A stretch of 52,856 nucleotides of DNA from a bacterium (GTDB taxonomy: Bacteria > Patescibacteriota > Saccharimonadia > Saccharimonadales > Saccharimonadaceae): NCBI GenBank assembly GCA_021781475.1, contig JAJXWT010000004.1, positions 1-52,856 of the forward strand, written 5' to 3'. Shown one piece after another: positions 1-52,856 of this stretch (the stretch's first letter is position 1; every line of letters starts with the position of its first letter). The notes beneath the pieces were generated by a model. That model saw nothing but the letters and a program-made list of their open reading frames with translations. It was not told the origin of the DNA and ran no database searches. A program made the translations under genes and the position numbers.

Positions 1-2409
1 ACTGAGTATGCGGAATGCGGCGCGTGCTTTTACGGTATCGCCACTTTTAATAGCTTCACTTAAATCTGCCTGAGCATTAGTTAGTCGGTTGGATGGGTTG
101 GCAGAGTACTTCCTCTCAAACGACTGTACCTGGTTGTCGATTTCTTCCTGGTTCATTTTTTGCGTTAGCACATCCCCCTGGGCAGTGCGCCTGTCTCCGA
201 ATTTACCGCTAACACGGTTTAACCCTGCGTTTACATTTTTTCGCCCATTTCGTGCCCAGTTAAGGGGGTTTTTGTTTGAGCCGCTAAATTGCCCTGACTG
301 AATAAGCGCTCGACGTTTATTGGCTTCGGACTTTTTGTAGGCGTCTCTTTGACCGACGTAAGAGTTTTCAAGCATATTTTTTCCGTAGCCATGGAGCTTG
401 TCTGTTCCGGCGGTCACACCCTTTATCATTCCCCCAATACCTTCGAGCCCTTTCATAGTTGAAGTAAACACTTTGTACACTACAACAAGCATAAGTATCG
501 GTAGCGCAGCGCCCATGGTTTGTAGTAGCCACGAATCGCTCGTGTGCATAATAATGTTTCCTGCCAATTTACCGGCACCATACAGAACGCTGGCAATTGG
601 GAATATGAATAGGAGTGTTTTAAACATGCTTAACCATTTTTTATATAATGACTGTGTATTTGGTAAGAGCATGGCGGCGAATGCCAGAGGTGATAGTACA
701 ACAAGTAGTAGGATAAGCCCTTGGCGCACAGCAAGTAGAATAACCATTGTAATAGCCACAACCACCAGTGCAAGTAATATTCCAACGACGGTTGCAACTG
801 AAAAATATGCCGCAGCCAGGGTAGCCCCGCCCCCAACGATGAGTACATTACTAACAACTTTAGTGAAAACTGACGAACCAACTTGAAGGCCGCTACTACT
901 TGTCGAGTTTTGGAACGTTATGCCATTTGCCAAGGCATTAGCAAGGCTCACGCCGAGCAAATTAGACACGTCTACCGCCAGGGCGCACACATAGAACGAT
1001 ATATTTACGAGGAGCGCTACAACCAGTAGCTTGGGCAGTAGCTTTTTAATGCCATAGTTGCTAACGCCAAAGCTTGTAACCTGTGAAAAGATAATGATAA
1101 TAAAAGCAATGATAAAGATAATATTGGCGTATTGCAGCATCTGTTGCCATGCTTGATACGTTGGGGAGCTTGTGGAAAATAATTTTTGTGCGTCAACAAG
1201 GAAAAACGTCTGTAAAAGATTTTCAGAGCCATCTGCCACGCTCCCTAAAAAGTTGGCAATTGGGCAGACAATCCAACCCACCCCCGCTACCGTACAGGTT
1301 GATTTCGCGTCGCCCGGTATACCACCCCCGGGATTTTGTACTTGTGGTGCGACACTTTTTGCTGCTAGTGCTCGGTTATTCTGCACCCAGTTAGCGTAAT
1401 CTTTGTAGGTAAGCTCCATAATATGAACTAAATTATTGTTCGTCGTACCACCCATACTGTCACAGGTGTCGGTTACTGCGCTCTGGGATGCGCCGTTATA
1501 TCGAAAGTTCCAAGCCGTCGTCGACGATCCGTTTAGGCTATACCAATATTGTTGCGGTATACCGCTAGGTGGGACAACCCATACCGAACCATCGGCTGGT
1601 TTGGTCCCGCTAGTGGCCGAGGTGCTACTATTCACAGGGTTTATTAGCGTCGATGCGCAGGTGCTTTGGGCGAAGAACAACGTATACGCCATAACATAAT
1701 ACTGAACATTATCGTATTGGTTATTAAGGAGTGTGCCTGTTGTGCCATAGGAATTTTGAATATAATTTGAGATATAGCCTGTCGTATAAACCTTATCTAG
1801 GAAATTGACTGCATCGTTGTATGAGTAGGCGACACCAAGCGTGCCGGGTTGCGTAGCGAGGGCTGATTGGTAGACGAATGCCTCATTCGAGCCATTGTCA
1901 GCGCTACCATTACCAGTCACGCAATCCTTTGTCGCCGCGTAAGTGCCATTTGCCCCCATGGTGGCTCGTTTAAAACCGACATTACACGCTGTTTCGATGC
2001 CGGTTCCGGTGAAACCCAAGTCTTTAAAATAACTTTGGAGGGTCGCACCGTTCAGGCTTGCACAGTCGGGCGTAGAGCTGGGATTAGGGCTCAGCCAGTC
2101 ACTCAAGGGCATTCCTTTATAGGTGGGTGCGCTAAACCAGTTCCACTGCATAACATCTGCGACACTAACAGGGACAGCCTTTCCGCTGTAAAGCCCGGGA
2201 GTTAGACAGAACGCGATCTCGTTTCTTTCGGTGTTGAGGGTGGCGACTTTAACCACGGCTTCAGCGATATTCGGTGTTGCAACATCTGCATAGGCAGTTT
2301 GGAATACGGCAAAAACGGGAGTTAATATCTCGATAGCGATAACAAGAGCGAGCAGCCCAGCTTTCCTTAAAGAACGCGCAGTTGGTTTTTGTGTCACTGT
2401 GTTAGCCAT
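1..2409 (-). CDS. VirB6/TrbL-like type IV secretion membrane protein, 3' end outside window
   Basis: The frame is open for 803 codons from the ATG at 2409 and runs off the left edge, so the C-terminus is missing. A hydrophobic export segment lies in about the first 45 residues. A secreted, Cys-containing domain follows up to a GWIVCP motif near residue 377, then a cluster of membrane helices at about 420-650 and a charged, basic tail. The order of parts and several stretches (GWIxCP; FSQVTSFG; SNYG followed by basic residues; ILVNIS-type helix) match the 923-residue protein at 3604-6375, so the two are paralogues. VirB6/TrbL proteins form the inner-membrane channel of type IV secretion systems. 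The assignment rests on this architecture and on the neighbouring VirB2-like genes; no ATPase gene (VirB4) is in the window. An AGGT Shine-Dalgarno lies just before the start. Confidence 0.75.
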   Translation of the reverse strand, partial: MANTVTQKPTARSLRKAGLLALVIAIEILTPVFAVFQTAYADVATPNIAEAVVKVATLNTERNEIAFCLTPGLYSGKAVPVSVADVMQWNWFSAPTYKGMPLSDWLSPNPSSTPDCASLNGATLQSYFKDLGFTGTGIETACNVGFKRATMGANGTYAATKDCVTGNGSADNGSNEAFVYQSALATQPGTLGVAYSYNDAVNFLDKVYTTGYISNYIQNSYGTTGTLLNNQYDNVQYYVMAYTLFFAQSTCASTLINPVNSSTSATSGTKPADGSVWVVPPSGIPQQYWYSLNGSSTTAWNFRYNGASQSAVTDTCDSMGGTTNNNLVHIMELTYKDYANWVQNNRALAAKSVAPQVQNPGGGIPGDAKSTCTVAGVGWIVCPIANFLGSVADGSENLLQTFFLVDAQKLFSTSSPTYQAWQQMLQYANIIFIIAFIIIIFSQVTSFGVSNYGIKKLLPKLLVVALLVNISFYVCALAVDVSNLLGVSLANALANGITFQNSTSSSGLQVGSSVFTKVVSNVLIVGGGATLAAAYFSVATVVGILLALVVVAITMVILLAVRQGLILLLVVLSPLAFAAMLLPNTQSLYKKWLSMFKTLLFIFPIASVLYGAGKLAGNIIMHTSDSWLLQTMGAALPILMLVVVYKVFTSTMKGLEGIGGMIKGVTAGTDKLHGYGKNMLENSYVGQRDAYKKSEANKRRALIQSGQFSGSNKNPLNWARNGRKNVNAGLNRVSGKFGDRRTAQGDVLTQKMNQEEIDNQVQSFERKYSANPSNRLTNAQADLSEAIKSGDTVKARAAFRILS

Positions 2410-2449
2410 ATGCTTTACCTACTACAATTAAAGCATAAATGGAATAATA

Positions 2450-2480
2450 TATACACGCCATTTATGGGATGGCGTGTATA
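2450..2480 (-). terminator. 12-bp perfect hairpin after the Tat-lipoprotein gene
   Basis: TATACACGCCAT at 2450-2461 pairs perfectly with ATGGCGTGTATA at 2469-2480 around a 7-base loop. It lies between the stop of the gene ending at 2511 and the start of the VirB6-like gene at 2409, both on the minus strand. The tail on that strand is AT-rich but not a clean T run, so it could also be an attenuator or processing stem. Confidence 0.55.
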
Positions 2481-2510
2481 GAGTAGCGTATTGGCCTAGC
2501 TGTAGTTTGG

Positions 2511-3425
2511 CTAGTTAGTAGAGCTGGAAAGACTGTTTATCACTGAGTGCATGGTGTCGTTTGGCACCTCTTCAGAGTAGCGTGTAAATATAGTCGCATT
2601 TGGCTCCCCACTTCGTAGGTCGTTGAACGGGTGGGCTTCCACGACTGTTAAGAAGCTTTTTCCGCCTTGCTCTGAGCCATATACTCTTCCGGCATCCGCT
2701 AGTGTTAGTTGTTGTTTATTAATTTTGACTATCGTTCCAGACCGAAGGACGCGTGTTGCGGCAGTAACAGGTGCATGAATAATAACTCCAACACCGTTGT
2801 CTGCATTAGTTTTTAGGTCTGGTGAGAGTTGTGATTCGGGCGACACAAGATCGTCTACGAGCGCGGCTCCAAGTTCTTTCGAGGCGGCGTCTTGCTCCAT
2901 TTGTGCTGGCGTCGCGTAACGTATGTCGACGGCGTCTGCCAATGCTTGAGGTTCTGCGTTGATACGATAGTCATTCAAGGCTTTGGCGACTGTCATATCG
3001 GCGCTCCCCGAGGTATTATAGGTATCCAACACCACTGGAATAGCAGAATCTATGGCTGCAGCAAGTAGCGTGGTACGAGCATCTGGGTCAAGCTTATCGA
3101 TTTCACCGCTCACACCACCGGCTTCACCACCGAAAACAGCGGCAAAGTATTTAGCGCTAAATACCGCTTTCTCGTTTGGGCTCATCGCACGATATTGCGC
3201 TTGGGCTTCGGGCGTAATGTGGCCAGGCTTTAGCTCGGGTGCTGATGGGGTCATATTCGGGGTTGTTGGGTTTTTGCTGGCGGTTTCATTGCCAGATGGA
3301 GCGGCAGAAATGTTTGCGCCACAGGCTTCGAGTGCCAGGAGGGTTGTCCCGCCTACGAGGGCACCGAGGAGGCCCCTACGTGATATCCTTGGCTCCGTGC
3401 ACTGATCGAGATTTTTTTTAACCAT
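2511..3425 (-). CDS. predicted Tat-exported lipoprotein, function unknown
   Basis: The 304-residue product starts with a twin-arginine signal (ISRRGLLG, residues 14-21), a hydrophobic stretch, and a lipobox-like LEAC with Cys at 35. This predicts export by the Tat path and lipid anchoring at the outer face of the membrane. A Ser/Thr/Pro-rich linker follows to about residue 70. The rest is soluble and Ala/Asp-rich; I do not recognise a domain. The gene lies between two VirB6-like paralogues on the same strand, so it may be an accessory part of the secretion apparatus, but this is inferred from position only. The -10 TAGAAT sits 8 bases before the ATG, which points to a leaderless or nearly leaderless mRNA and supports this start. 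Confidence 0.7.
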   Translation of the reverse strand: MVKKNLDQCTEPRISRRGLLGALVGGTTLLALEACGANISAAPSGNETASKNPTTPNMTPSAPELKPGHITPEAQAQYRAMSPNEKAVFSAKYFAAVFGGEAGGVSGEIDKLDPDARTTLLAAAIDSAIPVVLDTYNTSGSADMTVAKALNDYRINAEPQALADAVDIRYATPAQMEQDAASKELGAALVDDLVSPESQLSPDLKTNADNGVGVIIHAPVTAATRVLRSGTIVKINKQQLTLADAGRVYGSEQGGKSFLTVVEAHPFNDLRSGEPNATIFTRYSEEVPNDTMHSVINSLSSSTN

Positions 3426-3433
3426 AATGATGT

Positions 3434-3439
3434 ATTCTA
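3434..3439 (-). promoter_or_regulatory. -10 box for the Tat-lipoprotein gene
   Basis: TAGAAT on the minus strand, 8 bases before the ATG at 3425. One of the recurrent short-gap promoters in this window. Confidence 0.45.
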
Positions 3440-3603
3440 TCCTTTGCCAAATGGCTTATATGGTGAATTTATAAGCACATTATACACCCTAATCAACAAA
3501 AAGTCAATACGCTTATCGTTAAGTGGTAGGTATGGCAAAAAGATTGTCATGCACTAGCATGTCTAATAAAAGTATGGCGCATGCTAAAAACCTTGCGCGG
3601 GGC

Positions 3604-6375
3604 CTATAAATCTTTTGGATCGATAGGGGGCAGTGATGGATTAAGCTTTGTAATTTTAAGGAGCTCGAGCTTGGCGTTATCTTTCACGCTTGACTTAATT
3701 TGGGGATCTGTAAGGGCATCGTATGCTTTTTTAGCAAGTTGGCCGATCCGATTGCGCTCGTCGGCGGTAATGCCTGGATCGCGTAGTTTATCTTGAGCGC
3801 CCTTCAAGAACGAAGTAAGGGCTGGCGCGTCAGCTGTTGCCAGCTGCTGAGCCGAGAACTTACCTTCGGTTATTTGTGCCTGCAGGTAGTTTTCTAGGTC
3901 GGCTGCACTCGCAATATTGCCCTGGGCAATTTCGTTAATCAGCCGCCCGCCAAGGTAGATGCTTTTTGCACCCATGCTAGACTTAGCGAGCGCGGCCGAA
4001 ATGGTGGTGCGGTATTCAGAAAGCTCGCTCCCCGAAAGCTTAATAATGTCCTCTACCATTGGCACGGTGCCGATTGTCATGTTGTTGTCGATTGCAGCCT
4101 CCATTGCGTAGCTGTCCGTGCGATCAAAGTTAAAGGTGCTGACTACCTTGCCGCTCTTGTCTCTGCGGACACCAACAGCGTGAGTTACTGCGTTACCCTT
4201 GCTATCCTTTCCAAGGATCATGTTCTGTATATCACCAGAGTCTGGCGCATAGTGCTTAATGAGTTCGTTCATTTCACTGACAGATTCGGCGTACTGTTTA
4301 CGTTGCAATGCGACCGCATATGCGAGTGCCGCGTGCTCACCCTGCTCGCCTTGTATTCCCCCTGCGTATTTACGCACATCAACACCGTGGACAGTTCGGC
4401 TCTGTTTTTCAAGGATTGTCGCGACATTATCTTGCTGAACACGCTCTGCCATTTTTTTAGCAATGCCGTCAAACGCAATGTTTTCGGTGTTGAGCTTAAT
4501 AGAGCTCGCATTTGCTAACATTGCGGCGCGCGCCTTCGCATTAAGCTGCTGGGAAAGCTGTTGCATTGTGGCGTGTTGTGCGCCTTGCGCGGCAATTTCG
4601 GCGTGCATAGTTTCAAGGCTTTCGGCTTCAAATTTTGCGGCGACCTCGGTTTCACGGCGCCGCACTTCACGTGCAGTCGTGCGGGCGTCGGTCCTACGCA
4701 TGCGGTCGTAGCCGCCCTTTAATATGTTGTCCTCGGTTTGTTTTTCAGCGGACATATCTTGGGCGTAGTTGTAGGCCTTACGGTAGGCCCTTAGGCGGCG
4801 CTGGCTGAATGGCCCTGTGCCACCGTTTCGGGCACGGGTCTCTGAGGCATCTTCGAAGCCGGCGAGCGCGACCTTTTGGCGGCGTTCGGCGTCGTCAAAG
4901 CGCTGCGCGGTCCAGCGTGCTGCGTTAAAACGTCGGTTGTTGGGGTTAGCAAGTGATTTTTTACGGTGGTAGTCGGACTGGTTTTTGGTCCAGTTGCGGG
5001 CGCGGTCGGTGAGGCCTTTGTTTTTGTTGCTCGCAAAGCTGGCAACGGTGCCGAGCGCTCCACTACTAAACTTAACCAGTAGTGGCGTAATGGCGAGTGG
5101 CATAAGCTGGGTGCCCTTGCCGAGTAAGATTAAAAAGATATTATTGTTGGCGCCCACAATAATGGCAGCCCCGGCAAGTACTGCCCCACCAAACACGAGT
5201 GAAAATAGCGGGAACATAATAAGCATGGCCAGAAAGGTGTCTTTCCATTTGTCGAACCATTTTTCGGTTTTGGGTAAGACAAGCGCGACGAACGCGAGCG
5301 GCGACACAATCACAAATATCACCAAAAGTGCCTGGCGGGCCATTAGTATAAACAATGCTGTCACTGCGGCGAGGGCAACGGATATGAGCATGCCAAGTAG
5401 GGTAAAGAGTGCCGCCGCCAGGCTGCCAGCGGTCGCGAGTGAGACCATGCCGGCGCCCACAACTATGCCACCAGCCGCGGTGCCGCCTAAAATACCCTGC
5501 GCCAGGCCGCCCCAGCTAATGTCGACTTTAAACATGTTTAAGGATTGCGCGAACGACATTAAGAACGCGTACACGCTGTGGCCTAAAAAGTTCGACAGAT
5601 CCACGCCAATTGCACAGATCCAGTACGATATATTGACCAATATGGCTGCGATAATAAGGCGGGGAATCATTTTTTTAAGCCCGTAGTTCGAAAGGCCAAA
5701 ACTGGTCACCTGCGAAAAGATAATAACCATAAACACGAGCACAAAACAGATGTTCGCAATGTTCTTGACGGCGTTCCACACATCAAAAACCGGGCTGTTT
5801 TGCAGCATTGGTTGGACATCCAAGAACTGCATTAACACCCCGTAAATACCATCGATCATGCTGGCAAGCTGGCTGGTGACTGGGCAGATAATCCAGCCAA
5901 TCCCCGACACATTACAGGTGTTCCCCGCGTTTGCCGCGCTCGGTGTTGGCGCGGCGCCGCCGGGTGGTGGATTGTTGGAAATCGTCAGTGTTGTCGGGCC
6001 GGCTGTTTGGTTATAGCTATTGGGTGGCGTAAGCGTAAAGGCCGCGTACAGCGCGGTGGTAGCGGTTTGCGCGGCGGCCTTGCTGACAAAGTAAATATCT
6101 TGGACTGAGTTGTTGGTGGGGTCGCTGTATTCGTAGGCGTATACGTCGGCGCTTGTGGTAAGTTTTCGGGGGTCACTTTTGGTGATTGTCACCTGCTTGG
6201 TAAAGGATTTGCCTTGGTATTGGAGCCCGCTTGTAGTGCGGTATGCGGTGTCCGCAAAGGCAGCGGTGCTGTGGCCGACACACGCAAAAATGGCCGCAAA
6301 CAAACCTGTGGCCACAAAGAGTATACTCCGCTGCGATATTCTACCGCGCGGATGCCTGGTTAAGGTATCCCACAT
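3604..6375 (-). CDS. VirB6/TrbL-like type IV secretion membrane protein with long charged tail
   Basis: The 923-residue protein has an N-terminal signal-type segment (about residues 18-42), an extracytoplasmic domain to about 160, a GWIICP motif near 160, and about six or more membrane helices between 195 and 445. A very long hydrophilic region (445-923), rich in Arg, Ala, Glu and Lys, is probably helical and cytoplasmic. The membrane part shares FSQVTSFG and the following SNYG with the protein at 1-2409. VirB6/TrbL family members make the inner-membrane pore of conjugation-type machines; the extended tail is larger than in the usual VirB6 of about 300 residues. An AGGTGAT Shine-Dalgarno is at the start. 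It is transcribed divergently from the pilin-like cluster that begins at 6485, across a gap of about 110 bases. Confidence 0.8.
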   Translation of the reverse strand: MWDTLTRHPRGRISQRSILFVATGLFAAIFACVGHSTAAFADTAYRTTSGLQYQGKSFTKQVTITKSDPRKLTTSADVYAYEYSDPTNNSVQDIYFVSKAAAQTATTALYAAFTLTPPNSYNQTAGPTTLTISNNPPPGGAAPTPSAANAGNTCNVSGIGWIICPVTSQLASMIDGIYGVLMQFLDVQPMLQNSPVFDVWNAVKNIANICFVLVFMVIIFSQVTSFGLSNYGLKKMIPRLIIAAILVNISYWICAIGVDLSNFLGHSVYAFLMSFAQSLNMFKVDISWGGLAQGILGGTAAGGIVVGAGMVSLATAGSLAAALFTLLGMLISVALAAVTALFILMARQALLVIFVIVSPLAFVALVLPKTEKWFDKWKDTFLAMLIMFPLFSLVFGGAVLAGAAIIVGANNNIFLILLGKGTQLMPLAITPLLVKFSSGALGTVASFASNKNKGLTDRARNWTKNQSDYHRKKSLANPNNRRFNAARWTAQRFDDAERRQKVALAGFEDASETRARNGGTGPFSQRRLRAYRKAYNYAQDMSAEKQTEDNILKGGYDRMRRTDARTTAREVRRRETEVAAKFEAESLETMHAEIAAQGAQHATMQQLSQQLNAKARAAMLANASSIKLNTENIAFDGIAKKMAERVQQDNVATILEKQSRTVHGVDVRKYAGGIQGEQGEHAALAYAVALQRKQYAESVSEMNELIKHYAPDSGDIQNMILGKDSKGNAVTHAVGVRRDKSGKVVSTFNFDRTDSYAMEAAIDNNMTIGTVPMVEDIIKLSGSELSEYRTTISAALAKSSMGAKSIYLGGRLINEIAQGNIASAADLENYLQAQITEGKFSAQQLATADAPALTSFLKGAQDKLRDPGITADERNRIGQLAKKAYDALTDPQIKSSVKDNAKLELLKITKLNPSLPPIDPKDL

Positions 6376-6465
6376 ATCACCTATAATGCTACAACTTTAA
6401 GGCTAAAAAGTCAAGGCTCACCAGGGTGTATTTTCCGCTACAACTTGAATATAAACCAAAAGTAG

Positions 6466-6471
6466 TATACG
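6466..6471 (+). promoter_or_regulatory. putative promoter of the VirB2-like cluster
   Basis: TATACG at 6466-6471 with TTGAAT at 6445-6450 (15-base spacer) upstream of the ATG at 6485. The next four genes overlap or nearly abut, so this may drive the whole cluster. Confidence 0.4.
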
Positions 6472-6484
6472 ATTGCAGGTAGTT

Positions 6485-6892
6485 ATGCAAAAACTAAAAA
6501 ATATGTCCATAAAGCTTGCGGCCGCCCTTGCAATTTCTACGGCGCTTACGGGTGTAGTGTATGCGCCAACGTACGCTGCCCAGCTAAATTGTGCGTATTT
6601 GCCGCAATCCATCTGCAACCAGGCTAATAACCAGGGCTCGGGCACGAATGTTAAGAATACCGCGGTGTTTTTGCTCCTAAGCTGGGTGCTTAAGTTTGTG
6701 ATTGCAATGGTTGGTATTGCGGCGGTTGGTGGCACCGTGTGGGCGGGTATTATTTACACCTCTGCTGGTGGCGACGCCGCAAAGGTAAAGCAGGCAAAAA
6801 CGATGATTACTAATATTGTGATCGGGCTGATTGCGTTTGGCCTTATGTTCTTGGTATTAAACTGGCTAATCCCGGGCGGGGTACTACAGTAA
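6485..6892 (+). CDS. VirB2/TrbC-like pilin-family protein, copy 1
   Basis: The 135-residue product has a signal peptide ending near an AYA/AQL boundary, a short Cys-containing segment, and two membrane helices. Between the helices lies the block that recurs in all copies: a glycine-rich turn (GGTVWAGIIY), SAGGD, then KVKQAKTMI and a second helix. This two-helix layout is that of VirB2/TrbC major pilins of type IV secretion systems. I start at the ATG at 6485 rather than the TTG at 6473, because it gives a normal signal peptide. Its stop shares one base with the ATG of the next gene (TAATG), which implies translational coupling. The exact role, pilus subunit or membrane partner of VirB6, cannot be read from the sequence. 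Confidence 0.8.
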   Translation: MQKLKNMSIKLAAALAISTALTGVVYAPTYAAQLNCAYLPQSICNQANNQGSGTNVKNTAVFLLLSWVLKFVIAMVGIAAVGGTVWAGIIYTSAGGDAAKVKQAKTMITNIVIGLIAFGLMFLVLNWLIPGGVLQ

Positions 6893-7329
6893 TGAAACAA
6901 AAACTCATAGCCCTCATTATGTTTGTGACGTTTGCCGTGCCAACCGGGACCGCACTCCTTATGGCAACGCCAGCAGCGGCGGCTAGCTGCCCATCGGACA
7001 ATTTATTTGGTATTCCCGCCTGGTACAGTGGCCTACAAGACACAACTACGTGTAATGTTATATTCCCTTCAAGCAAAAGCAATAGTTCTGCGCTCCAAAA
7101 CTTTGTCATTAAAGTTGCCCTTAATGTTATTAGCGCAATTTTGGTCATTGCCGGCTACGTGGCATTGTTTTTTGTTATTAAAGGCGGTTTTTTGTACGTG
7201 ATTGCCCGTGGCGATACCGGCAACATTGCAACCGCCAAGCAAACAATTACTAACGCGATTATTGGCCTAATTATCTCACTCCTTTCGGCGGCAATTGTTA
7301 TGGCGGTATCGGGGGCTATTCACACATGA
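6892..7329 (+). CDS. VirB2/TrbC-like pilin-family protein, copy 2
   Basis: This 145-residue protein carries a signal peptide (about 28 residues, ending in an Ala-rich site), an exported loop with two Cys (SCPSD and TTCNV), and two membrane helices flanking GGFLYVIARGD and an AKQTITNAI block. The core matches the other copies, but the loop is longer and holds a likely disulfide. It starts in the overlap TAATG with copy 1 and ends in an ATGA overlap with copy 3, so the three are co-translated. It is probably a pilin or pilin-like channel subunit of the local type IV system. Confidence 0.8.
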   Translation: MKQKLIALIMFVTFAVPTGTALLMATPAAAASCPSDNLFGIPAWYSGLQDTTTCNVIFPSSKSNSSALQNFVIKVALNVISAILVIAGYVALFFVIKGGFLYVIARGDTGNIATAKQTITNAIIGLIISLLSAAIVMAVSGAIHT

Positions 7330-7619
7330 TCTGGCGATTTTTTGGCGCAATTTTAAACGCGAGCGACATTGGTTTTAATGGGCCAACCACGCAAACAAAC
7401 GTTTTATCGAATATTCTTGGAACCGTGTACTTTTGGGCGGGTGTCGTTGCGGTTGGCATGATTGTGTACGGGGGGTTTATTTACACGATTTCGAGTGGCG
7501 ACCCGGCAAAGGTCAAAAAGGCCAAAGACACGCTATTGTATTCGACAATCGGCCTTGTGGTCGTGCTTGCCGCTGCCGCGATTACAGCCTTTGTCGTAAA
7601 GGGGGTGAACGGTGCGTAA
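7326..7619 (+). CDS. VirB2/TrbC-like pilin-family protein, copy 3, without cleavable signal
   Basis: At 97 residues this is the shortest copy. It lacks a typical cleavable signal peptide: the N-terminus is MIWRFFGAIL followed by a polar segment and then the two-helix core (YGGFIYTISSGDPAK, KKAKDTLLYSTIGL). It overlaps copy 2 by 4 bases and copy 4 by 8 bases. The missing signal suggests that its N-terminus is not processed like that of the others, so it may be an integral scaffold rather than an extruded subunit; this is inference. Confidence 0.75.
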   Translation: MIWRFFGAILNASDIGFNGPTTQTNVLSNILGTVYFWAGVVAVGMIVYGGFIYTISSGDPAKVKKAKDTLLYSTIGLVVVLAAAAITAFVVKGVNGA

Positions 7620-8001
7620 GGTAATGACACTGCGCGTTGCCGCTTTTGCTGCAGTAGCCGTTACAGCTATGGCCGTAGGGGTTGGTAGCCTATCCCAGGC
7701 CGCCTTTGCCTATGACCCATTTAGCGCCTGTGGCAGTAACTGTAACAGCATCAAGGACACCAGTCTTACCCAAGGGGCCACCAACTTTAAAGCGAAAAAT
7801 ATCATCAATACGGCCTTGATTCTGCTTGGTTCAATCTCGATTATCATGGTTGTAATTGGTGGTATTCGCATGGCAGCATCGAATGGCGACCCTGGTAAGG
7901 TAAAAACTGGCCGCGAAACGATTATTTATTCAGTGGTTGGCCTTATTATTGCCATGTCGGCCTATGCGATTATAAACTTTGTTATTAGTTTTAATTGGTA
8001 A
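7612..8001 (+). CDS. VirB2/TrbC-like pilin-family protein, copy 4
   Basis: The 129-residue protein begins with a GTG codon at 7612 inside the end of copy 3, preceded by a G-rich Shine-Dalgarno (AAGGGGG). It has a signal peptide ending near AFAYD, a short loop with two close Cys (ACGSNCNS), and the two-helix core with GGIRMAASNGDPGKVK and GRETIIYSVVGLIIA. The loop cysteines could form a local disulfide. An ATG at 7624 is an alternative start but would shorten the basic N-region. Confidence 0.8.
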   Translation: MRKVMTLRVAAFAAVAVTAMAVGVGSLSQAAFAYDPFSACGSNCNSIKDTSLTQGATNFKAKNIINTALILLGSISIIMVVIGGIRMAASNGDPGKVKTGRETIIYSVVGLIIAMSAYAIINFVISFNW

Positions 8002-8013
8002 AAATAAGGAGGA

Positions 8014-8412
8014 ATGATGATTCAAAAACTTAGAACTGTACTTATGGCTACGGGTGTTGCCGCACTGTTTGGCCTGGTGGCTACTAGCGTTGTGGTGGCC
8101 CCCGCCTACGCTGCCCCGGCCTGCACGGGTACAAACTGTGTGAGCACGGGCATTAATAGCGTTGGCAACACGGGCGGTGGTACCAACTTGCCCGCAATCA
8201 TTAAAACGATTGTAAACATTTTGTTGTTTGTGATTGGCGCGGTGGCGGTGATTATGATTGTAGTTGGTGGTATTAAGTACGTAACCTCGAATGGTGATAG
8301 CAGCGCGGTCACAAACGCCAAAAATACCATTTTTTATGCGGTTATTGGCTTAATTGTCGCCGTTATGGCGTATGCAATTGTGAACTTTGTTGTGACGCAA
8401 TTTGTAAAGTAA
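8014..8412 (+). CDS. VirB2/TrbC-like pilin-family protein, copy 5
   Basis: This 132-residue copy has a strong Shine-Dalgarno (AAGGAGG) just before ATGATG. The signal peptide ends near AYAAPA, followed by a loop with two Cys (ACTGTNC), then the two-helix core (GGIKYVTSNGDSSAV, NAKNTIFYAVIGLIVA, AIVNFVV). It is the copy most like copy 6 and the separate gene at 11811-12245. Loop and core together fit a mature pilin of about 100 residues. Confidence 0.82.
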   Translation: MMIQKLRTVLMATGVAALFGLVATSVVVAPAYAAPACTGTNCVSTGINSVGNTGGGTNLPAIIKTIVNILLFVIGAVAVIMIVVGGIKYVTSNGDSSAVTNAKNTIFYAVIGLIVAVMAYAIVNFVVTQFVK

Positions 8413-8489
8413 CACCTGTTCACAAAACGACTCGTATCTGATATAAATATAAGCAAGTAATAAAAATCCTAGAAAGGACCTAAATTAAT

Positions 8490-8906
8490 ATGAAACTAGC
8501 ATTGAAGCATAAATTACTGACGCTCCTTGCGGTGCCGGTATTCGCTTTTGCATTTGCCAGCGCGGCTGTCCCAGCGAGCGCTGCCACAAACTTGTCGCTG
8601 AGCAGCGGCGCAAACAGCGCCCAGGGTTCCGATCAAACCGCCTGTCTGTTTGGCACCGAATCTTCGTGTAATGGCCAAACCCCGCTGTTTAAAACAATCA
8701 CAAACGTGTTGCTGTTTATTATTGGCGCCGTATCAGTGATCATGCTCGTGATTGGCGGTATCCGCTATACCACGTCGGCTGGTGACTCAAGCGCAGTGAC
8801 TGCAGCCAAAAACACTATCATGTATGCAATTATCGGTATTGTTGTTGCCCTCCTCGCGTATGCAATTGTGAACTTTGTTATCGGCGCATTTGTGCCCCAG
8901 GCTTAG
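8490..8906 (+). CDS. VirB2/TrbC-like pilin-family protein, copy 6
   Basis: The 138-residue product has a signal peptide ending near ASAAT, a Ser/Gly-rich loop with an AQGSDQ motif and two Cys (ACLFGTESSC), and the two-helix core (GGIRYTTSAGDSSAV, AAKNTIMYAIIGIVVA). The same GSDQ motif before the first helix is found in the protein at 11811-12245, which links the two. A 77-base gap with an AT-rich stretch and an AGAAAGGA Shine-Dalgarno separates it from copy 5, so it may have its own transcription start. A 19-bp terminator hairpin follows directly. Confidence 0.82.
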   Translation: MKLALKHKLLTLLAVPVFAFAFASAAVPASAATNLSLSSGANSAQGSDQTACLFGTESSCNGQTPLFKTITNVLLFIIGAVSVIMLVIGGIRYTTSAGDSSAVTAAKNTIMYAIIGIVVALLAYAIVNFVIGAFVPQA

Positions 8907-8918
8907 TTACAACTACCC

Positions 8919-8962
8919 TGTCACATAAAAACACTCCTGTAAGGGAGTGTTTTTATGTGACA
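8919..8962. terminator. 19-bp perfect terminator hairpin after the pilin cluster
   Basis: The arm at 8919-8937 pairs perfectly with 8944-8962 around a 6-base loop. A run of five A/T pairs in the stem lets it act in both directions. It closes the VirB2-like cluster. Confidence 0.85.
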
Positions 8963-8993
8963 TTGCGGGCCACCTTAGGGTGTCGTGCCATTA

Positions 8994-9020
8994 AAAAACC
9001 GCGGGGTCGCCGCGGTTTTT
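8994..9020. terminator. GC-rich terminator downstream of the small heat-shock gene
   Basis: AAAAACCGCGG and CCGCGGTTTTT flank a GGTCG loop. With A and T runs on the two sides it can work in both directions, here for the minus-strand gene ending at 9036. Confidence 0.85.
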
Positions 9021-9035
9021 TATGCATATGCTCAA

Positions 9036-9515
9036 TTACTGAATGGTAATCTTTTTTGCTTGTTCTTGCTTAACCTTTTGGAAGCTGATTGTCAGTACAC
9101 CATCTTTTAGGACAGCGCCAACTTCGTCTTCTTTGACTGGTACGGGGAGCGCCAAGGTGCGGCTGAACTCGCCCCAGTAGCATTCCTGGATGTGCCAGTT
9201 TGTGGCATCTTGCTCGTCGCTGCTGCTCATGGTGCCACTAATGGTTAGTATACCGTCGCTTATGCTGACATCAAGCTCATCTTTGTTTACACCAGCGGTG
9301 CGCGCTTTTACTATAAGCTGTTCCTCGGTTTCGTAGACATCAACTGCCAACTGGCCAGGGAAATCATCTTCGCTTTCGCTCCAGCCCTGATCCTCGCTCG
9401 CGCTCGATTGTTGCGCTTGCTGCAAATCGGGAGCGGGTGCGGAGCTGTCATCATTCAGAAATGCGGCAGCCAGTTCATCTTCGATCAATAGATCGTCATT
9501 TTGTTTGCGGGCCAT
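9036..9515 (-). CDS. small heat-shock protein, Hsp20/alpha-crystallin family
   Basis: The 159-residue protein has an acidic, Gln/Ser-rich N-terminal region (1-55) and an alpha-crystallin domain from about 60 to 150. The family signs are VDVYETEEQLIVKA at its start, a KDELDVSISDGILTISG strand pair, and the closing GVLTISF. Hsp20 proteins hold unfolded proteins until ATP-dependent chaperones act. The N-terminus is poor in hydrophobics, which is unusual for the family. I place the start at 9515 because GGAGG lies 5 bases before that ATG; the upstream GTG at 9527 has no such site. It is divergent from comFC across a palindromic promoter at 9559-9581. Confidence 0.9.
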   Translation of the reverse strand: MARKQNDDLLIEDELAAAFLNDDSSAPAPDLQQAQQSSASEDQGWSESEDDFPGQLAVDVYETEEQLIVKARTAGVNKDELDVSISDGILTISGTMSSSDEQDATNWHIQECYWGEFSRTLALPVPVKEDEVGAVLKDGVLTISFQKVKQEQAKKITIQ

Positions 9516-9558
9516 GATATCCTCCACTGTTACTCGGCTCTATTGCTAATGGTTACAG

Positions 9559-9581
9559 TATACCCCAGGCCTTGGGGTATA
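9559..9581. promoter_or_regulatory. palindrome spanning both -10 boxes of the hsp20/comFC divergent promoters
   Basis: TATACCCCA and TGGGGTATA form a 9-bp inverted repeat around GGCCT. The left arm runs into the minus-strand -10 (TATACT, 9562-9557) and the right arm into the plus-strand -10 (TATAAT, 9578-9583). A protein bound here would cover both promoters. No CIRCE sequence is present, so it is a different type of candidate operator. Confidence 0.5.
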
Positions 9582-9617
9582 ATCAACACATTAGGCTTGT
9601 TAAACGTAAAAAATACA

Positions 9618-10286
9618 ATGAAAGATTTACTCAGTAGCACTATTCTTCCCCACCACTGTTGCTCTTGCGGAAAAATTGGGTCCATTTTGTGTGAGTATTG
9701 TAAATATGACATCGTAACGGATATGACTGCGCAGTGTTTTGCGTGTTTACGCCCTGTTGGGCGTGCCGGCGATGTATGCAGTGGCTGCCAAGCCAAGGTG
9801 CCATATGCTCGAGCCTGGTATGTCGGCCCGCACACAGGGGTGCTCCGCGAGCTGGTTATGCGGTATAAGTTCCAGCGTATGCGCTCGGCGTCAAAGTTAT
9901 TGGCCGAGCTGCTGTGTGAGGTGGTGCCGCAACTCCCCCCTGGCATGGTGGTCACATGGGTCCCCACTATTCGCTCGCACGTCCGACAGCGCGGGTACGA
10001 CCATGCTGCATTACTGGCCACTGAGTTTGCCCGCCTGCAGCAATGCGAGGCTGCCCCCGCCCTTGCGCGCACTGGCAAGACAGTACAACGGGGTGCAACG
10101 CGCGCAGAACGTATCGCCCAGGCCGCACACGCATTTATGGCCAGTAAAGTGCAACCGCGTCCGTACATTGTCATTGACGATGTGGCAACAACGGGCGCAT
10201 CGGTGCAGGCAGCGGCAAAGGCGCTAAAAGATGCCGGTGCGACTATGGTATGGGTGCTAACTGTAACGCGCGATCCACTTGAGTGA
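9618..10286 (+). CDS. comFC: ComFC-type amidophosphoribosyltransferase-like protein
   Basis: The 222-residue protein has an N-terminal zinc-ribbon region with CCSC, CEYC, CFAC and CSGC pairs (residues about 14-62), followed by a type I phosphoribosyltransferase fold. The PRPP-loop signature is VIDDVATTGASV at about residue 190. ComFC proteins support the DNA-uptake step of natural transformation. This fits an organism with type IV pilin genes (43522-44112) and dependence on external nucleotides or DNA, although the link is inference. I use the ATG at 9618 since the family starts close to the first CxxC pair; a -10 TATAAT lies at 9578-9583. Confidence 0.88.
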   Translation: MKDLLSSTILPHHCCSCGKIGSILCEYCKYDIVTDMTAQCFACLRPVGRAGDVCSGCQAKVPYARAWYVGPHTGVLRELVMRYKFQRMRSASKLLAELLCEVVPQLPPGMVVTWVPTIRSHVRQRGYDHAALLATEFARLQQCEAAPALARTGKTVQRGATRAERIAQAAHAFMASKVQPRPYIVIDDVATTGASVQAAAKALKDAGATMVWVLTVTRDPLE

Positions 10287-10294
10287 TTTTTTGC

Positions 10295-10300
10295 TATAAT
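10295..10300 (+). promoter_or_regulatory. -10 box of tRNA-Ser(TGA)
   Basis: TATAAT, 10 bases before the mature 5' end of the tRNA. Confidence 0.6.
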
Positions 10301-10310
10301 AGGGCGGACT

Positions 10311-10398
10311 GGAGAGGTGACCGAGCGGTTTAAGGTAACGGTCTTGAAAACCGTCGTGGGGCAACTCACCCAGGGTTCGAATCCCTGCCTCTCCGCCA
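10311..10398 (+). tRNA. tRNA-Ser(TGA)
   Basis: Acceptor arm GGAGAGG pairs with CCTCTCC, discriminator G and encoded CCA follow. The anticodon loop CTTGAAA gives TGA. A long variable arm typical of class II tRNA (Ser) and the GGTTCGAATCC T-arm are present. It decodes UCA and other UCN codons. Confidence 0.97.
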
Positions 10399-10406
10399 AA
10401 TAAAAG

Positions 10407-10428
10407 CGACCCTACAGGGGTCGTTTTT
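10407..10428 (+). terminator. terminator of tRNA-Ser(TGA)
   Basis: CGACCC and GGGTCG around TACAG, followed by five T. It overlaps the last bases of the converging gene that ends at 10412. Confidence 0.8.
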
Positions 10429-11830
10429 GTGCAAAAGCGGAGTTTTTTCGGAGCAGCACCCAGTTACTATGCGGGTCGGTGGTCGCCTGCCACCCCTGCC
10501 CGACAAGCGATTTGGTGAGTGAGCTACTTTGGAGCACAATGGCGCACGCAATGTGGTATTGCCGGAACTGCTGTCGCTGAAAGTGGGGGTCCGTGAAAAT
10601 TCGCAAGTAATTATCCATGTAGTTTGTGCCGTTCAACTGCCAACTAGGCATGCGGCCATCTATATATACTTTTTGTTCTGGGTATTTCCAAATAAGGTAA
10701 CCGCCAATGTTGTAATCGTTAAAAATGTTGCCCTGACAGGGCGTAGCGCGCAGGCTGTTAATTGCCGCCGTAGGCAAGCTGTCTTTGGCTGAAAACTGTT
10801 GGAGCGGACCCTGTAGCGCAACAATCGTTGACCATAAAACCAAGATTCCGGCGGCGAGTATAACACTTTCGACTGCAAAAATACGCACGATATGCCGTAT
10901 GTTATCTTGCCGCAAGTTTGGGCGCCAGTTTTTTAGCGTAAACCCTTGGTAAAAAGTAACCATGCGCGGCAAAGCAAACGTCGCAAACAACATATAATGG
11001 CGGATACTCAGCAGACTTGCCGCGAACAGTAGCGTATCAAACTGCAATAGGTTTTTCCAACGCCGGTGCCGAATATCTGGAACAAGGCTAATAAACCATA
11101 ACAGCGGCACAATAATTAGGCTACCGCCAATGGCCCACGACTGCCACTCTTGGATTTTAGTATGTAGCGTTGGGTCAAGCAGTGTGGAAAGTATTTCGCG
11201 GTACAGGCCTATGCCGTAGGGGTTTATAAAGGACGCCATAATTGCTGCCGGCACAATCCACGCGCTACGCCATTGCTTATCGTATAGTATGCGCCAGCCA
11301 AGATACACAAACCCCACCACGAACCCGCCGTGCATATTTGCCCACACCACGAACAGCAGTGGAATATAGTTGCGAAAGCGGTTGAACATGCGGTGGATTA
11401 GCACTAAAAATAATAGCGTCCAGGCCGTGTCTCGAATAGCGACAAACTGTGCCAGTGCGATAGCGGTCACAAGCACGACAAGCCCGCTTTTCCAGGTGAG
11501 TTTTTTGACCATGAGCCATAAGCTTGCAGTCCATACAATGCTGTACACGACCGCAAGCAGCGTAAACCCGCCGTAGTGGTACAAGGTGGCGTTAACAACA
11601 TCGGCGAACCATTCGTGCTGGATCCATGGAAAGTTTGCTGCGGTGTAGGTGTAGATATCAGTTGCCGGGATACCGTGCGCAAGTGTGTATTGGCCGGCGC
11701 TAAGGTGCCACCCAAAATCGGGGTCAAGGGTGTAAAGGCACGTAATCAATAGCAGCAAAAATACCAGCCCAAGGACTAGGTAACGGGTATTTTTTGTCCG
11801 AGCAAAAGCCTTAGCGCGTTGAAGTGCCAC
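10412..11830 (-). CDS. multi-pass membrane protein, possible GT-C-type glycosyltransferase
   Basis: The 472-residue protein has about ten hydrophobic helices. After the first helix comes DPDFGWHLSAGQ, then HG, IPATDIYTYT and WIQHEWFADV in the first outside loop. Acidic and His residues in that position are typical of GT-C membrane glycosyltransferases that use polyprenyl-linked sugars, but I cannot name a subfamily. The C-terminal soluble part (about 350-472) includes a YIDGRMPSW segment. The role could be sugar transfer to a surface polymer or protein. The 3' end overlaps the tRNA terminator, and the 5' end overlaps the frame of the pilin-like gene at 11811-12245 by 20 bases, so the two may be transcribed together. 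Confidence 0.6.
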   Translation of the reverse strand: MALQRAKAFARTKNTRYLVLGLVFLLLLITCLYTLDPDFGWHLSAGQYTLAHGIPATDIYTYTAANFPWIQHEWFADVVNATLYHYGGFTLLAVVYSIVWTASLWLMVKKLTWKSGLVVLVTAIALAQFVAIRDTAWTLLFLVLIHRMFNRFRNYIPLLFVVWANMHGGFVVGFVYLGWRILYDKQWRSAWIVPAAIMASFINPYGIGLYREILSTLLDPTLHTKIQEWQSWAIGGSLIIVPLLWFISLVPDIRHRRWKNLLQFDTLLFAASLLSIRHYMLFATFALPRMVTFYQGFTLKNWRPNLRQDNIRHIVRIFAVESVILAAGILVLWSTIVALQGPLQQFSAKDSLPTAAINSLRATPCQGNIFNDYNIGGYLIWKYPEQKVYIDGRMPSWQLNGTNYMDNYLRIFTDPHFQRQQFRQYHIACAIVLQSSSLTKSLVGQGWQATTDPHSNWVLLRKNSAFAQKRPL

Positions 11831-12245
11831 TATTGGTTGTGCCGCTACTTAACCCGGTCGAGCTTGAGCTGGTGCTCCCCTGTGCCCCATTGGTAAAGGC
11901 GTTGGTGACAAAACCGACGGCGGCATAGGCCAGTAGGGCGACGATAATGCCGATAATGGCATATAAAATGGTGTTTTTTGCTGCGTCCACCTGCTTGGCA
12001 TCGCCACCCGATATCACGTAGCGTAGGCCGCCAATTACAATCATAATGACGGCAATCGCACCAATTGCAAATAATAATACGTTCGTAATTTCGGAAAATA
12101 TTCCCCCGTTGCCTATCAGCACGCTCGGTTGGTCGGAACCTTTTGCGGAGCTTGCGCCCTGTTGAATTGATGCGAACGCCGGCATGGCAGTTGCCGCTGC
12201 CAGTGACAGCGCGCTTGTGATATATAGGGTGGCTCGTGTATACAT
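11811..12245 (-). CDS. VirB2/TrbC-like pilin-family protein, separate seventh copy
   Basis: The 144-residue protein has a signal peptide (to about AFAS), a Ser-rich loop containing AKGSDQ, and the same two-helix core (GGLRYVISGGDAKQV, AAKNTILYAIIGIIVA). A Ser/Thr/Gly-rich C-terminal tail of about 30 residues is absent from the other six copies. Unlike them it has no loop cysteines. It lies 3 kb away on the other strand, next to a membrane glycosyltransferase-like gene, so it may be a variant subunit; the Ser/Thr tail could be a modification site, which is speculation. I start at the ATG at 12245, 10 bases after TATACT. Confidence 0.82.
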   Translation of the reverse strand: MYTRATLYITSALSLAAATAMPAFASIQQGASSAKGSDQPSVLIGNGGIFSEITNVLLFAIGAIAVIMIVIGGLRYVISGGDAKQVDAAKNTILYAIIGIIVALLAYAAVGFVTNAFTNGAQGSTSSSSTGLSSGTTNSGTSTR

Positions 12246-12255
12246 AACTGACTCT

Positions 12256-12261
12256 AGTATA
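12256..12261 (-). promoter_or_regulatory. -10 box of the seventh VirB2-like gene
   Basis: TATACT on the minus strand, 10 bases before the ATG at 12245; the predicted leader is only a few bases. Confidence 0.45.
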
Positions 12262-12382
12262 CTACGTTTTTTCACCACTGTTAGCGTTTTTTAGGTGTTG
12301 CGTTTTACCCTGTACCTGGGGTGCGTGATATGCTACAATTGTTCGAGTTACAGCCCTTTACCATTCCATTTCAGCGATTCAA

Positions 12383-12466
12383 CATTTCATTAAACCAAGC
12401 TTGCTGTTTAATGAAATGAGAGGAAGTAGCGCGGTGCGTGACAGCTTTCGAGCTTGCTCGGAAGTG
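12383..12466. other. two adjacent hairpins in the gap before tRNA-Ser(GCT)
   Basis: CATTTCATTAAA (12383-12394) pairs perfectly with TTTAATGAAATG (12407-12418) around a 12-base loop. A second stem follows: CTTTCGAG with CTCGGAAG around CTTG, near 12446-12466. Neither is followed by a T run on the plus strand. The gap from 12262 to 12491 holds no gene I can support. The hairpins could belong to a small RNA or to processing of the tRNA transcript. Confidence 0.4.
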
Positions 12467-12491
12467 AAAACGCTATAGCGGCTGCTGACGA

Positions 12492-12584
12492 GGAGGAGTA
12501 CCCAAGTGGCTGAAGGGGACGGTTTGCTAAATCGTTAGTATGGGGAGACCTGTAGCGGGAGTTCGAATCTCCCCTCCTCCGCCA
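12492..12584 (+). tRNA. tRNA-Ser(GCT)
   Basis: GGAGGAG pairs with CTCCTCC, then G and CCA. The anticodon loop TTGCTAA gives GCT, reading AGC and AGU. The extra arm is long, as expected for serine tRNA, and the T-arm holds GTTCGAATC. Confidence 0.96.
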
Positions 12585-12590
12585 GATAAA

Positions 12591-12618
12591 AATAGCTCGA
12601 CCAGAGGGTCGAGTTATT
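12591..12618 (+). terminator. terminator of tRNA-Ser(GCT)
   Basis: AATAGCTCGACC pairs with GGTCGAGTTATT around AGAG and runs into T residues. Confidence 0.8.
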
Positions 12619-12900
12619 TTTATATCTGCGATGCAGGGGGGGTCAAACTCCCGCCATTTTACTGCGCTTTGCTTGTAAAATACATGGGAGTAGCGCTCGG
12701 GTTTATAGCCCTCACCTTTCCGCCCAAAAGGGACCCATGCGAGCCCAGGTTCCCCTTTTTGCTCCACTGGTGGAGGCAGCGCAGAAAACAAAGCGCCGTA
12801 AGGCATTTTGTTTTCAAGCATACAGAGAAGCGCTTGCGTCGCCATCTTCCCGCTTTCGCTAGGTATAAACACCATGTGAAAGCATGGTGTGTTTGTTTGT
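12619..12900. other. gap between tRNA-Ser(GCT) and the Nudix gene, no supported gene
   Basis: An open minus-strand frame crosses this gap and the tRNA, but it encodes the antisense of the tRNA and is rejected. Near the right end ACACCATG and CATGGTGT form an 8-bp hairpin with a TGAAAG loop (12869-12890) followed by T-rich sequence, just upstream of the Nudix promoter. I see nothing else. Confidence 0.5.
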
Positions 12901-12906
12901 TATAGT
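12901..12906 (+). promoter_or_regulatory. -10 box of the Nudix gene
   Basis: TATAGT, 6 bases before the ATG at 12913, which predicts transcription starting at or next to the A of the start codon. Confidence 0.5.
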
Positions 12907-12912
12907 TTAAGT

Positions 12913-13431
12913 ATGGATTACAAAGTAGAACCCGGTATTAAAGAAGCCGACCTGCCTGAATGGTTGAAGGATGCTGCAAAAAAATGGGGCACTTTTAATG
13001 ACAGGAGAGTGAATTATAAAGATGCTAATATCGCGCCCATAGTAATGTGCACGGTTGTGTGCGGAGACGAGCTGCTTTTAGTTAAAAGGGGCTACGGTCT
13101 CGCTGATGCAAATGGCTATTGGTCTACGGTAAACGGTTTTATAGATGAGATTAAACCAGTATATGAGCAGGTGATTCAAGAAGTAGAAGAAGAGCTTTGT
13201 ATAGACATTGATAAAACTAGCATAGCGGTTCGAAAATCCTACACTCTCAAGAATCCCCACGAAAAACGTAGCTATATTGTTTTCCCCTGTCTTGTGTCAC
13301 TAAGCACCAAGCCAAGCATTGTTCTTGATAGAGAGAACACCGAGTACGTTTGGATTAGGAGGGCTAAGCTCAATGAATACGATATCCTTAGTGACCTACC
13401 CCTTGCAATTGATTCTGCACTAGGCGTTTGA
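12913..13431 (+). CDS. Nudix hydrolase
   Basis: The 172-residue protein contains a Nudix box at about residues 76-98: the opening G, then QE, and the two Glu (EE) that bind metal are present. The usual first Glu is Lys, the Arg is Gln, and the Gly near the end is Cys, so the box is degenerate around an intact metal site. Nudix enzymes cleave nucleoside diphosphates linked to another group; the substrate here cannot be read. The region before the box (VMCTVVCGDELLLVKRGYG) is the usual first strand pair. The gene stands alone after tRNA-Ser(GCT) and looks more AT-rich than its neighbours. I start at 12913 because the -10 lies 6 bases upstream; an in-frame upstream start would include the promoter. 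Confidence 0.85.
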   Translation: MDYKVEPGIKEADLPEWLKDAAKKWGTFNDRRVNYKDANIAPIVMCTVVCGDELLLVKRGYGLADANGYWSTVNGFIDEIKPVYEQVIQEVEEELCIDIDKTSIAVRKSYTLKNPHEKRSYIVFPCLVSLSTKPSIVLDRENTEYVWIRRAKLNEYDILSDLPLAIDSALGV

Positions 13432-13536
13432 CGATGAGTTATTGGAATCATTTTAACCTCGTACCTAATCCCCCGCTGAGCATTAGCACTATGGCATTGT
13501 CATGGTTTTCTTGCTTAGGTAGGGGGGGTATCGGAT

Positions 13537-13542
13537 GTATAA
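13537..13542 (+). promoter_or_regulatory. -10 box of the CYTH gene
   Basis: TATAAT 25 bases before the ATG at 13568. Here a leader with AGGCAGGA is present, unlike the short-gap promoters nearby. Confidence 0.5.
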
Positions 13543-13567
13543 TACACACAAAAGGCAGGACTTATTA

Positions 13568-14143
13568 ATGGCATATGATGATATTGAGGTAGAGATAAAA
13601 TTAAAGGCCGACGACACCGCAACTCAGGCCATTAAGGCAAAGCTGCTAAAAAATAGCCCAACGCAAAAGCACCATATAGATACTTATTTTGATAAGGCGC
13701 AGGATAGCTTTTTAACGGCAACACCTATCCGTGAATGGCTTAGCGTCCGACAACGCGGTGACAAGGTTATTATTAATTACAAATATTGGTACTTTGATAA
13801 AAACGGCAATAGCACGCACTGCGATGAGCCTGAATTGGTTGTTGAAAATGCAGAAGCTGCAGCTAGGCTACTAAAACCGCTTGGTTTTGAGCCACTAGTT
13901 ACCGTTAATAAACACAGGACCGAGGCCCTGATTAACAATTTCCTCGTAGCTGTCGACGAAGTCGAAGAACTGGGTAGCTTTGTAGAGATTGAGGCAACAA
14001 AAAGTTACGGCTCTATTCAGGATACTTTAAATACATTAAATGCTTTTGCTGTTGAGCTAGGTTTGAATATAGCAGACATCACCCATAAGGGTTACCCACA
14101 CCTACTGCTTGAACATCACCTTGGGCACGAACTCGCTCAGTAG
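13568..14143 (+). CDS. CYTH-domain triphosphate tunnel protein (class IV cyclase/ThTPase-like)
   Basis: The 191-residue protein has the CYTH signature ExExK at residues 7-11 and the later basic and acidic strand residues of the triphosphate tunnel (REWLSVRQRGDK, INYKYW, VDEVEELGSFVEIE). CYTH proteins bind triphosphorylated substrates inside a beta barrel with Mg. Bacterial members include class IV adenylate cyclases, thiamine triphosphatases and tripolyphosphatases, and the sequence alone does not tell which. The start at 13568 puts ExExK at the usual distance and has AGGCAGGA upstream. The ATG at 13535 would overlap the -10 box and is rejected. Confidence 0.88.
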   Translation: MAYDDIEVEIKLKADDTATQAIKAKLLKNSPTQKHHIDTYFDKAQDSFLTATPIREWLSVRQRGDKVIINYKYWYFDKNGNSTHCDEPELVVENAEAAARLLKPLGFEPLVTVNKHRTEALINNFLVAVDEVEELGSFVEIEATKSYGSIQDTLNTLNAFAVELGLNIADITHKGYPHLLLEHHLGHELAQ

Positions 14144-14193
14144 CAATGAGCCCACTTTTAACCCCCCGTGTTTTGCTCATTTTCTGCTCATGC

Positions 14194-14199
14194 TATACT
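14194..14199 (+). promoter_or_regulatory. -10 box, leaderless type
   Basis: TATACT with a 6-base gap to the ATG at 14206. Confidence 0.5.
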
Positions 14200-14205
14200 A
14201 AAATC

Positions 14206-14829
14206 ATGCAACCACAAGATGGCAGCCAGGAATATCAAGCACCTGCGCAACAGGCGTCAGGCGCGCCGTATCAGCCCGTCCCTAGCGACGAACAACCGGC
14301 CGATACGCAGGCGCCAGGTTTCGATATTGACGACCAAACAACCGCCCAAACGAGCGAGGCGGACGACGACGAAGCAGTACTGCGTTGGCAGGCGCCCGAA
14401 TACCTTATGCACTCGCGTAACGGCGTGTGGTACGGTATATTCGGTGTCGCTACCCTTGTCCTTATGGCGCTCGCAATCTTTTTAATACAATCCCTTACCT
14501 TTGCGATATTAATCCCGGTTATGGCCGTTGCGTTGTTCTTTTACACCCGCCGCGACCCCCAAGCTATCGATTACACACTGAGCCGGAAAGGCATCCACGT
14601 GAATGATAAGATGTACGCCTACGACATGTTTAAGGCCTTTGCGATTGATTCGCGCGGTGGCAACCATTTGGCAATTTTATACCCGCGCAAGCGATTTCAA
14701 ATGAGCGTGACCGCTTATTTTCCCGAAGAAGTCGGTGAGCCGCTTGTAGATATGTTGGCGGCGCGCCTGCCTATGCAAACGCATTCGCCCGATTTTATTG
14801 ATCGGTTACTGACGAAACTGAAGATATAA
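14206..14829 (+). CDS. membrane protein of unknown function, two central helices
   Basis: The 207-residue protein has a Gln/Pro/Ala/Asp-rich disordered N-terminus (1-65), a WQAPEYLMHSRN segment, two close membrane helices (about 84-125), and a C-terminal soluble part with a DYTLSRKGIHV stretch that looks like a membrane-anchored beta domain. I do not recognise a named family. The N-terminal half is probably cytoplasmic or surface-exposed and flexible. The start is set by TATACT 6 bases upstream; an upstream in-frame ATG at 14146 lies before the promoter and is rejected. A hairpin terminator follows the stop. Confidence 0.7.
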   Translation: MQPQDGSQEYQAPAQQASGAPYQPVPSDEQPADTQAPGFDIDDQTTAQTSEADDDEAVLRWQAPEYLMHSRNGVWYGIFGVATLVLMALAIFLIQSLTFAILIPVMAVALFFYTRRDPQAIDYTLSRKGIHVNDKMYAYDMFKAFAIDSRGGNHLAILYPRKRFQMSVTAYFPEEVGEPLVDMLAARLPMQTHSPDFIDRLLTKLKI

Positions 14830-14836
14830 AACAATA

Positions 14837-14858
14837 GAGGTCCGAGCGGCCTCTTTTT
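14837..14858 (+). terminator. terminator after the 207-residue membrane protein gene
   Basis: GAGGTCCG and CGGCCTC form a stem with one bulged base, followed by five T. Confidence 0.75.
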
Positions 14859-14908
14859 AAATACGATAGCGCTCGCAAGCTTGCTTCTTCGCGGCGCTGC
14901 ACCGAACG

Positions 14909-14938
14909 TACGACTTTCGCCACTTTGTGGCGAGTCGT
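14909..14938. other. hairpin in the gap between 14859 and the tRNA-Arg terminator
   Basis: ACGACT-CGCCAC pairs with GTGGCG-AGTCGT around TTT with a small bulge. It is separate from the terminators on either side. No open frame with a start site is convincing here, so a small RNA is possible. Confidence 0.35.
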
Positions 14939-14961
14939 CCGCCCGGACCGTGGCGAAATAA

Positions 14962-15005
14962 ACCAAGAAAAATAGGCTAGCTTTCGCTAACCTATTTTTC
15001 TTGGT
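14962..15005 (-). terminator. long hairpin terminator overlapping the 3' end of tRNA-Arg
   Basis: Arms of 20 bases (14962-14981 and 14986-15005) pair with one mismatch around TTTC. The right arm includes the last bases of the tRNA and its CCA, so tRNA 3' maturation and termination compete for the same sequence. Confidence 0.7.
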
Positions 15006-15078
15006 GCACCCGATACGATTCGAACGTACGGCCTTTGGCTCCGCAAGCCAACGCTCTATCCAGCTGAGCTACGGGTGC
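15002..15078 (-). tRNA. tRNA-Arg(GCG)
   Basis: On the minus strand GCACCCG pairs with CGGGTGC, with discriminator A and encoded CCA. The D-arm GCTC/GAGC, anticodon stem TTGGC/GCCAA and loop TTGCGGA give anticodon GCG, read as arginine for CGC and CGU. Most bacteria encode this tRNA as ACG and edit A34 to inosine; here the gene has G34, followed by G37. Confidence 0.93.
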
Positions 15079-15143
15079 GTATATGTACTCATAAACAAGC
15101 AGAGGCTATTGTAGCATAATTAAGGGGTGGCAGCAACGGGCTA

Positions 15144-15614
15144 CTACAAAAATAACGCGCGAATTGCCAAAAAGTCATCGCGCAGGCTTTCGGTGTCCGA
15201 GACCACCTGTTTTATGTAGGCACTCTCTTTATCGCGCAGCACATCTTTACTCACTAGCATTACACGCTGTATGAACGGGTGTGGCTGTGCGCTCGTGAGC
15301 GAGAACACCTTGTCCCCCATTGTCGTTATTTGCTGGAGTTCACGCTTTGTGAGCGGCCGGGGAATAAGCGCGTCGCCCATGCTCAGCAATAGCCGGTAAA
15401 TAATAAGGGTTGTGAGTGTTAAGGGAACAAGTAACAAAATAAACCACAACCATAGCGGATCAGCGGTGGCGCCAAGCCAAATGACCAGTGCCCAAAGCGC
15501 ACCTAAAATAACACCAGCTGTAATGACGCTTTTGGTCATAAGTCTCTTAAAATAGACGCCAGTTATGGCGCGAACTGCTTGTATCGAAGCCTTCACAGCG
15601 TTGATACTACGCAC
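15144..15614 (-). CDS. small membrane protein of unknown function
   Basis: The 156-residue product has a basic amphipathic N-terminus, two close membrane helices (about residues 28-75) and a charged C-terminal half with Leu/Val heptads. I do not recognise the family. The start appears to be a GTG (RC at 15614) without a clear Shine-Dalgarno; an ATG at about 15539 (MTKSVITAG) is an alternative that keeps both helices. It lies between two minus-strand tRNA genes and may be transcribed after tRNA-Ser(CGA). Confidence 0.55.
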   Translation of the reverse strand: MRSINAVKASIQAVRAITGVYFKRLMTKSVITAGVILGALWALVIWLGATADPLWLWFILLLVPLTLTTLIIYRLLLSMGDALIPRPLTKRELQQITTMGDKVFSLTSAQPHPFIQRVMLVSKDVLRDKESAYIKQVVSDTESLRDDFLAIRALFL

Positions 15615-15698
15615 AATGGCACGGTTTTTCTGTAAATTAATTCACACTCATAGAGTTTAGGCCATAAAAAAGCCGCGGCTATGCGCGGTTTGTTTATC

Positions 15699-15786
15699 TG
15701 GCGGAGAGGGCGGGATTCGAACCCGCGATACGTTGCCGTACACACGATTTCGAGTCGTGCGCCTTCAACCACTCGGCCACCTCTCC
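15699..15786 (-). tRNA. tRNA-Ser(CGA)
   Basis: On the minus strand GGAGAGG pairs with CCTCTCC, then G and CCA. The anticodon loop CTCGAAA gives CGA for UCG. The long extra arm and GGTTCGAATCC T-arm fit serine. A TATAAT lies 12 bases before its 5' end. Confidence 0.96.
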
Positions 15787-15915
15787 TTGTCGGACTATTA
15801 TAGCAGGCGAACACTTGTCGTTACCGCCAAAGGCGCACCGTGCGCCTCTCACCTTGCTCGCGGTAAGCCGAACAACCACTCGGCCACCTCTCCGTACCCA
15901 CACCATTATACGGCA
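15787..15915 (-). pseudogene. 5' fragment of a duplicated tRNA-Ser with its own -10 box
   Basis: Reading the minus strand, a TATAAT near 15908-15903 is followed by a 21-base exact copy of the start of tRNA-Ser(CGA) at 15893-15873. Then the sequence diverges into a structured segment (TTACCGC with GCGGTAA enclosing GGCGCAC/GTGCGCC, about 15866-15817), and then a second TATAAT (15802-15795 region) and the intact tRNA. No anticodon arm or 3' end exists in the fragment, so it is a broken copy left by a partial duplication, or a small RNA that borrowed the tRNA start. Confidence 0.6.
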
Positions 15916-15971
15916 AAAGCCTTAATTATTGGCACGGTAGCAATGGCTGGCTCAGTTCTATCGCAAATTGG

Positions 15972-15977
15972 TATAAT
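15972..15977 (+). promoter_or_regulatory. -10 box of the HIT-rlmH pair
   Basis: TATAAT 42 bases before the ATG at 16020, giving a leader of about 36 bases with GGCGGTG near the start. Confidence 0.45.
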
Positions 15978-16019
15978 AAGGCGCGGAATACGGTTAAACA
16001 GCGATAAGGCGGTGCGGTC

Positions 16020-16409
16020 ATGAGCGAAGATACTATTTTTAGCAAGATTGTTCGGGGTGAAATCCCCTGTTATAAAATTTATGAAGACGACACGGTGCTG
16101 GCGTTTTTAGATATTGAACCGCGTACCGAGGGCCACACGCTCGTGATCCCTAAGGTAAACCCAGCGCAATATGTGTGGGACCTTGACACCGAAACCTACC
16201 ACAAGGTAATGGCGGCCTGCCAAAAAATTGCGTTGCACCTACGCGAGCGCAGTGGCAAGGCATATGTGCATATGGCAGTTGTGGGTACCGATATCCCCTA
16301 CGCCCATGTGCACCTAGTGCCGTTTACTACCAGCGAAGAGCTGCACGGTCGTTTGTCGGCCACGCCCGAACTCCTTGCCGAAATCGCCCAAAAGTATCAC
16401 CTGTCATGA
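16020..16409 (+). CDS. HIT-family (histidine triad) nucleotide-binding protein
   Basis: The 129-residue protein begins with the HIT opening (DTIFSKIVRGEIPCYKIYED, LAFLDIEP, GHTLVIPK) and has the triad segment PYAHVHLVPF near residue 100. The first His of the usual HxHxH is Tyr, while the two later His, including the catalytic one, are kept. HIT proteins hydrolyse nucleotide phosphoramidates or similar AMP conjugates. It overlaps rlmH by 4 bases (ATGA), so the two are co-translated. Function beyond nucleotide hydrolase is not shown. Confidence 0.9.
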   Translation: MSEDTIFSKIVRGEIPCYKIYEDDTVLAFLDIEPRTEGHTLVIPKVNPAQYVWDLDTETYHKVMAACQKIALHLRERSGKAYVHMAVVGTDIPYAHVHLVPFTTSEELHGRLSATPELLAEIAQKYHLS

Positions 16410-16861
16410 TTACAATAATTGCGGTTGGTAAAAAGCACGAGCCATGGGTGGCGCAGGGCATAGAACGCTATTTACAGCGCCTACGCGCGCCGTTTACCGT
16501 GCAATGGCAATTGTTACCACATAGCGCCCTTGCGGGCGACCAGGCGCGTGTAGACGAGTCTGAGCGCATATTGCGCAGGCTTAACCCCCGCGATTTTGTG
16601 GTCTTACTCGATGAACGCGGCAAATTGCTTGATTCCCCTGCTTTGGCCACCACGCTTGACAAGGCGTTTGTGAATGCCCAAAATGTGGTGTTTGTGATTG
16701 GCGGTGCCTATGGGGTGGACACGACCGTGCACCAACGCGCCAATGTGGTATGGTCGCTGAGCCCGCTGGTGTTCCCGCACCAGCTAGTGCGCCTCATACT
16801 CGCCGAACAGCTGTATCGCGCCCAAGAAATCGCCGCCGGCCACCCGTACCATCATGAGTAG
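16406..16861 (+). CDS. rlmH: RlmH, 23S rRNA pseudouridine-1915 N3-methyltransferase
   Basis: The 151-residue protein is the normal length for RlmH. It carries the SPOUT-fold SAM knot: FVIGGAYGVD at about residue 95, SLSPLVFPHQLVRLILAEQLYRA, and the C-terminal HPYHHE (HPYHRE in E. coli). RlmH methylates pseudouridine 1915 in helix 69 of 23S rRNA on the assembled ribosome, using SAM. It starts inside the end of the HIT gene. Confidence 0.95.
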   Translation: MITIIAVGKKHEPWVAQGIERYLQRLRAPFTVQWQLLPHSALAGDQARVDESERILRRLNPRDFVVLLDERGKLLDSPALATTLDKAFVNAQNVVFVIGGAYGVDTTVHQRANVVWSLSPLVFPHQLVRLILAEQLYRAQEIAAGHPYHHE

Positions 16862-16880
16862 CCAGTAGCACAACATACCA

Positions 16881-16886
16881 TTGACA
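16881..16886 (+). promoter_or_regulatory. -35 box before the small gene at 16947
   Basis: TTGACA, followed by TATGCT/TAAGTT about 14-17 bases later. The -10 is not clear. Confidence 0.35.
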
Positions 16887-16946
16887 AAACATGAAACTTA
16901 TGCTAAGTTTATTAGTGATACTACTTAAAAACAAACACACCACCAC

Positions 16947-17264
16947 ATGATCCCTAACATTACCAACTGGCTTATGACCGCCGCAAGCATTGTGACCGCA
17001 TTCGGTATTTTTATGCACGATGGGCGGATTGACGCGGTAGTGGTAACAGGCACTGACATGCCGCTCGACTCCGCGCATATTGCCCGGGCCGATCACACTC
17101 ATTCTGAATACAGCGCTATGGATAACTTGCTAAACCAGAGTTTTGCTTACCAATCGGCCGGTGTGCCGCCAAAAGGCCGCAGTGAGCGCAAACACCACTT
17201 AACCTTGCCGGCCCACCTCGGTCGCCACGCGTTCGACGACACTATACTCCCGGCGCTTAGCTAG
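16947..17264 (+). CDS. hypothetical 105-residue protein with N-terminal helix
   Basis: One hydrophobic segment near the N-terminus (LMTAASIVTAFGIF) could be a signal anchor; the rest is polar, His-rich and without a known domain. There is a -35-like TTGACA upstream but no Shine-Dalgarno before the ATG. The gene ends one base before the stop of the converging valS. Base use is like that of the neighbours. I give it moderate confidence; it may be a lineage-specific small membrane protein. Confidence 0.45.
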   Translation: MIPNITNWLMTAASIVTAFGIFMHDGRIDAVVVTGTDMPLDSAHIARADHTHSEYSAMDNLLNQSFAYQSAGVPPKGRSERKHHLTLPAHLGRHAFDDTILPALS

Positions 17265-19817
17265 CTATTGGGCGATAACACTAAGTTCGTGCTCAAGCCG
17301 CTTAATTGCGGCTTGTTTTTCGGCCAGGATTTTGCGGCTTTCTTGCACAAGTTCGGCTGGGGCTTTTGCCACGTACCCCTCGTTACTAAGGCGCCCTTCG
17401 ATAATCGCGGCCTCTTTGCGGGTGTCGGCTAGGCGTTTTTCTAGGTTACTTTGGTGTTCGTAGAGCATGTCGGCGCTGATATCTAACCACGCGTCGCGGC
17501 CACTGGCGGCAAGGCGCAGGCCACGGGCTTGATCAACGTGCTCTACCGATTTTGCGTGGGCGAGCTTTTTAATCAAATCGGCGTTGTCGGCAACTAAGCT
17601 GTCGTCCATGTATAAAATGGCGTATTTGTTGTTGCCTGGCAACTCGGCGGTTACGTAGCGCGCCTCGGTTACCAGCACTTTAAGGCGCTCAAATTCGGCG
17701 GCTTCAAGCTCGTTGTGGTCACGGGCGGTTGGCCAGGTCTCGTCAGCCAAAATACCATCGGTCCAGCTAAGGGTTTGCCAAATGGTTTCGGTGACAAACG
17801 GTGCGAATGGGTGCGCTATGCGTAAAATCGTATCCAAAATCCAAGCCAGCATGCTGACATGGGTGTCGGCTTTGCTGGCCTCTATATACCAGTCGGCTAC
17901 GTCGTCCCACACCGTGTGGTAAAGGGTTTCGGCGGCCTCCGCAAAGCGGTAGTCGGCAACCAAGCGGTCAATATCGGCGATGGCGGTGTTTAGGCGGCCA
18001 ACAATCCAGTGGTCGGCGAGCCCATGTGGCTCGGGCTGGGGTGTCGGTGTCGTTTCCCCTACCTGGGCTTCAATGTAGCGGGCCACGTTCCACAGTTTGT
18101 TGCAAAAATTACGGCCGGCAACTACGGTGGCTTGGCTAAAGGCTTGGGCTTGGGCGGCACTACGGTTATTGAGGAGCCCTAAGCGCAAAGCGTCGCTCCC
18201 GTATTCGGCAATGGCCTCCATGGGGTTAATCACGTTCCCCTTGCTTTTGCTCATTTTTTGGCCCTTTTCGTCGAGCACTAGGCCATGTAGGTACACGTGC
18301 TTAAACGGCACATCGCCCGCCACGTACAGCCCCATCATAATCATGCGGGCAACCCAGGCAAACAAAATATCACTGCCCGTTTCCATGACATCTGTGGGGT
18401 AAAAGCGACTCAAATCGCCATTTGTAAGGTAATCGGTCACAATGTAGGGCCACTGGCTACTGCTAAACCAGGTGTCAAAGGTGTCGTCGTCACGGATATA
18501 TGTTGTGCCGTTAACAACAATCTGCGCTTCGTCAACCTGGTCGTTAAAAATCCAGTCCGTGTGATCGTTTTGGTTATAAAATGCCGGTATAGGGATACCC
18601 CACGGTATTTGGCGGCTAATGTTCCAGTCGCGGATGTTTTGCAGGTACGCAATTATCTGCCGGCCCTTGTTTTCAGGCGTAAAATGTATGCGGCCATCTG
18701 TAATTGCGGCAATTGCCTGCTTGGCAAGCGGCTCTAGCTTCATAAACCACTGGTCCGAAATAAGCGGCTCTATTACCGTGCCACACTTGTAGCAGTGCCC
18801 CACGCTGTGCACGATTTCGGTTTCGCCCCGGCGGTATTCTTCGGCCTGTAAGGCGGCAAGCACCTTTTTGCGGGCTTCGGCGACGCTTTGGCCCATAAAT
18901 GCGGCCGGCACATTCATCATTCTGCCGTCTTTGCCAATGATTTGGATCGGCTCAAGGTTATGGCGCTGCCCAATATCAAAGTCGTTCGGGTCGTGGGCGG
19001 GGGTAATCTTGACGGCGCCGGTGCCGTAGGCCATATCCACGTAGTCGTCGGCGACTATTGGCACTTCACGGTTCACGATTGGCACTAACACCTTGGTGCC
19101 GACTAAATCTTTATACCGCTCATCGTTCGGATTCACCGCCACCGCGACGTCGCCAAGCATAGTTTCGGGACGTGTCGTTGCCACAATAATCTCCCCTACC
19201 CTGTCGAGGGTTGGGTAGGCGATACTCCACAACGTGCCCTTTTCATCTTTGTGCTCCACCTCAATGTCACTAAACGTGGTTTGGTGTTTGACACAGTAGT
19301 TCACAATGCGCTCACCCCTATACACAAGCTTTTCATCCCACAGTTTTTTAAAGGTTGTGTGGGTGGTGCGCACGACCTTTTCGTCAAGGGTAAAGACTAG
19401 GTCCTTCCAGTCGGCCCCCGCCCCAAGCGCACGCAGTTGCAGCTCCATGTTACCCCTGTTTTTGTCGACAAAATCCCATACCTGGGCATACAACTGTTCA
19501 CGGGTGTAGTCAAAGCGGGTTTTACCCTGTTTTTCGAGCATGCGCTCGTACACAACCCACGTTTCAAACCCGGCGTGGTCGGCCCCTGGCAGATATACGG
19601 CGTCAAAGCCTTTCATGCGGTGGTAGCGGACCAGTAAATCTTCGATATCTGCCATTAAGGCGTGGCCAATGTGCAAGTTACCGTTAGCGTTGGGCGGAGG
19701 CATAATAATGCTATAAGGGGTACCCTGCCCTTTTGGTTCAAAAACGCCGCTACTTTCCCATAAGGCGTACGTAGTGGCTTCGTAATCGTTTGGTGTGTAT
19801 GCTTTTGCTAGGTTCAT
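17265..19817 (-). CDS. valS: valyl-tRNA synthetase
   Basis: The 850-residue enzyme charges tRNA-Val with valine. It shows the class I signatures NGNLHIGHAL (residues about 39-48) and KMSKSKGN (about 515-522), a CP1 editing domain with TTRPETMLGD and a Thr-rich pocket, a CYKCGT metal-binding knuckle, the anticodon-binding domain, and the C-terminal coiled coil (about 785-850) special to ValRS. Length and order are those of a complete bacterial ValRS. The start at 19817 has AGGA upstream. Confidence 0.97.
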   Translation of the reverse strand: MNLAKAYTPNDYEATTYALWESSGVFEPKGQGTPYSIIMPPPNANGNLHIGHALMADIEDLLVRYHRMKGFDAVYLPGADHAGFETWVVYERMLEKQGKTRFDYTREQLYAQVWDFVDKNRGNMELQLRALGAGADWKDLVFTLDEKVVRTTHTTFKKLWDEKLVYRGERIVNYCVKHQTTFSDIEVEHKDEKGTLWSIAYPTLDRVGEIIVATTRPETMLGDVAVAVNPNDERYKDLVGTKVLVPIVNREVPIVADDYVDMAYGTGAVKITPAHDPNDFDIGQRHNLEPIQIIGKDGRMMNVPAAFMGQSVAEARKKVLAALQAEEYRRGETEIVHSVGHCYKCGTVIEPLISDQWFMKLEPLAKQAIAAITDGRIHFTPENKGRQIIAYLQNIRDWNISRQIPWGIPIPAFYNQNDHTDWIFNDQVDEAQIVVNGTTYIRDDDTFDTWFSSSQWPYIVTDYLTNGDLSRFYPTDVMETGSDILFAWVARMIMMGLYVAGDVPFKHVYLHGLVLDEKGQKMSKSKGNVINPMEAIAEYGSDALRLGLLNNRSAAQAQAFSQATVVAGRNFCNKLWNVARYIEAQVGETTPTPQPEPHGLADHWIVGRLNTAIADIDRLVADYRFAEAAETLYHTVWDDVADWYIEASKADTHVSMLAWILDTILRIAHPFAPFVTETIWQTLSWTDGILADETWPTARDHNELEAAEFERLKVLVTEARYVTAELPGNNKYAILYMDDSLVADNADLIKKLAHAKSVEHVDQARGLRLAASGRDAWLDISADMLYEHQSNLEKRLADTRKEAAIIEGRLSNEGYVAKAPAELVQESRKILAEKQAAIKRLEHELSVIAQ

Positions 19818-19985
19818 TACAGGGGTCCTACCGGTCTTTATTCATGCGAAAAATAGCAAAAGCAAACAATGGATTGTGCTCACGCTTACGTGTGAAAATT
19901 GTCACAATCCTAGCTCCGTTAACCTCTGTTATTTCACGCATGTTTGTGTTCCCTTTTATTATATCACAACAGGGTAAAGCGGGTG

Positions 19986-19991
19986 TATACT
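19986..19991 (+). promoter_or_regulatory. -10 box, leaderless type
   Basis: TATACT with a 6-base gap to the ATG at 19998. Confidence 0.5.
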
Positions 19992-19997
19992 AAAAGC

Positions 19998-20975
19998 ATG
20001 ATAACGCGCTGCGAAAACCAACAAGAATGGGATGATTATGTGAACGATTTGGGCGGCCACCCCTTACAGTTATGGGGGTGGGGAAGCCTTAAGGCGGCAC
20101 ACAACTGGAGCGTAACCCGCCTATTGTACGAGCAGGATGGCATTAAAAAGGGCGGGGCACAGGTGTTAATTCGCCACCTGCCGTGGCCTTTTAAGCGCCT
20201 TGCGTACATTCCGCGCGGACCGTTTGGCGAGCTGGGTGAATCAGCCGCTGCAATGGCAGAACTTGTGGCCTATGTGAAACACACGATTGGTGGCCTGCTG
20301 GTGAGCACCGAGCCCGATAAAACTGGGGTAGAGTGGGGGAGCGGCTGGCGGAGATCGCCCAACACAATTTTAATCCCGCGCACCGCTATCCTTGACCTAG
20401 CGAAAAGCGAGCAAGAACTACTTGGCGACATGACCAAAAAAACGCGTCAGTATATCCGTAAGAGCGAGCGCGACGGCGTGACAATCCACCAAATTAAAAC
20501 CAAAGAGGCGCTCGAAGGCGTATTGGCGGTGTATCGCTACACGGCCGGGCGGGCGCACTTTGCGCTGCATGGTGATGCATACTACCACGACCTATACGAC
20601 ATGCTGGGTGAAAATAACCTGGTGTACGGGGCATACTACCAGGGGAAACTGGTGAGCTTTTTGTGGCTGGCGATTAGCAGCAGCACGGCCTTTGAGCTGT
20701 ATGGTGGCATGACCGAAACCGGCCAAGAATCAAGGGCAAACTACTGCTTAAAATGGCACGCTATCACTAAATGTAAAGAGTGGGGGATTACTCGCTACGA
20801 CATGAACGGCCTGTTAAACGACGGCGTTAGCACCTTCAAAGAGGGTTTCACAAACCACGAAAACATGCTGGCGGGCACATACGATTACCCGCTTTCACCC
20901 CTGTACATTGTATGGGCAAAGCTATTGCCGCTCGGTAAAAAAGTGTTTAGATCGCTAAAATCGTTGCGCAAATAA
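19998..20975 (+). CDS. FemAB-family aminoacyl-tRNA-dependent ligase, first of two
   Basis: The 325-residue protein matches FemA/B/X proteins: paired GNAT folds, the N-terminal GGHPLQLWGWGSLKA, the central basic KKTRQYIRKSERDGV stretch, and AISSSTAFELYGGM with KWHAITKCKEWG and YDMNG near the C-terminus. Family members use aminoacyl-tRNA to add amino acids to the peptidoglycan stem on lipid II, making the interpeptide bridge on the inner face of the membrane. The MurE-like gene 3 kb away and a second FemAB at 25982-27013 fit a cell-wall role. The start is set by TATACT 6 bases upstream; an in-frame TTG/ATG further up lies before the promoter. Confidence 0.85.
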   Translation: MITRCENQQEWDDYVNDLGGHPLQLWGWGSLKAAHNWSVTRLLYEQDGIKKGGAQVLIRHLPWPFKRLAYIPRGPFGELGESAAAMAELVAYVKHTIGGLLVSTEPDKTGVEWGSGWRRSPNTILIPRTAILDLAKSEQELLGDMTKKTRQYIRKSERDGVTIHQIKTKEALEGVLAVYRYTAGRAHFALHGDAYYHDLYDMLGENNLVYGAYYQGKLVSFLWLAISSSTAFELYGGMTETGQESRANYCLKWHAITKCKEWGITRYDMNGLLNDGVSTFKEGFTNHENMLAGTYDYPLSPLYIVWAKLLPLGKKVFRSLKSLRK

Positions 20976-20991
20976 CAACAATGGCTGTTAT

Positions 20992-21570
20992 TTACAATTC
21001 AGTCGCGCCTTGGCGGTGAATGATCAGCTGGTGGTTAGGGCCAAATTCGATAATGGTGGATGGTGGGCGGTTACCGAGGTCGCCGGCATCGACATAAAAA
21101 TCAACGCTGTCTCCAAAGTAATCCATGGCGGCTTTTATATTAGTGGCCGTTGGCTCGCCGGGTTTGTTGGCGCTGCTGGTCATAAGGGCGCCAGTTTGGC
21201 GGAGCAGGGTAAGGAGATCGGGTGGCGAGGGGATGCGCACAGGGAGCGCGGTGCGCTCTATTTTAAGGTAGTGGGGCACGCTTGCGGCGTTTACCACGAC
21301 ACTAAGGCTTGCCGGCCAGTACTGTTGGGCAGCCAGTAGTGGGGCAGTGGGAAACCCCAGCGCCACAAACTGGTCGATACTCGCGCCAATGGTGGTGCCA
21401 GCTTGGTGCTCGCGCTTTTTTACAGAGTACATTTTTTTGATTGCTGCCTGGTTGTTGGCTTGGGCGACAAGGCCATATACGGTGTCGGTGGGGATCACGC
21501 CAATTGCACCACGGGTAATCATGGCCGCAAGCTCGGGGTCGGATACGCTAGTGAACACTTTAGGTTTCAT
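20992..21570 (-). CDS. tsaC: TsaC/YrdC-type threonylcarbamoyl-AMP synthase
   Basis: The 192-residue protein has the YrdC fold with IPTDTVYGLVAQ near residue 25, KKR after it, a Pro-Ala-Ser-Leu strand (PASLSVVV), the PVRIPS stretch and TSSANKPGEPTA. TsaC makes threonylcarbamoyl-adenylate from Thr, bicarbonate and ATP. TsaD then passes the group to A37 of tRNAs reading ANN codons. Its start lies inside the end of tsaD (11-base overlap), so the two enzymes of the pathway are co-translated. Confidence 0.92.
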   Translation of the reverse strand: MKPKVFTSVSDPELAAMITRGAIGVIPTDTVYGLVAQANNQAAIKKMYSVKKREHQAGTTIGASIDQFVALGFPTAPLLAAQQYWPASLSVVVNAASVPHYLKIERTALPVRIPSPPDLLTLLRQTGALMTSSANKPGEPTATNIKAAMDYFGDSVDFYVDAGDLGNRPPSTIIEFGPNHQLIIHRQGATEL

Positions 21571-22651
21571 GGCGGCTCCAGGCGGTCTTGGTCATGCTTA
21601 GGCTTGGTACAACCTCTAGGCTGTAGGGGTCGGTTGGGGCAACGGTTTGCGACATGTAGTAGCCCAGGGTAGCAATCATGGCGGCGTTGTCGGTACACAA
21701 ACTCATGGGGGCGTATTCAATCGCTATGGGAATCCGGGCACTGAGCTCACGCCGCAGCTCTTGGTTGGCCGCCACGCCGCCGGCAATCACGACGCTAGCC
21801 GGTTGGTAGGCGTCAAAAGCGGTTTTGGCTTTATCGACCAACGTTTCAACTGCCACGCGCTGAAAGCTGGCGGCAAAATCATTGCGCTGAACGTCGTTTA
21901 AAAGCGCTGCAAGCTCATGCGAGGGAAAATCGTATGGTTTACCACATTCGGCCTGCACAGCCCTTAAAACGGCCGTTTTTAGGCCACTGAAGCTATAGTC
22001 GTAGGGGTTTTGCATGCGGGCTTTAGGGAGTGTGTACCTATGGGCATCGCCCTCTAGTGCCACCTTGGCGATTGATGGGCCGCCAGGGTAGGGCAGGCCG
22101 ATAATCTTTGCCACTTTGTCAAAGGCCTCGCCCACGGCGTCATCTTGGGTTTGGCCTAATAATTCGTAGTCACCGTGATTTTTAAATAAGACCAGTTGGC
22201 TGTGGCCGCCGCTGACAATCAAGGCAAGCATAGGGAACTTGGGCTGGTTTTTGGGGAGAGTGAGCGATAAGTGCTCGGCCTGTTCGGTAATAAAATTGGC
22301 GTACACGTGGCCTTCCACATGGTGCACGGCGTACAGGGGCTTATTGTGCGTGATCGCCAGCGTGCGAGCGGCTAAGGTGCCAACCAGTAGCGAGCCGATT
22401 AACCCTGGCGCGTAGGTCACGGCAATTGCATCAATATCATCCCACGTGCCGCCGGCCTGCGTTACCGCTGCCTGGATAACAGGGTTCACTACCTCAATAT
22501 GACTGCGCGCGGCGATTTCTGGCACCACACCACCATAGTGCTTGTGGATATCAATTTGGCTGTTTACGACATTACTAAGTAAACGGTAGCCATCTTGCAC
22601 CACGGCTGCCGCAGTTTCGTCGCAACTGCTTTCAATACCCAAAACTTTCAT
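21560..22651 (-). CDS. tsaD: TsaD/Kae1, tRNA threonylcarbamoyladenosine transferase
   Basis: The 363-residue protein carries the family signatures GIESSCDETAAAVV at the start, the metal-binding HVEGH (near residue 110), SGGHSQLV, and the C-terminal GGVAANQELR. It transfers threonylcarbamoyl from the TsaC product to A37 of tRNA and is essential in most bacteria. I begin at the ATG at 22651, 7 bases after TATACT; the upstream in-frame ATG at 22672 lies before that promoter. TsaB and TsaE are not in the window. Confidence 0.95.
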   Translation of the reverse strand: MKVLGIESSCDETAAAVVQDGYRLLSNVVNSQIDIHKHYGGVVPEIAARSHIEVVNPVIQAAVTQAGGTWDDIDAIAVTYAPGLIGSLLVGTLAARTLAITHNKPLYAVHHVEGHVYANFITEQAEHLSLTLPKNQPKFPMLALIVSGGHSQLVLFKNHGDYELLGQTQDDAVGEAFDKVAKIIGLPYPGGPSIAKVALEGDAHRYTLPKARMQNPYDYSFSGLKTAVLRAVQAECGKPYDFPSHELAALLNDVQRNDFAASFQRVAVETLVDKAKTAFDAYQPASVVIAGGVAANQELRRELSARIPIAIEYAPMSLCTDNAAMIATLGYYMSQTVAPTDPYSLEVVPSLSMTKTAWSRHET

Positions 22652-22658
22652 TGTAGCT

Positions 22659-22664
22659 AGTATA
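22659..22664 (-). promoter_or_regulatory. -10 box of tsaD-tsaC
   Basis: TATACT on the minus strand with a 7-base gap to the tsaD ATG. Confidence 0.5.
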
Positions 22665-22688
22665 ACACACAATTTACAGAGGTGAAAA

Positions 22689-22717
22689 TTGACAATACAT
22701 TACAAAAATGCTAATGT
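22689..22717 (+). promoter_or_regulatory. promoter with -35 TTGACA and extended -10 TGCTAATGT
   Basis: TTGACA (22689-22694), a 17-base spacer and TAATGT (22712-22717) preceded by TGC. The ATG follows after 10 bases, so the leader is only a few bases. Confidence 0.55.
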
Positions 22718-22727
22718 ATTTATAGTT

Positions 22728-23684
22728 ATGATACGCCCCAAGAGCCAAAGCGAACGTACCGTGCAACTTTTAGAATTTGCCTATGGCGACAGGGGCACCT
22801 CGCCACGGCAACATTATATCGAGCAAAACTTGAGCCGCTTGGCAACGGCTGTGTCGTTGGACGCACTCTCTGGGGCTGATTTACAGCAGCTACCTGCGTA
22901 CCAGCGCGATTTTAGCACCGCCGACTACCCAACACCCAAAGTTCGCATGCAGATGGCCGAATACATAGAGGATTATAGTCAGTATGCGGAGGCTGTGTTG
23001 CAGCTGCGCCGTGACGTTGCCGAGGGCGATAGGAGTGCCCTTATTGGTGAGGGCGAGTCTGCGCGAGTGTATAAGCTTATGATGGGTACCACGCCGTACG
23101 CAGTTCGCATACACAAACCCAATGCGAAGGGGCATGGGTTTGAGGACGCATACGAGCTAATGCGTCGCCACGCGGAAGTAGCTGATAACCCCGGTTTTAC
23201 AAGACTCGCCGCTATCAATCTGCAAAGTGCCACGACTATTACCGAGTACGCCGGCACATCATTGAAAGATCTGTTGCCAGATGATGCGATGAAAATTACC
23301 GCCGAGCATTTTCAAGATGCTCTTGTAGCCTTGGCTGCTGCAGATGAGCGTGGTGTATCTATCGACGCTCATGGGGGTAACGTTTGCTTTGACCAGCAGG
23401 GCGATCGGCTCGTACATATTGACCCCTCGCTCGCAACACGCCACACGTCGCCCCTGGGCGTCCGAATAGTGAGCGATTATCTAGAAGTACTCGAATCGAC
23501 AGGGATAAGCTGGTTAGCGCACGATGATATTCAAGGGGATGTGTCGTCACATGAATCAGTAGCCGCGCTTAAGGCGCAGCGGCATTTAGTGACTGAGTTC
23601 CGTGCGGCCGTGCGCACCAGTTATGGCGGCAATGTTGCTACAACCACCGGGTTGGAGTATATTTGGCATTTTTATCACGACTAA
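22728..23684 (+). CDS. protein-kinase-like/APH-like fold protein
   Basis: The 318-residue protein has a kinase-like core from about residue 100. A glycine loop IGEGESARVYKL is followed by YAVRIHK at the beta-3 position, where Arg replaces the usual ATP-binding Lys. ITEYAGTSLKDLL looks like the hinge, DAHGGNVCFD like the catalytic loop (Asp and Asn present), and VHIDPS like the metal-binding DFG. This order is shared by small-molecule phosphotransferases and atypical kinases. The N-terminal 90 residues are not recognised. It may be active with a moved Lys, or a pseudokinase. The start at 22728 follows a good promoter; the TTG at 22689 is inside the -35 box and is rejected. Confidence 0.65.
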   Translation: MIRPKSQSERTVQLLEFAYGDRGTSPRQHYIEQNLSRLATAVSLDALSGADLQQLPAYQRDFSTADYPTPKVRMQMAEYIEDYSQYAEAVLQLRRDVAEGDRSALIGEGESARVYKLMMGTTPYAVRIHKPNAKGHGFEDAYELMRRHAEVADNPGFTRLAAINLQSATTITEYAGTSLKDLLPDDAMKITAEHFQDALVALAAADERGVSIDAHGGNVCFDQQGDRLVHIDPSLATRHTSPLGVRIVSDYLEVLESTGISWLAHDDIQGDVSSHESVAALKAQRHLVTEFRAAVRTSYGGNVATTTGLEYIWHFYHD

Positions 23685-23711
23685 GGTCGAGCAGATTTGC
23701 TGAAAAAGCGC

Positions 23712-23717
23712 TAGAAT
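23712..23717 (+). promoter_or_regulatory. -10 box, leaderless type
   Basis: TAGAAT with a 6-base gap to the ATG at 23724. Confidence 0.45.
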
Positions 23718-23723
23718 AGAGTT

Positions 23724-25031
23724 ATGAAACAGATGCTAGCGAGTGGAGCGCGGAAATTATTGCCAAGTGGGGCGGTACGCCTGCTCGAACAGGGGTATCG
23801 AAAGGGTCGAGTGCACCTTTTAACGGCGGCGTATGGTAACCCCGCAAAAAATCTGCGCGTGATTGCGGTAACGGGTACCAACGGTAAAACCACAGTGGTG
23901 AACTACCTAAACGAGATTTTAAAAGAGGCCAAGTATAAAACGGCCATGTTCAGCACGGCGCAGATTGAAATTAACGGGGTAAAGCGGGTTAACGACCTAA
24001 ACCGCACGGTCGCGGTAACGCGTGATTTAATGCGATTTTACCGCCAAGCTAAGCGGGCGCGGGCTGATTTTGTGCTCATAGAGGCCACCAGCCATGCGCT
24101 TGACCAGCACAAACTCAGCACGACGCCAATCGAAATGGCAATTATGACGAACCTCACCCAGGATCACCTGGATTACCACAAAACCATGGAAAACTACGCC
24201 GCCGCCAAGGCCAAATTGTTTAGAATGAACCCAAAGTACATTGTATTAAACCGCGACGATGAGTGGTTTGACTATTACAACTCCTACCAGGCTGGTTACC
24301 AAAAAATCACCTACGGCCAGTCGCCCGACGCCGAAGCGCGAATTGACCGCATTAAGTTGTTCCGCAAGGGAACCGAAGTTGATATGGTGATCGATCACCA
24401 AACAAAGCTGCAGCTTGCGACCGCTTTGCCTGGCGAATATAACGCCTACAACCTGGCAGCAGCAGTTAGTGGCGCCTACCTGCTGAATGTCGGCCTAAAA
24501 GATATTATTGAAGGTGTGGCCAACCTTGAGGGTATTCCGGGGCGCTTTGACAGGGTGGAGCAGGGGCAGCCTTTTGATATCGTGGTGGATTATGCTCACA
24601 CGCCCGATGGCTACGAAAAGGTACTGACGGCGGCGCGTGGCATTACCAAAAACCGTGTGATTTTGGTGTTTGGCAGCTGCGGCGACCGCGACAAGGCGAA
24701 GCGGCCGGTTATGGGCAGTATTGCCGCACGCATGGCCGATAGGATCATTTTGACCGACGAAGAAAGCTATAACGAAGATCCGCAGCAAATCCGCGACCAA
24801 ATCCGCGAAGGTATTGTGGCGGCGCACGGCGAGGGCAAAACGACAGAGGTGCCAGACCGCCGCGAAGCTATTAAAAAAGCCCTGAGCATTGCAACCAAGG
24901 GCGACACGGTACTGATTACCGGCATGGGCCACGAAATGTACCGAATTGTGAACGGTGAGCGGATTCCATGGAACGACGCCGAAGCGGTAAAAGAACTGCT
25001 AAAGGAAAAGGGGTCCAGCAGCGCTACCTAG
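23724..25031 (+). CDS. murE: MurE-like UDP-MurNAc-peptide ligase with shortened N-terminal domain
   Basis: The 435-residue ligase adds the third amino acid to UDP-MurNAc-dipeptide in the cytoplasm. It has the P-loop TGTNGKTT (residues 50-57), EATSHALDQ, NLTQDHLDYH, the AKAKLF Lys that is carbamylated in Mur ligases, and VFGSCGDRDKAKRP near residue 320. Only about 45 residues precede the P-loop, against about 100 in typical MurE, so most of the UDP-binding domain 1 is missing. At the DNPR position that selects diaminopimelate it has EESY (346-349). It is more like MurE than MurC, D or F by the ATSHALDQ and GDRDKxKRP motifs, but the third residue it adds is open. The -10 6 bases upstream supports the start. 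Confidence 0.85.
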   Translation: MKQMLASGARKLLPSGAVRLLEQGYRKGRVHLLTAAYGNPAKNLRVIAVTGTNGKTTVVNYLNEILKEAKYKTAMFSTAQIEINGVKRVNDLNRTVAVTRDLMRFYRQAKRARADFVLIEATSHALDQHKLSTTPIEMAIMTNLTQDHLDYHKTMENYAAAKAKLFRMNPKYIVLNRDDEWFDYYNSYQAGYQKITYGQSPDAEARIDRIKLFRKGTEVDMVIDHQTKLQLATALPGEYNAYNLAAAVSGAYLLNVGLKDIIEGVANLEGIPGRFDRVEQGQPFDIVVDYAHTPDGYEKVLTAARGITKNRVILVFGSCGDRDKAKRPVMGSIAARMADRIILTDEESYNEDPQQIRDQIREGIVAAHGEGKTTEVPDRREAIKKALSIATKGDTVLITGMGHEMYRIVNGERIPWNDAEAVKELLKEKGSSSAT

Positions 25032-25918
25032 AGGTCGTCGTGAGGCTCGTATAAGATTGTGTTGCGTGGCAACAAGTGTTCGTACATGCCACTAACAACG
25101 GTTGCGCCAATGCGCAATGCTTCGTTCGTACGTGCTTTTTCACTTGTATCAACGTTTGGGAAGCGGTTTTCGCGCATTTTTACAACTAGACGGCGCGACT
25201 CTTCAATATCATCACCGGGGAGGGACAATAGATCTTTTACGTCGCGGGCAATTGAATTATGAGCAACACGGCGGTCACGATCGGCATGTTCAACATCACT
25301 CTGCGACGAGGTGCCACGCGACAGTGCGTTGGCTGCCTTGATATGCTGCGCCACCGCATCTAGGTAGCGGTACCATTTGGCATCAGTGGCTGCAGGGAAC
25401 ACGCCACGCGGATATGTAAAATGCTCGGTTCCCTTGTCGTCGGTTGTCAAGATTCCCAATGCGCTTAAGGGGTCAAAGTTTTTAGGATCACGCTGAAGGC
25501 TGGTAATCAGCCTATGATGAATGCGTGCCTTCGCAGCTTCGATTTCAGTCAATGTCGCATGTGCGGGCAGAGCTGCAAGGTCGGCAATAAATTCTTTCGC
25601 CTCTTTAAATAAGATAAGTTGTCGATCTTTAATTCGTTGCTGCGCTTCGGGGTTAGCGGTTCGGCGCATATTTTGAATATTCTTCGTAAACTCAGGGGAG
25701 TTATTACTCAGAAAATCAGCGGCAATATCTTCGAAAAACATTTCGAATGCCTCGCTGTCACCTTGCTCATAGGTATCTTTAAGGGACTGAAGAATGCTGG
25801 TGCTGGGTGGGGCAATATGATCGATACCCCATTTCTCTTGGAGGTCTTGGAGCTCGTCGTCGTTTGAGCTATGCTCATCGTGCGAACCGTAGTTGAATTC
25901 AGGCTGGCTAGTACTCAT
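25028..25918 (-). CDS. hypothetical soluble protein, 296 residues
   Basis: The protein has an acidic, Ser/Asn/Glu-rich start (1-40) and then mostly helical, charged sequence without a signal peptide or membrane segment. I do not recognise a domain. A -10-like TATACA lies 8 bases before the ATG, which matches the leaderless pattern of its neighbours. The gene converges with the MurE-like gene and overlaps its stop by 4 bases. A cytoplasmic role is inferred from the absence of export signals. Confidence 0.7.
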   Translation of the reverse strand: MSTSQPEFNYGSHDEHSSNDDELQDLQEKWGIDHIAPPSTSILQSLKDTYEQGDSEAFEMFFEDIAADFLSNNSPEFTKNIQNMRRTANPEAQQRIKDRQLILFKEAKEFIADLAALPAHATLTEIEAAKARIHHRLITSLQRDPKNFDPLSALGILTTDDKGTEHFTYPRGVFPAATDAKWYRYLDAVAQHIKAANALSRGTSSQSDVEHADRDRRVAHNSIARDVKDLLSLPGDDIEESRRLVVKMRENRFPNVDTSEKARTNEALRIGATVVSGMYEHLLPRNTILYEPHDDL

Positions 25919-25926
25919 GGGTATAC

Positions 25927-25932
25927 TGTATA
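25927..25932 (-). promoter_or_regulatory. -10 box of the 296-residue protein gene
   Basis: TATACA on the minus strand, 8 bases before the ATG at 25918. Confidence 0.35.
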
Positions 25933-25981
25933 ATTACCACAAATGGTTTAAAAAGTCAACCATAATCATGTTGATAATACT

Positions 25982-27013
25982 TTAATACCAACTCTGGTGG
26001 TGGTGCTTGTAGTAGGCACGCAGGGTAAGGCGCTCGCCAAACTGCACCCAAAGGCGATATTTTAGGGTGTTTAACGGCAGGTCAAAGGCGCCAATGTAAT
26101 CAGTAACGTGTTTATTAAAACTGGTTTTAAAGCGACCGATGCCGTATAAGGGGTGGCTGGTGTTATTGATTTGGTCACTAGGCGGGGTGCCGCATAAATC
26201 ATGCTGGGTGCAGCCGCGGGCTTTCATCCACTTGATGATTTCCCACTGCAGTAGGTGGCTTGCGCCGTATACTTGCTTGTCGCGCACGCTGGCGCCATCT
26301 TTGTAGGTGCTTTTTTTGCCCAAGTACATGGCAAAGGCGGCCGATACGACTTCGCCGTTCACACTGGCAAAAAACAAACTGCCACGGTTAGTGTTATAAA
26401 ATGTTTCCCAAAACTTATAGTAATACTCGTAGGGGCGTAATGAGTTTTCAAAGCGGCCGGCGGCTGTCTGCACTAGTAGGTCGTACATTATTTTGGCGTT
26501 TTGTGGGCTGAAAATTACTGGGCTGGCGGTTACGCCGTCGCGTAGGGCGCGGTTAATGGCGTGTCGGGCCTTTTGGTTGAGGCTGGCCATAATGGCATGT
26601 TCGCCAGGCGCGATATCAATAAGTACTGTGGAGCCGTTAGGCTGTATCGCCCGAGTGGGGGTAAGCCCATAGGCAGTCACAGCGTGGAGTATTTGCATGG
26701 TGCGGGGTAGTTCGGGTTCAATTTTTATCGCAAAAACGTTGTGGTCAAGAGCCTGCGTACGGAGGTCTGGCACAATGGTCGCCAGTTGCTCGGGCTTAGT
26801 GATACCGGGCCCCTTTGGCACATACCAAAAATTACCAAGGTATCGCACTGGTTTTTGGAGCACTGTTACCGGGGTGTTGCCGCACGTAAGATAGAGCGGC
26901 TCCCACCCGCCAAGCCGTTTGGTTTCGGCAAGTTCGGCGCTTTGGAACACGCTACCGCCATCGGGGTTGGCGGCGATTTTTTTGTCCCACGCCAGCATTT
27001 CGTTGAACGTCAT
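25982..27013 (-). CDS. FemAB-family aminoacyl-tRNA-dependent ligase, second of two
   Basis: The 343-residue protein has the tandem GNAT layout of FemABX ligases: GGSVFQSAELAETKRLGGWEP at the N-terminus, YVPKGPG, a basic ASLNQKARHAINRALRDG helix, and YLGKKSTYKDGAS, then LLQWEIIKWMKARGC and YGIGRFKTSFN. It is only distantly similar to the protein at 19998-20975, so it may add a different residue to the peptidoglycan bridge. The family transfers amino acids from tRNA to lipid-II-linked peptide. TATACT lies 9 bases before the ATG. Upstream is the divergent groES promoter. Confidence 0.83.
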   Translation of the reverse strand: MTFNEMLAWDKKIAANPDGGSVFQSAELAETKRLGGWEPLYLTCGNTPVTVLQKPVRYLGNFWYVPKGPGITKPEQLATIVPDLRTQALDHNVFAIKIEPELPRTMQILHAVTAYGLTPTRAIQPNGSTVLIDIAPGEHAIMASLNQKARHAINRALRDGVTASPVIFSPQNAKIMYDLLVQTAAGRFENSLRPYEYYYKFWETFYNTNRGSLFFASVNGEVVSAAFAMYLGKKSTYKDGASVRDKQVYGASHLLQWEIIKWMKARGCTQHDLCGTPPSDQINNTSHPLYGIGRFKTSFNKHVTDYIGAFDLPLNTLKYRLWVQFGERLTLRAYYKHHHQSWY

Positions 27014-27022
27014 TATGCGTTT

Positions 27023-27028
27023 AGTATA
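27023..27028 (-). promoter_or_regulatory. -10 box of the second FemAB gene
   Basis: TATACT on the minus strand, 9 bases before the ATG at 27013. Confidence 0.45.
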
Positions 27029-27043
27029 GCACGTGACCGTAAA

Positions 27044-27070
27044 TTAGCACTCAGGCTTGACGAGTGCTAA
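27044..27070. promoter_or_regulatory. CIRCE operator (HrcA site) upstream of groESL
   Basis: TTAGCACTC, nine bases, GAGTGCTAA: an exact match to the CIRCE consensus. The last part covers the -35 TTGACG (27057-27062); with an 18-base spacer the -10 is TACAAT (27081-27086). Binding of HrcA here would block groESL transcription until heat stress. hrcA is not in the window. Confidence 0.93.
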
Positions 27071-27121
27071 CAGTAAGCCGTACAATTGATTGTGTTGATA
27101 AAAACAAAGGAGGAACCACGC

Positions 27122-27382
27122 ATGAGTACACCCATTAAACCGCTTGGTGACCGTGTCGTTGCCACGCGTGAAAAAGCAGCCGAGCGCACGGCGAGCGGCC
27201 TGTTTATCCCCGAAAGCGCCCAAGAAAAAACGGCTATTTTTACCGTTGAGGCGGTCGGCAAAGAGGTAAAAACCGTAAAGCCTGGCGACAGGATTTTATA
27301 CAACGGCTACACCAGTGAATTTAAGTATAACGGGGTTGACTACCTGATTATTAAAGAAGAAGACATTTTAGCGACGGTATAG
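27122..27382 (+). CDS. groES: co-chaperonin GroES
   Basis: The 86-residue protein has the 10-kDa chaperonin signatures IKPLGDRVV, the mobile loop around ERTASGLFIPESAQEK, and VKPGDRILYNGY. GroES caps GroEL and drives the folding cycle. It is slightly shorter than the usual 94-97 residues. The start at 27122 has AAAGGAGG upstream; an in-frame ATG at 27086 lies at the -10 box and is rejected. groEL follows after 10 bases. Confidence 0.97.
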   Translation: MSTPIKPLGDRVVATREKAAERTASGLFIPESAQEKTAIFTVEAVGKEVKTVKPGDRILYNGYTSEFKYNGVDYLIIKEEDILATV

Positions 27383-27392
27383 GAGACTTGGT

Positions 27393-29036
27393 ATGGCAAA
27401 AAAGACATTTTATGATGAAGACGCGCGAAACCGCGTACTGGGCGGCGCAAAAGCCCTGTACGATGCGGTAAAAGTAACCTACGGGCCAAAAGGCCGTAAC
27501 GTAGTAATCGCCAAAGGTTATGGCGGCCCAACAGTGACCCACGACGGCGTAACAGTAGCGGAAAGCATTGATTTGCCCGAAGCCGATGATGAAACATTGG
27601 GCTACAAGGTGGGTGCCGAATTAATTAAACAGGCGGCAAGCAAACTAAATAAAGCAGCTGGCGATGGCACCACTACTGTAACGGTGTTGACCTACAACAT
27701 TTTGAAAGAAGCAAACCGTTTGATTGCGGCTGGCCATAACCCTATGGAACTCCGCCGCGGTATTGAAGCGGCCGGGGCCGAGGTGTTAAAAAAGCTTGAT
27801 GCAATGGCAGATGGTATTAAGGGTGATAAGGCCCGTGTGGCCGAAGTTGCAACCATTAGCGCTGGCGACGAGGCAATTGGCACGCTGATTGCGGATGTAA
27901 TGGAAAAAATCGGCGAAGACGGCGTGGTAACAGTAGAGGCCGGCCAGGGGCTCGAAATGGAAAGTGAAGTAGTGGACGGCTTTAGTATTGACCGCGGCTG
28001 GAGTAGCCCGTTCTTTGTGACCGACACTGGCCGCCAAGAGGCGGTGTATGACAAACCGGCTATTTTGGTGACCGATAAAAAAATCAGTAGCGCCGCAGAG
28101 TTTGTGCCAATGCTGGAGCGATTAGCGCAAGCCGGTAAAAAAGATTTGGTGCTGTTTGCCGACGAAGTAGATGGCGAAGCGCTTTCTATTTTGATCTTGA
28201 ACCGCTTAAAAGGCGTATTTAACGCCGTTGCCGTTAAGGCGCCAGCCTATGGTGATCGCCGCAAAGAAGTATTTGCCGACATCGCAGCCCTAACTGGGGC
28301 CACTGTTGTTACCGAAGATTTGGGCTTAACGTTCGAAAACGCGAGCCTGGATGTGCTTGGTACCGCCCGTAAGGTGATTGTTGGCAAAGACGAAACCACC
28401 ATTATTGAAGGTGGTGGCAAAAAGGCAGATGTGACCGAGCGCGTTGCCCTTATCCGCCAGCAGGCGAACGTAACCACTAGTGATTACGAGCGCGAACAAT
28501 TTGAAAAACGCGCAGCAGCTTTGGGCGGTAAGGTCGCGGTCATTCGCGTAGGTGGTGCCACCGAAACCGAAATCGATGAAAAGAAATTTAGGGTGGATGA
28601 CGCCGTAGCTGCCACCAAGGCGGCCCTCAGCGAAGGCGTGGTTGCCGGCGGTGGCGTAACACTAGTGAACGCCGCTGGCACGATTGCCGTCAATAACAGC
28701 GCCGACAGCGACATGGCCGGGCGCCAGATTTTAAAGAACGCCCTAAAAGCGCCTTTTATGCAGATTATGGAAAACGCTGGCCTAAACGCCCAGGCACTTT
28801 TAGCCGATGTTGAAAAGGCCAAAACCGGCATGGGTATAAACGTGATGAAACCGGCCGATGGCCTCATTGACCTAAAAAAGGCAGGGATTATTGACCCTGT
28901 GCTCGTGACCAAGCAAGCGGTACAAAATGCCGTGAGCATTGCCAGCACAGCTGCAACTATGGGCGCGCTCGTGGTTGATGTGCCCGAAAAGGAAGAGCCG
29001 GCTGGTGTCGGCAACCCAGGTATGGGCATGTATTAG
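27393..29036 (+). CDS. groL: chaperonin GroEL
   Basis: The 547-residue protein is a complete GroEL: the ATP-site DGVTV and AGDGTTTVTVL, YDKPAILVTDKKI, GDRRKEVFADIAALTG and the C-terminal GNPGMGMY tail in place of the longer GGM repeat. It forms the double-ring folding chamber with GroES. It has AGGAGA before the ATG and a strong terminator after the stop. Control is by the CIRCE site upstream of groES. Confidence 0.98.
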   Translation: MAKKTFYDEDARNRVLGGAKALYDAVKVTYGPKGRNVVIAKGYGGPTVTHDGVTVAESIDLPEADDETLGYKVGAELIKQAASKLNKAAGDGTTTVTVLTYNILKEANRLIAAGHNPMELRRGIEAAGAEVLKKLDAMADGIKGDKARVAEVATISAGDEAIGTLIADVMEKIGEDGVVTVEAGQGLEMESEVVDGFSIDRGWSSPFFVTDTGRQEAVYDKPAILVTDKKISSAAEFVPMLERLAQAGKKDLVLFADEVDGEALSILILNRLKGVFNAVAVKAPAYGDRRKEVFADIAALTGATVVTEDLGLTFENASLDVLGTARKVIVGKDETTIIEGGGKKADVTERVALIRQQANVTTSDYEREQFEKRAAALGGKVAVIRVGGATETEIDEKKFRVDDAVAATKAALSEGVVAGGGVTLVNAAGTIAVNNSADSDMAGRQILKNALKAPFMQIMENAGLNAQALLADVEKAKTGMGINVMKPADGLIDLKKAGIIDPVLVTKQAVQNAVSIASTAATMGALVVDVPEKEEPAGVGNPGMGMY

Positions 29037-29048
29037 GCCCTTACGGGT

Positions 29049-29088
29049 ACACCTAAAAACGGCTCCAGCAGGGGCCGTTTTTAGGTGT
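29049..29088 (+). terminator. terminator of groESL
   Basis: A 15-bp stem from 29049-29063 and 29074-29088 with five T in the descending arm. Confidence 0.85.
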
Positions 29089-29158
29089 AGAATGACAAGT
29101 ATGCAAGTTTATGCTATTATATGTCTACGTTCGATCAAGCTATCTGCAAGGAGTGGAT

Positions 29159-29674
29159 ATGTCGCCGTCGCACCGCGGCCCTAGGCCGCTAACCCAAAAA
29201 GAGACACAGGGAGCGTTGGATGCGTTGGTGCAGCACGCCGATCAAGACGGGCTCAGTCCGGCATACGCTAATGGCGCTAGTGCGAACTGGGTGGTGCGCG
29301 AGGCGCTCGGTGTTGATTTGCATCGCGCGTCGTACGTTCTTGACCAGCTGACTAAGTCTGGCGCTATTGAGCGAATTCCCTCTTCCCGTCGTGTTCGTGT
29401 TCTTCGCGTGCAGGTTTCACCGGCCGCCCCTAGGGCGTCGTCGCAGTCGGCGCTCGAAAAATACACGTTGGCTTTGAACAAGAGCAAGGCCACTATTGCC
29501 GGGCTGCGCGCGACAATCAAGCGTCTGAAGCGCCAGAATGCCCAGCTTAGAGCCGAGAACGACGTGCTAAGGAGAAGGCTCGAAGAGGCGGGTAGTGGGC
29601 TGACGCAGACCGATACGGCTGAAGTCGCGTTTAACGCTGCTGTTGCATCAATTTTCGGTGACGGAAGTGACTAA
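29159..29674 (+). CDS. hypothetical winged-helix and coiled-coil protein
   Basis: In the 171-residue protein residues about 20-85 look like a winged-helix domain: NWVVREALGVDLHRASYVLDQLTKSGAIER with a basic wing (SSRRVRVLRV), similar in layout to the FtsK gamma domain. Residues about 105-145 form a Lys/Arg/Leu-rich coiled coil, and a short acidic tail follows. It may be a dimeric DNA-binding regulator; the target is unknown. The ATG at 29159 has AAGGAGTGG upstream. Its stop overlaps the ATG of a 31-codon frame (TAATG). Confidence 0.65.
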   Translation: MSPSHRGPRPLTQKETQGALDALVQHADQDGLSPAYANGASANWVVREALGVDLHRASYVLDQLTKSGAIERIPSSRRVRVLRVQVSPAAPRASSQSALEKYTLALNKSKATIAGLRATIKRLKRQNAQLRAENDVLRRRLEEAGSGLTQTDTAEVAFNAAVASIFGDGSD

Positions 29675-29769
29675 TGGCTTATCTCGAGCTTATCGGGACG
29701 AACGGGTGCTGCAAAGAGTGCCAAGTCGGAAAGTCCGGCGCCCCGCATTTCCATATGCGGGCCAACTAA
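29674..29769 (+). CDS. 31-residue Cys/His microprotein coupled to the upstream gene
   Basis: The small frame starts in the stop codon of the winged-helix gene (TAATG) and ends just before a terminator. The product has NGCCKECQVGK and a PHFHMRAN end: three Cys and two His that could bind a metal. Position between a coupled stop/start and a terminator supports translation, but a chance frame of this length is possible. No family is recognised. Confidence 0.4.
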   Translation: MAYLELIGTNGCCKECQVGKSGAPHFHMRAN

Positions 29770-29795
29770 AACCCCGCCAGTACAATGGCGGGGTT
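29770..29795 (+). terminator. terminator after the microprotein frame
   Basis: AACCCCGCC and GGCGGGGTT form a 9-bp stem with a T-rich end. Confidence 0.8.
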
Positions 29796-29813
29796 TATCA
29801 ATTTTATAATCAA

Positions 29814-30278
29814 TTATTGCGGGTTACTTAAGTAATCGATTTCTTTAATAATATCGAGCAGTGCATCGGCGCGGCGAGTTTCGTCTTGAATCGCTTTGGC
29901 GGCTTCGTGAGCGGGGGCAATAAGTGTTTTGTCGTCGGTTGAGCGAATCAGCAGCAAGTAGGTGTCGAACTTTTCTTCGGGGCTTACGTTCAACTTGTCA
30001 ACAAGTGGGCGGAGTTCGCCAAGCGCCTCCTGCTTGATGCCGTCGAGCGAGCTGTCGGTCTGTGGGTTATTTGCCGCTTGTGCGCTTGCCGATGAGAGTT
30101 CTGCGGGGTCAACTGCTGGCGCCGGTGTGGGCGGCATAGGCACTGGCGGCATGGTTGGTGCGGGCATCATTGTGCTTGTATCAGCCGCTGTGTCAGCTTG
30201 GTCTGAGACGCCAGCTAACACCTTGGCTAGTTCTTGGTCATCGCTAATTGGTTGTGTTGTTTGCGGTTGAATATCCAT
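29814..30278 (-). CDS. hypothetical protein with Pro/Met-rich linker
   Basis: The 154-residue protein has a Gln/Asp/Thr-rich N-terminus, a Met/Pro/Ala-rich linker (about 35-60), and a helical C-terminal half (75-154) with charged residues. There is no signal peptide. I do not recognise it. I choose the ATG at 30278 because AGGGGTGG lies just upstream; the GTG at 30284 is inside that site. The helical part could be a protein-interaction domain. Confidence 0.6.
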   Translation of the reverse strand: MDIQPQTTQPISDDQELAKVLAGVSDQADTAADTSTMMPAPTMPPVPMPPTPAPAVDPAELSSASAQAANNPQTDSSLDGIKQEALGELRPLVDKLNVSPEEKFDTYLLLIRSTDDKTLIAPAHEAAKAIQDETRRADALLDIIKEIDYLSNPQ

Positions 30279-30369
30279 GCCCACCCCTGTTATTAAATCA
30301 AATGCTTATGCTTACTTACTAAATACTGTATCATAGGTGTAGAGTAATCGGCAAGTAAAAAGGAGTGGG

Positions 30370-31416
30370 ATGTTAGACGACGCGAATGTGCTGCGACAGC
30401 GAGATAGCAAGAATACGCTTGGCGTAGTGGCTGCTGAATACCAACAGCTTGTTGAGCCTATTGAGCTGATGCAAAGTGATCACGATGCACGACCAATCAA
30501 TAACGTGGTGATTGTGGGGCTCGGTAACTGTGGCATAGCTGCCGAAGTTGTGCAGGCGCTTTTGGCGCCAACCTTGGCGGTGCCATTGCAGGTAGTAAAA
30601 GATGGCGAGCTGCCGCAGTTTGTTGGCAAAAATACATTACTCGTGCTTGCGAGTAATAGCGGCGACAATACCGAAGTGCTTGCGTGTGCGCAGCAGGCTC
30701 TGGCGCTGCAAAATCAGCCACAAATAGCTATTATATCGGGCGATGGCGCGCTTAAGGGCGTCGCCGTTTCCAATGACATTATGTATACAATTGTGCCGGG
30801 TGCTGTGGCGGGCCGATTTGCGCTTTTGCATATGATTAAAAGCCTGCTGTCGGTGCTAGATATGTTTGATCTTGGTGCCCGTACGTTGCTTGATGAGCTG
30901 GCGGCGAGCGCCGAATGGCTCCACAACGAAGCTGCATTTTGGGAGCAGGGCGTGCCGACGGCGCAAAATTACGCTAAGCAACTGGCGCTTATTGCGGTTG
31001 GCAAAACGCCAGTATTTTATGCCGGTCCGCGTACCGCACCACTTGCCAGTGTGTGGAAAGCGCGCTTTAACCAACTTGCCAAAAATATTGCGTTTGCCGC
31101 TGCCTACCCGGCCGCGACGTATACCGAGTTACATGGCTGGAAAAGTCACCCGGTCGAAAAACCGTTCGCGGTGTTTGATTTATGGAGCGAATTCGAGACT
31201 GAATCGGTGCAAAAGCAGTTTAAGCAGGCAGATAAACGCCTGAGCGGCAAACGGCCTAAAGCAACGGTGGTTGCCCTGCAGGGCAACAGCGTGGCGCGCC
31301 AAATTTTGTGGGGCTGTGTTTTAGCGGATTTTGTAGGCATTTACGTGGCAATCTTAAACGGCGTCAACCCAGCTAAGGTTGAGCAGATTGAACGGCTTAA
31401 AAAAGAATTACAGTAA
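30370..31416 (+). CDS. bifunctional phosphoglucose/phosphomannose isomerase-like protein
   Basis: The 348-residue protein has two SIS domains. The first begins VVIVGLGNCGIAAEVVQALL and includes LLVLASNSGDNTEVL, the sugar-phosphate loop with Ser/Gly. The C-terminal part includes AYPAATYTELHGW, where family members have the catalytic Glu and His (NELHGW type). Such enzymes interconvert fructose-6-phosphate with glucose-6-phosphate and mannose-6-phosphate. The family is common in archaea and CPR bacteria in place of normal Pgi. AAGGAGTGGG lies before the ATG. Confidence 0.85.
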   Translation: MLDDANVLRQRDSKNTLGVVAAEYQQLVEPIELMQSDHDARPINNVVIVGLGNCGIAAEVVQALLAPTLAVPLQVVKDGELPQFVGKNTLLVLASNSGDNTEVLACAQQALALQNQPQIAIISGDGALKGVAVSNDIMYTIVPGAVAGRFALLHMIKSLLSVLDMFDLGARTLLDELAASAEWLHNEAAFWEQGVPTAQNYAKQLALIAVGKTPVFYAGPRTAPLASVWKARFNQLAKNIAFAAAYPAATYTELHGWKSHPVEKPFAVFDLWSEFETESVQKQFKQADKRLSGKRPKATVVALQGNSVARQILWGCVLADFVGIYVAILNGVNPAKVEQIERLKKELQ

Positions 31417-31489
31417 CCTACTTTTCTTTTCGCAAAAGTAGCACACAACCCCCCTAAGAATCACTAAGCTGATTGGCTGAAGCCATTAA

Positions 31490-32716
31490 TTAGTGATATT
31501 GTCGCAGCGATTCAATTGGATGCTTGCGCGCGGCGCGCAGGGCCGGGTAAAAGCCAAACAGTATGCCAACACCCACCGACATAGCAAGGGCGGCTACGGC
31601 GACTTGCCAGTTTACGCTTGGCACAAAGTATAAGTAAGTGCTTACGCCAAATGCGACAACGTAGCCGAGCAGGTAGCCCAAAAAGCCGCCCATTACGCTC
31701 ATCATAATGCTTTCTATTAGGAACTGCAGCGCGATACTGGTACTGGTGGCGCCAACGCTTTTGCGAATGCCAATTTCGCGGGTGCGCTCGGCGACGCCAA
31801 CCAGCAAAATGTTCATAATGCCAACACCGCCAACAACTAGGCTAATGGCCGCGATAGCTGCCAGCACTAAGGCGGCGGTGCGCATAAAGTCGCTGGTATT
31901 TTTGCTAATATCAGTACCGCTGGAAACCGTAAAGTCATTTTCGCCACCATGGTTTTGCAAGATAGCGGCCTGTATGGCGGCACTCACGCTGCCTAGCTGG
32001 TCTGTGTTAGTGGCACGAGCGTCAATTTGCTGAATTTGCCCTCGGCCTTGGCTAATAACAGTGCCAGCGCTTAAGGTTACAAATGCTGCATTGTCGATAT
32101 CAATGTGGTTGTAGTTCACGGGGTCTAGGCTCGCCGCAAGTACGCCGGTGACCATGTAGCTTTCGCCACGGATTGCAAGGGTAAGCCCAATCGGCCGGTC
32201 AGTGCCAAAAAGGTTTATGGCCAGTTGGTGGCCGAGTACGATTCGGTTGCTTGGCGTGTCGGGCGCCAAAAACTCGCCATCGCTGAGTGCAAGCTTTGAA
32301 ACAGTTTCAAGGGCTGGTGTTGTCGCAACAACAACAGTGTTCTCTAGGCTGCGATTGTCAGCCTTTAACAATGCGGTTTGCACTACAAGGGGTGCAACGG
32401 CCGCAACGCCGGGTACATGGGCAATGGTAGTGACGTCGGCCTTGCTTAACGTGCTCGTGGTGTAATTTTGTTGGGTCGCAGGGTTTGCAAGCGCGGTGGT
32501 GGGGGTGGCGCTGCCTGGGCTAATAACAATTAGGTTGCCGCCCAGCTTATCCAGCTGCCGGTTTATTACATCTGTAAGGCCTTGGCTGAGCGCAAAAATA
32601 GCGGTTACGCTGCACACGCCGATTGCAACGCCAAGCATGGTGAGCAGCGTGCGTGTGCGGCTCCGCCGCAGCGATTGGTAGGCGCTGTACGTATAGTCAC
32701 CAATGAGCCAGTTCAT
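31490..32716 (-). CDS. MacB/FtsX-type ABC transporter permease
   Basis: The 408-residue protein has the MacB layout: a first membrane helix (about 22-45, LLTMLGVAIGVCSVTAIFAL), a periplasm-type extracytoplasmic domain to about 275, and three helices near the C-terminus with GIMNILLVGVAERTREIGIRKSVGA between the second and third. Such permeases work as mechanical pumps that export peptides, lipoproteins or drugs. It starts 4 bases inside the end of the ATPase gene upstream, so the pair forms one transporter operon. The substrate is unknown. Confidence 0.92.
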   Translation of the reverse strand: MNWLIGDYTYSAYQSLRRSRTRTLLTMLGVAIGVCSVTAIFALSQGLTDVINRQLDKLGGNLIVISPGSATPTTALANPATQQNYTTSTLSKADVTTIAHVPGVAAVAPLVVQTALLKADNRSLENTVVVATTPALETVSKLALSDGEFLAPDTPSNRIVLGHQLAINLFGTDRPIGLTLAIRGESYMVTGVLAASLDPVNYNHIDIDNAAFVTLSAGTVISQGRGQIQQIDARATNTDQLGSVSAAIQAAILQNHGGENDFTVSSGTDISKNTSDFMRTAALVLAAIAAISLVVGGVGIMNILLVGVAERTREIGIRKSVGATSTSIALQFLIESIMMSVMGGFLGYLLGYVVAFGVSTYLYFVPSVNWQVAVAALAMSVGVGILFGFYPALRAARKHPIESLRQYH

Positions 32717-33600
32717 GTGTGGGCCTTTCTTTTTTTTGAATGCCGCGGCTTTTTTACCTTCTTTACCGCCACCGATACGCGCGCTGTGTTTTTAGCGCGT
32801 TTTTTGGTGCCGAGCTCGCCCAGTAGGGCATCTTCGGGCGTGGCGACTTGTGCCTTAGTGTGAAAGTTTAGGGGGATCTTAACGGCTTCGTGTTGATCTA
32901 CGACAACCTTGATTTTTGTATCACTCGCAATCTTGCCGTCGAGCATATTAATCACGCGTGTGGCGTAGCTGGTAAGGGCGGGGTTGTGGGTGACCATAAT
33001 AATAGTGTTGCCCTGGGTGTATAAATCGCGCAGCTCCTCCATAATCACGTGGCTGGCATGGCTATCAAGGTTGCCCGTTGGTTCGTCGGCTAAAATAATG
33101 CTTGGTTTGTTTACGAGTGCCCGGGCAATCGCCACCCGTTGCATTTGCCCGCCACTTAACTGCCAGGGCATGTAGTATTCACGCTCTTGCAAGTGAAAGT
33201 TTTTAAGCGATTCGCTCGCCATGGTTAGGCGTTTGGTGCGCCGTACGCCCTTGTAGGTAAGGGGCAGGGCGACATTTTCGAGTACGTTTAAGCGGTCAAT
33301 GAGGTTAAAACTTTGGAACACGATGCCAATTTGACCCGAGCGAATTTTTGCTTGCTGGCGTTCGCTTAGGCGTTCGACGTTTTTGCCGTCGAGCAAATAC
33401 TCACCTTCAGTGCAGCTATCTAATAACCCTAAAATATTCAGTAATGTGGTTTTGCCACAGCCGCTTGGGCCCATAATGGCAATAAATTCGCCTTTTTCTA
33501 CCTTTAAGTGCACGCCGTCCAGGGCATTATGCTCAGCGTCGCCAATCCCATACGTTTTGGTGAGTCCATTCAGTTCAATAACGGGCACAGTGTTTTCCAT
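32713..33600 (-). CDS. MacB/LolD-type ABC transporter ATPase
   Basis: The 295-residue ATPase has Walker [10 protein letters not shown] (about residue 43), a Q-loop FQSFNLI, signature LSGGQMQR, Walker [14 protein letters not shown] and the switch His in MVTHNP. After the ATPase (to about 230) comes a basic C-terminal extension of about 60 residues rich in Lys and Arg, not found in LolD. It powers the permease at 31490-32716. TATACT lies 7 bases before the ATG, so the operon mRNA is predicted to be leaderless. Confidence 0.95.
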
Positions 33601-33607
33601 CTATTAC

Positions 33608-33613
33608 AGTATA
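33608..33613 (-). promoter_or_regulatory. -10 box of the ABC transporter operon
   Basis: TATACT on the minus strand with a 7-base gap to the ATG at 33600. Confidence 0.5.
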
Positions 33614-33673
33614 GGTTTACACTTTCAGCTATGGCAAGCGGAATGGCAGATAATGTGGCGTTAAATTAACAAC

Positions 33674-34645
33674 TTATGAGGCCATGCGCCAGTACATATC
33701 GTTGCGGATGGTATAAGTGTGTGTAATCTTCGAGTGAGGGTTTGTGAGTTTGTATCTCTCACCAGCTTTGGGCGCGCCAGATATTTTATGCGCAGCCGGC
33801 TGCCAGTGACGTGCCCCATCGGCTGTAGTTGAGTAATCGGGGTTTGTTACGTCAATAAAATACCACTGATGGTTAATCCTAGTAGCATTTGTCGCGTGTC
33901 TACCGCCGTCCATATGGCATTTAACCAGGTGCGAGGTAAGCCCGCACGCTTGCGCAAGCACTTGGTATGTAAGCGCCTGGTGTCGGCAGACACCTTCGGT
34001 CATCTCGTGTAAGTTAACGACTCCCTCCGACTCCGATTCGCTATCATGTGGGGAATGATCGTAGGGCAACTGGTAATAAACGGCCTTCATGAGGTGTCGT
34101 GTAATGCGCTGCTTTATTCTGTCGTCACTTGTGTCCGGGTAATCGGTTCCAAGTATTTCTAATAGAGTGTCGCGATAGCGACTATATACGGCTGCTTTAT
34201 CGACCTTGATTTGCTCCCTGCCATGCCGCAAGCTCGGGGTGACGGATGGTTCACCGCCCATGTCAATAAAACCATCAGGTATGTAGTCGGGTATGCCCTG
34301 GTGAACGTTACCGTTATCGTTTTCGGCAAAGGCGGCGTGGTCTAGCCTTATTGTCAACGCCGAGTAAGCATCGAAATAGCGGCCAAGACGATCGCGGCGC
34401 TCTGCTGGTGTTAGATTTTTATCTTGACCTATGGACAGTAAGTTCTGACGCATGTAGCCAAGCGCCTGTTTGGGGTCTGACTGGAACTGCCCTACGAGTG
34501 TGCCGACCGTAGCGTCGCTTGGTGCATCATTATAAATTCGATCGCCATTGGCGGCTAAGGCATAGTTGACGGTAGCATTGCCAACTCTTTTGAGGACAGC
34601 ACCTGCGAGGACTCGTTCTTGTAGTGTTAGTCTATCAAGGTTCAT
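33674..34645 (-). CDS. transglutaminase-like cysteine protein
   Basis: The C-terminal half of the 323-residue protein fits the transglutaminase/protease fold. EGVCRHQALTYQ holds Cys220, GGRHATN holds His250, and YFIDVTNPD holds Asp265, with the spacing expected for a Cys-His-Asp triad. The N-terminal 150 residues are helical and not recognised. There is no signal peptide, so it acts in the cytoplasm or leaves by an unknown path. Family members act as peptidases, peptide N-glycanases or cross-linkers; the actual reaction is open. A weak promoter and AT-rich leader precede it. Confidence 0.75.
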   Translation of the reverse strand: MNLDRLTLQERVLAGAVLKRVGNATVNYALAANGDRIYNDAPSDATVGTLVGQFQSDPKQALGYMRQNLLSIGQDKNLTPAERRDRLGRYFDAYSALTIRLDHAAFAENDNGNVHQGIPDYIPDGFIDMGGEPSVTPSLRHGREQIKVDKAAVYSRYRDTLLEILGTDYPDTSDDRIKQRITRHLMKAVYYQLPYDHSPHDSESESEGVVNLHEMTEGVCRHQALTYQVLAQACGLTSHLVKCHMDGGRHATNATRINHQWYFIDVTNPDYSTTADGARHWQPAAHKISGAPKAGERYKLTNPHSKITHTYTIRNDMYWRMAS

Positions 34646-34748
34646 TTTTGTTATTTATGGTTGTACGTATATGTTAGCATAAGTTGTTAGATAAGTCAAT
34701 GTAGCAGGCGTGTACCAACTCCAAAACCATACTTGGAGCGGCAGCTGG

Positions 34749-34754
34749 TATAAT
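34749..34754 (+). promoter_or_regulatory. -10 box of tRNA-Ser(GGA)
   Basis: TATAAT, 10 bases before the tRNA 5' end. Confidence 0.6.
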
Positions 34755-34764
34755 ATGCAAATAC

Positions 34765-34856
34765 GGAGAGGTGGCCGAGTGGTTGAAGGCGCACGCCTGG
34801 AAAGTGTGTGTACGGGGCAACTCGTACCGTGAGTTCGAATCTCATCCTCTCCGCCA
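34765..34856 (+). tRNA. tRNA-Ser(GGA)
   Basis: GGAGAGG pairs with CCTCTCC, discriminator G and CCA follow. The anticodon loop CTGGAAA gives GGA, reading UCC and UCU. The first 28 bases are the same as those of tRNA-Ser(CGA) at 15786-15759. It stands at the left edge of the AT-rich segment. Confidence 0.96.
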
Positions 34857-35163
34857 AATTAAAATACCTGCCCTTACGGTAGGCGCACTTAATTTTTTGA
34901 GTGATTTTAACTCACGGGTTTTGTGTCATATATGATATAAACTGTTAACTTGGTGGAATGCAGCGCAGAATATGAAGTGCCATTGGCGGATTGCTTTTTA
35001 AGCACGGTAAGCCCTCGTTCGCTTTTTTGCTCTCAAGCGAAAGTTTTTACTAGGGAGTATAATTTATTTAATTACGATACATCATATGCTAGGTAGCTAG
35101 GATAGTAGACTAATAAAGCTAATGATTTTATAGTGTGAAATTTTGGTATAATATGTTTATATC
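34857..35163 (+). other. AT-rich gap between tRNA-Ser(GGA) and tyrS
   Basis: About 300 bases without a supported gene. A possible tRNA terminator (ACCTGCC/GGTAGGC region) comes first. A hairpin TTCGCTT/AAGCGAA with a T-rich end lies near 35009-35045. Base composition drops sharply to the right of the tRNA. I looked for a T-box (it would need a GGGTGG-ACCGCG type sequence) and see only a poor GGTGGAATGCAGCGC, so no T-box is claimed. TATAAT at 35147-35152 is the likely tyrS -10. Confidence 0.5.
35147..35152 (+). promoter_or_regulatory. -10 box of tyrS
   Basis: TATAAT 11 bases before the ATG at 35164; the predicted leader is about 5 bases. Confidence 0.5.
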
Positions 35164-36414
35164 ATGGAATTTGAAAAAAATTATTACACTAGAAATACAG
35201 AGTCGCTACAGGGAATTTCTTCAGATGACTTAATAGCCCTCATTAAGCCAAAGACCGAAAAGGCGATTGGCATAGACAATATCAAAGAGCGAATTGATAA
35301 CGGAGAGAAGTTAAACGTAAAATTCGGGACAGATCCGACTGGCCCAGACTTACATCTTGGGCATATTGTGCCAATACGTGTTTTGGATATTTTTAGCCGT
35401 GCAGGGCATAATATTGACCTGATTTTCGGCGACTTTACGGCAAAAGTTGGTGATCCAACAGGTCGGGGAGACGAAAGGCCATTGCTGACAGATGAAAAAA
35501 TCGCCGAGAACATGTCAACTTTCCGCAATCAGGTTGACAGATATTTTGATACGACTCGGGATAATGTACACATACATCAAAATAGTCAATGGTTGGGGAA
35601 AATGGCGCTTGCTTCAGTATTCGATTATTTGCAAGCCATCAACCTAAGTCAAGCTATGCAACGCGACGACTTTCGGTCTAGAGCTCAAAACGGTAAAGCT
35701 GTAAGTTTAGCTGAAGTAATGTATGGGGCATTGATGGGTATAGATTCTACTCATCTAATGTCAGATGTTGAAATTGGCGGCGTTGACCAGCTTTTAAACT
35801 TCCAACAGGCGCGTGATATACAGCGCTCACAGGGACAGAGGGCAGAGGATATTGTTATGACGCCAATCATTGAGGGGACCTCTGGTGATGGTAGAAAAAT
35901 GAGTAAGTCTTATGGTAATTATATTCCGGTTAGGGCTGATGACACTGAAATTTTTGGTAAATTTATGTCGATCCCCGATACCCTAATTGTTCCTTACGTC
36001 AAAGCATTCGCTCCGGTGTATGAGCAAGACTTGCCACGAATAATTGCAGCAGTTCACGAGAGCCCGATGGAAATGAAAAAACAGCTCGCCACCTATATGG
36101 TTGCAACAGCATCCGGAAGTCGTGAAAACGGTCTTGCCGCTCGTGAAAACTTTGAACGCCTGTTTTCAGAAAGAAAAGTGAGCCTCGATGATGCCGTTAC
36201 ACTACCAAACATTGGCAATCTGTCCGATATTCTCCTTAGCTCTGGCACGTTCAAGTCAAAGAGTGAGCTACGTCGTTTAGCTGAGCAGGGGGGGATTAAA
36301 GTAGACGGTAGTAAAATCAACCCGGAAGATTTAAATAGCCCTGTCACAAACCAGAGCCTGATAACAGTTGGAAAAAGAAAAGCATTTAACGTTGATGGAA
36401 AAAGTGACGAATAG
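35164..36414 (+). CDS. tyrS: tyrosyl-tRNA synthetase, TyrRZ-like
   Basis: The 416-residue class I enzyme has HLGH at 64-67, the GDFTAKVGDPTGR stretch, the GGVDQLLN tyrosine-site segment, KMSKS at 245-249 and a C-terminal S4-type RNA-binding domain (about 350-410). KFGTDPTGPDLHLGH and KMSKSYGNYI are more like the TyrZ branch than E. coli TyrS. It is full length and no key motif is missing. It is AT-richer than the other synthetase genes in this window (valS, argS) and overlaps the next gene by 20 bases. Whether it is the only TyrRS of the cell or an added copy tied to the neighbouring genes cannot be seen from this window. Confidence 0.93.
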   Translation: MEFEKNYYTRNTESLQGISSDDLIALIKPKTEKAIGIDNIKERIDNGEKLNVKFGTDPTGPDLHLGHIVPIRVLDIFSRAGHNIDLIFGDFTAKVGDPTGRGDERPLLTDEKIAENMSTFRNQVDRYFDTTRDNVHIHQNSQWLGKMALASVFDYLQAINLSQAMQRDDFRSRAQNGKAVSLAEVMYGALMGIDSTHLMSDVEIGGVDQLLNFQQARDIQRSQGQRAEDIVMTPIIEGTSGDGRKMSKSYGNYIPVRADDTEIFGKFMSIPDTLIVPYVKAFAPVYEQDLPRIIAAVHESPMEMKKQLATYMVATASGSRENGLAARENFERLFSERKVSLDDAVTLPNIGNLSDILLSSGTFKSKSELRRLAEQGGIKVDGSKINPEDLNSPVTNQSLITVGKRKAFNVDGKSDE

Positions 36415-36919
36415 CAAATATGGCTTTAATGTCTGGACCAAGAATGCACCTAAGTCCTACATTGATTTGTTTGCCAAATATGCCAGTGAACGCAATACTC
36501 CGATAGGAGCATTAGTGGATGATGTTCTGCCAGGGGCGGTCTTTAACCGTACACCGCAACAGACCGCAGAGATGAATGCGCAGTATTATGACTATATGAT
36601 AAACGCAGGATTTAACGATGTTATTTTCGTGTCAGAGCTGTTCGAGGATCGCAACTATGATTTACAAAGAATATACACAGCAAGTCGTAAAATCACGTTA
36701 TCTGAATTTATCAGCCTATTACCAGAATATAAAAGATTAAAGCAACCTGATACTGGGCTAAATGAAATGATCGACCCATGTTGGCAGCTAGAGGTCTTGT
36801 CAGCCGGGATTAGTGTAAGAGGTATTAGCACATATCTAACGGGCAAGCGTTCACTTGCTCTTTTTCGCTCAGCAAAAGATCATATCGCAAACTTTAATTT
36901 TGAAGTTATTGATGAGTGA
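36395..36919 (+). CDS. unrecognised 174-residue protein co-translated with tyrS
   Basis: The gene starts at an ATG 20 bases inside the end of tyrS, in another frame, so the two products are made together. The protein is soluble, without Cys-rich, signal or membrane segments. Visible stretches are VWTKNAPKSYIDLFAKYASERN, a helix EMNAQYYDYMINAGF, VIFVSELFEDRN, and TGKRSLALFRSAKDHI near the end. The part around VIFVSELF has a faint likeness to the segment after the HIGH motif in TrpRS/TyrRS-type folds, too weak to assign. I do not recognise a family. It may modify or use the product of TyrRS, as judged from coupling only. Confidence 0.7.
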   Translation: MEKVTNSKYGFNVWTKNAPKSYIDLFAKYASERNTPIGALVDDVLPGAVFNRTPQQTAEMNAQYYDYMINAGFNDVIFVSELFEDRNYDLQRIYTASRKITLSEFISLLPEYKRLKQPDTGLNEMIDPCWQLEVLSAGISVRGISTYLTGKRSLALFRSAKDHIANFNFEVIDE

Positions 36920-37691
36920 TATTTCTAAGCGCGATATTAATTAGTTGTTTTGTATGCCCTAGGCCATCTACTAAACTTACATTGCTGATACCAAATGAAT
37001 TGATAAATTGATCAATTATAGTTCTGGGAACCATTCTATCCTCATTGCCATAATAAAGATGAATTTTTTCCTGAAAACCGTCTAGCGGCTCGACGATGCT
37101 ATCTGGGTGATTGCCCGAAAAGTATTCTTCTAGCTCATTGTGCATCTTATCGCGGACAAGCTCGATATATCCAGTTGATACAAACCGCTCAAACGAAACG
37201 TTAAATTGATAAAAGCCAGCGATATTGGTCGAATTATTTTTGATTTGTGTCTGATGCACGATTGGCAGGGGGGAAGCAAGAATTACTTCATCAATCTGTG
37301 CCCGGTCAATATTCCTGAGAGCTCTTAGCATTGGATTTGCACCGAAACTGTAACCGATTAAGCTAATATTTCCTTTAAATTTTTTCAACTGCGTATTAAA
37401 AAATACGTCCGTAAGATCACCTCCTCTTAGGTATAATACGAAATCCGATATACTATCAGCACATCCCTTTATGGTGAAGTCTTGTGAGCTAAACCAGTAG
37501 CCATAGTAGTACACTACTGCATAAGCGACCCCTTGGTCTTCAGCCAGCAGGCCTTCAAAGAAATCTTTATCAGGAAAGTTTGGCATACCAGGCGCGCATA
37601 TATAAATTTTCTCAATGCCTTCAAACGCAATGTCGTTAAAATAAATATGGGCTCTAAGCCCTGATTCAGATTGTGCCAGTATCTCTTTCAT
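36906..37691 (-). CDS. alpha/beta hydrolase
   Basis: The 261-residue protein has the nucleophile elbow GYSFG (Ser115), Asp218 in GNEDRMVP and His246 in GLGHTK, so a full catalytic triad in the normal order. There is no signal peptide. The lid region (about 145-205) is charged. It may be an esterase, amidase or peptidase. It converges with the tyrS-linked gene (14-base overlap of 3' ends) and is divergent from the gene at 37720, with only 28 bases between the starts. It is strongly AT-rich (17 G/C in the 60 bases from 36961). Confidence 0.82.
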   Translation of the reverse strand: MKEILAQSESGLRAHIYFNDIAFEGIEKIYICAPGMPNFPDKDFFEGLLAEDQGVAYAVVYYYGYWFSSQDFTIKGCADSISDFVLYLRGGDLTDVFFNTQLKKFKGNISLIGYSFGANPMLRALRNIDRAQIDEVILASPLPIVHQTQIKNNSTNIAGFYQFNVSFERFVSTGYIELVRDKMHNELEEYFSGNHPDSIVEPLDGFQEKIHLYYGNEDRMVPRTIIDQFINSFGISNVSLVDGLGHTKQLINIALRNITHQ

Positions 37692-37719
37692 GGTATAACT
37701 TTACCATAGGAAGCGCAAA

Positions 37720-38523
37720 ATGAATAATAAACGAAGAATCCTTGTTATTACAGACTGTATTGACATTGCATCGAATGAAATACGTGCCACATTAGTGCGC
37801 GAGCTAGAAAATATGAATGCAAGTAGTGATGTAGTTATTGAGCCTATTGCATTCGTAAAAGAATTTTCGATAATCAATGCGAACTTTATCGCACGCCTGC
37901 TGGCAGAAACGTACAATCCTGAGAGCTTGACAATCTTGATAATTGCCAACTCTCTAAATACCGCAACAAAAAAACGTGCCCGAATAGCGGGTGTTCTAAC
38001 AAATGGGATTAAGATTGTTGGTGCAAATACGGGCGTGTTCACATGGCTTATAGATGACTTTGGACTAGCTGCAATATGTGAGACTAGTCGTGATGGCTTA
38101 AAAGGGGTTGGTTTTATATCGTTTGGCGGCAAGTATATACACGCGCCGATTGCAGCAAAGTTTACCGTACAAAATAATATTGAGGCCGTAAAGATGGCTG
38201 ATTTCTCGCAAGATGATCTAGTAAAGGTAGAATATAAAAACGGCACCGTGCTTCACATCGACAACTTTGGCGTCATAAAATTTGGTACAAAAAGTGAGGT
38301 TTTGAACGCTAAAATAGGCGAAAGGTATAAAATAACCGTCAATGGTAAAGGAGTGGGAACTGCAACTTACTGTGAAAGCATGAAAGAATTGAAGGATGGC
38401 GAATTAGCGCTATACAAGGGTAGCTCGCTTGGCTTATTGGAAATTGGTATTGTAAGGCATCTTGAGACTGCAAAAACACTTGGTATTGAGATTGGTGATC
38501 AGATTGCGCTAACTAAAGAATAA
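37720..38523 (+). CDS. DUF62-like (SAM hydroxide adenosyltransferase/fluorinase fold) protein with altered active site
   Basis: The 267-residue protein follows the DUF62 layout. It has a VITDC start, an IANSLNTATKK segment where the family has VVDPGVGTxRR, VGANTGVFTWL for APDNGLLT, SFGGKYIHAPIAA for SFHGRDIFAPVAA, and HIDNFG for VDRFGN at the start of the C-terminal barrel. Known members split SAM into adenosine and Met with water, or halogenate it. By hand alignment the catalytic Asp, Arg and His become Asn77, Lys84 and Gly136, so the known reaction is unlikely. It may bind a nucleoside or SAM-like ligand or have a new activity. AGGAAG lies before the ATG. It converges with the NDK-like gene (15-base overlap). 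Confidence 0.72.
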   Translation: MNNKRRILVITDCIDIASNEIRATLVRELENMNASSDVVIEPIAFVKEFSIINANFIARLLAETYNPESLTILIIANSLNTATKKRARIAGVLTNGIKIVGANTGVFTWLIDDFGLAAICETSRDGLKGVGFISFGGKYIHAPIAAKFTVQNNIEAVKMADFSQDDLVKVEYKNGTVLHIDNFGVIKFGTKSEVLNAKIGERYKITVNGKGVGTATYCESMKELKDGELALYKGSSLGLLEIGIVRHLETAKTLGIEIGDQIALTKE

Positions 38524-39003
38524 TCTTAAAGAAATATCTGTTTCATCTGAATCTACAACATGAATAATGTTTTTGATTGCCAATTCCTCAAAAGTATCAT
38601 CATCCAATTTTGTATTGGGAACTGATAGCTTTCCATAATGTTGGCGAATTATATATTTAATATTTTCCGCTTTCTGTTGGGCATATATTCCCTGAACAAG
38701 TACGGCCTCGACAGGATTTGATGTCATATACTTCATCTTACGATCCTTCCAGCCAATACCGAATAATAAGTCATTTTCATTAAAGCGAAAAATATCATTA
38801 TAAACTGCAAGGACTTTAGCTTTGGTGAGTGTTGTGTGGACAGTCTTTATTACTTCTAGCTTATTTTCTGCAATTAAATTCATAATTTCAGAACAGGATT
38901 CTGGTGTAGAATTTGGTTTTATAATGATAATTGCCAATTCATCGCATGCATATCTTCCCGGATCAGTGCGATAACGCTGTAATTGTTCAAGATATTTACG
39001 CAT
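38509..39003 (-). CDS. nucleoside-diphosphate-kinase-like protein, divergent
   Basis: The 164-residue protein follows the NDK fold. It has IIIIKP (Lys29), a KYMTSNPVEAVLVQG segment at the place of the yMsSGPVvamvleG strand, and NIIHVVDSD near the end, where NDK has NxxHGSDS with the phosphorylated His (here His148). The Lys, Asn and His are kept. The GTIR segment with its nucleotide-binding Arg is replaced by EELAIKN, and there is a 20-residue N-terminal addition. It may use an unusual nucleotide or another phospho-acceptor. I start at 39003, 8 bases after TATTCT; the upstream ATG overlaps that box. Confidence 0.75.
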   Translation of the reverse strand: MRKYLEQLQRYRTDPGRYACDELAIIIIKPNSTPESCSEIMNLIAENKLEVIKTVHTTLTKAKVLAVYNDIFRFNENDLLFGIGWKDRKMKYMTSNPVEAVLVQGIYAQQKAENIKYIIRQHYGKLSVPNTKLDDDTFEELAIKNIIHVVDSDETDISLRLFFS

Positions 39004-39011
39004 ATAAAAAA

Positions 39012-39017
39012 AGAATA
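39012..39017 (-). promoter_or_regulatory. -10 box of the NDK-like gene
   Basis: TATTCT on the minus strand, 8 bases before the ATG at 39003. Confidence 0.4.
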
Positions 39018-39182
39018 GCATTACGATTTAAATATGATTGGGCATACATAATGGACGTATCCTTACGATAGTTTAAGCCCCATTTTCTCCTCGCTCCTTG
39101 TATTTTGACCTCAAGCAGTTTACAATTTTGACGCTTGAACGATAAATAAGTGTGGTAGAAGGCTCTAATCTAATTACTACGG

Positions 39183-39389
39183 TTAATTATAAAAGCTACC
39201 GTATATGTCAGGGCCAAAGGCGCTTGCACGAGTTGGTTCACTTGTTTCACGATTTTTTGTTACCTGGTTGTCTTGATCGCTACTAACATCAGCTTCGGCA
39301 GCCCATAATATGGCGGGCTCATCCTGCTGTGTTTCGTATACCTCTGATAAATCGTTTGACGAGTCATTTCCTATAGTATATTTTTCCAT
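39183..39389 (-). CDS. 68-residue acidic peptide with Tyr-rich C-terminus, possible precursor peptide
   Basis: The product is acidic and polar through residues 1-50 and ends in SAFGPDIYGSFYN, a Gly/Aromatic-rich tail of different character. This leader-plus-core look is seen in ribosomally made, modified peptides, but no modification enzyme of a known class is in the window, so this is a weak guess. The gene has its own promoter (TATTAT upstream) and a GAGAGGAG Shine-Dalgarno 5 bases before the ATG, which supports translation. It could equally be a small regulator or antitoxin. It sits at the right end of the AT-rich segment. Confidence 0.6.
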   Translation of the reverse strand: MEKYTIGNDSSNDLSEVYETQQDEPAILWAAEADVSSDQDNQVTKNRETSEPTRASAFGPDIYGSFYN

Positions 39390-39775
39390 ATGCTCTCCTC
39401 TCAAAAGTATAATACCATATTGATTAATAAAAGATAGACCCCAGCCTATTAGGTAATAGACGAGAAGTTAAAGGGTAATATACGCGTGGTATGTAGTGTT
39501 ACTGTATGGTCCACGTATTCTTGCTCGTCCTGCATTTTTATAACTAAATGTAGATTGAACTTCGTGTGAGAGGGGTGGGTATAGAGCACAGTTGCTGTAG
39601 TGCTGTATGTAGTGAAAATATGGTTACATACTGGCGTCAGAATATGCTGCTTATTTATTCTAGGGGTAGCAGCTGTAATTGTAAATAATACATGGTTAAA
39701 GCGCTTGTGTTAGCACATATAGTGCCGTAATATAGCGGTAAGACGCTATATATAGTGATCGCAGAACATAGACAC
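39390..39775. other. upstream region of the nrd operon, no gene
   Basis: About 390 bases without a supported frame. It begins with the promoter of the peptide gene on the minus strand and ends in the nrd control region. It contains many short AT-rich repeats of TATAGT/TATATAG type (39718-39757), described separately as possible NrdR sites. Confidence 0.5.
39710..39758 (+). promoter_or_regulatory. possible pair of NrdR boxes upstream of nrdA
   Basis: ACGCTATATATAGTGA (39743-39758) is close to the NrdR box, ACACWATATAT-AGTGT type. A weaker half-conserved copy with TATAGTGC lies at 39710-39725. The TATAGTG blocks are 33 bases apart, about three helical turns, as in known NrdR tandem sites. NrdR represses ribonucleotide reductase genes when dATP is high. 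The left copy is poor. Confidence 0.45.
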
Positions 39776-39836
39776 TTTGGCAAAATCATGAACTAACTGC
39801 CGCTGAGGGGCCGGCTTCAGTTAGAGTCTCGCCAAA
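39776..39836 (+). ncRNA. structured leader element before nrdA
   Basis: Three nested stems are visible: TTTGGC with GCCAAA (39776-39781/39831-39836), CTAACTG with CAGTTAG (39793-39799/39818-39824) and CCG with CGG (39800-39802/39812-39814) around a purine-rich CTGAGGGGC loop. It ends 39 bases before the nrdA ATG. It is not a known riboswitch class that I recognise. It could sense a nucleotide or control translation. Confidence 0.45.
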
Positions 39837-39875
39837 AATAGGCATAAACGGCAGTAACATAAGGAGCAGAATATA

Positions 39876-42275
39876 ATGGGCATTCAAGTAGTCAAACGCG
39901 ACGGGACACGACAGGACTTTGACGCAAACCAGATTAATTTAGCGCTAGTGGAGGCAAGCGAAGGCTTGCCAGACCAAATCGCCAGAGTGGTGCAGGTGGC
40001 AAGTGAGCTGCAGCTGACATTATTCGATGGTATCACGACCGAGCAATTAGACGAGGCGTTAATCCAGACCACACTACAAAATGTAAAAGATGACCCGGAT
40101 TTTGATACCATAGCTGCCCGGCTGCTACTAAAAAATATCTATAAAACAAGCCTAGGCGAGTATAAAAGTGCTGCAGAGCTAAAAAAACTCCACGCCACGC
40201 AGTTTCCAAAATACATTAAGCAGGCGGTCAAAGACGGCTTGCTTGACGCGCGCATGGCTGACGCCAAACTTTTTGATGTAGTAAAGCTTGGCAAAGCGTT
40301 GGACCCAGAGCGCGACAAACTGAGTAAGTACCTGGGTGTGATTACCAACCGCAACCGCTACGCTTTGCGAAAGCTCAACGGCGACCCGCTGGAAACGCCC
40401 CAATTTACCCACATGCGCATTGCGATGGGTCTGAGTTTTAACGAACCTGACCCAACAGCTGCGGCCCTGGATTTTTACGAGCATATGAGCAAGCTCGAAT
40501 ACCTGCCGGGCGGCAGTACCCGTGTGAACGCCGGCGGTTCATTCCCACAGCTGAGCAACTGTTTTGTGATTGATGTCGAAGACGACATGGAAAGCATTGC
40601 CAAAAGCATTCGCGATACCATGTGGATTGCCAAAGGCACGGGCGGCATTGGCATTAGCATGAACAAACTGAGGGCAGCGGGGAGCCCGGTCAAAACTACC
40701 AACACGGTCAGCACGGGTCCGCTGCCGTTTATGAAAATGATCGACACGGCGCTATTTGCGGTCAGCCGCAAGGGCAAAAAGGCCGGTGCCGCGGCGATTT
40801 ACATGGAAAACTGGCACCTGAATTTTCCGCAGTTTATGGACTTGCGTGAAAACAATGGTGACCCGTACTACCGCACGCGGTTTGCGAACATTGCCGTGTA
40901 TATTAGCGATGAGTTTATGAAACGCGTACAAAACGATCAGGATTGGTACCTATTTGACCCGGCCGCGACGCCTGATTTAAGTGAATTATATGGCGAAGCC
41001 TTTAGCAAACGTTATAACCAGTATATTGAGCAGGCTGAGGCAGGGAATATGCGTGTATTTGAAAAAATACCGGCCCGCCAACAGTGGCGCCAGATTTTGA
41101 TCCGCCTGCAGGCGAGCAGTCACCCGTGGATTACCTGGAAAGATACCATTAACACACGCGCGCTTAATAACAACACTGCCACAATCCATAGCAGCAACTT
41201 ATGCACCGAAATCACCTTACCAAACGACGCAAAAAATATTAGCGTGTGCAACCTGGTGAGTATTAACTTGCCAGCATTTTTAAACGCTACCGACAAAACG
41301 TGGGATTGGGAACGGTTAGAACGAGCGACGCGTAGTGCCATTCGGCAGCTCGACAACCTATGTGATATTACTGATACGCCAGTCACCGAGGCCCTTAATA
41401 GCATTCAAAGTACGCGCGCCCTGGGCCTAGGGATTATGGGCTTTACCGACGTGATTGAAAAGCTTGGTTTTAGCTACGAAAGCGAACCGGCCTATGACAC
41501 CATGGACCAACTGGCTGAGTTTATTAGCTACCACGCGATTGATGAAAGTGCCGAACTGGCCAAAACCCGCGGCATTTACCCAGACTTTACCGGGAGCGGT
41601 TGGCAAAAAGGCGAGCTGCCAATTGATACGGTTGATTTATTAGAAATTGACCGTAAAGTTGCCGTGGATGTAACGCGCAAAAAGCGCCTTGACTGGGAAA
41701 AGCTACGTAAAAAAACTGTAAAAGGTATGCGCAACGCCACACTCATGGCGATTGCGCCAACGGCGAACATTGGCCACGTGGCCGGCACCACGCCGGGTAT
41801 TGACCCGCAATTTAGCCAGATTTTTAGCCGCAGTACCTTAAATGGCAAGTTCTTGGAAGTCAACACGAACTTGGTCGCTGACCTAAAAAAACTCGGCCTG
41901 TGGGAGCAGGTGAAAGATCAACTGCTGGTAGAGCAGGGTGACCTGACCAACATTGAGGGCATTCCGCAGAGCATAAAAGATGTATACAAAACCTGTTTCC
42001 AATTAAGCCCGTACGCCTTTATTGAAGTGGCGGCGCGCGCCCAAAAATGGGTTGATCAATCTATCAGCCGCAACATGTACCTAGAAAGTCGTAGCATTGA
42101 CGATATGGAAAAGGTCTACATGGAGGCCTGGAAGCGTGGCCTAAAAACCACGTACTACCTGCACATGAAGCCGCGCCACCAGGCCGAACAAAGCACGACA
42201 ACTGTAAATAAAGCCGAACAAATCGCCAAAAGTACCGGAACAATGCGCAAGGGCTTTGGCTTTGCAAAAGGATAA
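39876..42275 (+). CDS. nrdA: ribonucleoside-diphosphate reductase large subunit without C-terminal Cys pair
   Basis: The 799-residue class I R1 reduces ribonucleotides to deoxyribonucleotides. An ATP-cone is at residues 1-95. The catalytic Cys set is complete: Cys229 and Cys458 (the redox pair) and Cys443 with Asn441 and Glu445 in NLCTE (radical site). Tyr760-Tyr761 fit the radical-transfer pair. After them only about 40 residues follow, ending FGFAKG, without any Cys. Most NrdA proteins end with a mobile CxxC or CxxxxC tail that re-reduces the active-site disulfide. Here that function must come from elsewhere, and a 57-residue protein ending CDGCE is encoded 24 bases downstream. AAGGAG precedes the ATG. 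Confidence 0.96.
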   Translation: MGIQVVKRDGTRQDFDANQINLALVEASEGLPDQIARVVQVASELQLTLFDGITTEQLDEALIQTTLQNVKDDPDFDTIAARLLLKNIYKTSLGEYKSAAELKKLHATQFPKYIKQAVKDGLLDARMADAKLFDVVKLGKALDPERDKLSKYLGVITNRNRYALRKLNGDPLETPQFTHMRIAMGLSFNEPDPTAAALDFYEHMSKLEYLPGGSTRVNAGGSFPQLSNCFVIDVEDDMESIAKSIRDTMWIAKGTGGIGISMNKLRAAGSPVKTTNTVSTGPLPFMKMIDTALFAVSRKGKKAGAAAIYMENWHLNFPQFMDLRENNGDPYYRTRFANIAVYISDEFMKRVQNDQDWYLFDPAATPDLSELYGEAFSKRYNQYIEQAEAGNMRVFEKIPARQQWRQILIRLQASSHPWITWKDTINTRALNNNTATIHSSNLCTEITLPNDAKNISVCNLVSINLPAFLNATDKTWDWERLERATRSAIRQLDNLCDITDTPVTEALNSIQSTRALGLGIMGFTDVIEKLGFSYESEPAYDTMDQLAEFISYHAIDESAELAKTRGIYPDFTGSGWQKGELPIDTVDLLEIDRKVAVDVTRKKRLDWEKLRKKTVKGMRNATLMAIAPTANIGHVAGTTPGIDPQFSQIFSRSTLNGKFLEVNTNLVADLKKLGLWEQVKDQLLVEQGDLTNIEGIPQSIKDVYKTCFQLSPYAFIEVAARAQKWVDQSISRNMYLESRSIDDMEKVYMEAWKRGLKTTYYLHMKPRHQAEQSTTTVNKAEQIAKSTGTMRKGFGFAKG

Positions 42276-42299
42276 ATAATAAAAGGGGGAGCACAACCT

Positions 42300-42473
42300 A
42301 TGAACGCAAATGCAATTATAAACGACGATATGAGCCTAGAGGAAAAGCTACAAGCCATTAGCGACGCGATGGAACAGGCGCAGGCTGAAGCGAATGAAAA
42401 GGCCGCGCAAAACGGCCAAATAGCCGCACCAATCGATCCGGCGAGTCTGACAATTTGCGACGGCTGTGAATAA
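42300..42473 (+). CDS. 57-residue protein ending in CDGCE, candidate detached redox tail of NrdA
   Basis: Located between nrdA and nrdB, with an AAAAGGGGG Shine-Dalgarno and in a different frame from nrdA. The product has a short N-terminus, a helix MSLEEKLQAISDAM (residues 11-24), an Ala/Glu/Gln-rich linker, and the C-terminus LTICDGCE. A CxxC pair within the last five residues is what normally ends NrdA and is absent from the NrdA here. I infer that this protein shuttles electrons from thioredoxin or glutaredoxin to the NrdA active site. A paralogue is at 45060-45182. A zinc-binding role or an unrelated small protein are alternatives. Confidence 0.8.
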   Translation: MNANAIINDDMSLEEKLQAISDAMEQAQAEANEKAAQNGQIAAPIDPASLTICDGCE

Positions 42474-42539
42474 AAAATGTAACCAAAATTACAGCTTGCC
42501 GCACGAGCAGCGGCTACGCTAAAAAAAGGAGTGCACAGC

Positions 42540-43535
42540 ATGGGAATATTAGGAACAGCGATTCAGGACGGCCTTTTACTAAAACCAATCCACTACCAAT
42601 GGGCAATGGATCTATACGATCAAGCGGTAGCGAACACGTGGTTTCCGAATGAAATTCAGTTGGCGCAGGACCTCGCTGACTGGGAAAAAATGACCGACGA
42701 AGAACGCTATGCGGTAACGTTTTTAATGAGCTACTTTAACCCCAACGAACTTTTGGTAAACAAGGCGCTGGCGTTTGGCGTGTACCCATATTTAAATACC
42801 GCCGAAACGCAGGTATATGTCAGCAAACAAATGTGGGAAGAGGCCAACCACTGCATGGCGTTTGAGTATGTACTGGATACGTTCCCGATTGACCGCGAAA
42901 AGGCTTATGGCGCCCATGTGGACGAGCCGACTATGGCGGCCAAAGAGGAGTTTGAGTACAAATATATTAAGCGCATGACAGGCGAGCAGCTTGATATTAG
43001 TACGACAGAGGGCAAAAAAGATTTCGTGCGTAACTTGATTGCCTACAACATTATTTTGGAAGGTATTTGGTTTTACAGTGGCTTTATGGTGGCGCTTAGC
43101 TTTCGGCAACGTAATTTGCTAAGGAACTTTGGTAGCTTGATTGACTGGATTGTGCGCGACGAAAGCCTGCACCTTAAGTTTGGTATGAACTTAATTTTAA
43201 CGGTGCTCGATGAAAACGAAGATTTACAAACGCCGGAATTCGCGGCCGAAATCAAACAGATGATTTTGGATGGCGTAAAAATGGAAGAGGATTACAACAA
43301 GGCATTGTTGCCGCAGGGCATTTTAGGCCTGAACGCTGATTACGTAAACCAGTACGTCAAATACCTCACTGACCGCCGGCTCGAAGAGCTTGGTTTTGAG
43401 CCGGAATATAAGGTGGGTAACCCTGCCAAATGGATGGCCACCGCCAACGACACCTACGAGTTGGTGAACTTTTTTGAAAGCACCAACACGAGTTACGAAG
43501 TAAATGCTGGCAAAAATGGCCCTACAGCTGAATAA
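42540..43535 (+). CDS. nrdB: ribonucleotide reductase small subunit, class Ic-type residues
   Basis: The 331-residue R2 has metal ligands Glu70, Glu101, His104, Glu174, Glu208 and His211. The spacing (31, 73, 34) equals that of Chlamydia trachomatis R2 (Glu89, 120, 193, 227). The radical Tyr position is Phe108, followed by Tyr110, as Phe127 and Tyr129 in that enzyme, and the first ligand is Glu and not Asp. Class Ic R2 uses a Mn/Fe centre instead of a tyrosyl radical, so the same is expected here. AAGGAG lies 8 bases before the ATG at 42540. It is the third gene of the nrd operon and its end overlaps the converging pilin gene by 14 bases. Confidence 0.95.
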   Translation: MGILGTAIQDGLLLKPIHYQWAMDLYDQAVANTWFPNEIQLAQDLADWEKMTDEERYAVTFLMSYFNPNELLVNKALAFGVYPYLNTAETQVYVSKQMWEEANHCMAFEYVLDTFPIDREKAYGAHVDEPTMAAKEEFEYKYIKRMTGEQLDISTTEGKKDFVRNLIAYNIILEGIWFYSGFMVALSFRQRNLLRNFGSLIDWIVRDESLHLKFGMNLILTVLDENEDLQTPEFAAEIKQMILDGVKMEEDYNKALLPQGILGLNADYVNQYVKYLTDRRLEELGFEPEYKVGNPAKWMATANDTYELVNFFESTNTSYEVNAGKNGPTAE

Positions 43536-44112
43536 TGCGCGCTGATTTCATGTTGTAGGTTGTGGCCGTTGTCCCAACCCCACACTGGGTAATGGCGTTG
43601 TTCAAATTAGCCGTGTCTGTTGCCGACGGTTGCCGTAGCGACCATAGCAGCACATAAAGGCCCGTGGTACTGCCACATTTGTATATCATGGCCGAGTATT
43701 TGCCGGTAGAGTAGCCGGTGCTTGGGTAGGTGGGGTTATTGGGGAGCGAGCTAATATAGTTTTTTGGCAGGTAGCCGGCGGCAGTCAGCATGTCTTCGAG
43801 TGTGCAGCTGTATGTTCCGGTCGCCGCCCAGCCTTGGCCGCCACCATCGGCGCACACACCGCTTGCCCCAAGGGCGGTGGTTGAGCCACTGCCGCCGGTA
43901 ATCGAATTGCCGTGGTCAAGCGACCACAGCACTAGCGCTTTTGCCACTTTTTCCATGCCATCACTGGTTTTTGCATCAAGCGCGCGGTTTTGTACCCCTG
44001 TATAGGCCACAATAGTGATCGCGGCTAACACCGCAATAATCACAACCACAATTAAAAGCTCGACTAGCGTAAACCCCGACTGTTTTTTAGCTGCTGCCCA
44101 CGTAGCGTTCAT
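43522..44112 (-). CDS. type IV prepilin (PilA/PilE-like)
   Basis: The 196-residue protein has a class III signal: a short basic leader, then SG|FTLVELLIVVVIIAVLAAI, with the prepilin peptidase site after Gly13 and Glu at +5. After the helix comes a globular head with two pairs of Cys (CADGG/SCTL; KCGS/QCGV) and a Ser/Thr/Gly-rich middle. It would form or modify a type IV pilus on the cell surface, possibly used for attachment or DNA uptake with ComFC. No pilus assembly gene is near, so it stands alone. It is a different family from the VirB2-like proteins at 6.5-12.2 kb. Confidence 0.92.
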   Translation of the reverse strand: MNATWAAAKKQSGFTLVELLIVVVIIAVLAAITIVAYTGVQNRALDAKTSDGMEKVAKALVLWSLDHGNSITGGSGSTTALGASGVCADGGGQGWAATGTYSCTLEDMLTAAGYLPKNYISSLPNNPTYPSTGYSTGKYSAMIYKCGSTTGLYVLLWSLRQPSATDTANLNNAITQCGVGTTATTYNMKSARIIQL

Positions 44113-44180
44113 AATAATATCTTAAATGTAACCTGTTTGGGCGATTTGCGTCAAGTATGCGTAATTGGGTGGCTTTTTTG

Positions 44181-44213
44181 TTGTCGGGGTGGGGATTGGC
44201 CACCCCGACAACG
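44181..44213. other. strong hairpin between the prepilin gene and the next minus-strand gene
   Basis: GTTGTCGGGGTGG pairs with CCACCCCGACAAC (about 44179-44213) around GGATTGG. It lies after the stop at 44225 of the minus-strand gene, but the run of T is on the wrong side for a minus-strand terminator. It may stabilise the 3' end. Confidence 0.5.
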
Positions 44214-44224
44214 TGTGGCGGCAG

Positions 44225-44701
44225 CTATCTGTTGGCATATTGCTGCTCGTAACGGTCAACCGACACACCCATCTGCTTTAGTCTACGGTAGAGTGTGTCA
44301 ATATCGGCCCCGCGCCGCTCGTACTCATCGGCGAGTAGCCGCGCACCCCTGCGCTTTGCCTGCCGGTTGCGTGCAACCAACTCCATGCTCAATTGCTGGG
44401 TCATAATCAGCATAATGAATTGAGCAAACATAGCTTGCGCGTGAACGAACTGCTTTTGCATTTGCTCGGCGTTGTTGTAGCGGCGAAATGCGCACTCGGC
44501 AATCTCGGCGTTCACCTCATTGTCGAGCAGGGCGCTCGCAGTTTTGCTCGCGTAGACCATTTGCTCAACCAGCGCACGCTGGGTTTCTTCGACTGCTGCC
44601 ATTCTTCTCAGGCGCGTCTTTCGATTCTCGCTCGAGTCCTTGTGCAGTACAAGAAATATGAGGGCTAGCGGCGGGATTATGAACAGGTATACAGCGTACA
44701 T
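44225..44701 (-). CDS. membrane-anchored coiled-coil protein, function unknown
   Basis: The 158-residue protein starts with one membrane helix (about 2-19), then a basic segment and long helices rich in Glu, Arg, Gln and Met. A Met/Gln-rich hydrophobic stretch (FAQFIMLIMTQQLSM) lies at about 92-106. The anchored coiled-coil layout suggests a structural or adaptor role at the membrane. I do not recognise the family. No clear Shine-Dalgarno is present. Confidence 0.55.
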   Translation of the reverse strand: MYAVYLFIIPPLALIFLVLHKDSSENRKTRLRRMAAVEETQRALVEQMVYASKTASALLDNEVNAEIAECAFRRYNNAEQMQKQFVHAQAMFAQFIMLIMTQQLSMELVARNRQAKRRGARLLADEYERRGADIDTLYRRLKQMGVSVDRYEQQYANR

Positions 44702-45059
44702 TGTGCCCCTTTGAACAATGAATGTGACGGATATCGCCTAGGGTTTTTATATCATAAAAAATAACCATTGTCGACATTTATTAATTGTGTGGTGCCCATA
44801 TTGGCTATGGTCAAGGTGTGCCCAGTACCGTAAATGCACGCTTTTGTAGGTACCTTACGCGCCCCAGTAGTATGGGGTGCTTGTGGTAAAAAGCACATGC
44901 TAAAAAGCCTTGAAAACACCACCAGCAGCGCCTATAGTCTTATGTAGACGCTACGCATTCAGGGAGGTAGTGCCAAAATAAACATTAATAATTACAGTGT
45001 ATGCAAGCTGCGCGTTGTGGTGCGGTATTTTTTGCTTGCGTGCATGGGTAAGGAGGGGT
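44702..45059. other. gap upstream of the second CxxC-tail gene, partly structured
   Basis: No well-supported gene. A hairpin GCGCCCCA/TGGGGTGC lies at about 44859-44880, and near it GTGCTT and AAGCAC repeat in opposite sense. A 37-codon frame at 44834 has no ribosome site and is not called. The right end contains AAGGAGGGG, the ribosome site of the next gene. Composition and hairpins would fit a small RNA or long leader. Confidence 0.4.
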
Positions 45060-45182
45060 ATGGAGCAAACACTTACGGGCGGCGATATGACGCTCGAGCA
45101 AAAACTACAAGCCATTACAGAGGCGCTGCGGCGGCTAGATGGCGACAATACTAACGATTTAATATGTGAGGGGTGTGAGTAA
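45060..45182 (+). CDS. 40-residue protein ending in CEGCE, paralogue of the NrdA-tail-like protein
   Basis: The product has the same plan as the 57-residue protein in the nrd operon: a helix MTLEQKLQAITEAL (residues 10-23) against MSLEEKLQAISDAM, a short polar linker, and a C-terminal LICEGCE against LTICDGCE. The linker is shorter. AAGGAGGGG lies 3 bases before the ATG, which is close but usable; the ATG at 45087, the M of the helix, is another possible start. The next gene begins one base after the stop. The paired occurrence makes chance unlikely. It may serve NrdA under other conditions or another partner. Confidence 0.75.
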   Translation: MEQTLTGGDMTLEQKLQAITEALRRLDGDNTNDLICEGCE

Positions 45183-45183
45183 G

Positions 45184-45414
45184 ATGAACAATGAAAAAGG
45201 TGGATATATCCGACCAATTAATATGCCCGATGGTTACGAGCTTCAAGGCTATGATGCTAGGGGAAACGAAATCTGGGGTCCAACCCAAGAGTATAACCGA
45301 GCGCTTTTAGCACGGGGCACGCGCTCTGAACGTGAGAGGGGGAAACGCACCACTCCTAATGACATTGCGACCCGTGCGCAGTTGCTCGGTGATCTAGAGG
45401 GTGTCGTTGCCTAG
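45184..45414 (+). CDS. hypothetical 76-residue basic protein
   Basis: The gene starts one base after the stop of the CEGCE protein (TAAGATG), so the two are co-translated. The product is Arg/Gly/Asn-rich and soluble, with PDGYELQGYDARGNEIWGPT, which looks like a small beta repeat, and a basic RGTRSERERGKR stretch. No family is recognised. The coupling suggests a functional link to the redox peptide, which is inference. Confidence 0.6.
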   Translation: MNNEKGGYIRPINMPDGYELQGYDARGNEIWGPTQEYNRALLARGTRSERERGKRTTPNDIATRAQLLGDLEGVVA

Positions 45415-45472
45415 TTAGCGCATAAAAATAAATACAACACGCTACCTATAGCGTACATGGGCGCAACCATGC

Positions 45473-45478
45473 TATACT
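45473..45478 (+). promoter_or_regulatory. -10 box of pyrG
   Basis: TATACT, 8 bases before the ATG at 45487. Confidence 0.5.
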
Positions 45479-45486
45479 AAAAGCCC

Positions 45487-47094
45487 ATGGGGGATATTGT
45501 GAACATGGGTAAAAACACAAAATTTATATTTGTTACCGGCGGCGTATTAAGTGGCGTCGGTAAAGGAATCACCGCCGCCAGCATTGGGGCGGTGCTTCAG
45601 TCTAAGGGGTTAAATGTTAGTATTCAAAAGTGCGACCCGTATTTAAACGTGGACGCTGGGCTATTAAACCCAAAAGAGCACGGCGAATGCTTTGTCACCA
45701 AGGATGGTGCCGAAACCGACCTGGATCTTGGCCACTACGAGCGTTTTTTGGATTTAGAGCTTACACAAAGAAGCGCTACCTTGCAGGGGCGATTAATGAA
45801 GCAATTAATTGACGATGAACGCGCTGGTAAATTTGGCGGGCAAACGATACAACTGGTGCCGCACCTCACTGGCGCGATTATGGATTCGATTGCCGATGCC
45901 GGTAATGGCAGCGATGTGCATATTGTGGAAGTCGGCGGCACGGTTGGCGACTACGAAAGCCTGGCGTTTATTGAAGCGATCCGCGAATTTGGCAGCCGCA
46001 TTGGCCGCGAACGGTGCATGTATGTGCACGTGGTGTATGTGCCGTACCTTGGTACGAGCCACGAATTTAAAAGCAAACCCGCCCAAAATGCCCTAAACGA
46101 CCTGCGTGGCTACGGCATTATGCCCGATGTGGTAGGGGTGCGCACCGATAGCACCCACCCGGCGCCCGATGCTATTGCCGATAAAATCAGCAAGTTTGGC
46201 GGTATCGCGCGTGATGGCGTGATGATGATGCCGAACTGCCATACAGTGTACGAAGTGCCCTTAACGGTCGCGCGCGACTTGAATAAAAAACTGAGTGAAT
46301 TTACGGGCGTAACCAAAAAACCAGCGCTCGCTGCCTGGCGCAAGCTGGTGGACGAAGACACGCAAGGGTTTGAGCGCCATATTAAGATTGGCTTGGTCGC
46401 AAAATACCTCGACAACACGGATACCTACTTAAGTGTAATAGAAGCCCTAAAAAGTGCCGGCTGGGCCGAAAAGGTGGATGCCGATATCCGCTGGATCGAT
46501 GCCGAGAATGTCACTAACGAACAGTTAGACGAAGTCGATTGTATTTTGGTGCCCGGCGGCTTTGGCAGCCGTGGTATCGAAGGCAAAATTACCGCCGCGC
46601 GTTATGCGCTCGACCATAGCAAGCCCTACCTCGGCCTGTGCCTGGGCTTGCAGGTGGCGGTAATTGCTGCCGCGCGCAAGGGCGGCCTACAACACGCAAA
46701 TAGCACAGAATTCGTCGATACCAAAGAAAACGTAGTATACATTATGCCAGGCCAAGAAGGTAAGCAAAGTACCGGTGGCACGCTGCGGCTCGGTGATTAC
46801 CCCGCCAAATTGGTAACGGGCAGCAGGGTTGCTAATGTATATAATACAACAAACATTACGGAGCGCCACCGCCACCGCTATGAGGTTAACCAGGCCTTCT
46901 TGAAAGATATCGAAAAAGGTGGCATTGTTGTAAGCGGCACATCACCAGATGGTAAATTGGTCGAATTCATTGAAGCGCCAACATGTGATTACTTTGTGGC
47001 AACCCAGGCGCACCCAGAATTCAAAAGCCGCCCTATGCGTGCACACCCGCTATTCCGCGGGCTTATTAAGGCAGCTAAGAAAACAGTCGTTTAA
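45487..47094 (+). CDS. pyrG: CTP synthase
   Basis: The 535-residue enzyme makes CTP from UTP, ATP and glutamine. The synthetase domain opens with FVTGGVLSGVGKGITAAS (P-loop) and has SIQKCDPYLNVD and HVVYVPYLG. The C-terminal glutamine amidotransferase has GLCLGLQ with the nucleophile Cys, and HPEFKSRP with His and Glu. The start at 45487 adds a few residues before KFIFVTGG; TATACT 8 bases upstream supports it, and the ATG at 45505 is an alternative. Supply of CTP feeds the ribonucleotide reductase encoded nearby. Confidence 0.97.
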   Translation: MGDIVNMGKNTKFIFVTGGVLSGVGKGITAASIGAVLQSKGLNVSIQKCDPYLNVDAGLLNPKEHGECFVTKDGAETDLDLGHYERFLDLELTQRSATLQGRLMKQLIDDERAGKFGGQTIQLVPHLTGAIMDSIADAGNGSDVHIVEVGGTVGDYESLAFIEAIREFGSRIGRERCMYVHVVYVPYLGTSHEFKSKPAQNALNDLRGYGIMPDVVGVRTDSTHPAPDAIADKISKFGGIARDGVMMMPNCHTVYEVPLTVARDLNKKLSEFTGVTKKPALAAWRKLVDEDTQGFERHIKIGLVAKYLDNTDTYLSVIEALKSAGWAEKVDADIRWIDAENVTNEQLDEVDCILVPGGFGSRGIEGKITAARYALDHSKPYLGLCLGLQVAVIAAARKGGLQHANSTEFVDTKENVVYIMPGQEGKQSTGGTLRLGDYPAKLVTGSRVANVYNTTNITERHRHRYEVNQAFLKDIEKGGIVVSGTSPDGKLVEFIEAPTCDYFVATQAHPEFKSRPMRAHPLFRGLIKAAKKTVV

Positions 47095-47557
47095 CGGCTG
47101 CATCGCTCAGTAGGTATAAAGCAAAACAGGCGACAAGCAGCGTCAGCCAGCCAGCGCTTTTTGATAACGTAGTTTGGGCGACATATTGCCCAACTAGGCC
47201 GGCGATTGCCACAAACACCAGGAGCGGAACACTAAAGCGGTAGGCGCGGCGCGAGCGCTGGGCAAGCCCTGCGGTAACTACGAGCATCGCACACAGCACG
47301 ACAAAAACAGGCAGGACAAAACTTGGGGTCATACCGTGCCGGTGTATGGCGGTATAAATCAGTACCGCCAGATCGTATGCGGTAGCGGTGCCGATTACTA
47401 CTGCGACACTTGTCAGCACTGTATGACCGCGAGCTTTCTGGGCTGTAGCACGCTGTTTGATAGATTGGTATTTTGCAGCGTACTCTTTGGCGTCGACATA
47501 ACTCGGGGCACGTTTTGAAGATTGTTGCGCCGGCTCGGCAGCAGTAATTTTGTTCAT
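47075..47557 (-). CDS. small membrane protein, four predicted helices
   Basis: The 160-residue protein has a polar, Lys/Gln/Ala-rich N-terminus (1-45) and four hydrophobic helices (about 47-66, 77-97, 108-127 and 135-152). I do not recognise a family. It converges with pyrG, with an overlap of 20 bases. No clear promoter is visible apart from the gap of about 95 bases to the divergent small gene at 47653. Confidence 0.6.
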   Translation of the reverse strand: MNKITAAEPAQQSSKRAPSYVDAKEYAAKYQSIKQRATAQKARGHTVLTSVAVVIGTATAYDLAVLIYTAIHRHGMTPSFVLPVFVVLCAMLVVTAGLAQRSRRAYRFSVPLLVFVAIAGLVGQYVAQTTLSKSAGWLTLLVACFALYLLSDAAVKRLFS

Positions 47558-47652
47558 TACTCCTTATGGTAGCAGCCTGCGCGGGGGCGTGCCACATTGA
47601 CTTTTAAGCACAAGTGTGATAACGTAACAGATAAAGGATTATAAAAACAAAA

Positions 47653-47802
47653 ATGGCCGAAGAACGAATTGAACCTGAGGAACAAGACCTCGATGTCGAC
47701 ACGATGGACGCATTCCGTTATGTGCTCCACACCGTAAAGGGCATTAGCCCCGTATCGGTGGTGGCGGAACTCGACGTGCTTGAGCCTGGCGAACAAGACT
47801 AA
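47653..47802 (+). CDS. 49-residue acidic protein
   Basis: A short frame with many Glu and Asp (AEERIEPEEQDLDVDTMDAF start) and a central helix FRYVLHTVKGISPVSVVAEL. It ends 46 bases before argS. There is no clear Shine-Dalgarno, but the codon pattern resembles that of nearby genes and no overlapping gene explains it. Function unknown; it may be a small adaptor or antitoxin-like peptide. Confidence 0.45.
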   Translation: MAEERIEPEEQDLDVDTMDAFRYVLHTVKGISPVSVVAELDVLEPGEQD

Positions 47803-47835
47803 GCGCCACCAATAGGGCTTTTTGTGCACCTCTGA

Positions 47836-47841
47836 TATAAT
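47836..47841 (+). promoter_or_regulatory. -10 box of argS
   Basis: TATAAT with a 7-base gap to the ATG at 47849. Confidence 0.55.
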
Positions 47842-47848
47842 TGGGGTG

Positions 47849-49525
47849 ATGGAACAAGCGCTCAAACAGATTATTCTTGAACTTTATAGTGTGGATATCG
47901 TACCGCAACTCACGCGGCCCGAGCCGCAGTTTGGTGATTTTAGCACCAACGCGGCGTTGCAGCTGGCACGCCAATTGGGCAAAAACCCGCGCGCGATTGC
48001 CGACGCGATTGCCGACGCCCTACGGGCAACCGGCGACTTTACAAAGGTTGAAGTAGCGGGTCCTGGCTTTATCAACTTGACAATACTCGACAGTAGGCTG
48101 CTTAAGGACGCATTGCGGCAACCGGCTTTGCAATATAAAAATATTCGGTATGTGTTGGAATATAGCTGCCCGAATGCATTTAAAGAACTGCACACTGGCC
48201 ACTTATACCAGACTATTTTAGGCGATGTATTAGCACGGTTGGTTGAGCAAAGTGGGGCACAAATGTTTCGCACCAGTTTTGGTGGCGACGTAGGGCTGCA
48301 CGCGGCTAAATGTATGTTTGGCATGGTGCAGGCACTCGGTGGCGAAACCCCCCAGGGTTTGCAGGCAATCAGTAACGACCCAATGGAACGAGCCCGCTGG
48401 ATTAGCGCCTGTTATGTGGTTGGCGCCGGCGCGTACGAAGAATCTGACAGTGCAAAGCAGGCAATCGATGCCTACAACCAACAAATTTATTCACTGCACA
48501 GTACGGGTGATCACGATAGCGCCTTTGCGCAAATTTATTGGACAACCCGCCAGTGGAGCTACGATTATTTTGACGCCTTTTATGATTTGATTAAAGTTGA
48601 CCATATGCGCTATTACCCCGAAAGCGCCACGGCCGTAAAGGGGCTGGAGTTAGTGTATGCCGGCAAAGAGCAGGGGTTATTTACTGACAGCGAAGGCGCG
48701 GTGGTGTTTGCTCCGGGCGACAGCCAACACCTGCACACCCGCGTTTTTATCACGAGCAAGGGCCTGCCAACCTACGAAACCAAAGACCTTGGTGTGATTT
48801 TTACCGAAAAGGCAGACTATAACTTTGACCAGCGCACCCTTATTACCGGCAACGACCAAAAAGAATACATGCGCGTGGTATTTGCGGCAGCCAATGCCCT
48901 GCAGCCGGGCCTTGGCGAGCACATGACGCACATTATGAACGGCACGGTAAAGTTTGCCGATGGTAAAAAAATGAGTTCACGCCTTGGTAATGTAGCCCGC
49001 GCCGCCGATGTAATTGATATTGTGCGCGAAAAAGTCGCTGAAATGACCAATAACCCAAGCGTTGTGAATGATATCGCACTTGGCGCCGTGAAGTACCAGT
49101 TTTTGAAATACCGCGCGGGCGGTGACATTGCCTTTGACATCGAAGAATCGGTCAGTTTGCAGGGTAACAGCGGGCCATACTTGCAGTATGCGCACGCTCG
49201 GGCACGCTCCGTGCTTAAAAAAGCCGGTGGCGATGTCAGCGTAGATGTGCCAGCCGACCATGTATTTAACACCGACGAGCGCCTATTGGTGCGCAAAATG
49301 GCAGAATACGCCGAGGTAGTGGAGCGCGCAGCTACCGAGCTTGCCCCGCACCACATTTGCACGTACCTATTTGAACTGGCGCAGGAATTCAACCGCTTTT
49401 ATGAAAAAAACCGCGTAATTGGTACACCCGAACAGGCGGCTCGTCTGGCGCTCGTGGGCCGCTACGCCGATATTCTGCGTGCCGGCCTTGAATTGTTGGG
49501 CATTGTTGCTATCGACAACATGTAA
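47849..49525 (+). CDS. argS: arginyl-tRNA synthetase
   Basis: The 558-residue class I enzyme charges tRNA-Arg. It has the N-terminal Add1 domain (1-90, with QFGDFSTNAALQLARQLG), the HIGH-type motif ELHTGHLYQ near residue 118, the GNDQKEYMRV stretch, a KKMSSRLGN motif for KMSKS, and a C-terminal helical DALR anticodon domain starting at about 440. Length is normal. TATAAT 7 bases before the ATG predicts a leaderless mRNA; the ATG at 47822 lies before the -10 and is rejected. Confidence 0.96.
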   Translation: MEQALKQIILELYSVDIVPQLTRPEPQFGDFSTNAALQLARQLGKNPRAIADAIADALRATGDFTKVEVAGPGFINLTILDSRLLKDALRQPALQYKNIRYVLEYSCPNAFKELHTGHLYQTILGDVLARLVEQSGAQMFRTSFGGDVGLHAAKCMFGMVQALGGETPQGLQAISNDPMERARWISACYVVGAGAYEESDSAKQAIDAYNQQIYSLHSTGDHDSAFAQIYWTTRQWSYDYFDAFYDLIKVDHMRYYPESATAVKGLELVYAGKEQGLFTDSEGAVVFAPGDSQHLHTRVFITSKGLPTYETKDLGVIFTEKADYNFDQRTLITGNDQKEYMRVVFAAANALQPGLGEHMTHIMNGTVKFADGKKMSSRLGNVARAADVIDIVREKVAEMTNNPSVVNDIALGAVKYQFLKYRAGGDIAFDIEESVSLQGNSGPYLQYAHARARSVLKKAGGDVSVDVPADHVFNTDERLLVRKMAEYAEVVERAATELAPHHICTYLFELAQEFNRFYEKNRVIGTPEQAARLALVGRYADILRAGLELLGIVAIDNM

Positions 49526-49603
49526 AAATTATTGTATATTACATTCACCGCTTAGTCGTACACGACAAGACGTGTGCAGCGGTCAGCTCAAAGGGGGCGC
49601 GGT

Positions 49604-49969
49604 ATGACAACTGCACCGAAATTTGTAACACTACCCAGCATCAGCCAAATCGAGGGTTGGCAGAGAAGTTTGGTTCTCAGCGCACTCGTGCGCTCAATCC
49701 GCAGCCGCCTTGGTGTCGGGGAGCATGCGTACAATTCTCTCGATGACATGTTCGGGGCCATTGGGATTGAACATGTCACCCACGCTGGCCTGGTGTGCCG
49801 CAACTGCCCGCTACCTAGCCTACAGGCACAGGATGGTACCCTGTGGCAGATGAGCTACGGCGAGTTTCGCCGTGTTGTCAACCGTACGCCGAGCGTGCGG
49901 CTGGTCACGAACTCTCCCTGGCGCGTCGACCTGTATGGCGTCTCGCCGTACGTACTGATCGTGAGCTGA
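49604..49969 (+). CDS. hypothetical 121-residue protein with one CxxC
   Basis: The product is soluble and has a helical first half (KFVTLPSISQIEGWQRSLVLSAL) and a CRNC pair at about 64-67. A beta-rich, Arg/Val-rich end follows (RLVTNSPWRVDLYGVSPYVLIVS). No known family. AAGGGGGCG lies before the ATG at 49604, which decides this start over an in-frame upstream codon. A perfect 14-bp terminator follows. Confidence 0.6.
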   Translation: MTTAPKFVTLPSISQIEGWQRSLVLSALVRSIRSRLGVGEHAYNSLDDMFGAIGIEHVTHAGLVCRNCPLPSLQAQDGTLWQMSYGEFRRVVNRTPSVRLVTNSPWRVDLYGVSPYVLIVS

Positions 49970-49976
49970 ACAAAAA

Positions 49977-50012
49977 GGGGTACGTAGGACACCGTCCTAC
50001 GTACCCCTTGTC
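49977..50012 (+). terminator. 14-bp perfect terminator
   Basis: GGGGTACGTAGGAC pairs with GTCCTACGTACCCC around ACC, followed by TTGT. Confidence 0.85.
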
Positions 50013-50065
50013 ATATTGTTGTAAAATAATGCGTAGAAACCCATAAGAATTCATGGAGGAAAACA

Positions 50066-50512
50066 ATGCCACGTAACACAGTAGCCACGGCAAAAACGAG
50101 TGCCGCACAGTCTGCCGCCGAAGCCAAGCGCGCCGCGCTATCGGCTAAATTGGCCGCCGCCAAAGCAAAAGCCGCAAGTGCCAGCAGGCGCGGCAACGGC
50201 TTTGTCATTTTTATTCGCGAACAAGGGGTAATTGGCCTCGCAGTCGGGCTAGCGATTGGGACCGCCGCTGGCGACACGGTCAAAAAACTTGTGCAAGGCT
50301 TTATTACGCCCATTGTGCAGTTTGTTGTTGGCTCGCAATCTGGCCTCGAAAACGCAACCTGGCACGTACACCTGTGGGGTCGCACGGCGGATTTTCAATG
50401 GGGCGCATTTGTCAGCTCTGCAATAACGCTGCTTGCCGTGGCATTTGTGGTGTACTTTATTGTTAAAGGCCTACGGCTTGATAAGCTTGATAGAGCAAAA
50501 GACGACGCGTAA
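50066..50512 (+). CDS. mscL: MscL-type large-conductance mechanosensitive channel
   Basis: The 148-residue protein has the MscL core: a short helix FIREQGVIGLAVGLAIGTAAGDTVKKLV, the first membrane helix with its Gly/Ala pattern, a short outside loop, and the second helix FVSSAITLLAVAFVVYFIVKGL. MscL opens under membrane tension to release solutes in osmotic shock. Unlike typical MscL it has an Ala/Lys-rich N-terminal extension of about 40 residues, and the C-terminal helix is short. GGAGGAAAAC lies before the ATG. Confidence 0.85.
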   Translation: MPRNTVATAKTSAAQSAAEAKRAALSAKLAAAKAKAASASRRGNGFVIFIREQGVIGLAVGLAIGTAAGDTVKKLVQGFITPIVQFVVGSQSGLENATWHVHLWGRTADFQWGAFVSSAITLLAVAFVVYFIVKGLRLDKLDRAKDDA

Positions 50513-50531
50513 AGCTTTATTTGCAAAAAAT

Positions 50532-50557
50532 AAGGGCCGGCAATACAGCCGGTCCTT
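50532..50557 (+). terminator. terminator after mscL
   Basis: AAGGGCCGGC and GCCGGTCCTT form a stem with one G-T pair around AATACA, followed by T. Confidence 0.75.
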
Positions 50558-50573
50558 TTGATGGTCGGGTTGA

Positions 50574-50596
50574 CCCCCCAGATGGCTTCTGGGGGG
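50574..50596 (-). terminator. C/G-rich hairpin near the 3' end of the minus-strand gene
   Basis: CCCCCCAGA and TCTGGGGGG (9 bp) around TGGCT. It lies 10 bases past the stop of the gene at 50607-51275. Confidence 0.55.
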
Positions 50597-50606
50597 ATGG
50601 GGGCGG

Positions 50607-51275
50607 TCAATGGACCTGAGAAGCGAAGCCCGTGGAGCGGTATGCATTGCCGTTACCGCGGTCGCGTGGGCGAGCTTGCCTGCCGTTGCGGCCGTGGTAG
50701 GTGCGGCTGTCGTAAAACCCCTTTACTGCATTCGCCGTATCGCGTGTTTGCTTGCGCAACAGGCGGGGTTCGTCGATGCAGGACTGCGACATCTGCCAGA
50801 TGCTACGCCGTTCGTCATACCACAGGTCATGATTCGCGGGATCACACAGCTGCAACAGGGCGGCGACAATCAGTTGCTCAACGGCGACCTTTCGGATCGC
50901 TTCCCTGTCTTCGGGCCACACGCGGTCAAAGCGAGCCGACAGATCCCGGCACCGGATGATTGGGTTGCGAATCGTGCTCTGTAGGAACATCAGTAGTGCC
51001 TCGAAATCCTCGCGGACGCTGACGTAGTTGTCGGTCCTACGGGTAGCCTTACGGTATGGCTCTCGCGTTTCCTTGAAAACACCAATGATACTCATTCGCG
51101 CGGTGCGGATGAGGTTGGTGAGCTGGAGCTCGAATGCGGCCTGCTTTTCCTTGTCTGTGTGGAACTTGCCCCGTGGCTCGAATAGCTCGTCGAACCCATA
51201 GTTAAGCCGGTACGTCTTGCTGAATTCCTCAGGAGTGAGATCCCGGTACTTGCGTGGACGCCGTGAGTGTGACAC
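50607..51275 (-). CDS. hypothetical Arg-rich protein, 222 residues
   Basis: The protein is basic and mostly helical, with RPRKYRDLTPEEFSKTYRLNYG at the start and no signal or membrane segment. It ends in an Arg/Gly-rich tail (RNGRQARPRDRGNGNAYR) that could contact nucleic acid. I do not recognise a family. I choose the GTG at 51275 (MSHSRRPRK), which has AGGGGGG just before it; an in-frame TTG at 51305 lacks a ribosome site. Confidence 0.6.
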   Translation of the reverse strand: MSHSRRPRKYRDLTPEEFSKTYRLNYGFDELFEPRGKFHTDKEKQAAFELQLTNLIRTARMSIIGVFKETREPYRKATRRTDNYVSVREDFEALLMFLQSTIRNPIIRCRDLSARFDRVWPEDREAIRKVAVEQLIVAALLQLCDPANHDLWYDERRSIWQMSQSCIDEPRLLRKQTRDTANAVKGFYDSRTYHGRNGRQARPRDRGNGNAYRSTGFASQVH

Positions 51276-51552
51276 GTTCCCCCCTAAAGGTACGAGTGGC
51301 AACAAATACTACTTCAATTTTTATTATCTCACATTAAGTGTGAAAAATGTCACAACTTACTGCCTGAGACGTGCTGGTTAATTGCTTCTCGAACGGCCTG
51401 TGGCACGATGCCAAAGAGGGGGTTGTCCTGCTACGAGTCGTATATCGATGTCGTGGGGCGTTTTCAGCTGTAGCTACCCCACATGCACCACTTGACTTTT
51501 TATGACGTTTATGCTAATAATTATAGATAAGAAACACGAAAAATAAACAAAT
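51276..51552. other. gap before the last gene, promoter region
   Basis: Near 51331-51353 ATTAAGTGTGAAAAATGTCACAACTTA-type sequence has a weak inverted repeat (GTGTGA/TCACA). TTGACT (51492-51497), a 17-base spacer and TAATAA (51515-51520) preceded by TGC form a good promoter for the gene at 51553. I see no gene in the rest. Confidence 0.45.
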
Positions 51553-52856
51553 ATGAAGCTGCCACACGAGACTTACGAAACTTACGAGACTGGCGCAGGC
51601 GAAAGGCTGCTGCTGGGCTTTGAGCAAATTGTTGCACTCGCAGCATTGCGGAGGTTAAGCGGATCAGAGAGCAGCGAAGTTGCCCATAATCCCAACATTG
51701 GGCTTACAGATGTGCTGCAAAGGGTGAGTGATGACGTAGAGCATGATGTCGCACGCGGCATGACGGCTCTGGTAATCAGCAAATTTAACAAGTTGCTTAA
51801 CAAGGAAGGTGCACTACCTGGTGACACCGTGAATGATGATATTGCCAGCGCAATATCTGGTGTAGTCAAAAAAATTAAGGTTGAAGACCCAAATCTCACA
51901 TTTAATAAGCAGGCCGTAACAGGGGCGGCACGGCTTGTGCGCGACATGGAACCGGCGCGTGCAATACACTACCTGGACGAAACGTTTGTGTATGAGTTAC
52001 AAGATATGGTTCCTGAGCAATCCGAAATGTATAACGAGATTGGCAACTACTTTACCGTCAAGCAATTATTGAAACGCGCCCAAAACACCAAAAACCCAGA
52101 CGTAGCGGTGCGCCAATCTGTTGAACGCGCCTGGCAGGTCGCAAAAGACCCGCAAGTTTACCTCGAAGGTTTGACGGACGAGCAGGTGGATAAAGAATTT
52201 TATAGTGCGCTGGACAGCAGGCAGTTACTTGGGCTCACATCAACGATGCCAAAAGGATATAATCAGCGCCTGCAAGAGGCGGCGCAGAGGTTTGGCGGCT
52301 TACGGGAACAGTATCCGCTCCTGTTCGCAGCCGATAGCAGCCTAATGGTGGGTGAGTTGCTGCAAGATGCCCCGGACAGTAAATTTGCAGGCTACGACAC
52401 GGTTGCAAAGCTGCTTGTTAGGGAAGGAATACCAGAAGAAAGCGCTGTTTTTATGGCAGTGCGTCATGCTAATGGTAGGATTAACGCTGCGCAAATTGAC
52501 CGTATTGTGGCGAGTGCAAAAGCAGGGTATCGCCGGCTATTTGTTTCAAAAAGCGAGGGTTCCACGACACGTGAGGTAAGCCGAAGGATACAGAAGGCAG
52601 TTGATTCTGGGCTATTTGAAGAATCCGACGCAGCACTTGCCGCCCAGGGCTTAGAATTTCGCGACACCATGTTCGATATAGCAGAATCCGACGCATTTTC
52701 TGACCGCGAAAAGCGCAGGGCATTTGATAGCCTAAATGATGCGCGCATTGACCATGCCGCGTACACGTACAAGATTGAGCCTGTTGTTGGCGAACACTTT
52801 AGCGATTCAGAGCGACGCCAGTACGGCCTTGCGATTGCAAAGGCGTTGTATGCACT
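51553..52856 (+). CDS. hypothetical large soluble protein, 3' end outside window
   Basis: The frame is open for 434 codons from the ATG at 51553 to the right edge. The visible part is acidic, helical and rich in Glu, Asp, Ala and Leu, without signal, membrane or Cys motifs. I do not recognise a domain. Two sections (about 40-130 and 330-430) look like helical repeats. A promoter with a 17-base spacer lies upstream, and there is no Shine-Dalgarno. It could be a scaffold or surface-linked protein specific to this lineage. Confidence 0.7.
   Translation, partial: MKLPHETYETYETGAGERLLLGFEQIVALAALRRLSGSESSEVAHNPNIGLTDVLQRVSDDVEHDVARGMTALVISKFNKLLNKEGALPGDTVNDDIASAISGVVKKIKVEDPNLTFNKQAVTGAARLVRDMEPARAIHYLDETFVYELQDMVPEQSEMYNEIGNYFTVKQLLKRAQNTKNPDVAVRQSVERAWQVAKDPQVYLEGLTDEQVDKEFYSALDSRQLLGLTSTMPKGYNQRLQEAAQRFGGLREQYPLLFAADSSLMVGELLQDAPDSKFAGYDTVAKLLVREGIPEESAVFMAVRHANGRINAAQIDRIVASAKAGYRRLFVSKSEGSTTREVSRRIQKAVDSGLFEESDAALAAQGLEFRDTMFDIAESDAFSDREKRRAFDSLNDARIDHAAYTYKIEPVVGEHFSDSERRQYGLAIAKALYA

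Follow-up and report, generated by a model that had tools for sequence, protein, structure and literature searches.

The window, that is, the whole stretch of 52,856 nucleotides analyzed here, contains the genes for the two subunits of a class I RNR, nrdA and nrdB, with a small open reading frame, ORF1, between them (Table 1). A second small frame, ORF2, lies further 3', followed by a frame for a 76-residue protein and by pyrG. The preliminary description of this region had ORF2 coupled to the 76-residue frame and located upstream of pyrG, and the coordinates agree with both statements. A type IV pilin-like protein, GFTLVELLIVVVIIAVLAAI, is encoded on the opposite strand (43522-44112) between nrdB and ORF2.

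Table 1. Coordinates of the nrd genes, the two small CxxC frames and their neighbors in the window.
Feature	Position	Strand	Description
nrdA	39876..42275	+	Alpha subunit (799 aa) of class I RNR; domain matches and conserved catalytic residues
ORF1	42300..42473	+	57 aa, between nrdA and nrdB; conserved in 41/41 genomes with a tailless NrdA
nrdB	42540..43535	+	Beta subunit of class I RNR; radical-Tyr position occupied by Phe
ORF2	45060..45182	+	40 aa, paralogue of the free NrdA tail; translation, homology to ORF1, coding statistics
76-aa ORF	45184..45414	+	Starts one base past the ORF2 stop (TAA)
pyrG	45487..47094	+	CTP synthase; neighbor 3' of the nrd genes, conserved in many relatives

Textbook class I RNRs carry their own swinging tail on the NrdA chain. 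The NrdA of the window has the domains of a class I alpha subunit (PF02867, with 541 bits, PF00317 and an ATP-cone) and all of the catalytic residues C229, C443, C458, Y760 and Y761, and these cysteines and tyrosines are kept in 47-48 of the 48 proteins aligned. Its chain ends in ...GFGFAKG, with neither a CxxC nor a CxxxxC at the C-terminus, and the NF005101 model covers it to position 788 of 822 only. The same tailless architecture was found in all 41 Saccharibacteria genomes examined, the window genome included, and a frameshift or an assembly break in nrdA could thus be ruled out as the cause of the missing tail. Judging from its sequence, the accompanying NrdB looks like a class Ic protein: its best PDB matches are 1syy/4d8f, the class Ic protein of Chlamydia being the closest solved relative, and its Phe aligns with the Phe of that protein. 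The window genome also encodes a thioredoxin and a glutaredoxin.

In the nrdAB region of each of the 41 genomes with a tailless NrdA there is a separate small protein of 51-79 residues ending in C-x-[GS]-C-[QE], referred to here as the free tail, whose gene is located between nrdA and nrdB or, in 12 of the 41, 3' of nrdB. In the window this protein is the product of ORF1 (MNANAIINDDMSLEEKLQAISDAMEQ...LTICDGCE). The alignment of the small proteins, A1, has the consensus MNAxxIIxDxMTLEEKLxAIDxAM...APxDPADLTMCxGCQ, in which I20, D46, P47, C53 and C56 are invariant, and the free tail is under purifying selection, with pN lower than pS in 136/136 pairs (mean 0.22 vs 0.74). For ORF1, AlphaFold2 predicts a helix at residues 13-37 and then a flexible end that holds the CDGCE. 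No match to ORF1 or ORF2 was found in Pfam or NCBIfam. The free tails, which span 40-79 residues, do not have the thioredoxin fold and N-terminal CxxC of thioredoxins and glutaredoxins, their CxxC being C-terminal.

The relationship of this family to NrdA is indicated by the closest NrdAs outside the tailless group (G440, G449, G402, G329 and G137, with 58-59% identity over the C-terminal part), which have a fused end, ...TTYYLHMKPRHTAEQSTxxVNK...GF...CP[VI]DPQERLxC[DE]SCQ. The end of the small protein, APIDPADLTMCEGCQ, has its counterpart in the last 15 residues of these fused NrdAs, and the A1 profile picked up the fused ends in G440 and G137 unaided. Since the fused ends match its C-terminus, the small protein can be regarded as a detached NrdA tail to which a new N-terminal helix has been added and, because NrdA itself has lost this tail, the family as the C-terminal CxxC tail of NrdA encoded by a gene of its own. 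The helix has no counterpart in the fused tails, so that any role assigned to it is a guess. The preliminary description had taken the two ORFs for a real family, and homology and codon usage agree that the family is real and looks translated; it had left the family nameless, which no longer holds with its identification as the NrdA tail.

A link between the family and NrdA had also been suggested, with co-occurrence of the genes as a check, and this was borne out. Among 302 family genomes, the free tail was present in 89 and this NrdA in 91, with both in 88 and neither in 210 (Fisher p = 1.5e-71, a value that is formal only, because the genomes are related). The four exceptions can be traced to contig edges, to a degenerate fragment or to a tail that has diverged. 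In G077, the only genome with a tail alone, a fragment of NrdA is located at the edge of a contig; the assembled sequence of two genomes scored as having NrdA only (G673 and G518) does not include the end of NrdA, and in G690, NrdA-only by profile, a divergent free tail that the profile missed lies between nrdA and nrdB. In GTDB genomes a scan recovered 80 free-tail loci, nearly all of them, where a phylum is named, from Saccharibacteria, including the oral taxa HOT-348, 350 and 352.

The main tailless clade forms a single branch (100/99) of the NrdA tree, nested among tailed proteins, and three changes are required to account for taillessness; two further lineages, represented by G237 and G334, lost the tail separately. 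In G237 a free tail (...NLNVCESCQ) is encoded some 0.2 kb 3' of nrdB, and in G334 the NrdA is tailless and a small ORF, ...VCPIDPEELKECEACQ, is unlinked to it, 66 kb off. A D-x-D-W in the free tails of G334 and G237 was considered as a likeness to the C-terminus of beta subunits and was not convincing when set against the NrdB ends of the same genomes. The tail of an essential enzyme has been handed to a diffusible protein, of 57 residues in the window, at least three times within Patescibacteria.

The second copy, ORF2, encodes MEQTLTGGDMTLEQKLQAITEALRRLDGDNTNDLICEGCE, made up of a helix, MTLEQKLQAITEAL, a linker shorter than that of ORF1 and the C-terminal LICEGCE. As previously described, it shares both helix and end with ORF1: the global alignment of the two proteins scores 66.5 against a shuffle maximum of 20.5 (n=2000), and the family HMM gives ORF2 25.7 bits, while full shuffles reach at most 12.9 (n=2000) and shuffles that keep the end at most 19.9. 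The first 70 bases of ORF2 also align with ORF1 at the DNA level, with a score of 71 vs a shuffle maximum of 46. On account of this DNA likeness and of the KLQAI motif, we attribute ORF2 to a duplication of ORF1 within the lineage; it is a recent, lineage-specific and shortened duplicate. No copy of ORF2 was found in 40 relatives, where the weak matches are ORF1 orthologues, and none of the 12 relatives checked has a second tail copy 5' of pyrG, so that ORF2 is known from this one genome. The 76-residue protein matches no known family and has no convincing match in the 40 relatives, nor any match in the viral contigs.

Absence of the pair in close relatives had been proposed as an argument against a real family. 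The outcome is divided: the 57-residue copy is present in every relative with this NrdA, and the 40-residue copy and the 76-residue protein are in none of the 40. The suggestion of two modes or partners is weakened, because the 40-residue copy and its putative partner were found in this genome only, although second copies do exist elsewhere, mostly on phage-like contigs. The location upstream of pyrG cannot be taken as a sign of a second mode, the same spot being the home of the only tail gene in some relatives, as in G003, where it sits 51 bases 5' of pyrG.

ORF2 would most likely serve the same NrdA as an additional tail, a function that we infer, and it is perhaps expressed at another level than ORF1. 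It may also be a diverging or decaying copy. It is a less probable but serious alternative that ORF2 is a decaying duplicate that does not work as a tail, or a competitor acting in trans that keeps ORF1 from its docking site. Consistent with this are its occurrence in a single genome, a weaker coding signal, and the changes in the protein itself, which is 17 residues shorter than ORF1, with the loss mostly in the linker, lacks the P-x-D-P motif and reads NTNDLICEGCE where the A1 family has the invariant D-P ahead of the CxxC. However, the frame is open and is the one of six that codon usage favors (an equal score is reached by 0.7% of windows in a wrong frame), AAGGAGG lies immediately 5' of it, and the protein retains the helix with LEEKLxAI and the terminal CxGC[EQ] of the family, ending in CxGCE.

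In class I RNRs the active site is re-reduced via C-terminal cysteines, themselves reduced by thioredoxin or glutaredoxin, since neither of these can enter the active-site pocket (PMC4390871). As far as the sequences indicate, the NrdA studied here has lost this tail, a homologous tail is carried by a small protein, and the two genes occur together. We consider it highly probable that ORF1 is the detached redox tail of a class I NrdA, encoded by its own gene and acting in trans, and that ORF2 is its duplicate. Turnover would leave the active-site pair C229/C458 of NrdA as a disulfide; the free tail would then dock on NrdA via its helix, its C-terminal C-x-x-C would reach the active site and take over the disulfide, and the tail would in turn be re-reduced by thioredoxin or glutaredoxin. 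Helix docking, electron transfer in trans and the identity of the reductant are the presumed parts of this scheme. A tail acting in trans is plausible, because in yeast Rnr1 the C-terminus serves the active site of the neighboring subunit (PMC3618301); in both cases the tail of one chain would work on another, with the difference that the yeast tail belongs to the Rnr1 chain. In an AlphaFold2 model of an NrdA-linker-tail chimera, read through the stop, the tail region had low confidence (about 26-58) and docking was not seen.

The location of the redox cysteine pair on a separate protein, with none on the catalytic chain, is the arrangement of a split RNR. Such an enzyme is already known in class II: in NrdJa/NrdJb of Pseudomonas aeruginosa a separate subunit does the disulfide exchange (PMC4520616), and there too the catalytic protein is without C-terminal redox cysteines and a separate small protein has them. 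NrdJa/NrdJb is B12-dependent, whereas the system described here is class I, with a partner of 40-79 residues that consists of one helix and a flexible CxxC end. The literature searched, whose coverage was incomplete, contained no split class I RNR, the class II case being the only one found; what is new here is a split RNR in class I, a minimal subunit and phage-borne copies. Compared to the ordinary class I tail, the free tail has the same P-x-D-P ... C-x-x-C-Q at its extreme end, as in the fused relatives, but it is unattached, has an extra N-terminal helix, has its gene between nrdA and nrdB or 3' of both, and has copies in phages that do not carry NrdA. The swinging-arm model becomes directly testable with such a system, because the ratio of arm to enzyme can be chosen at will. 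Moreover, a function can be assigned to a tiny, unnamed protein family of the human oral flora and other Saccharibacteria.

The small CxxC protein could instead bind a metal, for instance as a carrier for NrdB, or regulate RNR, with thioredoxin or glutaredoxin reducing NrdA directly. Its gene is in the nrd operon and adjoins nrdB, a CxxC is capable of binding metal, and a few genomes have tiny Cys-rich ORFs alongside. We nevertheless find this quite improbable, as the protein has a single cysteine pair at its extreme C-terminus in the sequence context of the fused NrdA tail, it occurs where the NrdA tail is absent, it is paired with a glutaredoxin in four phages, and neither reductant fits into the pocket (PMC4390871). 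It is hardly credible that readthrough of a stop codon joins the tail to NrdA in one protein: nrdA and ORF1 of the window are in the same frame, separated by a single TAA and eight codons, and some 20 other loci are likewise in frame, but in other genomes the tail is out of frame or lies beyond one to four stops of all three kinds, its ATG start is conserved, it is 3' of nrdB in 12/41 genomes, and phages have it alone. Gene order, frames and stops refute such a fusion; nrdA and the tail are separate genes, because they are arranged either A-tail-B or A-B-tail, with stops of every kind in between.

A scan of IMG/VR gave 21 viral contigs with a free tail, and no NrdA catalytic domain was found on any of them, an absence that is no proof given that these contigs are fragments. 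Genes for a terminase large subunit and endolysins, and for replication and a DNA polymerase exonuclease, occur on those checked. The four related phages L265-L268 have, less than 200 bases past the tail gene (about 5001-5174), the start of a glutaredoxin gene (about 5360-5590); the one of the four that was tested matched PF00462 with 6.8e-13. In L261 a dATP/dGTP diphosphohydrolase gene adjoins the tail, and L257 and L260 each have two overlapping tails on the contig. No match to ORF1 was found in GenBank phage records. Phages may use the free tail to boost the RNR of the host, which suggests a route to more dNTP by means of a single tiny gene, with no need to carry an entire RNR. We lean slightly towards a broader view, in which the redox tail is a freely exchangeable protein across class-I-bearing Saccharibacteria and a mobile control point, which phages carry either by itself or together with a glutaredoxin so as to drive or capture the enzyme of the host, with extra variants kept in genomes such as this one.

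Some additional observations concern tails and their neighbors in other genomes. The second tails of L257 (5159-5308) and L260 (about 295-480) have a different start and a like end, ...IPIDPMDELQCDSCQ, so that tails also occur in tandem. In two Saccharibacterial genomes (L194, L181; L204, L233) phage-like contigs carry a second free tail, at a distance from nrdAB, and in L233 (1246-2919), a contig from a bacterial bin with phage-like genes, a chaperonin (Cpn60) gene is directly 5' of the second free tail. Tiny Cys-rich ORFs (e.g. MNESNNCTCTCDCCKDCKSCTTK) between nrdA and the tail in L076, L077 and L087 are either metallothionein-like or due to chance. Finally, two unrelated Patescibacteria have a tailless NrdA and a small ORF with a CxxC end, at L148:9447-9557 on the minus strand and, in L162, about 1.2 kb after nrdA; D-x-D-W is present in both of these small ORFs, a faint likeness to the end by which beta subunits dock on NrdA.
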